Of a stretch of 64,000 bases of DNA, positions 1 through 64,000 are shown piece after piece. Below the pieces are notes generated by a model. That model had not been told where the DNA came from and made no database searches. It saw only the letters and a program-made list of their open reading frames with translations. The stretch is from Acidobacteriota bacterium (GTDB lineage: Bacteria > Acidobacteriota > Terriglobia > Acidiferrales > UBA7541), in assembly GCA_003225315.1 (NCBI GenBank), contig QHZD01000028.1, positions 1 through 64,000 on the forward strand. Reading direction: 5' to 3'. Position 1 is the stretch's first letter, and each line of letters begins with the position of its first letter. The position numbers and the translations under genes are program-made.

Positions 1-1864
1 CTTCGTTGTAATCGACGGTGGGGGATTCCTCCGGCGGCGGCGTGTAGCCATCGACGACGATGGGCGCGGTGGCAGAGCTGACGTAGCTGAGTGGAGTCAT
101 TTTTGCGAAGGCGGCGGACTCCACGCCCGGGAGCGACCGGACGCGCTCGCGTAGGGCGTCCTGAAAGGTCTGCGCGCGCGCGGGAGTGTAGCCGGCGGAG
201 ACCAGGTCGATGGCGGTGTCCAGTACGCCGCGGGTGTTAAAGCCAGGGCTGGCGTTGCGGACCTTCAGCAAGCTTTGCATCAGCAGACCTGTGCCAACGA
301 GCAAAACAAAGCTGAGCGAGACTTGCACCAGCACCAAGCCGGAGCGCACCCAGGCGCGGCCGCGACCCCCGACGACTCCGGTAGATTCCATTTTCATGGA
401 CTGCGCGAGGTCGATCTTTCTCGTTTGCAGCGCGGGCACCAGGCCCATCAGCAGCGTGGTGGCGAGGCAGACGGCGACGCTGAGCGCGAGCACGCGCCAA
501 TCGATTTCGCCAGGGAGATGCATCTGCACGCCGCCGCGCGCGGGGAAGAGCAGGACGAGCGCGTGGCGGCACCAGTACGCGACCAAAAGGCCGCCGGCGG
601 CTCCGAACAGGGAGAGCGCCAGGCCCTCGGTGAGAAGCTGCTTTAACAAACGGCCGCGACCGGCGCCGATGGCGAGACGAACGGTCATTTCATGGCGCCG
701 CGCGAACGACCGGACGAGGAGCAAATTGCCGACATTCGCGCAAGCAATAAGCAAAACAAAAACGACGACCGCGAGCATGATTTCCAACGTGGGGAGCAGG
801 GTGGCGGCGTTGTTGAACGGCGTCTGCCACAGTGGCCAGAATCGAATAGCGCGGCCGCGATTGGTGGCGGGATAGTCGGCCTCGAGGCGGCCTGAGATTG
901 CCGCGAATTCCTGCTGGGCCTGCTGCTGGGTTACACCGGGCTTGAGCCGCGCGTAGGCTTCGATCCAGCGCGCGCCGCGATCTTCGAGCTTGTAGCCGCC
1001 GGACTCGAAGATGTCCTCCATGGAGGCGGGCACCCAGAAGTTCATGCTCCAGCCGACGAAGGTGCCGTAGAAGCCCTCGCGGGCGACGCCTACGATGGTG
1101 TGCATGACGCCGTTAAGGCGCTGCGTCCTGCCGACGATTTGCGGATCGCCACGGAAGCGACCTTGCCAGAGCTGATAGCTGATGACGGCGACGGGATGCG
1201 CGCTTTGCCCAATGTCCTCGCCCGGCAAAAAGCCGCGGCCGAGAATCGGGTGCACGCCGATGGCGTCGAAGTAGTTGGCGGAGACGATGCTGCCGGTGGT
1301 GCGCTCGGCGCGATCGCCGATGCTGAGCGTGGTGCCGGTGATTTTGCTGACGAAGACCGTTTCGCAGAGCGTGCAGCTTCGCTGGAGGTCCTGGAAATCG
1401 GGCCAGGAAAGCGAGGTGCCCAGGGGTTCGTCGCGTGAGGTGCCGCCGATGGCGACGAGCCGCTCCTGATGCGCGACGGCGGGATAGGGACGGAAGAGGA
1501 TGCCTTCGATCCAACTGAAGACCGCGGCGTTGGCGCCGATACCTAAAGTCAGGCAAAGGATCGCAAGGATGGAAAAGCCCGGACTGCGCCGGAGCATGCG
1601 GAGCCCGAAGCGGAGGTCCTGTAGAGTGGTCTCGATCATGGGCAGTCCTCGCTGGTCGCGGTAGATTTCCTTGGTTTGCTCGACGCCACCAAAACTGCGT
1701 AACGCTTCGCGGCGGGCATCCGCGGGAGACATGCCTTTGCGCACGTTGAGTTCGATGGCCATCTCCAGATGCGAACGCAGTTCGTCGTCTAAGTCCTTTT
1801 CGAGACGACGGCGGCGGAAGAGCGCGGCGATGCGATGGAGCAACGCGCCGAAGCCTTCGCGCAT
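1..1864 (-). CDS. ADOP-type ABC transporter permease (MacB/FtsX family), C-terminus truncated by window edge
   Basis: Reverse-strand translation from ATG at 1864: MREGFGALLHRIAALFRRRRLEKDLDDELRSHLEMAIELNVRKGMSPADARREALRSFGGVEQTKEIYRDQRG..., then MacB_PCD/FtsX-like segments; open through position 1. Confidence 0.92.
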   Translation of the reverse strand, partial: MREGFGALLHRIAALFRRRRLEKDLDDELRSHLEMAIELNVRKGMSPADARREALRSFGGVEQTKEIYRDQRGLPMIETTLQDLRFGLRMLRRSPGFSILAILCLTLGIGANAAVFSWIEGILFRPYPAVAHQERLVAIGGTSRDEPLGTSLSWPDFQDLQRSCTLCETVFVSKITGTTLSIGDRAERTTGSIVSANYFDAIGVHPILGRGFLPGEDIGQSAHPVAVISYQLWQGRFRGDPQIVGRTQRLNGVMHTIVGVAREGFYGTFVGWSMNFWVPASMEDIFESGGYKLEDRGARWIEAYARLKPGVTQQQAQQEFAAISGRLEADYPATNRGRAIRFWPLWQTPFNNAATLLPTLEIMLAVVVFVLLIACANVGNLLLVRSFARRHEMTVRLAIGAGRGRLLKQLLTEGLALSLFGAAGGLLVAYWCRHALVLLFPARGGVQMHLPGEIDWRVLALSVAVCLATTLLMGLVPALQTRKIDLAQSMKMESTGVVGGRGRAWVRSGLVLVQVSLSFVLLVGTGLLMQSLLKVRNASPGFNTRGVLDTAIDLVSAGYTPARAQTFQDALRERVRSLPGVESAAFAKMTPLSYVSSATAPIVVDGYTPPPEESPTVDYNE

Positions 1865-1900
1865 AACTTGGGCACTCCTTAGCGCCAGGAGAAACCTGCG

Positions 1901-1966
1901 TTCCTTTAGACGGTCAACAGGAGAAAGGGCGAGCGTAGCACATTCCTTTTGGCCGTCAACAGGTGA
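1901..1966. promoter_or_regulatory. Two 24-bp direct repeats (TTCCTTTAGACGGTCAACAGGAGA / TTCCTTTTGGCCGTCAACAGGTGA), candidate tandem operator/promoter
   Basis: 20 of 24 positions match, 42 bp apart, in the divergent intergenic region; minus-strand reading carries TTGAC -35-like cores. Confidence 0.5.
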
Positions 1967-2043
1967 TTTGCAGGAGTCGGGGTTGCGCCAAGAATCGTGG
2001 CGTAACCTTTCCGGCGTTAGCCAGTTATATTCGTAGAGCCAAG

Positions 2044-2658
2044 ATGGCCACACGACGACCGGCACGGAAGCGCATGCGGCCCAAGGGCGTTCCGCCTCAG
2101 AAGGCGGGCCCAACCAGGCAGGATGCTGAGGGTGTGCTCGTGGAGGCAGCGCAGAACGACCCGGCGAAGTTTGATGCACTTTATGAAATGCATTTCGAGC
2201 GCGTGTATGCGTTTGTGGCAAGCCGAGTGAGGGACCGGGCAAGCTCGGAAGATGTGACGTCAGAAGTGTTTCACAAGGCGCTGGCCAACTTGCCGAGTTA
2301 TGAATGGCGCGGAGTTCCATTTGTGGCTTGGCTGCTGCGAATTGCGGCGAACGCCATCGTCGATCACGCCAAACGCGCCGCGCGGGAGTCCCCTGCCCCG
2401 GACGATCCGCCGGAACCGGCGAACGATCCTGTTGTGCGAGCCTCCGAGATGCGCGCCATCGAGCATCGCGCGCAATTGTTCCGGCTGGTAGGGCAGCTTC
2501 CGGCGCTTCAGAAACAAGTGGTGCACGAGCGATTCGTGGAACAACGAAGCATAAAGGAAATTGCGCAGCGGCTCGGGAAGACGGAAGGAGCTGTAAAACA
2601 ATTGCAATTGCGCGCGGTGCAGAATTTGCGGGCGCAGATGGAGGGCAGCCATGCCTAA
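2044..2658 (+). CDS. ECF-type RNA polymerase sigma-70 factor
   Basis: ORF 1963..2658, likely start ATG 2044; FDALYEMHFERVYAFVASRVRDRASSEDVTSEVFHKAL (region 2) and LPALQKQVVHERFVEQRSIKEIAQRLGKTEGAVKQLQLRAVQNLR (region 4). Confidence 0.93.
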   Translation: MATRRPARKRMRPKGVPPQKAGPTRQDAEGVLVEAAQNDPAKFDALYEMHFERVYAFVASRVRDRASSEDVTSEVFHKALANLPSYEWRGVPFVAWLLRIAANAIVDHAKRAARESPAPDDPPEPANDPVVRASEMRAIEHRAQLFRLVGQLPALQKQVVHERFVEQRSIKEIAQRLGKTEGAVKQLQLRAVQNLRAQMEGSHA

Positions 2659-3667
2659 GCGCCCCCTCGCCTTGCAATTGGATGAAGTAGTGCAGGCGAT
2701 GCTCGTATCACTGCAGCCACGCCCGGAGAAAGCGCCGGACCGGCAGTTGGCTTCGCTCGTGCGCGTGGCCCGGGAGTTGCGCGACCTGCCGCGCGAAGAG
2801 TTTCGAGCAGCGTTAAAATCCGATCTGCAAAGGAGAGCATCCATGAGCGAGAGCACAGCGGCAGCAAAAGTTGGGTCAAGAGAGGAACAAGCGAGAGCCG
2901 TTCATTACATGCGCCCGGGATTGAAGTCGATCACTCCGTACATCATCGTTCGGGGCGCAGCACAGTTCATCGAGTTCCTGAAAACTTCGTTTGAAGCTAC
3001 AGAACGAATAAGAGTGCCGGCACCAGATGGATCGATCATGCATGCGGAAGTGGCCATCGGCAACGGAGCTATCGAAGTAAGCGACGGAAGCGAAGCGTAT
3101 CCGGCAGCCCCCCAGGCGATTCATCTGTATGTGGATGACCCTGACGCCGCGTACGCGCGTACGTTGCAAGGCGGGGCCACCTCTTTCTACGCCCCGACCG
3201 ACGATCATCCTTCCGGCGACCGCTGGGGCGCCGTCAAAGATCCCTTCGGCAATCACTGGTACATTGCCAAGCCTCGCGGATGGACCCCCGGGCCGGAAGG
3301 ACTTCAGTCGGTGCAGCCATACTTGCACTTGCGCGAGGCACACAAAATGATTCCATTTTTGGAGGCGGCTTTTGGCGCCGAGGACCTGGGCACTCACAAA
3401 TCACCTGAGGGTCTGGTCCTGCACGCCACGATTCGAATCGGAAACGCGACTCTCGAAATTGACGAAGCGCGCGGAGAAAACCAGCCGATGCCCTGTCACC
3501 TGCATATTTACGTGCCGGATACGGATGCGGTTTATGCGCAAGCGTTGCGCGCGGGAGCAACTTCGATTGATGCGCCACGCAACGCGCCCTATGGCGATCG
3601 CGCCGCGGGAGTGAAAGACGCGTGGGGAAATAGCTGGTTTATCGCGACGTATTTGGGAAACAAGTAA
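2651..3667 (+). CDS. Two-domain VOC/glyoxalase-like (PhnB-type) protein with short N-terminal extension
   Basis: SITPYIIVRGAAQFIEFLKTSFEATERIR... and SVQPYLHLREAHKMIPFLEAAFGAEDLG...; start overlaps sigma gene by 8 bp. Confidence 0.88.
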   Translation: MPKRPLALQLDEVVQAMLVSLQPRPEKAPDRQLASLVRVARELRDLPREEFRAALKSDLQRRASMSESTAAAKVGSREEQARAVHYMRPGLKSITPYIIVRGAAQFIEFLKTSFEATERIRVPAPDGSIMHAEVAIGNGAIEVSDGSEAYPAAPQAIHLYVDDPDAAYARTLQGGATSFYAPTDDHPSGDRWGAVKDPFGNHWYIAKPRGWTPGPEGLQSVQPYLHLREAHKMIPFLEAAFGAEDLGTHKSPEGLVLHATIRIGNATLEIDEARGENQPMPCHLHIYVPDTDAVYAQALRAGATSIDAPRNAPYGDRAAGVKDAWGNSWFIATYLGNK

Positions 3668-3743
3668 GGGAGTGAAAGAAAGAGAGGCGGAGCGCCACGA
3701 ACAAGAACAAGCGAAGCGCGGGCGCACCCCGGTGTGACGGCCG

Positions 3744-4271
3744 CTAGGGGAGTTGAAGAGGAAGAAAGCGGAGGGGGAGCCACTTTTGCGGGTGCAGGAG
3801 GGCCAGGAGATTCTTTCCTTCTTGCGCCGGAAGGATCATGTAGTGAAGCGGATTGTCGGGCAAATCGGGGTTCGCCGGACAGAGTATAGTTACGACGCCC
3901 ACGCGTCCAGTGGCGCAACGGAAAGCGAACGCAGCCACAATATCCTCGCCGGGGTTCCGGTCGCGGAAACCTAAAAGCTCCCGCCACAGATATTGGCGGA
4001 GTAAACCATAGAATTGCTTCAAGCGCGCGGGAGTCTGCCCGCCTTTCTCTATTGCCAGCGTGGCAAGAAGGGCATAGACATGATCGCGGTAGCCGCCGTC
4101 GCAAATCGGGCAGCCGTCGAGGATGCGGCGCAGTTCCCGCGCAATGACGCTGTGAGAAGCGGTTTCGGCGTCCGCGGCCGCGCCGCTTATCTGCAGTTCA
4201 GATTCCTGGTCCAGAGATCGACGCAGTGATTCCCAGTGACCGCGATCGTCATCGGGAATTAGCACTTTCAT
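3744..4271 (-). CDS. Hypothetical protein
   Basis: ORF 3744..4319, plausible start MKVLIPDDDRGHWESLRRSLD at 4271; no confident family. Confidence 0.55.
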   Translation of the reverse strand: MKVLIPDDDRGHWESLRRSLDQESELQISGAAADAETASHSVIARELRRILDGCPICDGGYRDHVYALLATLAIEKGGQTPARLKQFYGLLRQYLWRELLGFRDRNPGEDIVAAFAFRCATGRVGVVTILCPANPDLPDNPLHYMILPAQEGKNLLALLHPQKWLPLRFLPLQLP

Positions 4272-4417
4272 GGCAATAGGGGCATGGGCTCGGGCACAGG
4301 CTCGGTCAGAAAGTTGCAAAACGCAATCCGCACATCTGTGTAATTCAAGCGGTTAAAGTCTGCAATTTTTGTGTTAGTAAAAACCCGATAGGGCGCCTCT
4401 CAAACGAATGAAGCGCG

Positions 4418-4843
4418 TCAGGCGGCGGATTCGGAGCGGAAGACGCGCTGAAAACGCGGGCCCGTGAACTGGACACCAACGAGTTTCTCTCTTCCAGATT
4501 CGGAATCGCAAACATGAACCACGCGGCCGTGAGTGGCGAAATCTGTCTCGTTCATTCTGGCGCCCGCAAAACGATTTCCGTTTGCGGGTCCACCAGCCCG
4601 CTCGGGCTGTGCGCGGCGCGCCCCGTATTGCGAAAGAGGAATGCGGATTTCGAGATCGGAGCCGATAGCGACGTCGAAACGCGTGACGAAGGCGGCGCCG
4701 TTGCGGCAGAGATTTTCGCTGGAAGTATCTTCTTCGAAGGCGAAGCCGTGGGCGTCGCGGCCACGAACTTTCAGCGGCAGGCGGACGGAGATTCTACGTT
4801 CCGAGCGTTGCTTCGAAACGGTCGTGCTCGCGAGCGGGACCAT
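4418..4843 (-). CDS. PilZ-like domain protein
   Basis: ERRISVRLPLKVRGRDAHGFAFEEDTSSENLCRNGAAFVTRFDVAIGSDLEIRIPLSQ resembles PilZ; ORF may start at 4882, inside dusB either way. Confidence 0.7.
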   Translation of the reverse strand: MVPLASTTVSKQRSERRISVRLPLKVRGRDAHGFAFEEDTSSENLCRNGAAFVTRFDVAIGSDLEIRIPLSQYGARRAQPERAGGPANGNRFAGARMNETDFATHGRVVHVCDSESGREKLVGVQFTGPRFQRVFRSESAA

Positions 4844-5945
4844 GGGCTGGGTCCTCGATTCTGGTGACCGCAGCGCGGTCAACGTTTCTGGTGACCGCTA
4901 AACGGTCGACCCTCTCATCGACGCGGCCCTCGTTTGTGGCGACCGCGGAGCGGTCATCTTTTTCGGCGGCCGTAGGACGGCCATCGAAAAAGCGTTCCAC
5001 ACTTTCGAGGACTTCGCCGGGCGTTCGCGCCGCATGTACAATCCGACGAAGCTCGCTGCCGTTCCCCACGCCATGAGTGAACCAGCATGCGAACTGCTTC
5101 ATTTTGCCTACCCCATCGGGCAGGTTGGCAGCATTAATTTGCTTATAGTAGCCCATCAGTAAACGGTAGCGGATTTCGTCGTTGGGGATGTCGTAGCGGC
5201 CAGTCTCGGCGAATTGCTGCATCTGGGAAAAAATCCACGGGTTGGTGGCGGCGCCGCGGCCGATCATGACGGCGTCGCAGCCGGTTTCGCGCACCATTCG
5301 AACGGCGTCTTCGGGCTTGTTGATGTCACCGTTGCCAATCACGGGAATCTTCACGGCTTGTTTGACGGCGGCGATGATGCTCCAGTCGGCGGCGCCGGTG
5401 TAGCCTTGCGCGCGCGTACGCGGATGGACGGCGACGGCTTCGACGCCGATGCTCTCCGCCATTTTCGCGACGTCCACCGCAACAATGGAGTTTTCGTCCC
5501 AGCCGGCGCGAAGCTTGATAGTCAGCGGAATTTTGACGGCGGCGCGGACGGTCTTGAAAATATCTTCGAGCAGCGGGAGATCGCGCAGCAGACCGGAACC
5601 GCCGCACTTGACGACTTTTTTCGCCGGACAACCGAGATTGATGTCCACCGCGTCGTAGCCCAGGTCTTCGACCATTTTTGCGGCTTCCGCCATGACGGCG
5701 GGATTAGCGCCGAAAAGTTGCGCCGTGATGGGATGCTCGTCTTCCTGGAAATAGAGATAGCGCAGAGTTTTTTTCGCGCTGCGCGTGATTCCGTCGGAGC
5801 TGGTGAACTCCGTCATGAGCAAGCCGCAGCCGCCGAGGCCGCGAATGACGCGACGAAAGAGTGTGTCCGTCACCCCGGCCATGGGGGCAAGAACCGCGGC
5901 GGGGAGGATGGTCAAATCGCGAATTTGGAAGCTCGCCGGAATCAT
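4794..5945 (-). CDS. dusB: tRNA-dihydrouridine synthase DusB
   Basis: LAPMAGVTDTLFRRVIRGLGGCGLLMTEFTSSDGI...INLGCPAKKVVKCGGSGLLRD...IPVIGNGDINKPEDAVRMVRETGCDAVMIGRGA. Confidence 0.97.
   Translation of the reverse strand: MIPASFQIRDLTILPAAVLAPMAGVTDTLFRRVIRGLGGCGLLMTEFTSSDGITRSAKKTLRYLYFQEDEHPITAQLFGANPAVMAEAAKMVEDLGYDAVDINLGCPAKKVVKCGGSGLLRDLPLLEDIFKTVRAAVKIPLTIKLRAGWDENSIVAVDVAKMAESIGVEAVAVHPRTRAQGYTGAADWSIIAAVKQAVKIPVIGNGDINKPEDAVRMVRETGCDAVMIGRGAATNPWIFSQMQQFAETGRYDIPNDEIRYRLLMGYYKQINAANLPDGVGKMKQFACWFTHGVGNGSELRRIVHAARTPGEVLESVERFFDGRPTAAEKDDRSAVATNEGRVDERVDRLAVTRNVDRAAVTRIEDPAHGPAREHDRFEATLGT
4865..4982. repeat. Four short palindromes (GACCGC-n3-GCGGTC type) inside the dusB 3' end
   Basis: TGACCGCagcGCGGTCA 4865-4881; GACCGctaaaCGGTC 4893-4907; GACCGCggaGCGGTC 4941-4955; GGCCGTaggACGGCC 4968-4982. 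Confidence 0.9.
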
Positions 5946-6038
5946 ACGTTCAGTTTAGGCTGGTGAGCGCGGTGTAGCAAGATGGTGGGCAATTTGTGTT
6001 CAGTGACTTAGCTACACAGAATTTCGTGAAAATAGGGC

Positions 6039-6066
6039 TTGCAAAGGGTTTTAGTTCTGGTATAAT
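6039..6066 (+). promoter_or_regulatory. Near-consensus sigma70-type promoter (TTGCAA-16-TATAAT)
   Basis: TTGCAA 6039-6044, 16-bp spacer, TATAAT 6061-6066. Confidence 0.65.
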
Positions 6067-6072
6067 GACTTT

Positions 6073-6116
6073 GGGTGAAACTGCGGGTCGACCACAGTTT
6101 CGCCCTTTTTCTTTTT
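6073..6116 (+). terminator. Intrinsic terminator or small structured RNA directly after the promoter at 6039-6066
   Basis: GGGTGAAACTG / CAGTTTCGCCC 11-bp stem (one G-T wobble) followed by TTTTTCTTTTT. Confidence 0.65.
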
Positions 6117-6175
6117 GCGCCGCATTCACCTCCGGGCTCGTCGCTGTTTTGCCTTTCCATGTCGGGTTGTTAGAC

Positions 6176-6556
6176 TTACCGGGACTGGCTCCGTCGCAGG
6201 CTCCACAGTCCGCGCGCCGAGAGGATGAAGGTGAAGCCCCCGAGCCCGCCGAGCGCCCAGAGTGTCCAGACGAAGAAGAAGCCGCCGGTGGACTTGGCGA
6301 TCTCGCCGTAATGCGCCCCCCTCATGTGGATGACGGGCATGCCTGCCGCGAACAACCCGACGAGCAGCATGATGACGTACCCCGATCGCCGTTCGGCGAG
6401 CACCAGCGTCCCGTACAGCAACACCACGAGAACGGCCAACGCAATGTTTGAGGGCTCGGCCTTCGATATCCCACGGACGATGTCGTCCGTAATGTGAAGC
6501 GTCAGAAAGAGGATCGAGAGCAGAGACGTGATGGTTAACACAACGTTGTGTTTCAT
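6176..6556 (-). CDS. Small multi-TM membrane protein
   Basis: ORF 6176..6676, likely start MKHNVVLTITSLLSILFLTLHITDDIVRG; several hydrophobic segments. Confidence 0.65.
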   Translation of the reverse strand: MKHNVVLTITSLLSILFLTLHITDDIVRGISKAEPSNIALAVLVVLLYGTLVLAERRSGYVIMLLVGLFAAGMPVIHMRGAHYGEIAKSTGGFFFVWTLWALGGLGGFTFILSARGLWSLRRSQSR

Positions 6557-6641
6557 TTTGATGTTCTCCTTGCCAAGCCTCGGTAGAGGCGATGTTCTCA
6601 TGGCGCGCGTCGCAGTGTTCATCGCCAGATCGACGCTGTTG

Positions 6642-6824
6642 CTACATCGCTGTAGCCGTGGCGTCACCGGATACAATGAGACTTCCGCCGATGAATCCCT
6701 GGGCGAATCCGCACGCCAGAATGGTGATCAGCAGAAGACGCCAACCAGCCTGGCCTTCGTCTTCGGCGACGTTTCCTCCAGTCGCTCCACCATTGCAGTT
6801 GAAATCATATCTCTTCCTTCTCAT
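6642..6824 (-). CDS. Small single-TM protein
   Basis: MRRKRYDFNCNGGATGGNVAEDEGQAGWRLLLITILACGFAQGFIGGSLIVSGDATATAM; overlaps the end of the Xre gene. Confidence 0.4.
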   Translation of the reverse strand: MRRKRYDFNCNGGATGGNVAEDEGQAGWRLLLITILACGFAQGFIGGSLIVSGDATATAM

Positions 6825-7029
6825 GTGTGTGTCTGAACTCCAATAGGTCACCTGGCTGGCACTCCATTGCCTCGCAGATGGCCTCGAGCGTCGAGAATCG
6901 GACCGCGCGAGCCTTTCCGGTTTTCAGGATCGACAGGTTGGCGAGCGTGATTCCGATTCTCTCGGACAGCTCCGTGAGCGTCATTCGACGCTCGTGAAGC
7001 ATCTCGTCCACCTTCACGATGATCGGCAT
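6805..7029 (-). CDS. Xre/Cro-CI type (YozG-like) HTH regulator
   Basis: MPIIVKVDEMLHERRMTLTELSERIGITLANLSILKTGKARAVRFSTLEAICEAMECQPGDLLEF. Confidence 0.9.
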   Translation of the reverse strand: MPIIVKVDEMLHERRMTLTELSERIGITLANLSILKTGKARAVRFSTLEAICEAMECQPGDLLEFRHTHEKEEI

Positions 7030-7031
7030 GG

Positions 7032-7556
7032 TCAGACCGTGCCTTCGAGATCTTCACGCATGCGTGCGCCCTGCTCGAAGACCCGCGCCAACACGAAGAG
7101 CAGCAGCACCGTGAGCCATCGCGTCAGCGAAAGGCCCGAGCTGATGTTGAGCGGCGCGGCGGCCGTCGATACGCCCGCAGCAATTGCTCCAACGGTGAAA
7201 TGCATCAACTCAAGGCCGAGGATCGCCCAGGCGATCGTCTTCAGGCGAACGGCATTCGCCACAACGAAGGGGTTCCCGACGCTGACTGTCTCGACGATGG
7301 TCAGCAGCCGACTCAGAATGAGGTGCACAATGGGAACCGAACAGATGCCGATGACCATGATCAGGCGCATACCCATGAACAACATCGAATTGCCAGGCGC
7401 GGGCCGTGCACCAAGTGCTCTCATGACCCACGATTCGGCAATCAGGCTGGCTATCAGCAACGCCAGGATTAGCGCGCCCATGAACAAGTTCAGCTTGATC
7501 AGTACGCGGAGGACTCTCCGCGACAGCGCCAGAGTGTCAGGGTACGATTTGGTCAT
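7032..7556 (-). CDS. DUF2975-like membrane protein
   Basis: Four-TM-like protein immediately upstream of a YozG-type HTH gene, the usual DUF2975/HTH pairing. Confidence 0.75.
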   Translation of the reverse strand: MTKSYPDTLALSRRVLRVLIKLNLFMGALILALLIASLIAESWVMRALGARPAPGNSMLFMGMRLIMVIGICSVPIVHLILSRLLTIVETVSVGNPFVVANAVRLKTIAWAILGLELMHFTVGAIAAGVSTAAAPLNISSGLSLTRWLTVLLLFVLARVFEQGARMREDLEGTV

Positions 7557-7925
7557 GAGACCGTCTCCTTGCTTTTGAAAGAGAGTCGCAACGCTTTATT
7601 GAATAACGATAACCTAAATATCGTTTATCGTCAAGCTGTATATTGATAGTCGATATGCCGGCAGCCAATCAGGCCAGGCGTGGCCTTGTCTCCGCCACCG
7701 GGAAGAATTCCACTTCTTCGATAACCGCGTTTACCAGGATGTGAGTATTGCCCTTACTAGAACTGGCTGTATCGAGTCTTGGTCCTATTTCTTGCCTGTG
7801 AACTCTTAACTTTCGATCGAAGAGCCCGGCCCTGTCGGGACGCGGTCGGGTGCTGAGTCTCTGTCTCTTCCCTTGCCCATGAACTGTTAGCTGTCGACTA
7901 CAAAATCCCAACTCTGGATCGAACC

Positions 7926-8636
7926 ATGAAAAACAAGAAACCGAACGCTGAACTTGTCTGGAAACAATTGGAAGACCACCTCGCCCCGCGCCTGCGCCTG
8001 TCGCTCATCGACCGCACAGTCTATGCGCATCTCCTGCGGCACAGCCGCCTGGAGGGGAAACTCCGCCTTCGGTTTTCGATTCGATGGCTGGCGCGCAATC
8101 TCCGGCTATCCACAGGGCCGGTGCGCCAAGCGGTGCGCCGACTCGTAGCCCAAGGCGCTTTGCGTCTGGTCCAACGGAGCAAAGCGGGGCACGTGGTGGA
8201 GGTGCGGGTGCCTGAGGAGATTCGTCCTGAGAAGCTGGATGGCATCGAGAGCCGGTCCGCTGTCACCGTCAAGGAAGATGGGGCGGGCGCCAGCGCGGCG
8301 ATTAACATCGAGGAGGCAGACTTTCTGCAGAACACGACGCTGCGCAAGGCCATCCACGCGCGCGAGCGCAACCAATGCTTCTACTGTTTGCGCCGGACCA
8401 CGTCCACGGTCCAGTGCCTGGACCACGTCGTGCCGCGGGTGCGGTCAGGGTGCAATTCCTACCGCAACCTGGTCTCGAGTTGCCTCGAATGCAATTCGCA
8501 GAAAGGAGAAAAGGCGGCCGACGATTTTCTCCGCCGCCTCTACCGCGAGGGCCAGTTGAACGCCGCCGAACTCGCCGCCCGCCTTCGCGCCCTCGAGGGC
8601 CTCGCCTCCGGCAAACTGCGCCCTTCCCTGCCTTAG
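7926..8636 (+). CDS. HNH endonuclease domain protein with N-terminal winged-HTH-like region
   Basis: RNQCFYCLRRTTSTVQCLDHVVPRVRSGCNSYRNLVSSCLECNSQKGEKAADDFLRRLYREGQL; N-terminal RLSTGPVRQAVRRLVAQGALRLV. Confidence 0.85.
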   Translation: MKNKKPNAELVWKQLEDHLAPRLRLSLIDRTVYAHLLRHSRLEGKLRLRFSIRWLARNLRLSTGPVRQAVRRLVAQGALRLVQRSKAGHVVEVRVPEEIRPEKLDGIESRSAVTVKEDGAGASAAINIEEADFLQNTTLRKAIHARERNQCFYCLRRTTSTVQCLDHVVPRVRSGCNSYRNLVSSCLECNSQKGEKAADDFLRRLYREGQLNAAELAARLRALEGLASGKLRPSLP

Positions 8637-8703
8637 CTTGTGTAGGGGCGGGCTCTAGCACATCTCCACGGCCCCCCATTGGCAGGTCTGATAATCTAGA
8701 GGC

Positions 8704-8922
8704 ATGAAATTGACAGCCGTTTTTGAACCGGCCAAAGAGGGCGGCTACACCTGCTTCGTGGAAGAGATTCCTGCCGCGATTTCGCAAGGCGAGACCATCG
8801 AAGAGGCCAAAGCAAATCTTGCGGACGCGCTAAAGCTGGCGCTGCAGTGCCAGCGCCAGCTTGCGCTCCGGCGCATTCTGAGTCACGCGGAATACGACGA
8901 GAAGGAGTGGCAAAAACAGTGA
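8704..8922 (+). CDS. HicB-like antitoxin family protein (orphan)
   Basis: MKLTAVFEPAKEGGYTCFVEEIPAAISQGETIEEAKANLADALKLAL. Confidence 0.85.
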   Translation: MKLTAVFEPAKEGGYTCFVEEIPAAISQGETIEEAKANLADALKLALQCQRQLALRRILSHAEYDEKEWQKQ

Positions 8923-9084
8923 TTGAAGTACCCGAAAAATATGCGCTGGAAGCCAGCTCGCCGGCACCGATCACAATACCCTTCTGTCGAGCCGACTTAC
9001 AACGAGGACCAAGCCATGAGACTGCCGCAACCTATCGCCCCAGATCGAATGAGGGGACAAAGTTCTGGTTCACTGCGAATTACC

Positions 9085-10056
9085 CTAGTTGTCTTCGTCT
9101 TCATCCTTGTTCCTCGTTGCGACAAATCCGTGCGTGTGCGATACCCCTGAGGCGTCTTTAGAAACATAGAACCCGACGATGTCGCCCTGCGGGTTGATAC
9201 CGCGTGCTTGCGTCGAAACCACGTCTGCCCCTGGAAAGTCGATGGTAGCGAAGTCGCCCTTTCTGACCAGGAAGCCATGAGTCTTATTCGCAGAATCGAT
9301 GAAGAATCCGACGATTGCGCCGGAGGGATTAACGTCGCGGGCATCCGACGAGATAGAATTCGGAATGTCGAGAAGTTGGTAGTCTCCGTGCTCCACCTTG
9401 TAGGCGTAGAAGGTGGCGGGAGTCGGAAAGACCACGCCGACGATAATCGAGCCGTGCCGAGTGATTCCGTTGTGCATGGTGCCAGGCACGGCGAAGGATT
9501 CGTATGCGCCGTTCAGATATACGTACCCGTGCATTGTGCCTCCACCGGAAACCGCAAAATCGCGACCCTGGTGGTGGTAACAGCCCACGACTTGACCTGT
9601 CGGTGAGATTTTGATTCCGAACGTGTTTTCTGCGTCAGGGAAGTCAATCGCGGTAAAGTTGCCGGACGCATCCCGAAGAAATGCCCGGGTTCGAACGGCG
9701 TCGCCGCCGACGATTGTGCCGTGATCTGTATAAAGTCCAACGACAACACCCTCCGGGTTAATTCCATGAGCTTGAGTAGTGCCGCTGATGCCGCCTGGGT
9801 AGTCAATCGTTGTAAATGTGTCTTCGCTCAAAAGGAAACCGTGGCCCACGCTTCCTACTTGGTAACGGCCAACGATATCACCTTCAGCATTTATGCCTAA
9901 AGCTTGGGTTAAGGTTACACCGGGCAAATCCACGTCGACCGACTTAAAGTTCAGATGGTGTTTAGATCCGGCGAGAGCCGTCCCAAGTGGTACGGCCGAG
10001 CCTGCTACGAACAGGGTTGCCAACATCGTAAACGCCGCTATTCTCAGATTTTTCAT
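9085..10056 (-). CDS. Secreted HAF-type extracellular repeat protein
   Basis: Signal peptide and repeated GINAEGDIVGRY / GINPEGVVVGLY / VNPSGAIVGFF / GINPQGDIVGFY motifs. Confidence 0.85.
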   Translation of the reverse strand: MKNLRIAAFTMLATLFVAGSAVPLGTALAGSKHHLNFKSVDVDLPGVTLTQALGINAEGDIVGRYQVGSVGHGFLLSEDTFTTIDYPGGISGTTQAHGINPEGVVVGLYTDHGTIVGGDAVRTRAFLRDASGNFTAIDFPDAENTFGIKISPTGQVVGCYHHQGRDFAVSGGGTMHGYVYLNGAYESFAVPGTMHNGITRHGSIIVGVVFPTPATFYAYKVEHGDYQLLDIPNSISSDARDVNPSGAIVGFFIDSANKTHGFLVRKGDFATIDFPGADVVSTQARGINPQGDIVGFYVSKDASGVSHTHGFVATRNKDEDEDN

Positions 10057-10349
10057 GTCTTCTCCCTCTCTTTCGATACTGAGAGAAATTTGTGGCCTAC
10101 GCGTGGACAGCTTTTCTGGACGAGGGCCTGGGCTGTGCCGTGGGACGGCAGGCCAGTTGGCTGCATCTTAGCCCTGTCGGCGGGCCTGTCAAGGATGAAA
10201 GATTTTGCGCATCGCTCGTCAAGCTGGTGTTAGTAATACTGACACACATAACGGTCTAACCGCTCGGTTTGCCCCCAAGACTTTAATTAGACTTGCCTGA
10301 ACAACAGCCGGCAGGGTAGAACATTGAGGTTCCTCCCCCGGGCGCCCTT

Positions 10350-10395
10350 CGTTGGCCTTTTTGAAGTGATAATCGTTGGCCGCTTTTGAAGTGAT
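10350..10395. repeat. Direct repeat pair CGTTGGCC(n)TTTTGAAGTGAT, possible mobile-element remnant
   Basis: CGTTGGCCTTTTTGAAGTGAT 10350-10370; CGTTGGCCGCTTTTGAAGTGAT 10374-10395. Confidence 0.5.
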
Positions 10396-10467
10396 CACTG
10401 AGGGCCTACGACTACGGGACCCTAGCTACAGAAAACCGATTGAGTAAGTGCAGTGGAAGGCCCTTAG

Positions 10468-10983
10468 TTAGGGCTTTGCGGGCAGCGGCTGCCAGAGCTC
10501 AATCTTATTGCCATCCAGGTCATAGATCCAGGCAAAGCGACCGTAGGATTCATCCATTCGTTTGGCGTCAATCTTTACTCCCTCTTGTTTTAAGCGGTCG
10601 AGCAAAGCATCCATATCGTCCACGATGTAGTTGATCATGAACGGCGCGGGGCTGGGATCGAAATACTTAGTGGAGGCAGGAAAAACAGTCCAAACTGTAA
10701 CGTGTTCCTTTTGCGGGTCGTCGTGTTGGCGCCACGGAAGCATCGCGCCTTGGCCTTTGTCAGCGAGTCCAAGATGCTTCGAATACCATTCGCGCATCTG
10801 ATCACGATTGGCGGATTTGAAGAAGACACCGCCGATTCCGAGGATGCGCCCGCGCTGCTCCATTTTGACAGGCGGCTTCGACTTTTCCGTTTGCGGAGAT
10901 TGCACTTCCTGTCCTCCTATTGAGTAGGCCGAGATGAGCAACAGCGAGCCGAGCGCAATTGTGCTCCAGGGCATCCTTTGCAT
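10468..10983 (-). CDS. Secreted VOC/glyoxalase-like protein
   Basis: ORF 10468..11049; MQRMPWSTIALGSLLLISAYSIGGQE signal-like; IGGVFFKSANRDQMREWYSKHLGLADKGQGAML...FAWIYDLDGNKIELWQP. Confidence 0.85.
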   Translation of the reverse strand: MQRMPWSTIALGSLLLISAYSIGGQEVQSPQTEKSKPPVKMEQRGRILGIGGVFFKSANRDQMREWYSKHLGLADKGQGAMLPWRQHDDPQKEHVTVWTVFPASTKYFDPSPAPFMINYIVDDMDALLDRLKQEGVKIDAKRMDESYGRFAWIYDLDGNKIELWQPLPAKP

Positions 10984-11435
10984 GTGTGGGTTATACAAGG
11001 TTTCGATTCGGGAGGCAAGGCGGTTCCAGAGCCAACTGGTCACGAACACAACTGGAAAATAGAAAATTAGAAAGTAGAAATTAGAAAAGAGGCAAGAGTA
11101 AAGACCCCTTCGACTACGTCGAAGGATGCGCCACCCGAAGGCGTTTTTTCGGAATTAAGGAGCGGCCACCCGCGGGACCGAGTTCGTGAAAGGAACTCCC
11201 TTCGATGCCGCTTTCCCCCAATACCTAGTCCCGCTCGGGCTCAAAAATTGCGATTCCCAAGAACTTACGGAAAGCGTTGAAGCAGCCGCGCAAAGCCAAG
11301 GCGGCGATAACAGCCCAGAACACTCCCGAGTTGAACTCCCACATTCACCCTCCTCGAATCTTGAGAATCAAAAGTTCGTGAATCCGCTCTAAGTGATGAA
11401 CGCAGTTCCAGACACTCTAGCGAGCACGACTGCCT

Positions 11436-13247
11436 TCATGATTTTGCTGTTGCATTCGCCGCATTTAATTTTCTTGCCTCAGCCAGGTTAATCCTGAACG
11501 TATAACCGTGTTTCTTAAGCAAACCAAGCAACTCAGCTCCGTTGATGAGCGTTATTGGTTCGTTTTGGGCAAAAGCATAGGCATCAGAGCCATACGTGCT
11601 GGTGGTGACTAGTATTCCTTTTGAAGCGCCCTCTTTGTTGACCACAGCGCACAAGTCTCTGACTGCGCTTACATCAACGGTATTTGCGTACCGTTTCGCC
11701 TGGACAATATACTTCCCACCCTTAATGGGGTCGGGATTGAATATGACTGCGTCGACGCCCCTATCTCGACTTGCCTGTGTTACTTTTATCTCCGCTCCCT
11801 CCTGGGCGAACTCTTTTTCAAATAGTTCGGCAATCAGACTTTCAAAATCCTGCCAATCCATTGAGGCAAGATTCGTTTCAGTTCCCAGCTTGTTGAGGAC
11901 TTCTTTTGTCTCAATGAACCTATTGTCTTTCTTGTTTAAAGACATTATCGGGACTATCGGAATAATGTCGATCAATTTGCCAGCAGTTTTGCCTTTCAAG
12001 TTGATAAAAGCCGATAAGGGTTCTAAGCGTTTCAGATTTAGCCTGACTATTTGCTCTTTTTCCGCGACCAACGAGGCGGTATACGTCCTTGTTTTGTTGC
12101 CAGTAGTTGGGTCATCAAATTCGACCCATCCGTTTACCACTAACAGTTTTAGGACATCACATACGTCGTTCCTAAAAACCTCGTAAGCTATCCGCAGAAC
12201 GATAGCTGGATGGATTTTGGGAATGAACTCTTTGGCTTCTTTTTGATTGAGCGGCTTTTTTGCGGTGCTCGCTTTCAATTGGACATTTTTGTAGACAGGC
12301 TGATGCACCACATCGGGCAACCCTATTTCCACGACAGCAATGGCCTGCTCTGTATCAAAATCCAGGTCCCATGTTTTTGGCATGGATGCGGGCAGACTTA
12401 TGTTGCTCAAAATAAGGTTGAGTCTCTCGACCACATCATCTTTCTTTGCGCTTTTGTAACCCGCTAACAGATCCGCGAAGTATTTCTTGTTCTTTTCTGA
12501 TACTAGGACATCAGCATCGAGTTCCTTGTTGTACTCGTCGATTTTCCTGTTGAGTCCTTCGATGGAAGCGTGTTTTGTTTCCGTTGGAAAGCGTGGAACA
12601 TGCCTTGCCTTTCCGTTATGGTTGATTAACTCATGTTCTTTTTCCGCCCAGGTCGTCTGATTTGGCGTCAGAACACCATCGAGAATGTCAACAAACAGCG
12701 CCCCTCTGCCAAGCCTCTTATCGATTTGCGTTACTTTAGAAGGATCGGCTTTCTCTTCCTTCAATTGGCCCAATCTCGTGCTTGCTTCCGAGATATTCGT
12801 TTCGAGGTCCTTCAAGAATTGTTGTCTGTCCGTAAACAGTTTTTCAATTCTCTTCGATAGGGCCAACCAATCGCTGGAAGCGGTTCTTTGCCAAGATGAA
12901 AGATAGGTTCTGCCTGGTCGCAGCGATGGCTCATTTTCCGCTAGGCATATTTCGTTTATGCAATCTCTCGTCTCGTTCTCAATGTGGTAGGTTTGGTATG
13001 AGTGGCGCCCAGAATATCCCGAATAACTATCAGCGCTAAGTTTGTTTTCAAACCGGCTGATAATATCCCTGTTCCTTTCGAATAAATCCTTCGAAAAGTC
13101 GATTTTTCTATTTTGAAACTTCTTACTTCTCTCCTCGCTGAAGTCTTGGTGCTTTTTGATGCCAGTTCGAGCGCTCGAAACACCTTCAGCCACCACCTTT
13201 ACAATGAGCCACACGATTCCTATTAAGATCAGAACAACCCAGCTCAT
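11436..13247 (-). CDS. Membrane-anchored Mrr-family restriction endonuclease-like protein
   Basis: N-terminal TM MSWVVLILIGIVWLIVKVVAEG; C-terminal MDWQDFESLIAELFEKEFAQEGAEIKVTQASRDRGVDAVIFNPDPIKGGKYIVQAKRYANTVDVSAVRDL (D...QAK nuclease motif). Confidence 0.88.
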   Translation of the reverse strand: MSWVVLILIGIVWLIVKVVAEGVSSARTGIKKHQDFSEERSKKFQNRKIDFSKDLFERNRDIISRFENKLSADSYSGYSGRHSYQTYHIENETRDCINEICLAENEPSLRPGRTYLSSWQRTASSDWLALSKRIEKLFTDRQQFLKDLETNISEASTRLGQLKEEKADPSKVTQIDKRLGRGALFVDILDGVLTPNQTTWAEKEHELINHNGKARHVPRFPTETKHASIEGLNRKIDEYNKELDADVLVSEKNKKYFADLLAGYKSAKKDDVVERLNLILSNISLPASMPKTWDLDFDTEQAIAVVEIGLPDVVHQPVYKNVQLKASTAKKPLNQKEAKEFIPKIHPAIVLRIAYEVFRNDVCDVLKLLVVNGWVEFDDPTTGNKTRTYTASLVAEKEQIVRLNLKRLEPLSAFINLKGKTAGKLIDIIPIVPIMSLNKKDNRFIETKEVLNKLGTETNLASMDWQDFESLIAELFEKEFAQEGAEIKVTQASRDRGVDAVIFNPDPIKGGKYIVQAKRYANTVDVSAVRDLCAVVNKEGASKGILVTTSTYGSDAYAFAQNEPITLINGAELLGLLKKHGYTFRINLAEARKLNAANATAKS

Positions 13248-13406
13248 AGATATGTCTTGCTTTTTTTCGCAGGCGATAATTGAAACATAATCATAGTGTA
13301 TAACGGCTTACAGACGCCCGCTATCATAGAGGTACTTCTTCGGTGGATGGCGCATCCTTAACACGCCGAGAGGGCAAGGCTTAATGGAGTATTCAAGCGC
13401 TTGTTT

Positions 13407-13847
13407 TCAGTTCGCCGGAACACTGTGCTGGAAAATTGCCTGCCAGCGTCCCTGCCGTCGAACGTAGTACCGCGTATACCGAGACTGACCGCTGAGGTCG
13501 CGGCCAGCGAATGTGCCTTTGCGAGTTAAGTGACCTGAAACGACGGCTGTTTCCCCGTAGACGCGCACACTAAGTTCATCGAGGTCGAACTTCTCCCAAT
13601 GCACTTGCCCGGATTGGTGCCCCTCGATATTTTCTCGCTTGGTTCGGATTTGCCCTGCTACGTTGATTTCCATGAACTCAGGAGCCAAGACTTCGTCCAG
13701 CTTTGCAATATCGCCCCGCACCTGAGCTTTGCCGCGCTCGCCTTCCAGGTTCTTAATCTCCTCTTCCTGTTGAGATAAGGTTTGCGGATGCGAGGCCATT
13801 GCAACCATAAGAAGGAATGCACCAATCACGGAGATGATGACTCTCAT
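13407..13847 (-). CDS. DUF4440/SnoaL-like (NTF2 fold) protein
   Basis: EIKNLEGERGKAQVRGDIAKLDEVLAPEFMEINVAGQIRTKRENIEGHQSG...VSGHLTRKGTFAGRDLSGQSRYTRYYVRRQGRWQAIFQHSV. Confidence 0.85.
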   Translation of the reverse strand: MRVIISVIGAFLLMVAMASHPQTLSQQEEEIKNLEGERGKAQVRGDIAKLDEVLAPEFMEINVAGQIRTKRENIEGHQSGQVHWEKFDLDELSVRVYGETAVVSGHLTRKGTFAGRDLSGQSRYTRYYVRRQGRWQAIFQHSVPAN

Positions 13848-13984
13848 CGGGACCTCCGTCCGCTGAACAGTGCGAGGGTATGGACGTGAAACTACTCCCG
13901 AGGCTCCGGGCAGTCAACGATTGATTACAGGCAGGCGCGCCGTCGCGGCTGCAAAGGCTTCCGGTCAATTTATTGTTTTAAGCG

Positions 13985-14362
13985 CTATAGGTGCCACTTG
14001 AATGAAGGAGCATCGAATTGTATGCCCACACAATAGCCACCCTTGGGCTGAGGATCACAATAGACGATTCGCGCGTGCTTCGGATATTCGCCCATCAAGG
14101 GGGTAACCAGCGGGACTTCACCGGGCTGCCAGCATCGTTTGCTGAGGACTCGAGCACCGTGGGGACTGACGTCTTCCGTGACCGTGCGTTCGCGAGTCCG
14201 CGGCTCCTCCAAGGTCGCGAGGTAGATCTGAACTGGCAGAGGCTCGCGCCTCTCAATTCTGGCATCGAAACTCTTCAGGCGAGGAATCTTCCGCTGAGCA
14301 ACGCGATAATCCGCTTGCTCGGCTAAACTCTCGACGGGCTCAATTCTTCTTCGAGGTTGCAT
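13985..14362 (-). CDS. PilZ-like domain protein
   Basis: TVTEDVSPHGARVLSKRCWQPGEVPLVTPLMGEYPKHARIVYCDPQPKGGYCVGIQFD; ORF 13985..14482, likely start MQPRRRIEP. Confidence 0.75.
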   Translation of the reverse strand: MQPRRRIEPVESLAEQADYRVAQRKIPRLKSFDARIERREPLPVQIYLATLEEPRTRERTVTEDVSPHGARVLSKRCWQPGEVPLVTPLMGEYPKHARIVYCDPQPKGGYCVGIQFDAPSFKWHL

Positions 14363-14633
14363 GGCCTGCCCTCCGGCACTGATCCTGAAAGCGACGCCTA
14401 AGGGCAAGCGGAAAACTCCCGTCACTGGAATGCTTAAGACCCTTGCTCTGTGGCTATGAATTCGAAGGAATATAGAAAACAATTATCATCAAGCGCGCCG
14501 ACCGGCAAGTCAGGGAAACACTTGAGTTTGCGGCTCGGGTGATCCCTTGAGTGATTACCGTGTCTGGCGCGGTTTTCGGCCGGTTGCCCGACCCGTCCCC
14601 TTGCCTGCCGGGTGGCGCACCGTACGGTTTTCA

Positions 14634-14652
14634 GGAGCGCCTTTTGCGCTCC
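14634..14652. other. Small hairpin GGAGCGC-n5-GCGCTCC
   Basis: 7-bp perfect arms upstream of the Phd/PIN module. Confidence 0.55.
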
Positions 14653-14743
14653 GGATGGATTTGCGGAGGTGCGGCTTTTTGTCCTCTACTTAACCACCTG
14701 CAGGATTAATCGCCATCACAGATCTGCTTGACATCCGTAAAAA

Positions 14744-14767
14744 ATCAGATAATCTGATAATCAGATT
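14744..14767. promoter_or_regulatory. Overlapping palindromes abutting the antitoxin start codon, candidate autoregulatory operator
   Basis: ATCAGAT-A-ATCTGAT (14744-14758) overlaps AATCTGAT-A-ATCAGATT (14751-14767); ATG at 14768. Confidence 0.75.
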
Positions 14768-15040
14768 ATGAAGAAAACGAGCATAAGCGTAACCGAGGCC
14801 GCCCGCAATTTTGCCGATTGCGTGAACCGCGCACACTATCAAAACGTGACGTTTGTGCTTCTTAAGAACGGTGAACCGTTCGCTCGCCTTATGCCGGACA
14901 ACGAGAAAGAGTGCGCCGGACGGGATTTGGCCAAGGCTCTCGCTAAAACGGACCTGCCCGAAAGCGAAGCGAGGGCGTGGCGCCGCGACCTGCAAACCGC
15001 TCGCAGAAGACTCAAGGCTCCGGTTGACAAATGGCGATAA
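14768..15040 (+). CDS. Phd/YefM-like antitoxin
   Basis: MKKTSISVTEAARNFADCVNRAHYQNVTFVLLKNGEPFARLMP; 10-bp overlap with downstream PIN toxin. Confidence 0.88.
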   Translation: MKKTSISVTEAARNFADCVNRAHYQNVTFVLLKNGEPFARLMPDNEKECAGRDLAKALAKTDLPESEARAWRRDLQTARRRLKAPVDKWR

Positions 15041-15432
15041 TTCTCGACGCCGACGTCATCATTCGCGGGGAGAAGGGCACTTTCGACCTACAGAAGTGGG
15101 TGGCTTCCCGTCCCAATGACCAGTTTGAGGTTGCGGCGATCACCGTTGCCGAGCTCTGGCACGGAGTAGAGCGGGCCAGCGGAAAACATAGGGCCACGCG
15201 TGAACGTTATTTGAGGGCGGTCTTGGAGCCTGTGCCGATTATCTCTTATACGGAGCAAACCGCTTATGAACATGCGCGCGTTTGGGCGGACCTGGAGGCT
15301 TCCGGCAAAATGATCGGCTTCTATGACCTGATTGTTGGCGCAACGGCTCTGGAGCGCGGAAGCAAAGTAGCCACGTTCAACAAACGGCACTTTGCTCAAA
15401 TAAAAGGACTCAGTGTCATCGAGCCAAAGTAG
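15031..15432 (+). CDS. VapC-like PIN-domain toxin
   Basis: MAIILDADVIIRGEKG...VAAITVAELWHGVERA...IGFYDLIVGATALERGSKVATFNKRHFAQIKGLSVIEP. Confidence 0.92.
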   Translation: MAIILDADVIIRGEKGTFDLQKWVASRPNDQFEVAAITVAELWHGVERASGKHRATRERYLRAVLEPVPIISYTEQTAYEHARVWADLEASGKMIGFYDLIVGATALERGSKVATFNKRHFAQIKGLSVIEPK

Positions 15433-15539
15433 TTCAGGCAATAGAACAGGCCTTCTCGTCGACAGACGATGACGAGTCGAACTGCCCCAGTTCCCTTCCC
15501 CATGGAGAACTGCTTTGTCCTGCTGTACTCAATCAAACC

Positions 15540-16298
15540 CTAGCCAGGATGGTGTTCCGTTGAATCAACGCTCGGGGACTCGCCGAGGAGATCAGCGAGA
15601 ATCCATGCTGTTCCGGCAATCGCGAAGGTCTCGGCGAATTCGCTCCAATTCGTATGACTGCGGGGATCCGAAAGAAGCAACGGTACCCACACGAGTAGCC
15701 CAAAGATCACAAGCATCATGGTCAGCAGGCGAGCGGCGAGAAGCGCCATTCGATTCGTAAAAAGAGACACAGCCGCGAGTGCGAACGCAACAGTCGTCGT
15801 TACCGCCCAAAACATCTGACTGGGCGGAAGCCACTTCGGAACAAGACTGGCGGTAGCGTGAAGATAAATCGCCTGTTCGAGGGTAAAGGAAGCGACACAC
15901 ATGCCCAGAAGAATGCGGCCGATCCGTTCAAGCGTTTCGCGTGACCATGCCGAGGACAAGCGCGCATAAACGATCGCCGGTCCGGTCACCAGAGAGAACT
16001 GCTCGAAGAAGTTGCCCCAGCTATTGTAGATCCGCGGTGCGGAAACGATTCCTGGCACGCACATCAGGGCGAAGGCAAGATAAACCGCGCCAAGGACGAC
16101 TGCGCCCGCTTTCGCGGTCCGACGGAGCTGAATCGCAGCGCCGCCGAAGATCTGGGCAGCGGCGGCAGCGTAGATAAGGTCACGCGGTTGATGCCAGCCG
16201 TTGTAGTCGTGCCAGACTAGCGTGATGAGGCCAAAGGCCAAAGCCGCCACTCCAAACACATGACGGCCGAGGTTCGAACCAGGCGCCGGTTCGGTCAT
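15540..16298 (-). CDS. Multi-TM membrane protein
   Basis: Several hydrophobic helices in MTEPAPGSNLGRHVFGVAALAFGLITLVWHDYNGWHQPRDLIYAAAAAQIFGGAAIQL... Confidence 0.8.
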   Translation of the reverse strand: MTEPAPGSNLGRHVFGVAALAFGLITLVWHDYNGWHQPRDLIYAAAAAQIFGGAAIQLRRTAKAGAVVLGAVYLAFALMCVPGIVSAPRIYNSWGNFFEQFSLVTGPAIVYARLSSAWSRETLERIGRILLGMCVASFTLEQAIYLHATASLVPKWLPPSQMFWAVTTTVAFALAAVSLFTNRMALLAARLLTMMLVIFGLLVWVPLLLSDPRSHTNWSEFAETFAIAGTAWILADLLGESPSVDSTEHHPG

Positions 16299-16380
16299 TT
16301 GTTTTCAATCCCCGAGATTTTAGTCCAGGAGGAGTGAGAGAGCTTTATATCACAGCCATGGGCTACAGGAGGGGTATGGC

Positions 16381-16520
16381 GTTTTCAGGGTGCAGCATCT
16401 CCCAGATTTATCGTCATCACTGAAACAGCTTTGGGGTTGGGCACGTTTTCTTCCGCTTTGGCATTAGTGAACTTCAGGAATTGGTCGAGGCGCAGGAATT
16501 TGCGGCCCCAGGCGGCGGAA
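16381..16520 (-). pseudogene. Duplicated 3' fragment of the adjacent HD/OB-domain (YhaM-like) gene
   Basis: AWGRKFLRLDQFLKFTNAKAEENVPNPK matches the C-terminus ALGRKFLRLDQFLKSANAKAEENVPNPK of the gene at 17200..18207. Confidence 0.9.
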
Positions 16521-16538
16521 ACGGGGTTAAGATAAGGC

Positions 16539-16781
16539 ATGCAAAACTGGCGAGATCGAATTAGCGTGAATCCGGCCGTTTGCCACGGACGAGCGTGCGT
16601 TCGAGGAACGCGCGTCATGGTTTCCGCCGTAGTTGATAACGTCGCCGCTGGCGTTCCGCGTGATGAGATTCTGCGGAGCTACCCCGCGCTGAAGGAGGCG
16701 GATATCGACGCCGCCCTGGCGTACGCCGCTGAGTTGGCGCGGGAGGGGACCGTGGACCTGCCGCTGGAAACCACAGCTTGA
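16539..16781 (+). CDS. DUF433 domain antitoxin-like protein
   Basis: RISVNPAVCHGRACVRGTRVMVSAVVDNVAAGVPRDEILRSYPALKEADIDAALAYAAELA. Confidence 0.92.
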   Translation: MQNWRDRISVNPAVCHGRACVRGTRVMVSAVVDNVAAGVPRDEILRSYPALKEADIDAALAYAAELAREGTVDLPLETTA

Positions 16782-17134
16782 AGTTCAAAGTCGACGAAAA
16801 CCTGCCGGCGGAACACGCCGCGATGCTTCGCGATGCGGGTCACGAAGCGGACACGGTCGCGGATCAAAGGCTGACTGGATCGGACGACGCGGCGCTATTC
16901 GAACGGTGTCAAGCAGAAGGCAGAATCCTCCTGACGTTGGATCTGGATTTCGGCAGTGTTCAGGCCTATCCGCCAAAATCTCATTTCGGCATTGTCGTAT
17001 TTCGTTCAAGGACTCAAGACAAGCCGACGCTAATTGCCCTGTTGAACCGCCTACTCCCAGTCTTCAGGAATCGATCACCTAAGCAGCAACTCTGGATTGT
17101 CGAGAACGACCGCGTCCGTTATCGCGAAGAGTAG
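16778..17134 (+). CDS. DUF5615 PIN-like toxin
   Basis: MKFKVDENLPAEHAAMLRDAGHEADTVADQRLTGSDDAALFERCQAEGRILLTLDLDFGSVQAYPPKSHFGIVVFR; 4-bp overlap with DUF433 gene. Confidence 0.93.
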   Translation: MKFKVDENLPAEHAAMLRDAGHEADTVADQRLTGSDDAALFERCQAEGRILLTLDLDFGSVQAYPPKSHFGIVVFRSRTQDKPTLIALLNRLLPVFRNRSPKQQLWIVENDRVRYREE

Positions 17135-17199
17135 ACGGCGCGGCGCGGGTGGTGCACGCTACGGTTTTCAGGGTGCGGTTTTCCCTGATTTCATCGCTA

Positions 17200-18207
17200 T
17201 CACTGAAACAGCTTCGGGTTGGGCACGTTTTCTTCCGCTTTGGCATTAGCGGACTTCAAGAACTGGTCGAGGCGGAGGAATTTGCGGCCGAGGGCGCCGC
17301 TGTAGGCGGACCATTCGGGTTCGCCGGAATCGACGGCCAGAGCGGCGCGGGCGGCGGCGAGTTTCGAATCGAGATCGTCGAGATAGTGGAAGACCAGAGC
17401 TTCGCGGATCATGGGCAGCTTCGGCGAGCCGAATTCGTATTGGCCATGGTGGCTGATGAGGAGATGCTGAACGACGGTCTTCAGGTTTGGCGGGAAACCT
17501 TCGATGGCGTCCATGGCTTTGGAGACGGTTTCAAATTCCATCATGATGTGGCCGAGGAGCTGGCCTTCGACGGTGTAGCCGATAGCGCGTTCGTAGCAGA
17601 GTTCGTCGAGCTTGCCGACATCGTGGAGCATCGCCGCGGTGAGAAGAAGATCGACGTCCAGCTCGGGATAGTGCGCGGCAGCTTGCTTGGCGAGCCCGCA
17701 CAAACTGAGGACGTGCTCGATGAGGCCGCCGAGAAACGCATGGTGCATGACTTTGGCGGCGGGGGCGCGCTTGTACTTCGCGGCGACTGCTGGATTCGAA
17801 ATGATGCCGGTGACGAGTTTGTTCAACCAGGGATTAGCGATGGAAGCGGCGAATTCCTGGAGCTGCGCGAAAAGCTTTTCGACATTTTCCTTGGTGTGAG
17901 GCAGAAAATCGGCGAGGTCGATCTCTTCGGGTTTCGCGAGGCGAAGCTGCAGCAGCGCAAGCTGGGGCCTGTTGCGGTAGATTTCAACGCGCGCGTTTAC
18001 CTTGACGAAATCGTCGCGGCTGATGTCCTTGGCAACGACGTCGAATTGATCCCACATGCGCGCTTCGATGGTGCCGCTGCGATCGCCAAGCTCGAGGCGG
18101 AGATAGGGTTTGCCTTCGCGGGTGTTGCGAATTTCTTTTTCGTGAACGAGGAAAAACGTAGTGATGGATTGTTCGGTGTTGAGATCGGTGACGAAAGGCG
18201 TCTTCAT
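17200..18207 (-). CDS. YhaM-like OB-fold/HD-domain 3'-5' exoribonuclease
   Basis: YLRLELGDRSGTIEARMWDQFDVV (OB) and MHHAFLGGLIEHVLSLCGLAKQ...LLTAAMLHDVGKLDEL (HD). Confidence 0.9.
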   Translation of the reverse strand: MKTPFVTDLNTEQSITTFFLVHEKEIRNTREGKPYLRLELGDRSGTIEARMWDQFDVVAKDISRDDFVKVNARVEIYRNRPQLALLQLRLAKPEEIDLADFLPHTKENVEKLFAQLQEFAASIANPWLNKLVTGIISNPAVAAKYKRAPAAKVMHHAFLGGLIEHVLSLCGLAKQAAAHYPELDVDLLLTAAMLHDVGKLDELCYERAIGYTVEGQLLGHIMMEFETVSKAMDAIEGFPPNLKTVVQHLLISHHGQYEFGSPKLPMIREALVFHYLDDLDSKLAAARAALAVDSGEPEWSAYSGALGRKFLRLDQFLKSANAKAEENVPNPKLFQ

Positions 18208-19475
18208 TTGAAGGTGGACGCCGAGCCAGAGCGCTTGCCGAAGAGCAGGAATTTCTTGTGTCCCTTCTTGCTCTTGGTCACTTCGGGTGTGGCGCTGACT
18301 TCCTGAATCTCGGAACCTCCGCCGCCGGCAATGTCCTGATAGCCGGGTTTGATCACCACGTAGCTCTGCTCGCGCAAGGTCTTGAGATATTCGCGCATCG
18401 CGGGTTCCATACGCGCGCTGTAAAGCCTGTCCATAATTTCGTTTTTGACTTTGGCGAGCGACTGTTCGCCTTCGTCGTAGTGCTCCAGGACTTGCAAAAC
18501 CAAGTAGCCTTGTTTCGTTTCCATGACTTCGGTTAGTTGATTGCGTTTCATTTGAAAGACTTTGTCTTCGAGCTCCTTCGAAAGCTCGCCGCGCTTGTAG
18601 ACGCCGAGAAAACCGCCCTGGCCCTTGGTGCTGCCATCGGAAAGACGCTTGGCAATTTCGCCGAAGTCCTCGCCGTCCTGGACGCGCTTGAGGGCGGTCT
18701 CCGCTTTTTTCTTCAGGTCGGGGAGATCTTCCGGCTTCTTCCCTTCCGTGTTGACGACAATTTCGCGCAGCGCCACCTGCTCCGGGCGCACGAATTCGGC
18801 TTTGTGCGCCTCGTAATACTTCGTCACTTCTTCGTCACTGACAGTGATGTGTGAACCGACTTCGCTGCTGATCACGCGCTGCGTCAGCAGAGTGTTCTTA
18901 ATGTTGTTCTTGAAATCCTCGAAGTTCATTCCCTGGCCGGAAACGGCCTTTTCCAGATCTTCCATGCTGGCGAGTTTGTTGTCGGTGCGGATGGCGTCGA
19001 GCCGTTTAATAAGCTCCGGCTCTACACTCACTCCCATGTCTTTGGCGCGCTGGACGAGGAGGGATTGGTCGACGAGGTCGCGAAGAGTGTGTTTCTGGCG
19101 ATCTTCGGTGGCGGTCTGCAACTGTTCCGGGGTGCAGCGATTCTGGCATTCGGTTTTGGCGTCTTCTACGGCGGTGTTGCGCGCCTTCTCGTATTCGGAG
19201 CGCGTGATGATTTCATTGTTGACGCGGGCGATAATTTCTTCGACGGTCTTTCCGGCATCGGGATTAGCCGGTTTCGGAGCAGCAGGCTTCGCGGGCTTTT
19301 CGGATTTCGGATCGGGCGCAGCCATCGGCGGCTTTTCAAGAGTGGGCGCGGGCGCCGGCGCCGGCTTCGGCTGGGAACCTTGCGGCTGGTCTTGCGCCGC
19401 AAGCAGCAGGGCACCAAGGGGCAAAGCCGCGCAGAACGCTACGATAACGGCTAGTTTTCGCATCAATTTCCTCAC
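18204..19475 (-). CDS. SurA/PpiC-type periplasmic peptidyl-prolyl isomerase
   Basis: Signal peptide, KTVEEIIARVNNEIITRSEYEKA, rotamase GEDFGEIAKRLSDGSTKGQGGFLGVYKRGELSKELEDKVFQMK. Confidence 0.92.
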   Translation of the reverse strand: MRKLMRKLAVIVAFCAALPLGALLLAAQDQPQGSQPKPAPAPAPTLEKPPMAAPDPKSEKPAKPAAPKPANPDAGKTVEEIIARVNNEIITRSEYEKARNTAVEDAKTECQNRCTPEQLQTATEDRQKHTLRDLVDQSLLVQRAKDMGVSVEPELIKRLDAIRTDNKLASMEDLEKAVSGQGMNFEDFKNNIKNTLLTQRVISSEVGSHITVSDEEVTKYYEAHKAEFVRPEQVALREIVVNTEGKKPEDLPDLKKKAETALKRVQDGEDFGEIAKRLSDGSTKGQGGFLGVYKRGELSKELEDKVFQMKRNQLTEVMETKQGYLVLQVLEHYDEGEQSLAKVKNEIMDRLYSARMEPAMREYLKTLREQSYVVIKPGYQDIAGGGGSEIQEVSATPEVTKSKKGHKKFLLFGKRSGSASTFK

Positions 19476-19484
19476 CTCTAAAGT

Positions 19485-22400
19485 TTAGCCCTGCCCTTGA
19501 AGGCCGAGCAATACGTTTCTCAAAGCAGCGGGGATGGATTCTCCTCGTTTGACTTCCATCCAGAGCACGCCGCTGGGATCCAACTTTATGCCTGTACGAG
19601 AGCGTACCACGGAGACGAGTTTCGCCGGGTCCAGCGTTGTCTCGGGATGGAAACGTACAGCAATGCGCGTTCCCTGGCGTTCGACGGCGGAAATCCGCAA
19701 GAGCTCACACATGGATTTGAGGGCGGCGTACTCCAAAAGGTTTTCCACGGAAGAAGGCGGCGCGCCGAAGCGGTCTTCGAGTTCTTTGCGCACGTCCTGT
19801 TTGTCTTCTTCGGAGGCGATCGAAGAAATACGTTTGTAGGTGCGCAGCCGGAGATTTTCGCTGGGGATGTAGTCCTGCGGGATTCGAACGTCAAAGCCGA
19901 GGCTGAGAGTGGTGCGGAGATCGGGAGCGACTTCTTCCCCCTTCAGTTTGGATACGGCCCGCTCCAGCATCTGGCAATACATATCGAAGCCGATGGCTTC
20001 GATATGGCCGTGCTGCTGGCGTCCGAGCATGTTGCCGGCGCCGCGCAATTCGAGATCGAGGGCGGCGATACGGAATCCGGCGCCGAGTTCGCTGAATTCT
20101 TTCATGGCGGCGAGGCGTTTGCGGGCGATGTCGGAAAGCGAAGTGTCCGGGGGAACGAGGAGATACGCGTAGGCGCGCTGAGCGGAACGACCGACGCGGC
20201 CGCGGAGTTGGTAGAGTTCGGCGAGGCCGAGACGGTCAGCGCGATTGATCAAGATAGTGTTGGCGCGGGGAATGTCGAGGCCGTTTTCGACGATGGTGGT
20301 TGCAACGAGAACGTCAGCTTCATCGCGGATGAATTTCAACATCACGCTTTCGAGTTCTTTCTCGGCCATTTGGCCGTGAGCCACAACGACACGCGCTTTG
20401 GGAACCAATTTTTGCACCATGACTCCGAGGGAATAGATGGATTCGACGCGATTGTGAATGAAGAAAACCTGGCCGTCGCGAGCAAGCTCGGTTTCGATTG
20501 CAGTTTGCACCAGCTCTTCCCGAAAAGGGGCGACGACGGTTTGAATGGCGAGGCGATCGCGCGGAGGAGTTTCAATGACGGACATGTCGCGAAGACCAAC
20601 AAGCGACATGTGCAGTGTGCGCGGAATGGGTGTGGCAGAAAGCGCGAGGGCATCTACGTTTTTGCGCATTTCCTTGAGGCGCTCTTTGTGGGCGACGCCG
20701 AAGCGCTGTTCTTCGTCCACGATGAGAAGACCGAGGTCGGCGAACTTCACGTCTTTGGAAAGCAGGCGATGCGTACCGATGACCACATCGACTTTGCCAG
20801 CTTCCAGATCGGCGAGGACTTTTTTCTGTTCGGCGGCGCTGCGGAAGCGGCTAAGCATTTCGATGCGCGCGGGGAAAGCAGCAAATCGTTTTTTGAAGGT
20901 TTCAAAATGCTGAAAAGTGAGGACGGTGGTAGGTGCGAGAACGGCGACCTGCTTGTTGTCGATTACGGTCTTAAATGACGCGCGCATGGCGACTTCTGTT
21001 TTGCCGTAACCAACGTCGCCGCAAAGGAGGCGGTCCATCGGCTCGGGGCGCTCCATGTCGCGCTTGATGTCGCGAATGGCGGTGACTTGGTCGGCGGTTT
21101 CCTCGAACTCAAAGGCGTCCTCGAACTCGCGTTGGAAATTGCCGTCCGGTGAAAAGGCGAACCCCTCAGTGGTCTTGCGCTGGGCGTAAAGAGCGAGAAG
21201 CTGGTCGGCCATGTCCTCGACGGATTTGCGCGCACGCGTCTTGCGGGCGTTCCAGACGGTACCGCCGAGCTTGTCCAGCGGCGGGTGAGTGCCTTCGAGG
21301 ACGCGATACGTTTGGACGAGGTCCATGCGTTCGAGGGGAACGTACAGGCGAGCATCTTCGGCGTATTTCAGCAACATGAATTCGCCACTGTGGCCGCCAG
21401 ATTCGATCTGGCGAAGACCTTCAAACTGGCCAATGCCGTGGTCCACGTGGACCACATAGTCGCCGGGTTTCAACTCGGCAAAATCGCCGAAGAAACCGGA
21501 GGTGCGAATCTTGCGGCTGGGACGCTCGACGGTCGGAGTGACGTCGAAAAGATCGGCGTGGCCGAAAAGAGTAAGGCGTGCATCGGGAAACGTGACGCCT
21601 TCGGCGAAGGGCGCGCGAATCAGCAACATCGCCGCAGATTCCTGCGCGCCTTCGGCGGTGAATCCGGCGGCAGCATCTTCCGATTCGCCGAGGACGTAGG
21701 GAACTTCGTATTCGCGGCAAATGTCGGCAAAGCGCTCGATTTCTCCAGTGCTTGCGGCGGTCAAGAAAACCGTCCCACCGGAAGCGAGCTGAGACTTCAC
21801 GTCACCCATGCAGGCAACGACATCGCCGTGAAAACGGGCGCTGGGCCGAGAGGAAAGCTCAAACTGCGGCGTGGAACCGATTGCGAGAGCGAGTTGTTCG
21901 ATGTGAATTTGGGAAGTTTTTTCGAGAGCGGCGGCAAATTGCTCTTCAGTCCAAAAATAATGAGAGGCGGCGGGTGAGTTGGCGTGGCCGTGGCGCTCGT
22001 AGTTTTCTGTAGCGGCGGCGAGATGCTTGGCAGCGGCCTCACGCAAAGATTGAGGCTCATCAAGGAAGACGATCGGGCGGAGCGAACTTTCTGCCAGCTC
22101 AAACAGCGTGCTTGTGCCGGATTCGCCGGCGGGGCCAAAGTACGATGGTGCTTCCCAGGAGGCTTCGTTCAAGTTTGTTTGGTCGGGTGCGGGGACAGAC
22201 CATTCCGTCAGCGGCAAGAACGTGGTGCGAACAACGGGGGCGATCGACCGTTGGGTGCGAGGGTCAAATTCGCGAACGGATTCGACGGTGTCGCCAAGCA
22301 GCTCAATGCGGACGGGGCGAGCCGCTTCCGGCGAGAAAACATCGACGATGCCACCGCGCACGGCGAATTGGCCCGGCAGCTCTACCATTTCCGTTCGCGT

Positions 22401-22916
22401 GTAGCCCACGGAACCAAGGTGAGAAATCAATTCTACGTGAGGAATCTCGGTGTCTTTTGCCAGGGTGCGCGTGAGATAGAGGTAGGCTGCCGGATCCTGA
22501 TAGCGCCAGAGGGCAGCAGCAATGGGGGCGATTACGAGAGAGATTTGTCCGTCGGCGACGCGAAAAAGGGTGGCGGCACGGCGTTCGAGAATGTCCGCGT
22601 GCGGGCTTTGCGACTCCCAGGGCAGCCGGTCAAAGGCAGGAAGTGTGGCGACGCCGCCCGTGGCTCCTGGAAAGACGCCGCTGAAGAAACGCAGCGTTTC
22701 CGCGAGGGCTTCGGCGCGGCGATTGGAGTCCGTGACAAAAAATGCCGGACGCCGCAGCGCGTGCGTCAAATAGGCGGCAACAAGGGCCTTCGCGACATCG
22801 TGCAAGCCGGTGATTGAAATGTGGTTGGCTCCGGAGCGCAGAGCAGCGAGCGCGCCCTCCATCGCCGCGTGGCGAAGCAAGGCCTCCAATCTTTCGCGGA
22901 CAGCTGGAAGTATCAT
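19485..22916 (-). CDS. mfd: Transcription-repair coupling factor Mfd
   Basis: GDYVVHVDHGIGQFEGL, DRLLCGDVGYGKTEVAMRASFKTV, DEEQRFGV, IENGLDIPRANTILINRADRLGLAELYQLRGRVGRS. Confidence 0.98.
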   Translation of the reverse strand: MILPAVRERLEALLRHAAMEGALAALRSGANHISITGLHDVAKALVAAYLTHALRRPAFFVTDSNRRAEALAETLRFFSGVFPGATGGVATLPAFDRLPWESQSPHADILERRAATLFRVADGQISLVIAPIAAALWRYQDPAAYLYLTRTLAKDTEIPHVELISHLGSVGYTRTEMVELPGQFAVRGGIVDVFSPEAARPVRIELLGDTVESVREFDPRTQRSIAPVVRTTFLPLTEWSVPAPDQTNLNEASWEAPSYFGPAGESGTSTLFELAESSLRPIVFLDEPQSLREAAAKHLAAATENYERHGHANSPAASHYFWTEEQFAAALEKTSQIHIEQLALAIGSTPQFELSSRPSARFHGDVVACMGDVKSQLASGGTVFLTAASTGEIERFADICREYEVPYVLGESEDAAAGFTAEGAQESAAMLLIRAPFAEGVTFPDARLTLFGHADLFDVTPTVERPSRKIRTSGFFGDFAELKPGDYVVHVDHGIGQFEGLRQIESGGHSGEFMLLKYAEDARLYVPLERMDLVQTYRVLEGTHPPLDKLGGTVWNARKTRARKSVEDMADQLLALYAQRKTTEGFAFSPDGNFQREFEDAFEFEETADQVTAIRDIKRDMERPEPMDRLLCGDVGYGKTEVAMRASFKTVIDNKQVAVLAPTTVLTFQHFETFKKRFAAFPARIEMLSRFRSAAEQKKVLADLEAGKVDVVIGTHRLLSKDVKFADLGLLIVDEEQRFGVAHKERLKEMRKNVDALALSATPIPRTLHMSLVGLRDMSVIETPPRDRLAIQTVVAPFREELVQTAIETELARDGQVFFIHNRVESIYSLGVMVQKLVPKARVVVAHGQMAEKELESVMLKFIRDEADVLVATTIVENGLDIPRANTILINRADRLGLAELYQLRGRVGRSAQRAYAYLLVPPDTSLSDIARKRLAAMKEFSELGAGFRIAALDLELRGAGNMLGRQQHGHIEAIGFDMYCQMLERAVSKLKGEEVAPDLRTTLSLGFDVRIPQDYIPSENLRLRTYKRISSIASEEDKQDVRKELEDRFGAPPSSVENLLEYAALKSMCELLRISAVERQGTRIAVRFHPETTLDPAKLVSVVRSRTGIKLDPSGVLWMEVKRGESIPAALRNVLLGLQGQG

Positions 22917-22922
22917 GCGTGG

Positions 22923-23471
22923 CTAATCAGGATTCCGCGCGAGGGGGGGCGCAGCTTTAGGCTGAGGCTTCTCGCCTTCGCGTATTTTCTGGAGAATGGC
23001 CGATGTCGAATAGCCCGGGACCACGGGAATAGAGACGACGCGGCCGCCAGCGGCTTCCACTTCTTCGCGGCCGACGATCTGGTTGCCCGGCCAATCGCCG
23101 CCCTTTACCAAAACATCGGGGAGCAGGCGCGCAATCACTTCGCGCGGCGTCAGGTCATCGAAGATCACGACGGCGTCCACGGATTCTAAAGCCGCGAGAA
23201 TTTCCGCGCGCTCGCGTTCGGAGATAACGGGGCGCCCTTCCCCTTTTAGTTGGCGAACACTCGCATCGCTATTCAGCCCGACGATGAGGACATCTCCCAA
23301 TTCGCGCGCCAGTTCGAGGCTGCGGATATGGCCAGGATGGAGGAGGTCAAAGCAGCCGTTGGTGAAAACGACGCGGCGGCCGTTGCGTTTCTCGCGGCCA
23401 AATCGCAGAATCGCTTCCTCAAGTATAAGGATCGACGAATGCAACGGGTCTCCATGCGAGCCTGAAAACAA
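22923..23471 (-). CDS. rfaE2: D-glycero-beta-D-manno-heptose 1-phosphate adenylyltransferase-like nucleotidyltransferase
   Basis: [94 protein letters not shown]. Confidence 0.93.
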
Positions 23472-23916
23472 CAGAGTGAACTCCGCGAAAAATTAGTTTA
23501 TCACGCGCAATAGGTCCGGCGCGCAAGGGCGGCGGGATAGTGGGTCGGTCTTCGATCACATGACTCATCAGGAGTTGGGAACTTCTTCCAAGGCATTTGG
23601 GGTCCAAGGATTACTTCAGGGTAGCCGACAATACGTCCGGAATGTGAACTCGGCTTGAGGTGCATGTACTCCAGCCCCCTGCCCGCTTCTCGACGCTCCA
23701 CATATTTCAAGCCTTTGGGAATTCTGAAAAGCCCCCACGCAACAACGGCTTGTGGGGCGCCCTCGCGGTCGAGTGACCTCAACGGTCAGGACCGCCCGCC
23801 CTTGCAAGGGGGAGAAGGTGACCCAAAACCTAGTATCCGGTGTGACAGAGAATGGGAGCGGTTCAAAAGGATTAAACCTCGTATAATCTCGTGCGCGCAA
23901 CTGGGGAGCAGAACAT

Positions 23917-24363
23917 ATGAACGTACAAGAACAAATCAAGAAGTATATTACCAGCCAACCGGAGCCAAAACGCAGTGACATGCGAGAGTTGCATCGGCTC
24001 ACACTTCAAGTGTCACCAGAATGCAAATTATGGTTCTTCGATGGTAAAGACAGCAAAAATCATACTGTTTCCAACCCTACGATTGGATATGGATTTCACA
24101 CAATAAAATATGCCAATGGAAAAAGTAGAGAGTTTTTTCACATTGGTGTGAGCGGAAACAAAACCGGAATCTCTGTCTATATTCTTGGTCTCAAAGATAA
24201 GAAGTACTTAGCCAAAACGTATGGAAAAAAACTAGGCAAGGCGAGCGTGACCGGATATTGCATTCGGTTTAAAGCTCTAAAGGATATAAACATCGATACG
24301 CTTGAAGCGGCAATCCGATACGGGCTTGCAGCTCAGAATGAAAAAGGCAAGCTGACGAAATAA
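23917..24363 (+). CDS. DUF1801-like protein
   Basis: MNVQEQIKKYITSQPEPKRSDMRELHRLTLQVSPECKLWFFDGKDSKNHTVSNPTIGYG; locally AT-rich. Confidence 0.75.
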   Translation: MNVQEQIKKYITSQPEPKRSDMRELHRLTLQVSPECKLWFFDGKDSKNHTVSNPTIGYGFHTIKYANGKSREFFHIGVSGNKTGISVYILGLKDKKYLAKTYGKKLGKASVTGYCIRFKALKDINIDTLEAAIRYGLAAQNEKGKLTK

Positions 24364-24450
24364 TTCCACTGTTAAAGGCAAGCAGTTATCGATGGAAGGC
24401 ACTCCAGTATACGATCCCTACAGCCCTGACCCGCGCCACAAAGCCATTCT

Positions 24451-25149
24451 CTATAAAACGGGTCTCCCGCAATAGTCGTGCGGCTCTCTGTCAGCGCTCC
24501 TTGCCTTTCTCTGTTTGCCGTTGCCGACTGCGGAAGTATCACGCGCGACCCGGAAGTAATTCCACTTGCCTGGTAAGCCGGAGACGGCGATCGCCTCCCC
24601 GTCTCGTGGACGAGCGGGTGATGAAAGCATGGCAACACGGTGCAGGTAGCCGATTGTTTCTTTGGGTGTTTGTATGAGGTGTGGCTTGTCAGTGAACGGG
24701 TTGATTTTCAATTTCAGTAAGGCGAGGTCGTGGCGCACATCCTCGTCGATAACTTCGCACTCCGTGAAGTTAAAGCTCGCTCGGATACTTAGCGTGGCAC
24801 CTCCGGACTTGTAGTTCTCGAGATTCGGAAGCGCCAGTCCCACGACAAGGGACTTGTGCCCTCCGGTTTGAATAGCCTGAAAACTCTGGACAACATGACG
24901 AGCCGTGACTGCATACCCCTCAGCACTCACGAGAAAGCCGCTGCCCAGGGTGACATAGGCGGGCCTCGATGGAAGTTGAAACTGTCCAGTTGTGCTAGGA
25001 GGTTGCTCGATGCGAAGAGAAATCTGCACAACTGAAGGCCGCATGAATTCGATAGCTTCCGGCAAGGCCATCTTTTTCGTCTGTGCGTGAACGTTGAGAC
25101 TCACCAAAGCCAGAAGGCTGGCAGCTACGACTGGGACTCTTAACATCAA
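24451..25149 (-). pseudogene. Trypsin-like serine protease, C-terminus apparently disrupted
   Basis: LGSGFLVSAEGYAVTARHVV (His) and DEDVRHDLALLKL (Asp) present; no GxSGGP Ser motif; C-terminus becomes low-similarity after IAVSGLPGK. Confidence 0.6.
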
Positions 25150-25401
25150 TGGTCTCCTGTGGAGGTAGTGTACTCCTCGGAGTTGGAACGACCGAGGGAC
25201 GATTCCTTGCAGTCGAGCGGGTGAGAATGCCCCAAGAGTTGGTATGTGCGCTCACTTTATTGTTCCGGTAGTCTGCGGGCTGCATTTTCCACCACCAAGT
25301 CCGGCTGAGGCTGTGCTCTGGGAGTTACAGCGCAAACGGAAATTGCCTGGATACGTGAAACACTTGGGCTCCGTCCACGTATATATCTGTAAGAAGGGGC
25401 A

Positions 25402-26139
25402 ATGTCCTATTCGCCCGCACTGATTGCGCATATTTGCGGTGGGTCCCTGGGGTTGCTGTCCGGGACTGCTGCTATGATTTTCCGCAAAGGTTCCCCCGGC
25501 CATGTGCTGGCGGGAAAGGTTTTTGTCGCATCCATGCTCACCATGGGCGCCTTCGCGACGTACCTGGCCATCACGAGGAATCAACCCAACAACATTGGCG
25601 GCGGGATTCTCACCGTTTATCTGATCGGAACGGCCTGGCTGACGGCCAGGCGCAGAGACGGGGAAACGAGCCGTTTTGATTGGGTTCTGCTCCTGATTCC
25701 CCTGGCGAATGGCATCCTCAGCTGGATGACCGGCGTCAAAGTCCTGCGTAGCGGACACAGGTCACTCGACGGAGTTCCTGTTGGAATGATCCTTTTCATG
25801 GGTTCGGTGTGTCTGCTTGCCGCGGCGGGGGACGTTCGCATGCTGGTGAGCGGCGGCGTTGCTGGAGTCAAGCGCATCTCGCGGCATCTCTGGCGCATGT
25901 GCTTTGGGCTGTTCATCGCATCAGGGTCTTTTTTCTTGGGAGGGTCAAACCGCCCACTGAGATTGCTTTCGACCGTGGGGATAGGAAAATATCTATCCCC
26001 GGCTTTATTCAACACAACCTTGTATTTGGTTCTCACTATCCTTCCGCTGATTTTGCTGATTTTCTGGCTCATCCGAGTGCGCTTCACTAATGCATACAAG
26101 GGAAAGCCGGCATCACTTGCATCCACGAGCGCTGATTAA
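25402..26139 (+). CDS. DUF2306-like multi-TM membrane protein
   Basis: LIAHICGGSLGLLSGTAAMIFRKGSPGHVLAGKVFVASMLTMGAFATYLAI. Confidence 0.75.
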   Translation: MSYSPALIAHICGGSLGLLSGTAAMIFRKGSPGHVLAGKVFVASMLTMGAFATYLAITRNQPNNIGGGILTVYLIGTAWLTARRRDGETSRFDWVLLLIPLANGILSWMTGVKVLRSGHRSLDGVPVGMILFMGSVCLLAAAGDVRMLVSGGVAGVKRISRHLWRMCFGLFIASGSFFLGGSNRPLRLLSTVGIGKYLSPALFNTTLYLVLTILPLILLIFWLIRVRFTNAYKGKPASLASTSAD

Positions 26140-26148
26140 CGCGGCAAC

Positions 26149-26199
26149 CGCGCAAATGGACCCGACTTATCGCCCACCAACGCGCAAGTGGGACCTGAC
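26149..26199. repeat. Direct repeat pair CGCGCAAATGGACCCGAC / CGCGCAAGTGGGACCTGAC, possible mobile-element remnant
   Basis: Units at 26149-26166 and 26181-26199 right after the stop of the preceding gene. Confidence 0.5.
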
Positions 26200-26348
26200 A
26201 CTTTAAAATCCCGCCCTCGCATGATTAAATCCCTGGCACCGCGTCTGCTCCATGGCTGTTCCGGGTTTGCGGTGTCCGGAGTTTATCGCGTACGAATTTG
26301 AGGAGAGGAACTCGCGGTCATTGGACTGAAGGCGCGAGAAATTGTGAT

Positions 26349-27833
26349 ATGGCACGCAAGCGTGGCCGGGCCATCTTAAATAAGATTGATTTTTTATTGG
26401 TTTGTACGTGCTTGTGTCTAGCGTATGGATGCTCCGTTAAGGAACCGGCACCAGCGCCTGCATTTCCAGCCTCGCCGATACAGGTCACGACTGCGGCCAC
26501 GTACGCCTATCCGCTCAATATCTCGGCAAACGGCAGATACCTCGTCGATCAAAACGGCAAGCCCTTCCGCATTCAAGGGGACTCCGCGCAGTCCCTGATC
26601 GCCAACCTCACGTATGCGGAAGCAGATAAATACCTCTCGGACAGGCAAAAAAAAGGATTCAATACGGTGAACGTCAACCTGCTCGAGGCCAAGTTCGCCT
26701 TCCATGCGCCAGCCAACAGAAATGGAGATGCTCCTTTCACGAAACCGGGCGACTTTTCGACACCCAATGAAGCTTACTTTGCCTTTGCGGATTCGATCAT
26801 TGATCTCGCAGCATCGAAGGGGATGCTGGTTAGCCTTGCAGCGATGTACCTCGGTTTCCACGGCGGGGACGAGGGCTGGTGGAAGGCACTGACGAACGGC
26901 GTCAACACACAAACCGTCTGCTACAACTTTGGTTTGTACGTCGGAAAGAGGTACAAGAGCCGTAAGAACATCTTCTGGGTCATTGGTGGGGACTACCTGC
27001 CATCAGAAGGATCAGAAGGAGAGTTGCGACTCCGGAGGTTCGTGGAGGGCATCCGGGATGGCGGGGCCAAGCAGTTGTGGGCTGGGGACTGGAATGCCCC
27101 GTGCATATCGACGACGGAGAAAACGTTCGCTCCTCTAATGGATCTCAACGCAGTTTACACATACGGCATTCCGGGGCACCCGGGTACGACATACGGCGAA
27201 GCGCAAACTGCGTACAACGATTTGCCCCCGCACCCTGCTTATCTAAAAGAAACAGGCTACGAAAACGAGAATTGGATTGCGGGCGATCCGGCCTCCGTCC
27301 GCAAATACCAATATTGGGGAATCTTGAGCGGCGCCACGGATGGCGTCTTCTTCGGCAACCGTGACGTCTGGGAATTTGCCACGGCCAGCTGGTGGTCAGA
27401 TTTCCATTTCGGACATAGCCCATGGCAAGCCGCGCTGGATTCGGCCGGGGCATTCGACATGACACGGCTCGGACGACTCCTCGATCCACTGCCCTGGTAC
27501 GACCTGGTTCCTTCCGGGCTCGGCGGAATAAAGAAGCTTGTAACGGAAGGCGGCGGTACCTTTGGACAGTCTGACTACGTCACTGCCGCTGCAACAGGCG
27601 ACGGCAAGGTACTCTTGGCCTACATTCCGCCGGGGACGCGCTCTTCCGGCATCACCGTGGATATGACTGCGCTAAAAGATTCTGCTCGCGCACAGTGGTT
27701 TGACCCAACGTCTGGAAACTACCTGGAAGTGAGCGGGAGTCCTTTCCCCAACACTGGGACAAGGAGCTTCAAAATCCCGGGGAAAAACTCAGCTGGCGCG
27801 GGAGACTGGGTACTCCTTCTTCAGGTCTTTTAG
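26349..27833 (+). CDS. DUF4038-type (apiosidase-like) glycoside hydrolase, putative lipoprotein
   Basis: Lipobox-like LAYGC; YPLNISANGRYLVDQNGKPFRIQGDSAQSLIANLTYAEADKYLSDRQKKGFNTVNVNLLEA; ORF opens at 26298. Confidence 0.85.
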   Translation: MARKRGRAILNKIDFLLVCTCLCLAYGCSVKEPAPAPAFPASPIQVTTAATYAYPLNISANGRYLVDQNGKPFRIQGDSAQSLIANLTYAEADKYLSDRQKKGFNTVNVNLLEAKFAFHAPANRNGDAPFTKPGDFSTPNEAYFAFADSIIDLAASKGMLVSLAAMYLGFHGGDEGWWKALTNGVNTQTVCYNFGLYVGKRYKSRKNIFWVIGGDYLPSEGSEGELRLRRFVEGIRDGGAKQLWAGDWNAPCISTTEKTFAPLMDLNAVYTYGIPGHPGTTYGEAQTAYNDLPPHPAYLKETGYENENWIAGDPASVRKYQYWGILSGATDGVFFGNRDVWEFATASWWSDFHFGHSPWQAALDSAGAFDMTRLGRLLDPLPWYDLVPSGLGGIKKLVTEGGGTFGQSDYVTAAATGDGKVLLAYIPPGTRSSGITVDMTALKDSARAQWFDPTSGNYLEVSGSPFPNTGTRSFKIPGKNSAGAGDWVLLLQVF

Positions 27834-27891
27834 AACGGCTTTGAAGGATGGGCCAAGACTCGCCGGGTATGGTTAATGCCCTCGACGCGGC

Positions 27892-28332
27892 CTAGCGCGT
27901 TCCCCTGTTGTGGACATACAACCAGCCTGCGCCATCGCAAGGGCCGCAACGAGCCGCCGCTATGCTCCCAGTGCCCGCACACGCATCACACAGTTTCCAA
28001 TCGTCAGCGTTAAGAGCGCTTCCATTGACTCCCACGCATCTCTTCCCCGCGATGGTCTGTGCGCACTGACCGTTAATTAGGTTTGTGGCGTAGGAAAGGG
28101 CGCCGCAGCGCGTGCACACGGCCACGGGCTTGGGTTTCGTGCTCTCGCCGGGTTTCTTTTCTTGTTCTTCGAGGACTGGCTTCGCGTCAGGCCGGTTCTC
28201 ATTCGGGCACGCGTGGGCCGGAGGAGGAGGCAAATCGCTTTCTCTCACCGGGGTTCTGGGCCAATCGAACGGACAGGAATCACACACGTAACGATACAGG
28301 TTGGGGAAAACCTGCTTCTTTTCAAGCGGCAT
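27892..28332 (-). CDS. Cysteine-rich zinc-ribbon-like hypothetical protein
   Basis: YVCDSCPFDW, CTRCGALSYATNLINGQC, LCDACAGTGSIAAARCGPCDGAGWLYV. Confidence 0.65.
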   Translation of the reverse strand: MPLEKKQVFPNLYRYVCDSCPFDWPRTPVRESDLPPPPAHACPNENRPDAKPVLEEQEKKPGESTKPKPVAVCTRCGALSYATNLINGQCAQTIAGKRCVGVNGSALNADDWKLCDACAGTGSIAAARCGPCDGAGWLYVHNRGTR

Positions 28333-28475
28333 AAACCCTCATCGACAATACTGGAACGCGCCCAAGGCTTCGCGTCTCCTGTCTAGTCTACGACAATGTA
28401 TAGACCATTCGGCCATCACCAATGCTGATCCAACGGAGTCGCCAATCCTGATTTTCCTGCGGTGGCGGATGCGAC

Positions 28476-29771
28476 TTATTCGGCGGAGACGAAGGCGTAG
28501 CGGAGGAGGAAGAGGATGGAGAGGACCCAGATGAGAGGGCTGATTTCGCGGTGGCGGCCAGTGCCCAGTTTGACGAGGGTGAAGGAGAGAAGACCGAGGC
28601 TGAGGCCAGTGGCGATGCTGAAAGTGAGCGGAGTCGTGACGAGAGTGAGGAAGGCGGGAAAGGCTTCGCTGAAGTCGTCCCAGCGGACGCGAGCGACGGC
28701 GCCACACATGAGCGCGCCAACGAGGATGAGCGCGGGAGCAGTGGCGTAAGCGGGAATCGCCGCGACGAGGGGCGCACAAAACATGGCGACGAGGAAGAGC
28801 GCGGCGATGACGACGTTGCCGAGCCCGGTGCGAGCGCCGGCGGCGACTCCGGCGGCGCTTTCGATGTAGCTCGTGACGGTGGAAGTGCCGGTGAGGGCGC
28901 CGAACATGGTGCCGAAAGCGTCGGCGATCAAAGCGCGGCTGGCGCGGGGAAGTTTACCGTCGCGCAGGAAGCCGCCTTCTTCGCAGACGCCGACCAAGGT
29001 GCCAACGTTATCGAAGAGATCGACGAAAAAAAAGACGAAGATGAGTTCGCCAAAGCCGAGTTTTGTGGCGGAGCGGAGGTCCAGCTTGAGGAACGTGCCG
29101 GAAGGGTGCGGCAGGGAGAAAAAATGAGCGGGCCAGTGACTAATGCCGAAAGGAATACCGGCAAGGGTGATGACGACGATGCCGAGGAGAATGGCGCTGC
29201 CGATGCGGCGAGACACCAGGGTGGCCATGAGGATGAGTCCGGCGGCGGCGAGAAGCACTTGGGGATCGGAAGTCTTGCCAAGCCCCACAAACGTGGCGGA
29301 GTTGGCGACGATGATCTTCGCGTTACGCAGACCGATGAAGGCGATGAACAGGCCGATGCCGACGGCGGTGCCGTACTTGAGGCAATCGGGGATGCCGTTG
29401 ACGATTTGTTCGCGGACTTTGGTGAGGGTGAGGAGAAGAAAGAGGAGGCCGGAAAGAAAGACGACGCCGAGAGCGGTTTGCCAGGGCACGCCGCGGCCGA
29501 GAACGATGGAGTAGGTGAAGTAGGCGTTGAGGGACATACCGGGCGCGAGAGCGATGGGATAGTTGGCCCACAGTCCCATGATGAGCGTGGCGACCGCGGA
29601 AGAAATGCAAGTGGCAAAGAGAACGCCGTCGACGGGCATGCCCGCCTCCGAGAGGATGCGCGGGTTGACGACGACCACGTAGGCCATGGTCATGAAGGTG
29701 GTGAGGCCGGCGAGCAATTCGCTGCGGACGGCGGTGTGGTTTTCTTCGAGGTGAAAGACGCGGTCGAGCAA
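28476..29771 (-). CDS. NCS2/AzgA-family purine permease
   Basis: LLDRVFHLEENHTAVRSELLAGLTTFMTMAYVVVVNPRILSEAGMPVDGVLFATCISSAVATLIMGLWANYPIALAPGMSLNAYF; TTG start at 29771 preceded by AGAGGGA; listed ORF N-extension looks spurious. Confidence 0.93.
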   Translation of the reverse strand: MLDRVFHLEENHTAVRSELLAGLTTFMTMAYVVVVNPRILSEAGMPVDGVLFATCISSAVATLIMGLWANYPIALAPGMSLNAYFTYSIVLGRGVPWQTALGVVFLSGLLFLLLTLTKVREQIVNGIPDCLKYGTAVGIGLFIAFIGLRNAKIIVANSATFVGLGKTSDPQVLLAAAGLILMATLVSRRIGSAILLGIVVITLAGIPFGISHWPAHFFSLPHPSGTFLKLDLRSATKLGFGELIFVFFFVDLFDNVGTLVGVCEEGGFLRDGKLPRASRALIADAFGTMFGALTGTSTVTSYIESAAGVAAGARTGLGNVVIAALFLVAMFCAPLVAAIPAYATAPALILVGALMCGAVARVRWDDFSEAFPAFLTLVTTPLTFSIATGLSLGLLSFTLVKLGTGRHREISPLIWVLSILFLLRYAFVSAE

Positions 29772-29827
29772 ACGGTTTCCCTCTGAAATAAAAAGGTGCG
29801 CCACTATAGGCCGGACGCGGCGGGAGG

Positions 29828-30895
29828 TCAATGCGGGAGCGTGGACTCGCGCTCGGCCCAGTGTTCGACAATGTCGCGGACAATTTTGTCGCCGACGATA
29901 TAAGCCGCTTCGAGAGCGGGAAAGTAAGCGGAGTAATTGCCGGAGACCAGAGCTTTTAGGCTGTCGGCGACGGCGGCGCCGAGCGGCTCGCGATCGTAAT
30001 TGCTCACCGTGCGCAGGACGAGGACGCGCTGAAGGTCGACGCGGCCGCCTTGGCTCAAGAACGTAAGGGCTTGCATGATGCCGGTGTCTTCCATGGCTGC
30101 AATCATGTAATTCCCTTTTCCGGCGGTGTAGTAGCGCGTCCAAGCGTTGGCCCATTCGTTCATCTTGGAGCCGTGCCAAAAAGTGCTCGAAGAAAGCGAG
30201 TCGCCACGAGTGACGAACGGAGGCTTTAGCGCGTCCGGAAAACCGGCGAAGCGGGCGCGCGAGGCGCGGAGAGAATCCGAATCGGAAAGTGGAGTGTCTT
30301 TTGTCATGCGGAATGCCCAAGCGACAAGCTGCGGATTGAGAGTGTAGAGCTCGCCTTCGAGTTGCTCGCGGACCGGTTGTTCGTAGGGAGTTGCTTTGCG
30401 CAGGGGGACATAGCCAGTCGGCCAATTCTCCGGAATTTGGCGGGCATCGATTTCGTAAGCCAGATCGCCATCTAGAACGTGGTCGGCCCAAACGGCTGAG
30501 CCCAACGAAACGTCGGCAGGATCACCGCCGCCGATTCCGGCGATTAGCCAGTAGGCTTTCGAAAGATCGAAGCGCGGGTCGAGGCCGACGGCCATCACGG
30601 AGGCCGCGGCTTTGGCGGTGCCGACACCGGTCAGGATGCCGAGGATCCCGTCTTTGTTGAGGCGGACGTGGTGATAGCCCGCGGGGAGAGCAATGATTTG
30701 ATCAAGGTGCTCGCGCTCGACCCAGAGCTGGTATTCGCCGGGCGTGTCGCCAGTGTCCTCGCTGCGTTCGAACATGGCGACGATTACGACCTTGATCGGG
30801 ATCGGCTTGCTGGATGATGTGGCTTGAGCAAAAAGATGGATAGGAGAGATTGCGACTACGATCAAAATAAGAATGAATCGCTTAAGCCTGCTCAT
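29828..30895 (-). CDS. Purine nucleoside permease/phosphorylase-like (NUP family) protein with signal peptide
   Basis: IPIKVVIVAMFERSEDTGDTPGEYQLWVEREHLDQIIALPAGYHHVRLNKDGILGILTGVGTAKAAASVMAVGLDPRFDLSKAYWLIAGIGGGDP. Confidence 0.9.
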   Translation of the reverse strand: MSRLKRFILILIVVAISPIHLFAQATSSSKPIPIKVVIVAMFERSEDTGDTPGEYQLWVEREHLDQIIALPAGYHHVRLNKDGILGILTGVGTAKAAASVMAVGLDPRFDLSKAYWLIAGIGGGDPADVSLGSAVWADHVLDGDLAYEIDARQIPENWPTGYVPLRKATPYEQPVREQLEGELYTLNPQLVAWAFRMTKDTPLSDSDSLRASRARFAGFPDALKPPFVTRGDSLSSSTFWHGSKMNEWANAWTRYYTAGKGNYMIAAMEDTGIMQALTFLSQGGRVDLQRVLVLRTVSNYDREPLGAAVADSLKALVSGNYSAYFPALEAAYIVGDKIVRDIVEHWAERESTLPH

Positions 30896-31036
30896 GAATC
30901 TCCATCCTCTTGATTCCGTATATCGGCTATCCTGTGTCGCGCGCGAATGAGACTCTATACCACAGCTAGCAGCCGCGAGAATCCGAATATTGCGTGGGCG
31001 ATTCTATTTGCGGTGACTTCCCGGGAGAAGTTTTCG

Positions 31037-32647
31037 ATGAACAATTCAAAAAACGGTCTTCGACGAATGCTTCACTGGCGTGGGTTATGCGGCATTCTCG
31101 TTGCGTCGCTTGCGTTCACGTGGCCTGCTGCTGGTCAAACCAAAGCGGCGCGATCCTCGGCCACACCGGCAAGTTTGGAGCAGCGCGCGGAAGCCAACCT
31201 CAAAGTCGCACGAGAAAATCCGCTGCAGCTTCGCCAGTTTCTGCTCAAGATGCCGAAGGGCGGCGACCTGCACAATCACCTGAGCGGAGCGGTGTACGCG
31301 GAATCGTGGATCCGTGCGGGGGCGGAGGATCATCTGTGCGTGGAAGTTGCGAAGCTGGCGTTTACGAAGCCGCCAGCGGCGTCCAGCGGCGGAGTCGAGC
31401 AGAATGCGTGCGGCGAGGGCAAGGTTCCCGCTGAGACTGCGTTCAAGGATCAGAAATTGTACGACGCGCTGGTGGATGCGTTTTCGATGCGAGGATTTGT
31501 GCCGTCGCCGGGCGTAACCGGGCACGATCATTTTTTCGATACGTTTTCGAAATTCGGCGGTACGGATCACCGGCACGTCGGCGCGTGGATTGACGAGGTG
31601 GCGACTCGCGCGGCAGCACAAAATGAACAGTACCTGGAACTGATGCACACGCCGGATTTCAGTCATACAACGGCGATCGCTAAAGAAATCGGCTGGCGCG
31701 AGGACTTCGGACAATTGCGCGAGGCGTTGCTCGCACGAGGATTGCGGGGCGATGTGGCTGTCGCCAAGGCCGGCTTGGACCAGGCCGAAGCGCTGCGCGC
31801 GAAGCGAGAGCACTGCGGGCAAGCGGATGCGGCTGCGGCGTGCAGCGTCCAGGTCCGCTACCTTTGCCAGGTGCTGCGCGGCTTTCCCAAGGAGCAGGTG
31901 TTCGCGCAAACGTTGCTGTGCTTCGAGACGGCTTCGGCTGATCCGCGATTCGTGGGCGTCAACCTGGTGATGCCGGAGGATGGCTTCACGGCGATGAACG
32001 ACTACGCGCTGCACATGCGCATGGTCGGGTTCTTGCGCGGGGTATATCCGAAGATTCATGTGAGCCTTCACGCGGGGGAGATTGCGCCCGGCTTAGTGCC
32101 TTACGAAGGACTGTGCTGCCACGTTCGACTGGCAGTGGAGGAAGGGCATGCGGAACGCATCGGACATGGCGTGGACGTGATGTATGAGAATCATCCGCAC
32201 GCACTGTTAAAAGAGATGGCCGCGAAACACGTGATGGTGGAAATCAGCCTGACGAGCAACGACTTGATCCTTGGCGTGAGCGGCAAGGAGCATCCCTTCC
32301 TGGTGTACAAAATGTTTGGCGTACCGATGGCGCTGGCAACGGACGACGAAGGCGTTTCGCGGATTGACTTGACGAACGAATACGTGCGGGCCGTCGAGAG
32401 CTACGATCTGCATTATACGGACTTGAAGCGGATGGCGCGTACGAGCGTGGAGCACAGCTTTCTGCCCGGCGAGAGCTTGTGGAGTGCGCCTGATGTATTC
32501 ACTCGCGCCGTTCCACCATGCTCGCACGATAGTCTCGGCGCGGAAAAACCTTCTTCCGCGTGCGCGGCGTTCTTGAAGGGCAGCGAGAGAGCGCAGCAGC
32601 AATGGGAACTGGAGCGGAGGCTCCACGCATTTGAGGCTGGATTGTGA
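31037..32647 (+). CDS. Secreted/periplasmic adenosine deaminase family protein
   Basis: MPKGGDLHNHLSGAVYAESW...SLHAGEIAPG...RIGHGVDVMYENHPHALLKEMAAKHVMVEISLTSNDLI; signal peptide from MNNSKNGLRRMLHWRGLCGILVASLAFTWPAAGQ; ORF opens at 30947. Confidence 0.93.
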   Translation: MNNSKNGLRRMLHWRGLCGILVASLAFTWPAAGQTKAARSSATPASLEQRAEANLKVARENPLQLRQFLLKMPKGGDLHNHLSGAVYAESWIRAGAEDHLCVEVAKLAFTKPPAASSGGVEQNACGEGKVPAETAFKDQKLYDALVDAFSMRGFVPSPGVTGHDHFFDTFSKFGGTDHRHVGAWIDEVATRAAAQNEQYLELMHTPDFSHTTAIAKEIGWREDFGQLREALLARGLRGDVAVAKAGLDQAEALRAKREHCGQADAAAACSVQVRYLCQVLRGFPKEQVFAQTLLCFETASADPRFVGVNLVMPEDGFTAMNDYALHMRMVGFLRGVYPKIHVSLHAGEIAPGLVPYEGLCCHVRLAVEEGHAERIGHGVDVMYENHPHALLKEMAAKHVMVEISLTSNDLILGVSGKEHPFLVYKMFGVPMALATDDEGVSRIDLTNEYVRAVESYDLHYTDLKRMARTSVEHSFLPGESLWSAPDVFTRAVPPCSHDSLGAEKPSSACAAFLKGSERAQQQWELERRLHAFEAGL

Positions 32648-32720
32648 AGGCTAATATGAAGCTGCGGATTCCGGCCGTCATTGACTCAGAGGCCGAGGAG
32701 AGCACAAACTGAACGCTCCA

Positions 32721-34031
32721 TTGAAAAAAGCTACGGTTGTTGGCGCGCTGGGCGGTCTGCTATTTGGATTCGACACAGCGGTCATTGCCGGAACTACGCA
32801 CTCGCTCACGACCGTGTACGGATTGAGCGCCAGTCAACTGGGCCTCACTGTGGCCATGGCGCTGGTCGGCACGATTGTCGGGGCAATGTCCGCGGGCATC
32901 CCCGGGCAGAAATGGGGCGGACGCGAGACACTGCGTATCCTCGCCGTGTTTTATGTTTTGTCGGCGTTGGGATGCGCGTTCGCGTGGAACTGGTACGCAC
33001 TCCTCGCGGCGCGCTTCATCGGGGGGCTTGGCATTGGCGGCTCGTCGGTGCTGGGGCCGGTATATATTGCGGAGTTGGCGCCTGCAAAGATGCGCGGCCG
33101 GCTGGTTGGCCTGTTCCAGATCAATGTCGTCGTCGGAATTTTGCTTGCTTATTTTTCCAACTATTGCATCGCCAGGATGGGACTTGGGGCGGCCGAATGG
33201 CGATGGCAGTTCGGAGTCGCGGCGCTTCCAGCGGTCCTGTTTCTGGTGATGCTGTTTGGCATTCCTCCCAGCGCGCGCTGGTTGGTGACGCAAAATCGCG
33301 TCGAGGAAGCGCGTTCGGTGCTGCAATTGATGGGCGCGGAAAATCCTGAGGCGGAGCTTAAAGAAATCGTCGACTCCATTCATTTGGAGCGGCTGCAAAT
33401 TGCAGAACCATTGTTTACGCGGAAATACAGGCTGCCCATTTTTCTCGCGATTACCGTTGGGGTGTTCAATCAGCTCTCCGGAATAAATGCGATTCTCTAC
33501 TACTTGAATGACATTTTTGGCGCGGCCGGTTTCAGCAAAGTTTCCGGGGATTTGCAGGCGGTGGCCGTGGGCAGCATGAACCTGATTGCCACACTGCTGG
33601 CGATGTCGGTCATCGACAAGCTGGGGCGCAAGACACTTTTGTTGATTGGATCGGTGGGGACGGCTGCTTGTCTGGCCGGAGTGTCCAGAATATTCTTTAC
33701 GCAGAGTCACCGAGGCTATCTTCTGTGGCTGCTGGTAGGCTACATTGCCTTCTTTGCAATTTCGCAGGGCGCGGTGATCTGGGTCTATATCAGCGAGGTC
33801 TTTCCCAACCGCGTGCGCGCGAAGGGTCAAGCACTGGGAAGCTCTTCGCACTGGATCATGAATGCGCTTATCGCTTATGCGTTTCCCCAACTTGCAAAAT
33901 CTTCCGGCGCGTATCCGTTTGTACTGTTTGCGATCATGATGGCAGTGCAGTTTTTCGTCGTGCTGTTCTTCTACCCGGAGACAAAAGGAGTCACGCTGGA
34001 GCAGATGCAGCATCGCCTAGGCATTGAATGA
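32721..34031 (+). CDS. MFS sugar transporter
   Basis: GALGGLLFGFDTAVIAG, GLGIGGSSVLGPVYIAELAPAKMRGRLVGLFQ, FNQLSGINAILYYLNDIF; TTG start uncertain. Confidence 0.95.
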   Translation: MKKATVVGALGGLLFGFDTAVIAGTTHSLTTVYGLSASQLGLTVAMALVGTIVGAMSAGIPGQKWGGRETLRILAVFYVLSALGCAFAWNWYALLAARFIGGLGIGGSSVLGPVYIAELAPAKMRGRLVGLFQINVVVGILLAYFSNYCIARMGLGAAEWRWQFGVAALPAVLFLVMLFGIPPSARWLVTQNRVEEARSVLQLMGAENPEAELKEIVDSIHLERLQIAEPLFTRKYRLPIFLAITVGVFNQLSGINAILYYLNDIFGAAGFSKVSGDLQAVAVGSMNLIATLLAMSVIDKLGRKTLLLIGSVGTAACLAGVSRIFFTQSHRGYLLWLLVGYIAFFAISQGAVIWVYISEVFPNRVRAKGQALGSSSHWIMNALIAYAFPQLAKSSGAYPFVLFAIMMAVQFFVVLFFYPETKGVTLEQMQHRLGIE

Positions 34032-34064
34032 CGGCGACTTAGAAGCCCGCGGCCGCAATCCAGA

Positions 34065-35669
34065 CTAGGCTATTCTGATGGTTACGGTAGCGATCGACAG
34101 GCGCGGCAAATCCATCCTGAGCCGGGACCCCTCTACGGCGACTGCGTGCGTTTGAGGAAGAAGTCGATTGGGATTCTCAAAAGTGTTGCAAGCGTTCCAT
34201 TCTTGATCATGAATGATCTGGGCCTTCGCTTCCTTCGCGGTAGTTCCCTGGAGAGCGCAGTCGATTTCAAAATCGGCATCGTGACGCGGATTCACAAACG
34301 AGACGACCAGTTCGTTCTGCGCTTTGGAGGCCGAGACGGAGACGGCTAACGGAGACGAATCTTGCGTCTCCACGCGGACGGCTGTTCTAGAGCGGTGAGG
34401 CTTGAAAAGAGCAAAGGCGTGATAGGTCGAGGTGCGAATGCAGGACTTGCCTTCAGAGCCGTCAGTAAGCAAAAGGGATTGCAAAACATTCACGATTTGC
34501 GCGATGTTGCACATGAAGAGTTTGTCTGCCTGGCGGTTGAAAATGTTCAGTCCAAGACCGGCGGCAACGGCGCTGCGCATGGTGCTCTGCATCCAGAGTT
34601 TTCCATAACGCTTTTCGTCTTCCTCTGGAATTTTGTCCCACACGCCCCATTCATCGAGAATCAGGCCGATTTTGTGGCCGTCGCGGTAGCTATCGAGGAG
34701 CGCTCGCTGCTCGGTGATGGCTTCTTCCACTCGCTTGAATATGGAGAGTTGCTGGCTGACGTGGTCGGCACTGAATTCCGTGGCACGGTCGGGACCGCCT
34801 TCGTAATAGTGCATGGAAATGCCGCTCGGAGCGCCGCCTTCAAGCGTATCCATGAAACCGCGCGTCCACTTGCGATCGTTCCCGTTGGGTCCGCTGGCCA
34901 CGAGAAACGGTTTGGTCCCGCCGAATTCGCGAAGGTACACGGAGAATTGCCGGTACAAAGTGCCGTAGACCTCGGGACGCATCCATCCGCCGCATCCCCA
35001 ATTTTCATTGCCAACGCCCCAATAACGGACTCGAAAGGGCTCGGCAGCGCCGTTCTTTATGCGTTCTTCCGCAAGGGTGCTTCCCGAGGGCATGTTGCAG
35101 TACTCAATCCAATCCCTTAGCTCGCGCGGAGAACCGCTTCCAACGTTGCCGGCCAGATAGGGTTCGGCGCCAAGCAAGCGGCATAAGCCGATAAATTCAT
35201 GCGTGCCGAAGCTGCCATCTTCAATGTAGCCGCCCCAATGGATATTCACGCGTTTGGGCCGCTGGTCGACTGGACCGATGCCGTCAAGCCAATGGTAATC
35301 GTCGGCATAACAGCCTCCGGGCCACCGCAGAACGGGCACGCCGAGTTCCCGGAGGTAATCCACTGCTTGCTTGCGATAGCCATCGATATTGGGAACCGGC
35401 GATTTCTTGCCGACCCACAAACCGCCGTAAACACAAGAGCCAAGATGCTCGGCAAAATGACCGTGAAATTCAGGGCGAACGACGCCAATTTCCGCGTCAG
35501 CGCGCACGACAATTTTCTGCGCGGCTGAGGAGGCGGCAAGCAAGCCCCTGGGAATGAGTGCGGAGAGCGAGAGAGCTGCGGAGCTTCCGACGAATTGCCT
35601 GCGCGATAGGTGTGGAGTCACGGTGATCCTCGTGTGCTTGGCGTTGGGCGCGGTCACGACTTGTGCCAA
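34065..35669 (-). CDS. GH51 alpha-L-arabinofuranosidase
   Basis: EFHGHFAEHLGSCVYGGLWVG...LRWPGGCYADDYHWLDGIGP...YWGVGNENWGCGG...GLILDEWGVWD. Confidence 0.95.
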   Translation of the reverse strand: MAQVVTAPNAKHTRITVTPHLSRRQFVGSSAALSLSALIPRGLLAASSAAQKIVVRADAEIGVVRPEFHGHFAEHLGSCVYGGLWVGKKSPVPNIDGYRKQAVDYLRELGVPVLRWPGGCYADDYHWLDGIGPVDQRPKRVNIHWGGYIEDGSFGTHEFIGLCRLLGAEPYLAGNVGSGSPRELRDWIEYCNMPSGSTLAEERIKNGAAEPFRVRYWGVGNENWGCGGWMRPEVYGTLYRQFSVYLREFGGTKPFLVASGPNGNDRKWTRGFMDTLEGGAPSGISMHYYEGGPDRATEFSADHVSQQLSIFKRVEEAITEQRALLDSYRDGHKIGLILDEWGVWDKIPEEDEKRYGKLWMQSTMRSAVAAGLGLNIFNRQADKLFMCNIAQIVNVLQSLLLTDGSEGKSCIRTSTYHAFALFKPHRSRTAVRVETQDSSPLAVSVSASKAQNELVVSFVNPRHDADFEIDCALQGTTAKEAKAQIIHDQEWNACNTFENPNRLLPQTHAVAVEGSRLRMDLPRLSIATVTIRIA

Positions 35670-37078
35670 TACATGTCCCAGCCGAGATAACGGCTGGTGG
35701 CTTCGTGAACGGCCGACGCGACCGATGAAAAATTTGCTGCCACGTGATGTTCGAACCCGCGTTCGCAGATGTAGCGGAGAAGTTTCTGCAATTGAGGAAT
35801 ATGCACGACGCCGGCGCCGCCAAAGGTTTCGAGCGAATCGTCGGTAAAATTTCCTTCGCCGACGTAGCCGCGAATTCTTCCTTCACGATCGTCGGTCGAG
35901 ACGCGAACAAAACTCATCGGACCGGCCTTGACTCTGCCCACGCAGGTGCCAAAAGTGTTTTCCTTGCCGACAGTACCGGCGATGATCTCCTGAAAGTCCA
36001 TGCGCACATCCTTGAAAAAGTGCTTGGGAAGATTGCTGCAGTGAAAACAGACAGCTTTGTCGGGATCGTCTGCGTAATTGTTATTCCAGTCGAGCAGCGC
36101 GCTGGGAGTCTCGGAAGCCAGGCGCAGCGCGTGCATGCCAACTACGCCGACAATATCGACTTCGCAGGCGCTGGACATGCCTTCGTTGCTCATCATGCTC
36201 ATCACGGTGCAGGGGACGACACCAAAATATTCTTCTAGAGAAGTCCAGCACTGAATGGCGCTGATGACCACGTCGGTGTCCTGCATCCAGCCGTCGATCA
36301 CCGCGCCGAGCTTGGACATCTTGAGGAGGGCAGCGTCTGGAATGCTCTGCGTGGAAACATATTTGCGGATGGACTGGAGTTTTTTCTGCGCGGCGGAGTC
36401 GTCGTCTTTCATACGCGCGATGCGCCCGAGAATCTCGGAAAGGTCAATAGTTTCGACGGAGATTCCGTTGGCTTCGAGGATCTTTTCGCTGTAGCGCACG
36501 GTGTTGAACGCTGCGGGCCGCGCGCCGATTGCGCCGATGCGTAAGCGTCGCAAGCCCTTCACCACGCGGCAAACACCGAGGAACCAATCGAGGTCGCGGC
36601 GGAATGTGTCCGACTGAGGCAACTCGGTGTGGAGTGTTGTCAACGAATAGGGAATTCCATATTGCGAGAGATTGTTGCAGGCGGACATCTTGCCGCAGAA
36701 ACTATCGCGGCGGTCGCGGATGGTCATACGACCTGGTGTGTCAGGCGTGGCCTGCATGAGGACGGGCACAGAGAGCCCCGCCATCCGCAGCGTGTCGGCA
36801 ATAGCTCGCTCGTCGCCGAAGTTCGGGAGAGTGACAACAATCCCGTCGATTGCTTCGCGGTGCTGCTTGAACAAGTCCGCGCAGCGGCGCGCTTCCTCGC
36901 GCGTTTCCACGGCGCCAAACTTTGATTCTGCTTCGCTGAGCGCGACGACCTTCACTCCTGCGGACTCGAGCGATGTGCGCATTTCCTGATGCCCAGAGCG
37001 CGCCAGATGATCGGGGAAGAATCCACGATTCCCCACGATCATCCCGAGTGTCATTTGACGTTTCGCTGCCTCGCTCAT
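35654..37078 (-). CDS. L-fucose/L-arabinose isomerase family protein
   Basis: MTLGMIVGNRGFFPDHLARSGHQEMRTSLESAGVKVVALSE; FGTCVGRVKAGPMSFVRVSTDDREGRIRGYVGEGNF; start MSEAAKRQ at 37078 with AAGGAAAGAAGGG RBS. Confidence 0.9.
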   Translation of the reverse strand: MSEAAKRQMTLGMIVGNRGFFPDHLARSGHQEMRTSLESAGVKVVALSEAESKFGAVETREEARRCADLFKQHREAIDGIVVTLPNFGDERAIADTLRMAGLSVPVLMQATPDTPGRMTIRDRRDSFCGKMSACNNLSQYGIPYSLTTLHTELPQSDTFRRDLDWFLGVCRVVKGLRRLRIGAIGARPAAFNTVRYSEKILEANGISVETIDLSEILGRIARMKDDDSAAQKKLQSIRKYVSTQSIPDAALLKMSKLGAVIDGWMQDTDVVISAIQCWTSLEEYFGVVPCTVMSMMSNEGMSSACEVDIVGVVGMHALRLASETPSALLDWNNNYADDPDKAVCFHCSNLPKHFFKDVRMDFQEIIAGTVGKENTFGTCVGRVKAGPMSFVRVSTDDREGRIRGYVGEGNFTDDSLETFGGAGVVHIPQLQKLLRYICERGFEHHVAANFSSVASAVHEATSRYLGWDMYWHKS

Positions 37079-37224
37079 AACCCTTCTTTCCTTGAGAAGA
37101 ACCGGCAGGCAAGAATACCGCAGCGCCGCCGCGTCAGCACCCTCCGCCACTTTACGGAGAGCGAAGGCACACGGCAGTTATCGGCTACGGGCAGGCCGCA
37201 AAGAAAATCATAATTTACGCATAC

Positions 37225-37238
37225 TGTAAACGTTTACA
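37225..37238. promoter_or_regulatory. Perfect 14-bp palindrome TGTAAACGTTTACA, LacI/GalR/cre-type operator candidate
   Basis: Self-complementary, upstream of the isomerase/GH51 genes. Confidence 0.75.
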
Positions 37239-37424
37239 TTTGGACGATATTTCCGAGGTGAGGCTGTTGTCAAGAGGAATTGAACGCCGCTTCCGTAGTG
37301 ATGCACGAGAAATCTACTGTTTGGGGAGGACGCAGCTTGAGCAAGCGTTTCCAGTACATTAGAATGCACGGCGCACTGGACCAGCTCTTCAGTTTGTGTT
37401 TAAGAAGTTTAGGAGCGAACCAAA

Positions 37425-38453
37425 ATGCGTTCCGATATCCGTTGTGTCCTATTGCAAGCACTCGCGTGTGCACTGCTTTCCGCAGCCGTAGCAGGCGCTG
37501 AATCCAAATCGCTGCAGATCTTTTTCGTTGATGTTGAGGGCGGTCAGGCAACACTTATCGTTACCCCCTCAGGCCAGTCCATGCTCATTGATACCGGCTG
37601 GCCCGGGTTTAATGGGCGAGATGCCGACCGGATCGTCAGCGCGGCTAAAGCTGCCGGCATCGACCGAATCGATTACGTATTGATTACGCATTTTCACCGC
37701 GACCACGTGGGAGGCGTGACTCAGCTTGCCAGCCAAATCAAAATCGGAACGTTTGTCGATCATGGGCCCAACATGGAAGATGCTGCCGACCCGCGAGAGG
37801 ATTATGCGGCTTATGAAAAAGTGGCCACGCATTCGAAGCGTCTGACAGTGAAGCCGGGCGATCAGATTCCCGTGAAAGACATAAACGTGCAGGTTCTGAC
37901 CTCGGCGGGAGAGCACATCATCGCGGCTTTGCCAAGAGCAGGGCAGGTGAATCCGCTTTGCGCCTCTGAGCCAGAAGCGGCTACTGATGCAACCGAGAAC
38001 GCTCGTTCGCTTGGAACGTTGGTCACTTATGGCAAGTTCCGCTTCATCGACCTCGGCGATCTCACCAAGAGAAAAGAAAGAGAGCTGGTGTGTCCCAACA
38101 ACCTGATCGGGACCGTCGACCTGTACCTGACCACGCATCACGGCCTGAACCAGTCCAACGCGAAAGTCATCGTCGACGCGCTGCATCCGCGCGTGTCGAT
38201 CATGAACAATGGGGCGCACAAGGGCGGAAGCCCGGATGCGTGGGAAACGATTCGCAGTTCGCCCGGACTTCAGAACCTGTGGCAACTGCACTATGCCATG
38301 GACTCGGACAAAGCACACAACGTGGCAGAGTCGTTCATCGCCAACGTGGACGAAAAGTGCGCGGGTAAGTACATCAAGGTTACCGCGGAACAAAACGGCG
38401 CCTTCACGGTCTTGAATGCGAGAAATGGCTACACGAAGACCTATTCGAAATAG
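37425..38453 (+). CDS. Metallo-beta-lactamase fold hydrolase (ComEC C-terminal-like), secreted
   Basis: QIFFVDVEGGQATLIVTPSGQSMLIDTGWPGFNGRDADRIVSAAKAAGIDRIDYVLITHFHRDHVGG. Confidence 0.92.
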   Translation: MRSDIRCVLLQALACALLSAAVAGAESKSLQIFFVDVEGGQATLIVTPSGQSMLIDTGWPGFNGRDADRIVSAAKAAGIDRIDYVLITHFHRDHVGGVTQLASQIKIGTFVDHGPNMEDAADPREDYAAYEKVATHSKRLTVKPGDQIPVKDINVQVLTSAGEHIIAALPRAGQVNPLCASEPEAATDATENARSLGTLVTYGKFRFIDLGDLTKRKERELVCPNNLIGTVDLYLTTHHGLNQSNAKVIVDALHPRVSIMNNGAHKGGSPDAWETIRSSPGLQNLWQLHYAMDSDKAHNVAESFIANVDEKCAGKYIKVTAEQNGAFTVLNARNGYTKTYSK

Positions 38454-38509
38454 AGACGTTCGTTTTCATCGATGCCGTTCATCAGTCTATGAAGGCTGGT
38501 CAAGAACTA

Positions 38510-40471
38510 TTAAGACTTCGCGAAACGCGCCAAGAAACCGCCTCCGGCGCGCAATTCGATGGTGAGAGAATCGCTGCGCTTATGAGTTGACTTCTCGATC
38601 TCCACTTTGGCGTCGTCCGTTGGGCTGTCACGAACGAACACACTATTGTATTGGGCCTCGCCCAAGAACGAGAGAGGTACGCGTATCGTCTTGGCTTGAG
38701 GACCGCACATGACGGCCAAGAACCACGTGTCGTCTTTGCGACGAGCGTAAGCGGCGAGTTCGCCGATCGCGGAGTCCGGCAAAACAACAGTCTCGTCCCA
38801 AACGGGTGGGACGCTCTTGATCACGTCGACGGCAGGGTTGCTCAGAATGGTCTGAGGATTTGCTGCAATCGTGAGCAAAGGGGCTGCAAAGACAGCGATG
38901 CTGGCGATTTGGTGCGCCACGGTCGTATCGCGGCGGCGATCGTTGAAAAGCATAGCGGTGTAGTCAGCCGGGCCCGTCAAGAGGCGCGTAAAGGGCAAAA
39001 TGGTTTCGTGCCGGGCGCGTTCCTTCAGGGCGCTGGACTCCATTCCCCGGATGGCTTCGCGAACCAACTCGTTGGGCCAGGTGCGCTGGCGGCCAGTGGG
39101 TTTATTTGCGCCGTGGAAAACCAGGAGAATGTGGTATTCGGCTGCGTTTTCTAAGAGCGCTTCGTATAGATCAATTACTTCTTTGGCTTCGTGATCGAAG
39201 AAGTCGATTTTGGCGCCGGTTACGCCGAGATCGTGCAACATCTTGAAGAATTCCTCGCGCGCTTCTGGAGTGCGGAGATCCTTCCTGTGCTTCCAGAACC
39301 ACACGCCGACACCTTGCTCCCTGGAATAATCGACAACTTCCCTTCTCTGCTCGGGCGTCCATTTGCTCCAAAAGCCTTCGATGACGTTGTACTCGAAACC
39401 GAGCTGTCCCGCCATGCGGGAGAACTCCTTCATGCCATCTACGCCTTCGGGACCACCGTCGAGATAACGCCAGACGGCGCGGCCCGGTTTAATCCATGAG
39501 GTATGAATCCCTTGGGCGAAAAACTTTGGGTCAGGAGAGGGGCAAAGACTAGGCAGAATCGTGCTGTTAACCAGCGTGTTTAAGTCCGGCCCTACCATTA
39601 CAACACGCCATGGAGTCGTGACTGTTCCGGCGATGGGTGCCGCTTTGCCGAGGCGCTTCGCTTCATCCCTTCCGTATCGCAATTCGAACGGCCAGTTCAG
39701 CGGCTGCCGATGGCCCAAACCGGTGATCCAACCGCGCCGGCCGTCCGCCTCCAAACCCATGCCACTGTAATTCACAAGGTTAGCCTCGGTGATAGAGGCG
39801 TAGCCCGCATCGAGCAGCAACTTGAACGTCAGCGGAGGCCCGGCCCATTCACCGGAGTGAACTTCGGAAATACTTTTCTTCACGAACTCGGTTTCATAGT
39901 GGCCGTCGGCCAGTCCGCCATACCAAAGTGTTGAGTCATTTGGAATGACGAAGGCGGAGTACTCGTCCGGTACGCGCAAAGTGTTTTCTTCGCCAGGAAT
40001 GACGTGGCGAAAGGCAACGCCGTCATTGAATACGCGGATTTCGAGAATGTATGAAGTGAAACTCAGGTCATGCGTGAGAGAAAGTTTGACACCGTTGCAT
40101 TGATTGACGGCCGTGGCATGGGCGCCATACCACGGATAGGATTGGTCGATGGAATAGCGTTCGAGGTTGTTGAACACAACTCCCGAGGAAAGGTCATAGC
40201 CATCGACCTTCATCATGATCGGAGAAGGCTCGATCACGACTGCATTCCCCATCGTCACTGTGAAGGTCAGACGCTCCGCATTGGGCAGAATGGTGAATTT
40301 GATCTTGCCGTCCGGGCTTGCGACCTGAACTTCTTGCATGTGAACGCGCTGCGATCGTCGAGACCCAGGCGGCTGCGATTGGGGCTGCGCTTGAGCAAAG
40401 CATGCTTGCGAAAGGCAAAATGTCGCTGCGGCTCCAAGAACCAAACGAACAAGAACCGCTCTTTTCTGCAC
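38510..40471 (-). CDS. GH97 family alpha-glucosidase/galactosidase-like
   Basis: VQVASPDGKIKFTILPNAERLTFTVTMGNAVVIEPSPIMMKVDG...KPGRAVWRYLDGGPEGVDGMKEFSRMAGQLGFEYNVIEGFWSKW...GVTGAKIDFFDHEAKEVIDLYEALLENAAEYHILLVFHGANKPTGRQRTWPN; GTG start at 40471. Confidence 0.93.
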   Translation of the reverse strand: MQKRAVLVRLVLGAAATFCLSQACFAQAQPQSQPPGSRRSQRVHMQEVQVASPDGKIKFTILPNAERLTFTVTMGNAVVIEPSPIMMKVDGYDLSSGVVFNNLERYSIDQSYPWYGAHATAVNQCNGVKLSLTHDLSFTSYILEIRVFNDGVAFRHVIPGEENTLRVPDEYSAFVIPNDSTLWYGGLADGHYETEFVKKSISEVHSGEWAGPPLTFKLLLDAGYASITEANLVNYSGMGLEADGRRGWITGLGHRQPLNWPFELRYGRDEAKRLGKAAPIAGTVTTPWRVVMVGPDLNTLVNSTILPSLCPSPDPKFFAQGIHTSWIKPGRAVWRYLDGGPEGVDGMKEFSRMAGQLGFEYNVIEGFWSKWTPEQRREVVDYSREQGVGVWFWKHRKDLRTPEAREEFFKMLHDLGVTGAKIDFFDHEAKEVIDLYEALLENAAEYHILLVFHGANKPTGRQRTWPNELVREAIRGMESSALKERARHETILPFTRLLTGPADYTAMLFNDRRRDTTVAHQIASIAVFAAPLLTIAANPQTILSNPAVDVIKSVPPVWDETVVLPDSAIGELAAYARRKDDTWFLAVMCGPQAKTIRVPLSFLGEAQYNSVFVRDSPTDDAKVEIEKSTHKRSDSLTIELRAGGGFLARFAKS

Positions 40472-40524
40472 AGTCTCACCTCTTGACTGAATTTCTGGAG
40501 ATGGTTTCCGTCGCCGGAGCCGCT

Positions 40525-41883
40525 TCAGACCCCTTCGCGCGGTTTTTCCTTGCGGACAAAAATGTTGTCCTGCGCGGGTTCGGCGTCGCATTCGAGCGCG
40601 ATCGTCGTGACCGGATGGTCCGGCGCTTCTGCCGGCAAGCCGATTAGACGGACTCGGTACTTGTCTTGCTGGAAGTTTATCTTCTCGCCGGAAGCGAGGA
40701 AGCGAGCAGACTTCACCTGGGCTTGCAAACCTGCCACCACTGCATAGTCGCCGGGCCAGAAGTGCGCGTGCATGTAGAGCGTGTTGCCCTTGCGCGTAAA
40801 GCTCGCGTAATTCGAGCGGCGCGGCCGGCAAGAATCCGATGCGTAAATACTTTCACCATTGCGGCGCATCCATTGGCCAACTTCCGTCAACACGCGGACG
40901 GATTCCTCGGGCACGCTGCCATCCGCGCGGGGCCCGATGTTCAGAAGGTAGTTGCCGGTGTCGCGCGAGCAGGAAATCAAATTCTGAATGACGCGGCGCG
41001 GGCTCTTCCAATCGTCGTCGGCCCGCTGGTATCCCCAACTATCATTGAGAGTCATGCAGGATTCCCAGGCTCGGCCTTCTTTATCCGCGGTAATTTGCTG
41101 CTCAGGAGTGGAAAAATCGCCCGGTAGCTTGTTGCGATTGTTCACGATGATGTCCGGCTGAAGCTCGAAGACCATTTTATTCATGCGCTCGGACTCCCAA
41201 CCAGTGGCGTCGAGCGGCCACGAAACGTCGTACCAGAGAACGTCAATCTTTCCGTAGTTGGTGAGGAGCTCGCGGATATGAGTGTGAATGTATTCGACGA
41301 AGCGTTTACGCGCAGCCTCGTCCGTGGCGCAGCGAGCGCCGTCGGGATGGTGCCAGTCCATCAGTGAATAATAAAAACCTACGCGCATACCTTCGCCGCG
41401 AGCGGCGTCCACGTATTCGCGGACCAAGTCGCGGCCCGGTCCTTGCTTAGGCGAACAGTAATCTGTGGTCTTGGTGTCGAAATGGCAAAAGCCCTCGTGG
41501 TGCTTGGTGGTCATTACCATGTAGCGCATGCCGGTTTCGCGGGCGATTTTTGCCCATTCGCGGGCAGGAAATGGTTTGGGCTTGAATTGCTTCGCAAGAG
41601 GAGCGTATTCGGAAACGGGAATACCCTCGTTTTCCATGACCCACTCGTGGCGGCCGATGACGCTGTAGAGTCCCCAGTGGATGAACATTCCAAAGCGTGC
41701 TTCGTGCCACCACTTCATCCGGCGCTGACGATCGGCGTCGCCTGCGGACGGGGCCGTCACCGCCTGCGCTGGGGTGGGTGATTGCCCGAAACCAAGCGCG
41801 GAACTCACGGGAAGCGTCGCCGCTGCCAAGGCTGCGCCTGTTCCAATCATCCAATCACGACGCGACGCTTTGCTTTTTGACAT
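40525..41883 (-). CDS. GH29 alpha-L-fucosidase
   Basis: RMKWWHEARFGMFIHWGLYSVIGRHEWVMENEGIPVSEYAPLAKQFKPKPFPAREWAKIARETGMRYMVMTTKHHEGFCHFDTKTTDYCSPK. Confidence 0.97.
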   Translation of the reverse strand: MSKSKASRRDWMIGTGAALAAATLPVSSALGFGQSPTPAQAVTAPSAGDADRQRRMKWWHEARFGMFIHWGLYSVIGRHEWVMENEGIPVSEYAPLAKQFKPKPFPAREWAKIARETGMRYMVMTTKHHEGFCHFDTKTTDYCSPKQGPGRDLVREYVDAARGEGMRVGFYYSLMDWHHPDGARCATDEAARKRFVEYIHTHIRELLTNYGKIDVLWYDVSWPLDATGWESERMNKMVFELQPDIIVNNRNKLPGDFSTPEQQITADKEGRAWESCMTLNDSWGYQRADDDWKSPRRVIQNLISCSRDTGNYLLNIGPRADGSVPEESVRVLTEVGQWMRRNGESIYASDSCRPRRSNYASFTRKGNTLYMHAHFWPGDYAVVAGLQAQVKSARFLASGEKINFQQDKYRVRLIGLPAEAPDHPVTTIALECDAEPAQDNIFVRKEKPREGV

Positions 41884-41983
41884 CGGTTGAGCCCTTTCAA
41901 GAGAATTTTAGTCTATCCGCCGGCCCAGCGCGGCGGTGGGCGTGAGCACCGCGCGCTCGAATGAATGGCGAGCCCAGCCGGCC

Positions 41984-44900
41984 TTAGAAGATGAATCTCA
42001 GCCCAAACTGCAACTGCCGCGGCGTCGTGCCTTGGGCCAGGGTCGTAATCTTGCCAGCGCCGGTAGCAATCGCGGGCACTGTTCCGACACCAGGAACGTT
42101 CACGGTGCCGGAGTTGATTGTCAGTTGCGCATTTGCCGGTGTGTCGTAATTTTGAATGTTGAACACGTTGAAGCCCTCAAAACGGAGCTGCAGGCTCATG
42201 CGTTCGCCAATAGGAACTTTTTTGAACATGGAGAAGTCCATGTTGACCACGTGCGGTCCGCGGAAGACATTACGGCCCAGGCTGCCAAACGCACCGGAAG
42301 GAACGCCGAACGCGCAAGGGTTGAACCAAGTGGCGGCAGTATATACAGCGTCCGCCGCCCTCCCTCCCTGCGAGATGGTCAATTGGCATTTCGGGTCGGA
42401 GTTCGCAGCTACAGGCCCGGCGACGAACGGGTCAGCGATCAAGTTCGGCCGGGCGTAAGTGCCAGGACCGCCTGGCGCACTGCCTCTGAGATTGGCAACA
42501 TCCCCGCTAACCTGCAGATTGTACGGTGCGCCCGAGCGCGCCTGGAAGATGTAGTTGGCCTGCCAATTCCCCAAAACCCAAGACAAAGGACCGCCATGGA
42601 GCCACGATTTTCCTCGCCCAAACGGAAGCTCATAGATGGTAGCCCACGACACAAAGTGCTTGATGTCATACGACGAGACCCCGCGCGCCGTGCTCTGATC
42701 GTAATAGTTCTGAATGGTTGAGCCACCGCCCGGCCCGTTCTCGACGTTGAAGTAGCCGCTCCCTACATCGGTAGACTTGCCCCAGGTGTAGGAGACCAAT
42801 GAGTACAGACCGTTCGCAAACTGCTTTTGGAGTCGACTTTCCAATGCGTGGTAGTTTGCATAACCAATCGGGCGCGAGTAAGTGAGACCTGCCGTAACCC
42901 AGGGCATCTGACGCGTGGCGTCTACCACGGAGGCCGGCGTTGCATTGGGAAAGGCCTGCGAGGCGGCATTGGCGTTTCCGGCGCCATAAGGAAGCCTTCC
43001 GCTCGCACTGCCTGCGTACGCAACGGAAACCAGCATAGTCGGCCTCAGTTGCCGTTGCAGCTCGAAGTTCCATTGCTGCGAGTAGCCGTCCTTGAAGTTG
43101 GGATCGTCCCCCTGATTTGGGAAACCATTCCAGGGCAGCCCTGTGGTGGACTTGCCCGCGCCCGCCGACGTGTACGTCGGCAGCGGTGTGGCAAATCCCT
43201 GGCCCTGCTGGGCGATGATGTTCAGCGCCGTGCCATTGGTGAAGGCGCACGACCCTCCGTTGGTGCAGGCATTGGCCGTGCCAATAAATGCCGTGGCATC
43301 GGGCCACACCATCGCCTCCAGATCGTTCTGCGCGTATTGGCTGCGGGCGGTAATGGAGTCCCAATACAGGCCATAGCCGCCGCGCATCACAGTTTTGGGG
43401 GTCGCCTGCCAAGCCAAACCCACTCGCGGTCCCCAGTTGTCCTTGATGGGGGGTGGCGCGAAGAAACTCTTCCCTGCCACGACGACGTGGCTGGCGAAAG
43501 GATCGGACACGAAGCCGTCGGGGATGCACGGGGCCTGCTGCGCCACGCTGCACAGCGGCGGCATTGTTTTCGCGCCGATGATGTAGCGCTGATTGGCGAG
43601 ATCCAGCGAATTCCAGAGGCGGCCATCCAGAGTGTGCGGTTGAGTAACGTAGTCGTAGCGCAAGCCGGCAATTAGCGTCACTGTGGGCGAAAGCTTCCAC
43701 TCGTCCTGCAGGTAGCTTGCCCAGGAGGCGTAGGCGAATCTCACCGGGCCACCATGAGGAATCGGCAGTTGTGCCGCAAAACTGTTGGGAAAGCCGAGGA
43801 GCGCAGAAGCTAGCGACAGGCCTGTGTTATTAACGCCCGGATTCCGCGTCTGCTCATCGCTAAAGGTGTAAGTCTGGAAGGTGTTGAGTTGGATGCGTTC
43901 GGCGGAAATGTACCAAAACCCAGCCTTAATATTGTGCCGGCCCTTTAGCCAGCTCACGTTCGGAGTCACGCTCCAGTTCGGGTTCTCGCGCGGCGCGGTC
44001 CCGCGAATGCCGAAATTGTTATTGCCGCCGTTTGTCCAGTTGCTCAAGGTCACCAGCAGGCCGTTGTACTTGTCTACATCAAGGAATCCTGCGCTCTTCA
44101 GCGGATCAAGACCAGCCTGGTGCCGATTCTGCTGGCCGGCGTCAACTCCAGGCCTGCCGGCATAGCCGGCGCGCACATCCAGAATGAGAGTGGGCTTAAA
44201 AACGTGTATCCAAGCACCGCCATAGTTGCGGCCCTGCGAGCCACCGCTGGTGGAACCGTTCTCTCCTATGGGAGTGAAAATTGTGTTCCGCTGCTCGGTG
44301 TAGCGAAAGAACACGCTATCGGCGTCGCGGAAGCGGTGGTCAACCCGCACCGTGTAACTGTTAGAGTTGTTCAGTGTGGCCCGGTCACGAACGAAGTTGT
44401 TGGAGCCCGACGGGTCGACAATATTCGGTGTCGCCGCGTAGGTCTGGAAGAATTGCTGCATGGGCGCAAAGATCAGCGCTTGGGGAATTTTGTTGCAGAC
44501 CACGCCGATCGTCTGGTCCTGTTGGTTCTGGGCATTCACGGGCAATGGGTTACCGGCGGCGTCGCAACGGAAAGCGTCACGCACAAAATTCACGCCCACC
44601 TGACGCGTCGAGTAAGGATTGAAGATCTGTTTTTTGAAAGAGGAACTGGTGTTGGTGAAATCGCCAGAAAGTTCGGCTGCGGTCGGAACGTATGACAATG
44701 CCTGGTCTGGCTTGCTGTAGCGCCAACCGTCATAACCGGCTGAAAGGAACGTCTTGTTCCTAATGATCGGTCCTGTTACGGCTGCGCCAAATTGGTTCTG
44801 GTGGAATGCCGCCGGACCGCCCGGAACAAGCTGCCCTGGGTTCGGGCAGCGCGCGATCGTGCATCCACTGGGGCCGTCGGCAAACGTATCGCGCGCGTCG

Positions 44901-45724
44901 AAGAAGTTATTGCGCACGTACTCGAATGCCGAGCCGTGGAGTGCATTGCCGCCTGCTTTTGACACCAAGTTGACGACACCACCAGCCGCGCCGCCAAACT
45001 CGGCTTTGGCGTCATGTCCAACAACCTTGAACTCTTGGATCAGATCGTTGTTGGGGATCACAATGTACGTAGGTCCGCGGATGTTCGTGTTAATGATACC
45101 GTCATAAAAATAGAGTTTCGACCGGTTCGCTTGACCGTGGAAGGAGCCGTCGGAAAACCCGGAGCCAGGAATGCCGACGTTGCCTTCACAACAGCCAAGA
45201 CTCCTGTTCTGGGAAGTCGAAATCGGAGTGACACCTGGCGTGAGCGTCAGGAGCTGCGTAAAATTCCGTCCATTCAGCGGCAAATCGTTGACGGCCTTTG
45301 CTTCGATCACCGTGCCCAGATCGCTCGTCGAGCTCTCAAGCATCACGGCTTCCGCGTTCACCACCATTTGTTCGGTGATGGCGCCGACCTCCAACCTTAC
45401 GGCTTGCGTGAGCGTTTGATTGACACCTACGTCGAATGGGGAAATTTGCGTGATCTTGAAGCCCTTGGCCTCGACGGCCAAAACATAAGTCCCTGGCTTG
45501 ACGTTAATGAAAACAAAGTAGCCGTCGGAATTTGTCGTGACTCGATTCTCAATCTTGGTGGCCTGGTTGGTAAGCTTGACCGCGGCGCCAGCGACAAATC
45601 CACCGGACCTGTCCGTGACCGTGCCATTCACTTCGCCTGAAGCTGTTTGCGCGCGAGTTCCGTCCGCAAATAGGAATAAGACCAGAGAAAAAAACGTTGC
45701 CATCTTGGCCAGTCGCATACACAC
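41984..45724 (-). CDS. Oar-like TonB-dependent receptor with carboxypeptidase-regulatory N-terminal domain
   Basis: GEVNGTVTDRSGGFVAGAAVKLTNQATKIENRVTTNSDGYFVFINVKPGTYVLAVEAKGFK; LPLNGRNFTQLLTLTPGV; C-terminal beta-barrel ending LQFGLRFIF. Confidence 0.96.
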   Translation of the reverse strand: MCMRLAKMATFFSLVLFLFADGTRAQTASGEVNGTVTDRSGGFVAGAAVKLTNQATKIENRVTTNSDGYFVFINVKPGTYVLAVEAKGFKITQISPFDVGVNQTLTQAVRLEVGAITEQMVVNAEAVMLESSTSDLGTVIEAKAVNDLPLNGRNFTQLLTLTPGVTPISTSQNRSLGCCEGNVGIPGSGFSDGSFHGQANRSKLYFYDGIINTNIRGPTYIVIPNNDLIQEFKVVGHDAKAEFGGAAGGVVNLVSKAGGNALHGSAFEYVRNNFFDARDTFADGPSGCTIARCPNPGQLVPGGPAAFHQNQFGAAVTGPIIRNKTFLSAGYDGWRYSKPDQALSYVPTAAELSGDFTNTSSSFKKQIFNPYSTRQVGVNFVRDAFRCDAAGNPLPVNAQNQQDQTIGVVCNKIPQALIFAPMQQFFQTYAATPNIVDPSGSNNFVRDRATLNNSNSYTVRVDHRFRDADSVFFRYTEQRNTIFTPIGENGSTSGGSQGRNYGGAWIHVFKPTLILDVRAGYAGRPGVDAGQQNRHQAGLDPLKSAGFLDVDKYNGLLVTLSNWTNGGNNNFGIRGTAPRENPNWSVTPNVSWLKGRHNIKAGFWYISAERIQLNTFQTYTFSDEQTRNPGVNNTGLSLASALLGFPNSFAAQLPIPHGGPVRFAYASWASYLQDEWKLSPTVTLIAGLRYDYVTQPHTLDGRLWNSLDLANQRYIIGAKTMPPLCSVAQQAPCIPDGFVSDPFASHVVVAGKSFFAPPPIKDNWGPRVGLAWQATPKTVMRGGYGLYWDSITARSQYAQNDLEAMVWPDATAFIGTANACTNGGSCAFTNGTALNIIAQQGQGFATPLPTYTSAGAGKSTTGLPWNGFPNQGDDPNFKDGYSQQWNFELQRQLRPTMLVSVAYAGSASGRLPYGAGNANAASQAFPNATPASVVDATRQMPWVTAGLTYSRPIGYANYHALESRLQKQFANGLYSLVSYTWGKSTDVGSGYFNVENGPGGGSTIQNYYDQSTARGVSSYDIKHFVSWATIYELPFGRGKSWLHGGPLSWVLGNWQANYIFQARSGAPYNLQVSGDVANLRGSAPGGPGTYARPNLIADPFVAGPVAANSDPKCQLTISQGGRAADAVYTAATWFNPCAFGVPSGAFGSLGRNVFRGPHVVNMDFSMFKKVPIGERMSLQLRFEGFNVFNIQNYDTPANAQLTINSGTVNVPGVGTVPAIATGAGKITTLAQGTTPRQLQFGLRFIF

Positions 45725-45869
45725 CCCCTAGGCATGAATTCCGAAAAAGCATCGCTAAATTCAGGCCCAAGACGAGAAACGCGCCAGCCAAGGAATGTAA
45801 GACCGCTGACCTTGCCGGCACCGATTCCTGTCCAAAACTGAAAGGCTTCTATCAAGCTGCATCGTAAAA

Positions 45870-45903
45870 TTCAATATTAAAAATCTACGTTTCAAATATT
45901 GAA
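45870..45903. promoter_or_regulatory. Inverted repeat TTCAATATT-n16-AATATTGAA between TonB receptor and IclR genes
   Basis: 9-bp perfect arms in the divergent intergenic region. Confidence 0.65.
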
Positions 45904-46021
45904 AAACTGAACGATCATTTGAGCTAGAATGCCGCAAGGCGCCTTGGCGCAGCCGCCGGGCAGATACGGGCGGATTCCTCGGACGCGGCGGTGACGACTC
46001 GACAGAAGGAGCAGACTTCCC

Positions 46022-46801
46022 ATGATCCGGGCACGTGAATCTAAGTCTGCACCAGTCGGTGTGGTCGGAAAGGTCTTACGAATTTTGGAGGCGCTGGACG
46101 CTGCCCCCACTGGATTGCAGCTACGCGAGATTTCTCAGCAGACCAGCCTCAATAAAAGCACGGCGTATCGCTTTGTGGCTCACTTGGAAAGCGAAGGCTA
46201 TCTCTTTCGCGATGATTCCGGCGCGTACATCGTGGGTCCCAAACTGGCCCGGCTCGGCGCTGGAATCGCTTACCATGCCACGCTTCGCAAGATCAGCCGT
46301 CCGGTGCTGACGCTGCTCTCAAAAGAAACCACGGAAACAGTAAACCTCGCCGTTCTCGACGGGCACGAAGTGCTATATCTCGAAGTGCTGGAGAGTTCCC
46401 ACTCTTTCCGCATGGCCTCTCAGCCGGGAATGCACCGTCCGCCGAACTGCACCGCGTTAGGCAAAGTTCTGCTGGCATTCCTCCCCAGCGAGCAGCGCGA
46501 AGAAATTCTCCCCATGCTTACTTTCGAGCGGGCAACTCCGCGCACCATTCCGAATCTTGCCCGTTTCCGAAAAGAGCTTGCGCGCGTCGTACAGCAAGGC
46601 TATGCGATGGATGATCAGGAGACGGATATGGGAGCACGATGCGTCGCCGCTCCGGTTGTCGACGAAAGCGGGAAAGTGGTGGCCGCCATCAGCGTTTCCG
46701 GCCCTATCACTCGGATGAGCCGGGACCGCATTCAAGCGTTTGCAGGAGCGACGCGAAAGGCTGCTCGAACAATTTCAGCACGCCTCGGCCATTCGCATTG
46801 A
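46022..46801 (+). CDS. IclR family transcriptional regulator
   Basis: VGVVGKVLRILEALDAAPTGLQLREISQQTSLNKSTAYRFVAHLESEGYLFRDDSGAYIVGPKLARLG. Confidence 0.97.
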   Translation: MIRARESKSAPVGVVGKVLRILEALDAAPTGLQLREISQQTSLNKSTAYRFVAHLESEGYLFRDDSGAYIVGPKLARLGAGIAYHATLRKISRPVLTLLSKETTETVNLAVLDGHEVLYLEVLESSHSFRMASQPGMHRPPNCTALGKVLLAFLPSEQREEILPMLTFERATPRTIPNLARFRKELARVVQQGYAMDDQETDMGARCVAAPVVDESGKVVAAISVSGPITRMSRDRIQAFAGATRKAARTISARLGHSH

Positions 46802-46840
46802 GATTCGGCCTTCGATAAATCATTCACCACGACGCGCATT

Positions 46841-48133
46841 TCAATGGGAGACTAGCCGGCGAAATGGGAGGACTTCGATTCGGCGCAGAACGTCAGGGTC
46901 TGCCTTCACGGCGACGTCTTGATATCGGCGATCTTTATATTTAACAGCTGCGACTGCCAGCACAGGGGAGATTTCAGCAGTCTTGAATTGTATAATTTGC
47001 TGATACGGCCATTTTTGCTCGCCGGTCACAAACGGAACGAGATAATCAAGGGCCTTGCGAATGTTGCGGCCATCCGCCGTTCGAAAATTCCAGAGGTCGA
47101 CTCCCACGTTTTCTCCGAGCAACCCAAGCTCGAACAGCCCCGCAAGATTCATCGTGCTATACCCCAGGGCCTTGGTCCTCTCCAGCTCCAACGGTTGCCG
47201 GCCATCGGGCTCGATCTGCATGGCAACCCTCTTTTCTCCGGCCGTCTGAACAACACTTCGCGCGATATCTGGCTTGCCGACGAACAGAGCAAGAGATGCG
47301 ACTTGCACGTCGTAGTAACTTCCATGGTTGTTTTTCGCGGCAGCTTCTTCCTTTCCGTTCTGCGAACGCATCATCCAGTCAAGGAACTTGGCGCACCACT
47401 CTTCCATTCCTTTCTGATCCGCCGCGGTCCACGATTTCGACCCGCGCAACAATCCAGCGGCATCAACGAGACGGTAAATGTCACGGGTTTCGATCAACCC
47501 GGTGCCGCGCCCGCTGTTGACTCCGCGAACGGCTTGCGCGAATTCTAAATTGGGGTTCATTCGCGTTTCCGGGTTCAGAAACCATGTGCGCAGGAGTTCA
47601 GTCGCATGCGCGCCATAGGTTTCTTCGCCGAAAAAGTAATACGCCAACGCAAGCGTGTAAGTCGCCGAGATCACTCTGTCCATATTCTTGTGATCCGGAA
47701 CCTGCTCAATTTCCGGATTCGTCTCTCCATCGCGTCGGATGTATGGCAATCCATTTAGTTTGTTCGGGTCTGGCCACCAATACGGCGCGAGGCTCATGTA
47801 TTCGTGCTTATCCCCGCTGGGCGGACTTATGGATTTGTCCACTACTGACAGACTCTTTTGCAAAAGAGCCGTATCTGCATCCTTCCGCAGTTGCTCAAGC
47901 GCCGGGTCTTTCAGCTTCCCGGCTGCAATCTCGCTTCGTAACTCCTGCATCGTCGCTAACGGCAACGAAAACACTCGCGGGGCATTCTCAAACTGCGGTG
48001 ATTGTGTTTTCTGTGCGGGGAAAGCACTCGGGAAAATTCCGAAAACAGCTAAACCAAGGACAAACGCACGAAAGGCTCTGTTCGTTGGGGGCAGGACTTC
48101 AGTTTTGTGTCCTGCTTGTGTGAGCCGATCCAA
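46841..48133 (-). CDS. Alginate lyase family (PF05426-like) protein
   Basis: YMSLAPYWWPDPNKLNGLPYIRRDGETNPEIEQVPDHKNMDRVISATYTLALAYYFFGEETYGAHATELLRTWFLNPETRMNPNLEFAQ. Confidence 0.93.
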   Translation of the reverse strand: MDRLTQAGHKTEVLPPTNRAFRAFVLGLAVFGIFPSAFPAQKTQSPQFENAPRVFSLPLATMQELRSEIAAGKLKDPALEQLRKDADTALLQKSLSVVDKSISPPSGDKHEYMSLAPYWWPDPNKLNGLPYIRRDGETNPEIEQVPDHKNMDRVISATYTLALAYYFFGEETYGAHATELLRTWFLNPETRMNPNLEFAQAVRGVNSGRGTGLIETRDIYRLVDAAGLLRGSKSWTAADQKGMEEWCAKFLDWMMRSQNGKEEAAAKNNHGSYYDVQVASLALFVGKPDIARSVVQTAGEKRVAMQIEPDGRQPLELERTKALGYSTMNLAGLFELGLLGENVGVDLWNFRTADGRNIRKALDYLVPFVTGEQKWPYQQIIQFKTAEISPVLAVAAVKYKDRRYQDVAVKADPDVLRRIEVLPFRRLVSH

Positions 48134-48295
48134 AGTAGGCCCTCGAGCACATAATACTATGTTCAGAAATGTGGAGAAGTAGGGTGTTGTCCCCGCTGTC
48201 CTTGCAGTATTTCCCCGAATTGACTGCTAAATGATTTATGGCATAAGTTCCAATTGGGAGCACTTGTAACCTCGAAAGGTCGTTGTTAACCATCG

Positions 48296-49180
48296 ATGCC
48301 TGCAAAGGTTAGCCGGACTCCGCCCAAAGTCCTGATGATCGGGGCGCACCAGTTGGTGTTAGACAACGTGCGCGTCTTGCTCGGGACTATGGGTTGTTTG
48401 TGCGTCGTTGGTTCCAATGTCAAGGAGGTGCGCGCCCTCCTTGAGAAGGAAAAACCCGATGCTGCCGTCCTTGACCCGCAACTCTTAGATTCGCCGCCTG
48501 TTGAGGTCTTGGCGGCTCTGCATACAGTTGCCCTCAGCCTGCAAGGCCGTGTAGTTGTTCTCACACGTGACCAGGATGACTCAGAACTTCTGAACGTAGT
48601 CGACGCGTATTCGCTTCCCAAAGTTCCCGTGGATGCACTCTTGCAGGTGCTTTGGCCCTGCCTGGATTCCTTGCTGCACAGGAATATTGCGCGTCGGCGG
48701 GTCAAGCACAATGCGCGCATCGTCTTTGACAGCTTTCTTCAGCCGTTGGCCGACGGGGTTCGGTCTGCACAGATCTCAGATCATAGGCTCCTTTACGAAT
48801 CCGGGGATGTCATGGTCGATCTTTCGCTCGAACCCCGGCGAGATTCTCAACGCGTGAGGCTTATGGGCCAGATTCTGGATCCCGCAAAGCCGGGGCCACA
48901 ACTCCACAGCGCGCCCGTCGTGCTTCAAGGTAAAACCGAGCCGATCGAGATAGCAACCACGAACGAGCTGGGTGAGTTTCAGTTTGACTTCGATCCTGGG
49001 CCTGACCTGAGGCTGGAGATAGGGGTCAGGGAAAACCACTGGCTATCACTCGAATTGCCCGATCCCAAGGGTGCCGTCCACAAAATGAAAGATGGGTTGC
49101 CAGCCCTGGAGGCAGCGGGAGACATCGAGATTCTAAAGGGTCCGTTTTCCAAGAATCCAAGAAAAGGTGGTAATCCATGA
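48296..49180 (+). CDS. Receiver-like domain fused to a Gly/Asp-rich beta domain of unknown function
   Basis: PKVLMIGAHQLVLDNVRVLLGTMGCLCVVGSNVKEVRALLEKEKPDAAVLDPQLLDSPPVEVLAALHTVALSLQGRVVVLTRDQDDSELLNVVDAYSLPKVPVDALL; 4-bp overlap with protease gene. Confidence 0.65.
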   Translation: MPAKVSRTPPKVLMIGAHQLVLDNVRVLLGTMGCLCVVGSNVKEVRALLEKEKPDAAVLDPQLLDSPPVEVLAALHTVALSLQGRVVVLTRDQDDSELLNVVDAYSLPKVPVDALLQVLWPCLDSLLHRNIARRRVKHNARIVFDSFLQPLADGVRSAQISDHRLLYESGDVMVDLSLEPRRDSQRVRLMGQILDPAKPGPQLHSAPVVLQGKTEPIEIATTNELGEFQFDFDPGPDLRLEIGVRENHWLSLELPDPKGAVHKMKDGLPALEAAGDIEILKGPFSKNPRKGGNP

Positions 49181-50790
49181 GGTTCAAAGCGCTCCTGTTC
49201 CTGCTCCTGTGCGGGCTGTGGCCCAGCACCGCCTCCGCCTGGAATCGATTCATCTTACGCGACACCGCAGGCTTTGACGCCCTCCAGCAGGCTTGCGTGC
49301 CCTTGGGTTGCATTGTGGTCAGCAGCATAGACGGCGCTCCGAATCAGAACCAGGTTTTCCTGGTTACGGCCCCCTTAGAGATTGATCCGGCACTGATTTT
49401 GACCGAGCTGCTGAGCGTGCCTGGGGTGGTCAACGCCGAGCTGGATCAAACAGTCCCATTGGTCCCGGCATTGAATCAGCAGCCCGCGATACCCGCAGGG
49501 CTCTCGGACGCGAGCCTGGTGCAATACTTCGGCGCTTCCGTGCGGAACAGCTATGTGAACCAGCCCGCTGCGCAGATCGTTCGAGTGTCCGAGGCGCAGA
49601 ATACTTTTCATGTGGCTGGGAGCGGCATTATAGCGGACATTAACACGGGTGTGGATCCCAATCATCCGGCACTGCAAGGTGTTTTGCTGCCAGGATGGGA
49701 CTTTACTCGGAACCAGGCGGGCGGCTCCGAGATGACCGATCTTCAATCATCATCTTCGCCCCCGCCATCGTGTGGAGATTGCCAGCCAGGATTTGTGAAT
49801 CAATCCACTGCGGCGGTGCTGGACCAATCGACGGCCGCGGTCCTCGATGGAAACCCGGACTATAAGGCATTTGGTCACGGGACGATGGTACTGGGCGTGA
49901 TTCACTTGGTTGCGCCGCAAGCCAAACTTCTCCCGCTAAAAGCCTTCAATTCCAAAGGAGAGGGGTTTCTCTCTGACATCTTGAGCGCTATTTATTTTGC
50001 TGTGCAAAACCACGCCAACGTCATCAACATGAGCTTCGACCTGAAGACTCAATCAGATGAGCTATCCAAAGCTCTGGATTTTGCCAACCAGCAAAATGTC
50101 ATTTGCACCGGCTCGGTGGGAAATGACGGGGTAATCGAGATTACCTATCCGGCAGCGATTCAAAACGATGTGATGGGAGTCGCCTCAACCAACGACCTGG
50201 ATCAGCGCTCCACTTTTTCGAACTTTGGTGACGCCATCGTATGGGTCGCCGCCCCCGGAGAAGCTGTGATCAGTACATATCCGTTCGGCAGCTATGGAGC
50301 TGCATGGGGAACGTCTTTCAGCGCGCCTTTCGTTGCTGGAGCAGCTGCCTTGTTGTTGGATCAGAGGCCCGGCACAGATCAGTCCCAGGCCGCCGCTGCT
50401 GTTGCTCATGCTGTGCCCGTCGGCCCCAACATGGGCAACGGCCGGTTAGACCTGGTGCAGGCGCTGGCCGCGAACGGCGGGCAACCGGGCGACTTCTGCA
50501 TTACTGGAGGCCAACATCGAAAAGCAAAAATCCATCGTGGACATAAGGAAACCTTCGCGTTCAAGGTTACCGCGTTGGACGGCTTCACAGGGACGGTGGA
50601 TCTCGGTGTGACCGAACTCCCTCGACACACGTCCGTGGATTTTGATCCGCCTGCGATCACTGGTTCGGGCTGGTTTGAGCTTACTCTGCGCGTGGATGAC
50701 GATACGCGGCATGGTTCGTACAAGCTGACCGTCACTGGGACTAGCGGAAGCCTGCGGCATTCCGTTGACGTTGATCTTCACGTCCAATAG
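49177..50790 (+). CDS. S8 subtilisin-like serine protease, secreted
   Basis: Signal peptide; IIADINTGVDPNHPAL, AFGHGTMVLGVIHLVAP (His), GTSFSAPFVAGAAALLL (Ser). Confidence 0.93.
   Translation: MRFKALLFLLLCGLWPSTASAWNRFILRDTAGFDALQQACVPLGCIVVSSIDGAPNQNQVFLVTAPLEIDPALILTELLSVPGVVNAELDQTVPLVPALNQQPAIPAGLSDASLVQYFGASVRNSYVNQPAAQIVRVSEAQNTFHVAGSGIIADINTGVDPNHPALQGVLLPGWDFTRNQAGGSEMTDLQSSSSPPPSCGDCQPGFVNQSTAAVLDQSTAAVLDGNPDYKAFGHGTMVLGVIHLVAPQAKLLPLKAFNSKGEGFLSDILSAIYFAVQNHANVINMSFDLKTQSDELSKALDFANQQNVICTGSVGNDGVIEITYPAAIQNDVMGVASTNDLDQRSTFSNFGDAIVWVAAPGEAVISTYPFGSYGAAWGTSFSAPFVAGAAALLLDQRPGTDQSQAAAAVAHAVPVGPNMGNGRLDLVQALAANGGQPGDFCITGGQHRKAKIHRGHKETFAFKVTALDGFTGTVDLGVTELPRHTSVDFDPPAITGSGWFELTLRVDDDTRHGSYKLTVTGTSGSLRHSVDVDLHVQ
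49801..49848 (+). repeat. 24-bp tandem coding repeat (QSTAAVLD x2) inside the S8 protease
   Basis: CAATCCACTGCGGCGGTGCTGGAC / CAATCGACGGCCGCGGTCCTCGAT. Confidence 0.9.
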
Positions 50791-50814
50791 GGCCTATTCC
50801 AGCGCTGTCATTCG

Positions 50815-51876
50815 TTATTTTTTCTGAGAACCGTTAGACAGGAATTGAACTGTAACGCGGAGTCCGATCGGCAATTGTTGCGTGGCATCCTTAAGATCGA
50901 TCACAGCTTCCAGAATATCCCGGTCGCTCTTATCAGATGGGTCGCCGGTGGAGATGCTCTTTCTGCCCATCATCGCGGAGATTCTGGCGACCGACCCGTT
51001 TAACCTCTTTCCGTCAAGGGCATCTGCCTGGATAACGACCTTTTGTCCGACCGACACTTTATCCACATCCCGTTCGTCTATTTCCGCCTTAATATGCCGA
51101 GAGGAAGTATCCGCGAGACTGAACAATGGGCGAGGAGTGACGGTGCTGAAAGATTCGCCGCGGCGGGCGTAGACTCGCAATACGGTTCCGTCGATTGGGG
51201 CGACAATGGAGCACTTCCCGATCCGCTCCTGGGCCGTGCGAACGCGACCCTCCGCCGCTTGCACCTCTGCATCCGCGCGGGCCTTGTCTTCCTCCAACGG
51301 AGGCGCGGCCAGCAACTCCTCAGTCCGAACAGCGGCTTGCAGATTAGCATCCGCGACGCCAAGGTCGCGGACAGCTTGCTCATAAGTGGTCCGGGAAACC
51401 TGCTCCCTTTGAAAGAGAGCGCGCTGCATCTCCATTCGCGACTTAGCCTCTTCAAATGTTGCGCGGGCGGCTGCTGTCTTTTCAGTGGCTATTCTCTTCT
51501 CCTCGTCACGCGCGCCGCGCAAAAGCCGGGTTCTTGTCTGGCGAGCGCCATCCGCTTCGGCCATCGCAGTTTGCAAGTTCGCTTGCAAGTCGTCGCAGGC
51601 GATCTCGCCAAGTACTGTCCCTCTTTTTACGAACTGATCTTCTTTCACGTAGACAGCCTTCAGGATGCCATCCGCAGCTGCGCCCACCTGCGTGGTTTCC
51701 GAAGCCCCCTCGACCCTTCCGGGAGAAGCAAATGCAACAGTCGCACCTGTACTATCGGAGGGTATCCCGCGAGCTTGCACCGAATTCCTGTTCCGCGTGC
51801 TTCCCAGAAACACGATGACGATGATGACCAGGAAAACCACAGAGCCGCCAATGGCCCATCTTTTGCGGGCGGTCAT
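50815..51876 (-). CDS. HlyD/DevB-type membrane fusion protein
   Basis: ASPGRVEGASETTQVGAAADGILKAVYVKEDQFVKRGTVLGEIACDDLQANLQTAMAEADGARQTRTRLLRGARDEE; four-residue-scale overlap with ATPase gene. Confidence 0.92.
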   Translation of the reverse strand: MTARKRWAIGGSVVFLVIIVIVFLGSTRNRNSVQARGIPSDSTGATVAFASPGRVEGASETTQVGAAADGILKAVYVKEDQFVKRGTVLGEIACDDLQANLQTAMAEADGARQTRTRLLRGARDEEKRIATEKTAAARATFEEAKSRMEMQRALFQREQVSRTTYEQAVRDLGVADANLQAAVRTEELLAAPPLEEDKARADAEVQAAEGRVRTAQERIGKCSIVAPIDGTVLRVYARRGESFSTVTPRPLFSLADTSSRHIKAEIDERDVDKVSVGQKVVIQADALDGKRLNGSVARISAMMGRKSISTGDPSDKSDRDILEAVIDLKDATQQLPIGLRVTVQFLSNGSQKK

Positions 51877-52739
51877 AGGTTTCTGCCCCCTTGCTCTACC
51901 TGGCCATCACACAGAGTGATCGTGCGATCGGCAAATTTCCGCCAGCGCGGATCGTGGCTCACGACCACAACTGTTCTTCCGTGTTCATCAACTTGATTGC
52001 GAAGAATTTGGCAGATATTCCTTCCCGCTTGAGCATCAAGAGATGCGGTCGGCTCATCCGCGAGAAGAATCGGAGGGTCCCCTGCAAGCGCTCTTGCCAC
52101 GGCGACTCGCTGCCTCTCTCCCGGACTGAGCTCATTGGGTTCTTGATTGCATTTGTCACCCAGCCCGAATTGGTCGAGCAGTTGTCGCGCCATTTCTAAT
52201 CGCTGAGACTGCTTCGGGTCGCGAAGCTCGAAACCAAGCGCAACATTGTCGATCGCCGAGAGTGAGTGGAAGAGGCGGAATGCCTGAAATACAAAGCCGA
52301 TTTTCTTCTGGCGAATGGCGGTCTTCTCAGTTTCGCTAAGCTGGTTCACCAGGACGTCATCCACGAATACGGATCCTTCGTCGGGCGACAACAAGCAGCC
52401 GAGCATGGACAGCAACGTCGTTTTCCCGCTTCCCGAAGGTCCCATCACCAAGGAAAGGGTGCCACGTTGAAACGTGACTGAAACGCCGCGCAATGGCCAA
52501 ATGCGGGCGTCCCCTTGGCCGAACGAGACGGTAGCCCCCTCAACACCCAGGAAGCGACTGGATCTTGCTTCATCGACACCCAGACTTGGTTCTAATTGAT
52601 CTTCGACAGCTAAGCCCGCAGAATAGGCGGCCCGCTTAACCCGATTTCGCGCGGTCCTGCTTGGGGGAAGCTCCGTCACATCCTCACAAACAGTACTTGG
52701 AAGATGTTTCTTAGGCACGGAACACCCTTCCTGGCTCAA
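51873..52739 (-). CDS. ABC transporter ATP-binding protein (DevA-like)
   Basis: MGPSGSGKTTLLSMLGCLLSPDEGSVFVDDV...LSPGERQRVAVARALAGDPPILLADEPTASLD; unusual ~65 aa N-terminal extension. Confidence 0.95.
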   Translation of the reverse strand: MSQEGCSVPKKHLPSTVCEDVTELPPSRTARNRVKRAAYSAGLAVEDQLEPSLGVDEARSSRFLGVEGATVSFGQGDARIWPLRGVSVTFQRGTLSLVMGPSGSGKTTLLSMLGCLLSPDEGSVFVDDVLVNQLSETEKTAIRQKKIGFVFQAFRLFHSLSAIDNVALGFELRDPKQSQRLEMARQLLDQFGLGDKCNQEPNELSPGERQRVAVARALAGDPPILLADEPTASLDAQAGRNICQILRNQVDEHGRTVVVVSHDPRWRKFADRTITLCDGQVEQGGRNL

Positions 52740-53829
52740 CGGTAAGAGCGCTCCGAACCGAGGCGATGGATGCCAACGAGCACATGGTCAAACTTGGCAC
52801 GACCATGACAGCGGGCAACCACCAAGGCATGTAGATCCAAGGAATCAGCGATCTTGCATGATCGATGACGGGAATCACCGCAAAGAGTCCCAGAACGCTG
52901 CCGACCGCACCGCAGAGCAAAGCCTGGGTGAGAACGACGCGCGCCACGAGCGACCTGGGCGCTCCTAAGGCTTTCAGGGTCGCGTATTCCTCGATGTTCT
53001 CCATGGTGTTCGCGTAGATAGTTTGAGAAACAACAACCAGCCCGATCAAAAAACCCAAAACCGCGGCGGTCAGAATCGCGCCGCCGGCTCCGGTTTTTAT
53101 CGTCCAATACATCCGGGATTTGTGAGCAAATTCGTCCCGAGTGAGTACATCGACTTCCGGAAGCCGTTCCTGCAAACTTTGTTTGACATCCGCGACAGAG
53201 GAGCCCTTGCTGACTCGCAACACGACGTACATGGCGTCGTCAGGCCCGAAACCGAGATACCGGATGGCGTTGCGATAGGAAGTGAACAAAAAAGGAACGC
53301 CAAGGAACGCGCCATAACCTTGGATCTGCCGCTCGATGCTGGCGCGGTGACGATTGATCTCAACTTCTGTCGGCAGTGCCGGGACGGCAATCAGGTCCCG
53401 ATCGCTCACGTCGTAAAGAACCGCGTCAGGGGATATCTCTCCGGCCAACTCGGGCACATCGGGAACCGGGAAACGCTTTCCTACATTGGGGTCCGCCCCG
53501 ACGAGGGCAACGACCTGTTGTTTTCCCTTGGGAGTGCGATAGACCGCAAAGGCCATGCAAACGCGGTCCGTTTGCATTACTCCGGGAACGCCTGCCGCCA
53601 TCTCTCTCACACGGCTTTCCAAAGTCGTTCCAAACTCGAAGGCCTGTACTCCCCTCGCTGTGATCCAGATATCTGAGTCGCTGGCATCGATCAACCTGGA
53701 CGCGGCCCGCAGGAAGCCAACCAAGAGACTGCCCTGAAACACCATCAGAAACACGGCAAAAGACACACCCAGCACGGTCACGGAGAAGCGAGAGCGATCG
53801 TGAATGATGTTCTGCCAGGCTAATTTCAT
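52711..53829 (-). CDS. ABC transporter permease (DevC/FtsX-like)
   Basis: MKLAWQNIIHDRSRFSVTVLGVSFAVFLMVFQGSLLVGFLRAASRLIDASDSDIWITARGVQAFEFGT. Confidence 0.94.
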   Translation of the reverse strand: MKLAWQNIIHDRSRFSVTVLGVSFAVFLMVFQGSLLVGFLRAASRLIDASDSDIWITARGVQAFEFGTTLESRVREMAAGVPGVMQTDRVCMAFAVYRTPKGKQQVVALVGADPNVGKRFPVPDVPELAGEISPDAVLYDVSDRDLIAVPALPTEVEINRHRASIERQIQGYGAFLGVPFLFTSYRNAIRYLGFGPDDAMYVVLRVSKGSSVADVKQSLQERLPEVDVLTRDEFAHKSRMYWTIKTGAGGAILTAAVLGFLIGLVVVSQTIYANTMENIEEYATLKALGAPRSLVARVVLTQALLCGAVGSVLGLFAVIPVIDHARSLIPWIYMPWWLPAVMVVPSLTMCSLASIASVRSALTVEPGRVFRA

Positions 53830-53851
53830 GGCATTCTGCGCAAGCCGGGAA

Positions 53852-55942
53852 CTACTTCCAAGCCGGCTGTCCTATGAGAAGTGCTCCCGCTTCCTCGGCC
53901 GCCAGGGGTTTGGAAAAATAAAAACCCTGGGCAAACTTGCAGTGCAGTTTCCTCAGGAATGCAACTTGTTCGATCGTTTCCACTCCTTCGGCAACCACGT
54001 CAAGCCGGAGATTGTTGGCCAGCGGCATAATGGTCTTGGCAATCTCCATGCCCTCGCCGCCTTCACACATGCCGCTGATGAACGAACGATCGATTTTCAA
54101 AGTATCAAGCGGAAAGCGGTGTAGGTAACTTAGCGAAGAATAGCCGGTGCCGAAATCATCGATGGCCAGGCGGATACCCAAAGCTTTTATTTGCAGCAAC
54201 ATTTCCACTGCCGCGGAAGGATCTCCCATGACGGTGCTTTCCGTAATTTCCAGCTTCAGAGATTCCGGTGGAAAAGCCAGTTCACGAAGCAACCCCTTTA
54301 TGTCCGAGACCAGATTCGGCTGTAGAAACTGTTTAACGGACAGGTTTACGCTGATGATTAAATCGGGGTCGGCGTCGGGATTGGCCTTCCAGTCGCTGAT
54401 CTGGCGGCAAGCTTCGCGCAAATTCCACCACCCCAGTTCGCGAATGAGTCCCGTTTCTTCAGCGACAGCAATAAATTCTTCCGGACCAAGTAACCCGCGA
54501 GTCGGATGCTCCCAGCGCAACAGGGCCTCAAAACCGGCAATTTTGCCCGAAGCCAGTGACACTATCGGCTGGTAAAAATTGCGAAATTCCTGCCGCTCAA
54601 GGGCGCGGCGCAAGTCGGTCTCCAATTGCAGCCGAGCCATTACACTCGCGCGCATATCTGCGTCGAATACTTCGAAGCGTGCTTTGCCGAGAGACTTGGC
54701 CCGGTACATGGCTGTGTCGGCATCACGCAGGATGTCTTCCGGTTGCTCGTATGCCGGATTGCTCAAAGCAATTCCGATACTCACGGAGGTGAATACTTCT
54801 TTGCCACCCAAAACAAACGGAGCCGTCAACGCTTTCATTAGCCGCTCTGCAGCCCGTTTCGCATCGTTCGGATCTTTAAGGTCATCAAGCAAAACAGTGA
54901 ACTCATCTCCGCCTAGTCGCGCGACAGTAAAGGACTCTCCCAAACGCGCGACGGTATCGGTCGACCTCAGGCACTTTTCCAATCTGTTAGCGACCCCGAG
55001 CAAGAGCTGATCACCAATCAGGTGACCGACGCTGTCGTTGATCATCTTGAACCCATCGAGGTCCAAGAATAGGACCGCAAATATATGATCTTTGCGGCGT
55101 TTGGCATGCTTGATAACGCGCCCTAGCCGGTCAATGAAGAGCAGACGATTAGGTAGGCCCGTCAGGGGATCGGAGACCTTTCCTTCCGTGATGTCGGTTT
55201 GCGATCCGGCCATCCGCAAGGTTTTTCCCGAAGCATCCCTAACCGCCAGCCCTCTGCTTAGCATCCAGCGGAATGATCCATCCTTGTGCAGCATCCGGTG
55301 CTCGCTCTCAAAATGAGGGGTCAGGCCTTTTTGGTGAGCGGCAATCTCTTGTTTGACCCTTTCGCGATCCGCATCATGAATCCGGTCAAACCACTCTTCG
55401 GGTGTGCCTCCGACTTCGCCTTCCTGACATCCCAACATGGCCTTCCAGCGAGGCGAGTAATGCACGAAGTTGGTAAGAACATTCCAGTCCCAAAGGCCGT
55501 CGTTGGCGCCCTGAGCCGCCAAGGCATAGCGCTCTTCACTCTCCCTCAGTGCTTCCTGCGCCCGCTTGTGGGATAACTGAGTGCCGATGCGCGCGACCGC
55601 AACAGGAAAATCAATCGGTTTGGTCAGGTAATCGTTCGCACCCATATCCAGTGCCTTGACGATATCTTCACTCTGATTTTTTGCGGTCACCATAATGACC
55701 GGCAGTTCGATGGGAGAGTAGGCCTCGCGCAGAGTTTTCAGTGCATCGAGACCGCTAATTTCCGGCATTTCGATATCCAGGAGCACCAAGTCGACACCTT
55801 CTTGCTCGACTCGTTGCAGCAGCTGCCGCGCATTTTCGGCCAACGCAATCTCATAGCCTTTGCGTGCCAGCCTGCGGGCAAGCATGTCCCGGTTCATTTC
55901 GTTGTCATCCACAATGAGAAGTCGGTTCTTGTGCGTGTTCAT
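53852..55942 (-). CDS. Response regulator with PAS, GGDEF and EAL domains
   Basis: LLIVDDNEMNRDMLARRL...LVLLDIEMP; PAS; VARLGGDEFTVLLDDL; GFEALLRWEHPTRG...LAIDDFGTGYSSLSYLHRFPLDTLKIDRSFI. Confidence 0.97.
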   Translation of the reverse strand: MNTHKNRLLIVDDNEMNRDMLARRLARKGYEIALAENARQLLQRVEQEGVDLVLLDIEMPEISGLDALKTLREAYSPIELPVIMVTAKNQSEDIVKALDMGANDYLTKPIDFPVAVARIGTQLSHKRAQEALRESEERYALAAQGANDGLWDWNVLTNFVHYSPRWKAMLGCQEGEVGGTPEEWFDRIHDADRERVKQEIAAHQKGLTPHFESEHRMLHKDGSFRWMLSRGLAVRDASGKTLRMAGSQTDITEGKVSDPLTGLPNRLLFIDRLGRVIKHAKRRKDHIFAVLFLDLDGFKMINDSVGHLIGDQLLLGVANRLEKCLRSTDTVARLGESFTVARLGGDEFTVLLDDLKDPNDAKRAAERLMKALTAPFVLGGKEVFTSVSIGIALSNPAYEQPEDILRDADTAMYRAKSLGKARFEVFDADMRASVMARLQLETDLRRALERQEFRNFYQPIVSLASGKIAGFEALLRWEHPTRGLLGPEEFIAVAEETGLIRELGWWNLREACRQISDWKANPDADPDLIISVNLSVKQFLQPNLVSDIKGLLRELAFPPESLKLEITESTVMGDPSAAVEMLLQIKALGIRLAIDDFGTGYSSLSYLHRFPLDTLKIDRSFISGMCEGGEGMEIAKTIMPLANNLRLDVVAEGVETIEQVAFLRKLHCKFAQGFYFSKPLAAEEAGALLIGQPAWK

Positions 55943-56316
55943 GACACTTTCTTTTCTACGAGCAAACTCTCGATCTTCTCGCTCAAACGGGCAAAATCAA
56001 CCGGCTTCGTGTCATAGTCATCGCAACCAATACCAAGCGCCTTTTCCCGGTCGCTTACCATGGCATGCGCAGTTAGCGCGATGATGGGGATATGACGAGT
56101 CAATGCGTTGGCTTTCAAGAGGCGAGTGACTTCCCAGCCATCCATCGCGGGCAGGCTTATGTCCATCAGAATGAGGTCAGGCGCTTCCGAACGCGCCAGC
56201 GAATAGCCCTTTTCGCCATCCTGGGCCGTTACGACGGTGTATCCTTTCTTCTGGAGCCGCCGTGAAAGCATGTCCCGATTCATTTCGTTGTCTTCGACTA
56301 GCAGGATCTTCGGCAT
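55939..56316 (-). CDS. Single-domain response regulator
   Basis: MPKILLVEDNEMNRDMLSRRLQKKGYTVVTAQDGEKGYSLARSEAPDLILMDISLPAMDGWEVTRLLKANALTRHIPIIALTAHAM; ORF opens at 56430. Confidence 0.95.
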   Translation of the reverse strand: MPKILLVEDNEMNRDMLSRRLQKKGYTVVTAQDGEKGYSLARSEAPDLILMDISLPAMDGWEVTRLLKANALTRHIPIIALTAHAMVSDREKALGIGCDDYDTKPVDFARLSEKIESLLVEKKVS

Positions 56317-56317
56317 G

Positions 56318-58378
56318 TCAGTTTCTCCTAGTCTTAGGAACCCTAGCTCCGACAGTCTTGCGGCTGGCTGGACTTTCCGCAACATAGGATAAGGGGACCG
56401 AATTAATGTCCGTGATAGAAGTGCGCGCAACCCTGTGTTTTTCTACAAGAACTGCAAGACGGTCGCGATCGACCGGTTTGATAAGATAATTGGAAGCGCC
56501 CATGTCCAGGCCCATCGCTTCATTGTCGACGATGGTGACCATTATGACGGGAATATCAGCCAACTTGGAATCGCTCTTGAGCTTGTTTAAGACGGTCCAT
56601 CCGTCGCACTCGGGCATTACAACGTCAAGCGTTATGAGCAGGGGATCAACTTGCTTGGCAAGCCGAAGGCCTTCTTCGCCGTTCGCGGCCGCGACCACAT
56701 GGAAATCCAGTTTTGAGAGGAAGCGGGACATCAGATCGCGCACCGACGGGTCATCGTCTATCACCAGGATCGTTTCCATGCCGGCCTTGGTCTCGGACGG
56801 TGCCGCAGGAATCTTGCTGGCGCTATCTGACTGTGCGGCTTCTGTTGTCTCGATGACAAGTTGAGCGGGTAAGCGCACCGTGAAGGCAGCACCTTGGCCA
56901 GGCTCGCTCTCCACACAGATTTGCCCTTTCATCAGTTGAACGAAGCGGTGCGTGATGGCAAGTCCCAGGCCGGTCCCACCATATTTCCTGGCAATCGAGG
57001 CGTCCGCCTGAGCAAACTCTTGAAACAAGTTTTCCTTTTGCTTGGCTGAGATGCCAATCCCGGTATCTCGCACCTGGAATTGAATCCAATCTCGATTCTC
57101 GAGCTTGATTTGATCCACATCCACGGAGACAGTACCGTGGTCCGTAAATTTGCAAGCGTTGCTCAGCAGGTTGAACAGGATTTGCCGAACCTTGGTGATG
57201 TCCGCCCGCATCGTATTCACGCTGTCCGCCAGATGAACTTGAATCGAGTTGCCATTCTTGGCCGCGGCGGGCTGGAGAGTTGTGACCATCTCCTCGATCA
57301 CCTGTGACACGTCGAAGTTCTCCAGGTGGAGCCCCATCTTGCCGGCTTCGATCTTCGACAGGTCAAGCACATCATTGATCAAGGACAACAAGTGCTTTCC
57401 GGCGCCTTGAATTTTCCGGAGGTCCTGAACATTCTCGACCTTGCCGCTATCCCTGGTTTCCTCTTCCAGCATCTCGCTATAACCGATGATGGCGTTGAGC
57501 GGAGTGCGCAACTCGTGGCTCATATTCGCGAGAAATGTGCTCTTGGCGCGGTTGGCTTCTTCCGCCGCGTGCTTGGCCTTGAGCAATTCTTCCTGCGCCT
57601 GCTTACGCTGAAATACTTCTTCCTCAAGCTCTTGCGTCCTGGTCTTCAACTCACCGTTAGTGCTCTGCAGCGCGGTATCTCGCTGTTGGATTTCGGAGAG
57701 CATAGTATTAAATCCATCGATCAATCGGCCGATTTCGTCGCCATACGTTTTGACCGCTCGGACAGCGTAATTCTTGTTTGAAGAAACCATTCGCATGGTG
57801 TCTTCCAGGTGCAAAATGGGCTTTGAAATCAGCCCTTGAAGCTTCGAGGAGACAAACAGGGCGAATAGCCCGGAAACGAGCACAAATATGATGAGGATGT
57901 TTGCATACCGTTTGGCGCGCAGACTCCATTGGCGCATGTCGGACTGCAGAAACAGCGTTCCGACGTGCTCCCCGTTTAGGGTAACTTCCTGGAAGACTTC
58001 CAGGTACCCCCCTTCAAAGCGGGTGCCTTTCTTTTGCAAATGGATGGGAAGAAACCCGGAAAACGCCGCGTTGCCTCGAAAATAATGGGCAAAGATCTTG
58101 CCGTCGGGCTTGTATAAGACAGCGGTGACAATGTCTTCTTTTGCCGTGAGAGCAGACAATGTTGCGGTCGCAGCAGGTTCGTCCTTGAACTCCATGGCTC
58201 CCGCGCTGTTGTACCCGATGATTTCAGCCTGAGTCATTAAATCCTGGCGGAGCAAGTTACGAAATGAAACGAGATCGTAAATAAGAAAGCTGACGGAGGA
58301 CAGGATCAGGGCGATGCTGCTCGTCAGCATCGTTATCAGCGTGAGTTTCCGCTTGATGGATAGATTTTGGAGGATCAT
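56318..58378 (-). CDS. Hybrid sensor histidine kinase (HAMP, HisKA, HATPase, receiver)
   Basis: STFLANMSHELRTPLNAIIGYSEMLEEE...QILFNLLSNACKFTDHG...YGGTGLGLAITHRFVQLMKGQICVESEPGQGAAFTVRLP...TILVIDDDPSVRDLMSRFLSKL. Confidence 0.97.
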   Translation of the reverse strand: MILQNLSIKRKLTLITMLTSSIALILSSVSFLIYDLVSFRNLLRQDLMTQAEIIGYNSAGAMEFKDEPAATATLSALTAKEDIVTAVLYKPDGKIFAHYFRGNAAFSGFLPIHLQKKGTRFEGGYLEVFQEVTLNGEHVGTLFLQSDMRQWSLRAKRYANILIIFVLVSGLFALFVSSKLQGLISKPILHLEDTMRMVSSNKNYAVRAVKTYGDEIGRLIDGFNTMLSEIQQRDTALQSTNGELKTRTQELEEEVFQRKQAQEELLKAKHAAEEANRAKSTFLANMSHELRTPLNAIIGYSEMLEEETRDSGKVENVQDLRKIQGAGKHLLSLINDVLDLSKIEAGKMGLHLENFDVSQVIEEMVTTLQPAAAKNGNSIQVHLADSVNTMRADITKVRQILFNLLSNACKFTDHGTVSVDVDQIKLENRDWIQFQVRDTGIGISAKQKENLFQEFAQADASIARKYGGTGLGLAITHRFVQLMKGQICVESEPGQGAAFTVRLPAQLVIETTEAAQSDSASKIPAAPSETKAGMETILVIDDDPSVRDLMSRFLSKLDFHVVAAANGEEGLRLAKQVDPLLITLDVVMPECDGWTVLNKLKSDSKLADIPVIMVTIVDNEAMGLDMGASNYLIKPVDRDRLAVLVEKHRVARTSITDINSVPLSYVAESPASRKTVGARVPKTRRN

Positions 58379-59016
58379 CCCGGCTTCCTCGTATCCGCGG
58401 CTGTGGCTTGTTGGATGATTCTCGCCAAAGTAAGCAATCTGGAACTGATCGTAAGGTCTGCCTGGTGCGCCGCCTCAACGTTGACCTCAAATCGCACTCG
58501 GTTGTCTTCCAGGACAAACCGAATCACGCCGCCGCGCTCTGCAAACCCGGGTGTTTCGCCCACTGTAAGAATTGGAAGAGTCTTCACAATCTGCAGCAAC
58601 TCATCGATGTGCGCTTTTTCTGAAGACCCCACAAACAGAATTTTGCAATCCCTGAGTTCTTTGAAGTCCGTGCCCCACTTCAGCCGTTTTACGACAAAAC
58701 TCCGCGCCCCGATTTTTTTGTTTTCGACGATCTGGTCGATGAGGGCTCCGAACGGATCTGTTCCTAGAATGCCGATCACAATTGGCGAGTCAGGCTGAGC
58801 AAAAGCGGCCGACGGCCATTCTACGAATTTGGCGAAATTGTAAATGAAGCCGGCCTTAATCAAGTATTCCGATGAGTCGCGCGAGTCCGGAGTCTGGGCA
58901 AAGGCCTGCGGACTCCCACTCAGCGAAACACTGAGAGCAACGATCAGAATTCTCAGCCGCCTCAACATCAAATTACCACCCACTGGTAACCGACAATCTG
59001 AAAGCTCGCACTTCAA
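58375..59016 (-). CDS. YfiR-family (DUF4154) periplasmic protein
   Basis: SSEYLIKAGFIYNFAKFVEWPSAAFAQPDSPIVIGILGTDPFGALIDQIVENKKIGARSFVVKRL...CKILFVGSSEK...ILTVGETPGFAERGGVIRFVLEDNRVRFEVNVEAA. Confidence 0.93.
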   Translation of the reverse strand: MKCELSDCRLPVGGNLMLRRLRILIVALSVSLSGSPQAFAQTPDSRDSSEYLIKAGFIYNFAKFVEWPSAAFAQPDSPIVIGILGTDPFGALIDQIVENKKIGARSFVVKRLKWGTDFKELRDCKILFVGSSEKAHIDELLQIVKTLPILTVGETPGFAERGGVIRFVLEDNRVRFEVNVEAAHQADLTISSRLLTLARIIQQATAADTRKPG

Positions 59017-59020
59017 TCAA

Positions 59021-61216
59021 CTAAAACTTCACCGTAATACTTCCAAAGATGCTGCGCTTCACTACGGTCGGCGAGGTGTTTACGAAATCCGGCATAAATT
59101 CCAAGTGCCAGTTATTGAGCAAGTTCTGGCCGCCGATCGACAATTCCAGGCTTGTTACCGGCCTCCAGCCCAAATGCGCATCCAAAGAGTAGTAGCTCGG
59201 CAAGCCCAGGCTAGGAAGGTGGTCCACAAATCGAAGAGTTGTGTCTTGCTCGAAATGTTTCGGCAAGTCGACGGATGACCTCAAATACCATTGATGACGG
59301 GGGCTTGAGCCGTTTGGATTGTCGGGAGTCGGGTCCTGACTATCTAGATTCTTGTGTATGTCCATCTGCAGATAGCTGTAGGAGCCCATTAGTCTCCACT
59401 TGGGAACGACTTTCCAGTCTGCAAACAATTCAACGCCGTATGTTCCGCCGCTCATCTTGTTGCCGGCCACAAACGGAATGACGAAATCGGTCGGGGCAGG
59501 GCTCCCTTCGGGAAAAGGCGCACCCGGCTCCGCAGTGCGAAGATTTGAATAATTGTTGTAGAAGGTGGCTATGTCGAGCGAGAGATTCTTAGTTGCCTGC
59601 ACTCGATAACCAAGTTCGTATGCGAGGAGATCTTCGGAATTGAACTGGGAATTGAACTGACGGCTGCCGAAAACGGCCACCACCGCTGGCAAGGGTGTCG
59701 GGTTCGCAGGCGTCCCTGGGGGTATAACCTGTGAATTCAGGCGCAACCCCTCCTCGGTCAACGCCGGTGTCCGGACAGCGCGTGATACTGCGGTCCAGAT
59801 CGATTGATTTGGAGTTAGGTTCCAGAGCAATCGTGCGTTGGGCTCAATTTCGAACCCTGTAAATTCGTTGCGCTCGAATTTGGAGCCCAGCGTGATCTGC
59901 AGGCGATTGTCGACCAGGCTGATTTCATCCTGCAGGAATGTGCTGAACTGATTCAGCGTGACCTGGTTAGGCTGCAGGGAAACCGTGAAGCTGGCGTCGT
60001 TCTTGTCGCGGATCGACCGGTAGCCTAGTCCCCATACAAATTGCTGTGAGTCGCCAACGTGAAACCCGTGCTGGAAATCGAGGTCCAAAATATTCTGGTG
60101 GTCGCCGAAAAGAGAATGGTCGGTAATCGTCGTATTGTCGTAGTACATCTGCAACGACATCGAGGATCCTTCGGAAGTATGATTCCAGCGCCCAAGGATG
60201 TTTCCTCCGCTGTACTTCCCATCATTTGGGAACGTGTTGGAATACGGAGCTGATAGCGAGGCCACAGTCAGGGTCTCGTCAAACCTGCTGCGATAAATAT
60301 CTCCTTGCACCGTCAGCGAGTTAGCTCCGGCCGGTGTCCAATCCGCGCGGAATCCTCCGCGCAGGGCATCCCAGCCGTCGTGAGCCGTGATACCAGATGG
60401 ATATGCAGAAGGGCCCCAATCAAAATACTTTGTGTACGCTCGGTAGTAAGTGTTGTCGCCCAGTTTGCTGCCGAAACGAACACCGCCGGCTGCTCGTTCC
60501 TCCGTTCCGGCTCCGGCCGTCACGATCGCTGACTGCGTGGCCTTGGCCTTCTTGGTGATGACATTGATTACGCCATCGACGGCATTGGCACCCCAGAGGG
60601 TTGCTCCGGGGCCACGGATCACTTCGATCCTGTCTACATCCTCCAACATCACATCCTGGACATTCCAATACACGCCGGAAAACAGCGGAGTGTAGACACT
60701 TCGTCCGTCGATAAGTACCAGCAACTTATTGTCGAAACGTCCGTTGAAGCCGCGCGAACCAATGGCCCACTTGTTCTGATCGATTCGCGCCACTTCCAGA
60801 CCCGGGACCAGTCGCAATGCTTCGGGAATGCTGGTCGCTCCCGACCGCCGGATATCTTCTTGCGTTAGCACGAAAATCGCCGCCGCGGCGTCCGCCACTT
60901 TTTGCGAGCGCTTGGAGACGGAAGTCACCTGCATATTCCACAGGTCTTCCAAGCTCACGGCAGTAACGTCAACGTTCCGCGAATTCTGGGCCACGGCGCT
61001 ACCTGCGAGTAACACGGAGAGAAACCCAGCTAAGAAACTACGCCCAGCTTTTATCACTGGACCGGTTTTGTGTTCGCGATTTAACAACATATTTAGTTTC
61101 CCTTCTTGAAAATCGTCGGCTAGACGAGCGCGCGCTTCCTGGCGCTGAACCATCTCGGACAGTCGGATCGAGTCTTTTCCCCGTTCCCGATCATTTCGAT
61201 TCGTTTTGTCATTCAT
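59021..61216 (-). CDS. TonB-dependent receptor
   Basis: VTSVSKRSQKVADAAAAIFVLTQEDIRRSGATSIPEALRLVPGLEVARIDQNKWAIGSRGFNGRFDNKLLVLIDGRSVYTPLFSGVYWNVQDVMLEDVDRIEVIRGPGATLWGANAVDGVINVITK. Confidence 0.96.
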   Translation of the reverse strand: MNDKTNRNDRERGKDSIRLSEMVQRQEARARLADDFQEGKLNMLLNREHKTGPVIKAGRSFLAGFLSVLLAGSAVAQNSRNVDVTAVSLEDLWNMQVTSVSKRSQKVADAAAAIFVLTQEDIRRSGATSIPEALRLVPGLEVARIDQNKWAIGSRGFNGRFDNKLLVLIDGRSVYTPLFSGVYWNVQDVMLEDVDRIEVIRGPGATLWGANAVDGVINVITKKAKATQSAIVTAGAGTEERAAGGVRFGSKLGDNTYYRAYTKYFDWGPSAYPSGITAHDGWDALRGGFRADWTPAGANSLTVQGDIYRSRFDETLTVASLSAPYSNTFPNDGKYSGGNILGRWNHTSEGSSMSLQMYYDNTTITDHSLFGDHQNILDLDFQHGFHVGDSQQFVWGLGYRSIRDKNDASFTVSLQPNQVTLNQFSTFLQDEISLVDNRLQITLGSKFERNEFTGFEIEPNARLLWNLTPNQSIWTAVSRAVRTPALTEEGLRLNSQVIPPGTPANPTPLPAVVAVFGSRQFNSQFNSEDLLAYELGYRVQATKNLSLDIATFYNNYSNLRTAEPGAPFPEGSPAPTDFVIPFVAGNKMSGGTYGVELFADWKVVPKWRLMGSYSYLQMDIHKNLDSQDPTPDNPNGSSPRHQWYLRSSVDLPKHFEQDTTLRFVDHLPSLGLPSYYSLDAHLGWRPVTSLELSIGGQNLLNNWHLEFMPDFVNTSPTVVKRSIFGSITVKF

Positions 61217-61361
61217 TTACGCACCCCAGCCAAACACTTTCGGCGATCAGAATTAAGTTATTGGCCCATTTCAAACTTGGCCCATTCCTCCCGCACTTCT
61301 TGGAGTACTTCCCCAGAAAGCCCCAACTGATGGCACAAAGTTCTGCAAGCCGGAGCTCCAC

Positions 61362-62174
61362 TCATAAACCTTTCTCCCCGGCTACCGTGAAGACTGTCGA
61401 ATACGTAAGCGAGTCCGGCCGGCGAAGATATTCAAGGAACGCCCGTGACTGTTCTTCCGCTTCGCTTGCACTGCCGAGTACGCGAGCCAACTGTGGCTTG
61501 GCAATCTCCAGCTTCAATTCCCACTGGTGCAAAATGTGCGGATCAGCCTCGCCCGCGATTAAGTGGTAGCATTCGACCTGGACATCAATATTCGTCAGCC
61601 CAGCATTCCGCGCCAACCAGAAGAGTTTCCTGCCCACAAACGGATCGAAACCGGTTGCACTCAGAGCTTCCACAACTCTCTCGAGCGTTCGCTGTACCGA
61701 GGGGTCTTCCGGGTAGTGCCACAACAGTTGGCCATCCAGGTCCTGCAGCAAAACAGTGCCGCCCGGCTTGCAGACTCTGGCCATCTCAGACACGGCTCGT
61801 TCTTTTTCCTTCAAGTACTGCAACAACATTCGGCAGTACACCAGGTCGAAGCTATTGGACCGAAACTCCATCGACTGAGCATCCCCGCAAACAAATCTGA
61901 CGCGTGAATTCTCGCGGTTTTTCTCCCTGGCTTGCTGCAAACGGCCCTCGCTCACGTCTATGCCCGTTGCTTTAATTGAAGAATCCAACTGGGTTACGGC
62001 GCGCAAAATGACGCCAGGACCGCATCCCACTGAGAGGATCTCTGCGCCCGGGCAGACCCGGTGCGCCAGGTACTTTTGCACCCAGGCGTCGGGATCAACC
62101 TTGAGCTCGAGGCGCAATGCCTCGCGCGGATCCTCCATGATGTATTCCGCAGTGGCAGTGCCTTTTTGCATCAC
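61362..62174 (-). CDS. SAM-dependent methyltransferase
   Basis: VCPGAEILSVGCGPGVILRAVTQLDSSIKATGIDVSEGRLQQAREKNRENSRVRFVCGDAQSMEFRSNSFDLVYCRMLLQYLKEKERAVSEMARVCKPGGTVLLQD. Confidence 0.95.
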   Translation of the reverse strand: MMQKGTATAEYIMEDPREALRLELKVDPDAWVQKYLAHRVCPGAEILSVGCGPGVILRAVTQLDSSIKATGIDVSEGRLQQAREKNRENSRVRFVCGDAQSMEFRSNSFDLVYCRMLLQYLKEKERAVSEMARVCKPGGTVLLQDLDGQLLWHYPEDPSVQRTLERVVEALSATGFDPFVGRKLFWLARNAGLTNIDVQVECYHLIAGEADPHILHQWELKLEIAKPQLARVLGSASEAEEQSRAFLEYLRRPDSLTYSTVFTVAGEKGL

Positions 62175-63292
62175 CGTTCCTGACCTATGAGCGTTGGCTG
62201 CATGCTGTGTTTCTCAACCCGCGCCTGCAATCTCGAATAAAATCCATCCACGTGCCGGTAGAAGCGGAGCTGCCCTTCCTGTAGCCACGTTCCTTGGCAG
62301 TAATGGCGGAGGAACTCGGCCCCCAGTCGAAACAGGGCCGGCGCGGCCAATTCCTCGGCGATCACTGGAATCACGTCAAGCTCAAAGTCCTCATAAGCGG
62401 AAGACGATGCTTTAAGGAGCGCAGACACAACGTCCACTGCGTCAGCATCGGGGAGCGTGGGGTGAAGCAGCAGGTCACAGCGATTTTCGATATAGCTGAA
62501 GTTCAGTCCCAAAGGGCCGCGATACGCTATAACTGCACCGATTGGTTCATCCTTATACTCGCGGTATGCCAGCCATACGCGACGAGTCCGCCGGAGCCCC
62601 ACCTCGCTATACATGTGGTTTACCTGGGTTAGTTCAGGATCGGTTGTGAGCTGCTCCGCCGTGACGTAAATGCTCCCGCGCGCGACAGAGGCGATAAGGG
62701 TTAAGGCGTCTTCATGAGAAGCGTCATAAGGGACGATGCGAACTCTTCCCCCGGATGGTAGTGACGAATTTCTCGGCAGCGCGAAATACATATGCCGCTG
62801 AACAGAAGAAAGCGATTGCCCAATCGTCTGCACCATGGATCCGAACACTCTTGACGGAAAGCGGTTCTCTGGCCGGAACCAATTCTGATGCGACTCATCA
62901 ATGCCCTTCAGAATGCTTGCGGCCGTTCCCGCGAGCATTACCGCGCGAGAGGCTATCGGGTTATTCTCGGAAACTAGGTGTTGAGAGGTCCAACCATGAT
63001 GAGTAGTACGCCAAACTGCAATTGACGCGCGGCCTCTCTTTTTGTCACCGGCGGTCAGGACGTAAAGGAGCGAATCGCCACCGCGTAACATCCGGCGCCA
63101 ATTTTCCCGGACTTGTCCAAGGTGTGGCAAAAGGCGGGCAGCTTTATCGGGATAAAGAAAACCCGTGCGTTCATAGAGCGCGAAGATCTCGTTCACGGAC
63201 AAAGCATTGACCTGAACGCCGTAAGCGTCATAGACCTCTGACAGCCGCGGCAGGCCGCTCAGTGTCCTCTGATCTAGCGCATCTAGGGGCAT
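62171..63292 (-). CDS. Hypothetical protein, possible acyltransferase-like fold
   Basis: ORF 62171..63373; MPLDALDQRTLSGLPRLSEVYDAYGVQVNALSVNEIFALYERTGFLYPDKAARLLPHLGQVRENWRRML; 4-bp overlap with methyltransferase. Confidence 0.65.
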   Translation of the reverse strand: MPLDALDQRTLSGLPRLSEVYDAYGVQVNALSVNEIFALYERTGFLYPDKAARLLPHLGQVRENWRRMLRGGDSLLYVLTAGDKKRGRASIAVWRTTHHGWTSQHLVSENNPIASRAVMLAGTAASILKGIDESHQNWFRPENRFPSRVFGSMVQTIGQSLSSVQRHMYFALPRNSSLPSGGRVRIVPYDASHEDALTLIASVARGSIYVTAEQLTTDPELTQVNHMYSEVGLRRTRRVWLAYREYKDEPIGAVIAYRGPLGLNFSYIENRCDLLLHPTLPDADAVDVVSALLKASSSAYEDFELDVIPVIAEELAAPALFRLGAEFLRHYCQGTWLQEGQLRFYRHVDGFYSRLQARVEKHSMQPTLIGQER

Positions 63293-63806
63293 ACCGCCTC
63301 CGCGACCTTCGTCGCTACTGCGAGTCGTACCCGGACCCGGAGTCCAGATTCTCGACGTCCGCCCGAGAACCAAAGTCGGCTTGTCCGCATCTGCCGCGAG
63401 AGCCAGTCACGTCGGCACGAATCTCGGTAACACCTATCGCAAACACCAGGATTGCTGTGGACATAGCTTTAGTACTACTGGTACCTTACTAAGTCCCTTT
63501 GACGGCGAGAATGGGCCTTTCGTACCGTTTTGGGCAGTACAACTGGGGAGGGTAATAACGTCTTGGATACATCGGGGGGATCGATCAAGATTCTCGGACT
63601 TAGTTATCTTTTTCAGGACGTCGCAGTGTTCACCGAAGACCGCTGTGCTGTAAGTGACTGTCCAGAAAAGATTTAGGAACGTTTCATAGGGGTGAGTTCA
63701 GTGCTGTTCAGTACATCTTCCACCCTAGGCACAGATCGGGATCATACAGCCGTTTGGGAAACGGGTGCGAAAACCGCGTTCCGGGAGCGCCCACTGCCCC
63801 GTGCTT

Positions 63807-64000
63807 TCACCCTCTGATTTGAGAGACGGTGTTGTCTCCCACGTCTTTCTTGGCCTGTGCTGCGAGTCCCCGCAGCCACGCCTCAATTGCGGAGCGTTGC
63901 TCGGCGTCCATTTCTTCAAACAGCACGCCCATGCCGAAGATTCCAAAGCCTCCGCCAGAATGCATATAGATCACTTTGCCTTGCAGCTCGCAAGTGCTCG
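63807..64000 (-). CDS. PilZ-like domain protein, N-terminus truncated by window edge
   Basis: Reverse-strand reading ...STCELQGKVIYMHSGGGFGIFGMGVLFEEMDAEQRSAIEAWLRGLAAQAKKDVGDNTVSQIRG*. Confidence 0.7.
   Translation of the reverse strand, partial: STCELQGKVIYMHSGGGFGIFGMGVLFEEMDAEQRSAIEAWLRGLAAQAKKDVGDNTVSQIRG

Follow-up and report, generated by a model that had tools for sequence, protein, structure and literature searches.

SNIPE, or PD-lambda-1 (Vassallo 2022, PMC9519451; Saxton 2026, PMC13190303), is a nuclease anchored in the membrane that, as described in 2026, cuts phage DNA while it is being injected. It established that bacteria can distinguish phage DNA from their own by location (PMC13190303). 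Its defence is direct and involves no cell death, plasmid transformation is not blocked by it, and a version lacking the membrane helix cuts host DNA (PMC13190303). Zorya and Kiwa also place DNA-targeting defence at the membrane, and both consist of several genes, with motor or lattice proteins among their products (PMC12904381). The gene considered here lies in a 64-kb stretch of acidobacterial DNA (hereafter the window) and resembles SNIPE in being a single gene whose product has a predicted N-terminal membrane helix, a helical middle region and a C-terminal nuclease. The nuclease is, however, of the PD-(D/E)XK Mrr type (Mrr_cat) and not GIY-YIG (MUG113/T5orf172), its conserved core is present in cis, and the protein has neither DUF4041 (Pfam) nor a PADLOC PD-Lambda-1 match; lacking both DUF4041 and GIY-YIG, it is therefore not a SNIPE. 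It shares with Zorya an Mrr-like nuclease, found in ZorD by a weak profile match, but a Pfam scan of its neighbours revealed no adjoining motor or lattice genes, ZorA and ZorB included. Similarly, it has the catalytic domain and D-QxK motif of E. coli Mrr (Mrr_cat, PF04471), to which it adds a membrane anchor, a stalk and the core.

The open reading frame (11436-13247, minus strand) starts with ATG and encodes 603 residues with no internal stops. Full-length homologues of 56-60 % identity exist and a chance reading frame is therefore ruled out. Judged by its sequence, the protein is an assembly of three modules, namely an anchor with its N-module, the core and the Mrr domain, because different N-termini are found on core plus Mrr and the N-module is also fused to Mrr without the core. 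The predicted membrane helix spans residues 4-20 (13188-13238), with a hydropathy of 3.01 on the Kyte-Doolittle scale (17-residue window); no charges precede it and Arg/Lys residues follow, so that an N-out/C-in topology is predicted by the positive-inside rule. The N-module (residues 21-160; 12768-13187) carries the motif RDCINEI..AE and helices at 60-73, 82-103 and 125-165 in the AlphaFold2 model, and it is followed by a variable helical stalk (residues 161-257; 12477-12767), whose length differs between homologues. The conserved core (residues 258-457; 11877-12476) precedes the Mrr_cat nuclease domain (residues 460-576; 11520-11870; Pfam E=2e-30), all of these features being on the minus strand. 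The catalytic motif D499...Q516-A-K518 (11694-11753) is intact, all three residues being identical in 16 of 16 aligned homologues. The AlphaFold2 model (mean pLDDT 78.7) shows long helices spanning 2-44, 82-103, 125-165 and 227-265, followed by an alpha/beta core at 293-396 and the nuclease fold at 465-579. A preliminary description of this DNA had named a single N-terminal transmembrane helix, a long coiled-coil-like middle region and a C-terminal Mrr-type nuclease; the nuclease and the helical nature of the middle region are borne out by these data, and the membrane helix is borne out as a prediction.

The same description had left a domain of about 200 residues unassigned. This holds insofar as profile searches found no Pfam or NCBIfam model for the core, but the region belongs to a described family, since the PADLOC model mREase_IV (PDLC03663), which describes the same core and Mrr domain, matches residues 249-580 (E 1.9e-42; positions 196-526 of the 544 in the profile), excluding the membrane helix and the N-module. 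'Methyl-directed' in the name of that model is a family label. The core can be aligned across 16 diverse proteins. Together with Mrr it makes up a single conserved unit, which occurs in different phyla and carries interchangeable N-termini. Identification of the core with SRA or another known reader was rejected, as a PDB profile search gave no match and a core-only fold search gave nothing at E<=1e-3, the best match being a sex-pheromone precursor (CamS-type) protein at E 0.017. Likewise, the core is not DUF4041, which Pfam does not find in any of the core-bearing proteins. Amongst viral structures, a siphovirus protein without assigned function (A0A8S5QPN9) matches the core at E 2e-4 with a TM score of 0.37. 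A search for related phage genomes in a phage collection gave matches to the Mrr domain only and none to the core. As a separate observation, the functionless PHROG family phrog_38135 (441 positions) matches the core region of one homologue (L028) and may represent a phage-borne core without Mrr.

The N-terminal parts of the homologues differ considerably. The N-module is complete in the close homologues L003-L005, and the membrane helix is kept in L003-L006 and L031, of which L006 and L031 have a different stalk. In roughly three quarters of the homologues no transmembrane helix is predicted, and thus the core-Mrr unit does not need one. In a tree of 39 sequences, built on the core plus the C-terminus, six helix-bearing homologues including the window protein form one clade (support 100/99), with members from the phylum of the window (including a genome of the same class), Uhrbacteria, Adlerbacteria and further metagenome-assembled genomes, two of the lineages being Patescibacteria. 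Presence of the anchor needs at least four changes over this tree, and hydrophobic anchors also occur outside the clade (L029, L035, L008); the membrane anchor is hence recurrent in the family and not universal. Two short relatives of 367 and 350 residues (L012:832-1935 and L015:878-1930) have the N-module, less complete in L015, joined straight to Mrr with the core absent; their motif reads RDC(I/L)(N/Q)(E/D)I, and the membrane helix is also kept in L012. The Listeria cornellensis copy (L009:7695-9290), between gmk and coaBC/priA, is split into two open reading frames, likely by a frameshift or as a pseudogene.

A new observation is that the core also occurs without Mrr, as a gene directly upstream of SNIPE homologues. 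This pairing was counted as three loci. At one of them (L039/L068) the PD-lambda-1 homologue (PADLOC E ~1e-157) begins 37 nt downstream of the core gene, at a second (L122, genome G491) the core gene overlaps a DUF4041/GIY-YIG SNIPE homologue by 4 nt, and at the third, on a Kocuria rosea plasmid (L124), the overlap is 1 nt. A further core with neither Mrr nor SNIPE (L038/L067, genome G356) looks decayed and was left out of the count. The paired SNIPEs fall into two separate lineages of the SNIPE tree, a single clade being rejected (AU p=4e-10), which means that the pairing arose at least twice and argues for a functional link between core and SNIPE. In L122 and L124 the SNIPE has no obvious transmembrane segment and begins with proline-rich repeats. 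The core is not a general SNIPE partner, as most SNIPEs stand alone, and SNIPEs in general can therefore act without it. The main text of the SNIPE paper mentions neither Mrr nor a partner gene (PMC13190303).

Homologues elsewhere are frequently associated with mobile elements. Six of them (L022, L025, L026, L027, L028 and L081) immediately follow an S24/HTH-type prophage repressor on the same strand, and another lies between repressor and integrase (L136). An integrase adjoins the homologue in L060 and L066, a serine recombinase overlaps or adjoins it in L003, L082 and L084 and is found nearby in L004 and L006, and some family members are plasmid-borne. One homologue (L005) is part of a restriction cluster, together with an EcoRI-type methylase, a GmrSD-N/HNH protein and DUF3800. 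These contexts are typical of mobile defence cargo and agree with the earlier view of a stand-alone gene with a probable defence role. Conserved housekeeping surroundings of homologues had been named as counting against that view; the contexts found vary, though several chromosomal copies, that of the window among them, stand alone amid housekeeping genes, and context thus supports defence cargo without proving function. Two further arrangements were noted. On plasmids of Agrobacterium (L083:5844-11113) and Xanthomonas (L085:5993-11092), a relative without a transmembrane helix directly follows a gene for an AAA/SF1-type helicase of about 1150 residues, and the two genes possibly form a two-gene system. 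Prophage-type copies in L028, L081 and L106 adjoin or lie near TcmP-like genes, with DUF5131 also present in L081 (and, by eye, in L028).

In the window, the gene is neighboured by genes for Dus, a glyoxalase-like protein, DUF4440, PilZ, a PpiC/SurA-type protein and Mfd (Pfam). A sister genome (G013) is collinear with the window at 90-98 % identity up to 11051 and from 13345; in place of the intervening segment (11052-13344) it has 2034 bp with a DinB-family gene and another without a family match, the Mrr gene being absent. None of 24 other genomes of the genus that were searched has the full protein (1 of 25 with that of the window), and the core occurs in about 10 of 396 genomes of the phylum. 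The gene had been described as AT-richer than its neighbours, and its GC content (0.450) is indeed the second lowest amongst 54 non-overlapping open reading frames of the window. The gene was likely acquired horizontally. The lowest GC content of these 54 (0.41) is that of a DUF1801 gene (23917-24363), another likely recent arrival. A short element of about 50 nt (11122-11173) recurs at many sites across genomes of the genus. It has a 15-nt inverted match (13345-13359) exactly where collinearity with G013 resumes, and such short repeats possibly mediate cargo exchange. The wider stretch from Dus to Mfd/PpiC (7900-17200) varies within the genus and also carries an HNH gene, a VapC-like PIN gene (15031-15432) and a DUF5615 gene (16778-17134). 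A defence island around the gene was considered and rejected, since PADLOC on 26 open reading frames of the window returned only scattered single-member matches (generic helicase, HNH etc.).

Considering these results together, we regard a role in defence, in some form, as probable. Our main reading, by analogy with SNIPE and with a probability of roughly 50 %, is that the protein is a single-gene, location-based anti-phage nuclease, which would act at the membrane on entering DNA by Mrr chemistry. The N-terminal helix would anchor the protein at the inner membrane with the remainder in the cytoplasm, and the stalk would keep the core and the Mrr domain close to the membrane. The core may serve as a recognition or regulatory module that makes contact with the injection apparatus of the phage or with the DNA coming in, and may license the Mrr domain to cut DNA on entry; self and non-self would be told apart mainly by location, as in SNIPE, rather than by sequence or base modification. 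The preliminary description had likewise suggested that tethering places the nuclease where phage DNA enters. This part gains from the strong SNIPE precedent (PMC13190303) and from the gene pairing with the core, whereas membrane insertion and topology, nuclease activity and action at the point of entry are what we infer. The literature searched contained no phage assay or other experiment on any member of the core-Mrr family.

The main rival is a classic type IV, modification-dependent restriction enzyme, in which the core would read modified bases, Mrr would cut, and the helix would be incidental or improve access. The family label mREase_IV and the existence of relatives without the helix favour such an enzyme, as does the absence of a methyltransferase partner, which had been claimed before and was confirmed by Pfam in the ten proteins scanned (the gene and its surroundings), even though the relative L005 lies near an EcoRI-type methylase. 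In addition, a fold search of the PDB with the whole model gave MspJI and AspBHI as the best matches (E 7e-8 to 5e-6); these superpose badly, however, with TM scores of 0.16-0.28 (0.16-0.22 for MspJI). Moreover, a known modified-base reader domain was not found in the protein by Pfam, PDB profile or core-only fold searches, so the term 'modification-dependent', used in the preliminary description, is not supported by these searches. Modification-dependent restriction also leaves unexplained why a nuclease-less core was independently paired with SNIPE and why the anchor was repeatedly gained or lost, and we consider it rather unlikely.

Two other explanations appear improbable to a similar degree. 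Abortive systems often employ nucleases as effectors, under stress E. coli Mrr damages host DNA, and rexAB-type cargo sits in the prophage immunity region, where copies of the present family are also located; infection or membrane damage could accordingly free the Mrr domain to degrade host and phage DNA, with death of the cell. Such abortive infection fits poorly with a Pfam scan in which an NTPase, a cyclase and a repeat sensor were all absent in cis and next door, and with SNIPE, a functional neighbour, which defends without killing the cell (PMC13190303). Alternatively, the protein might process entering DNA without being aimed at phages, for example as a nuclease directed at plasmids or conjugation or as an enzyme of DNA repair, in keeping with the members on plasmids and beside recombinases and with the chromosomal copies, including that of the window, amid housekeeping genes. 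The patchy spread of the full protein in the genus and of the core in the phylum speaks against a factor of this kind, as do the family members carried by prophages in their lysogeny module and the failure of the partner SNIPE to block plasmid transformation (PMC13190303).

Under the SNIPE-like reading, the results suggest that the location strategy of SNIPE has also been taken up by a nuclease of a second, unrelated type. The core, being common to some SNIPE loci, is a candidate for the recognition part, and both the single-chain and the two-gene forms are small enough for standard phage assays in E. coli. More tentatively, the core may be a portable module of defence at the injection site, used with two nucleases that are not related to each other, in cis with an Mrr domain tethered to the membrane and in trans with the GIY-YIG nuclease of SNIPE. 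If this is true, the core would act as a novel sensor for the injection complex or for DNA entering the cell, and destroying phage DNA on entry by virtue of its location would be a general strategy in which the nucleases are interchangeable.
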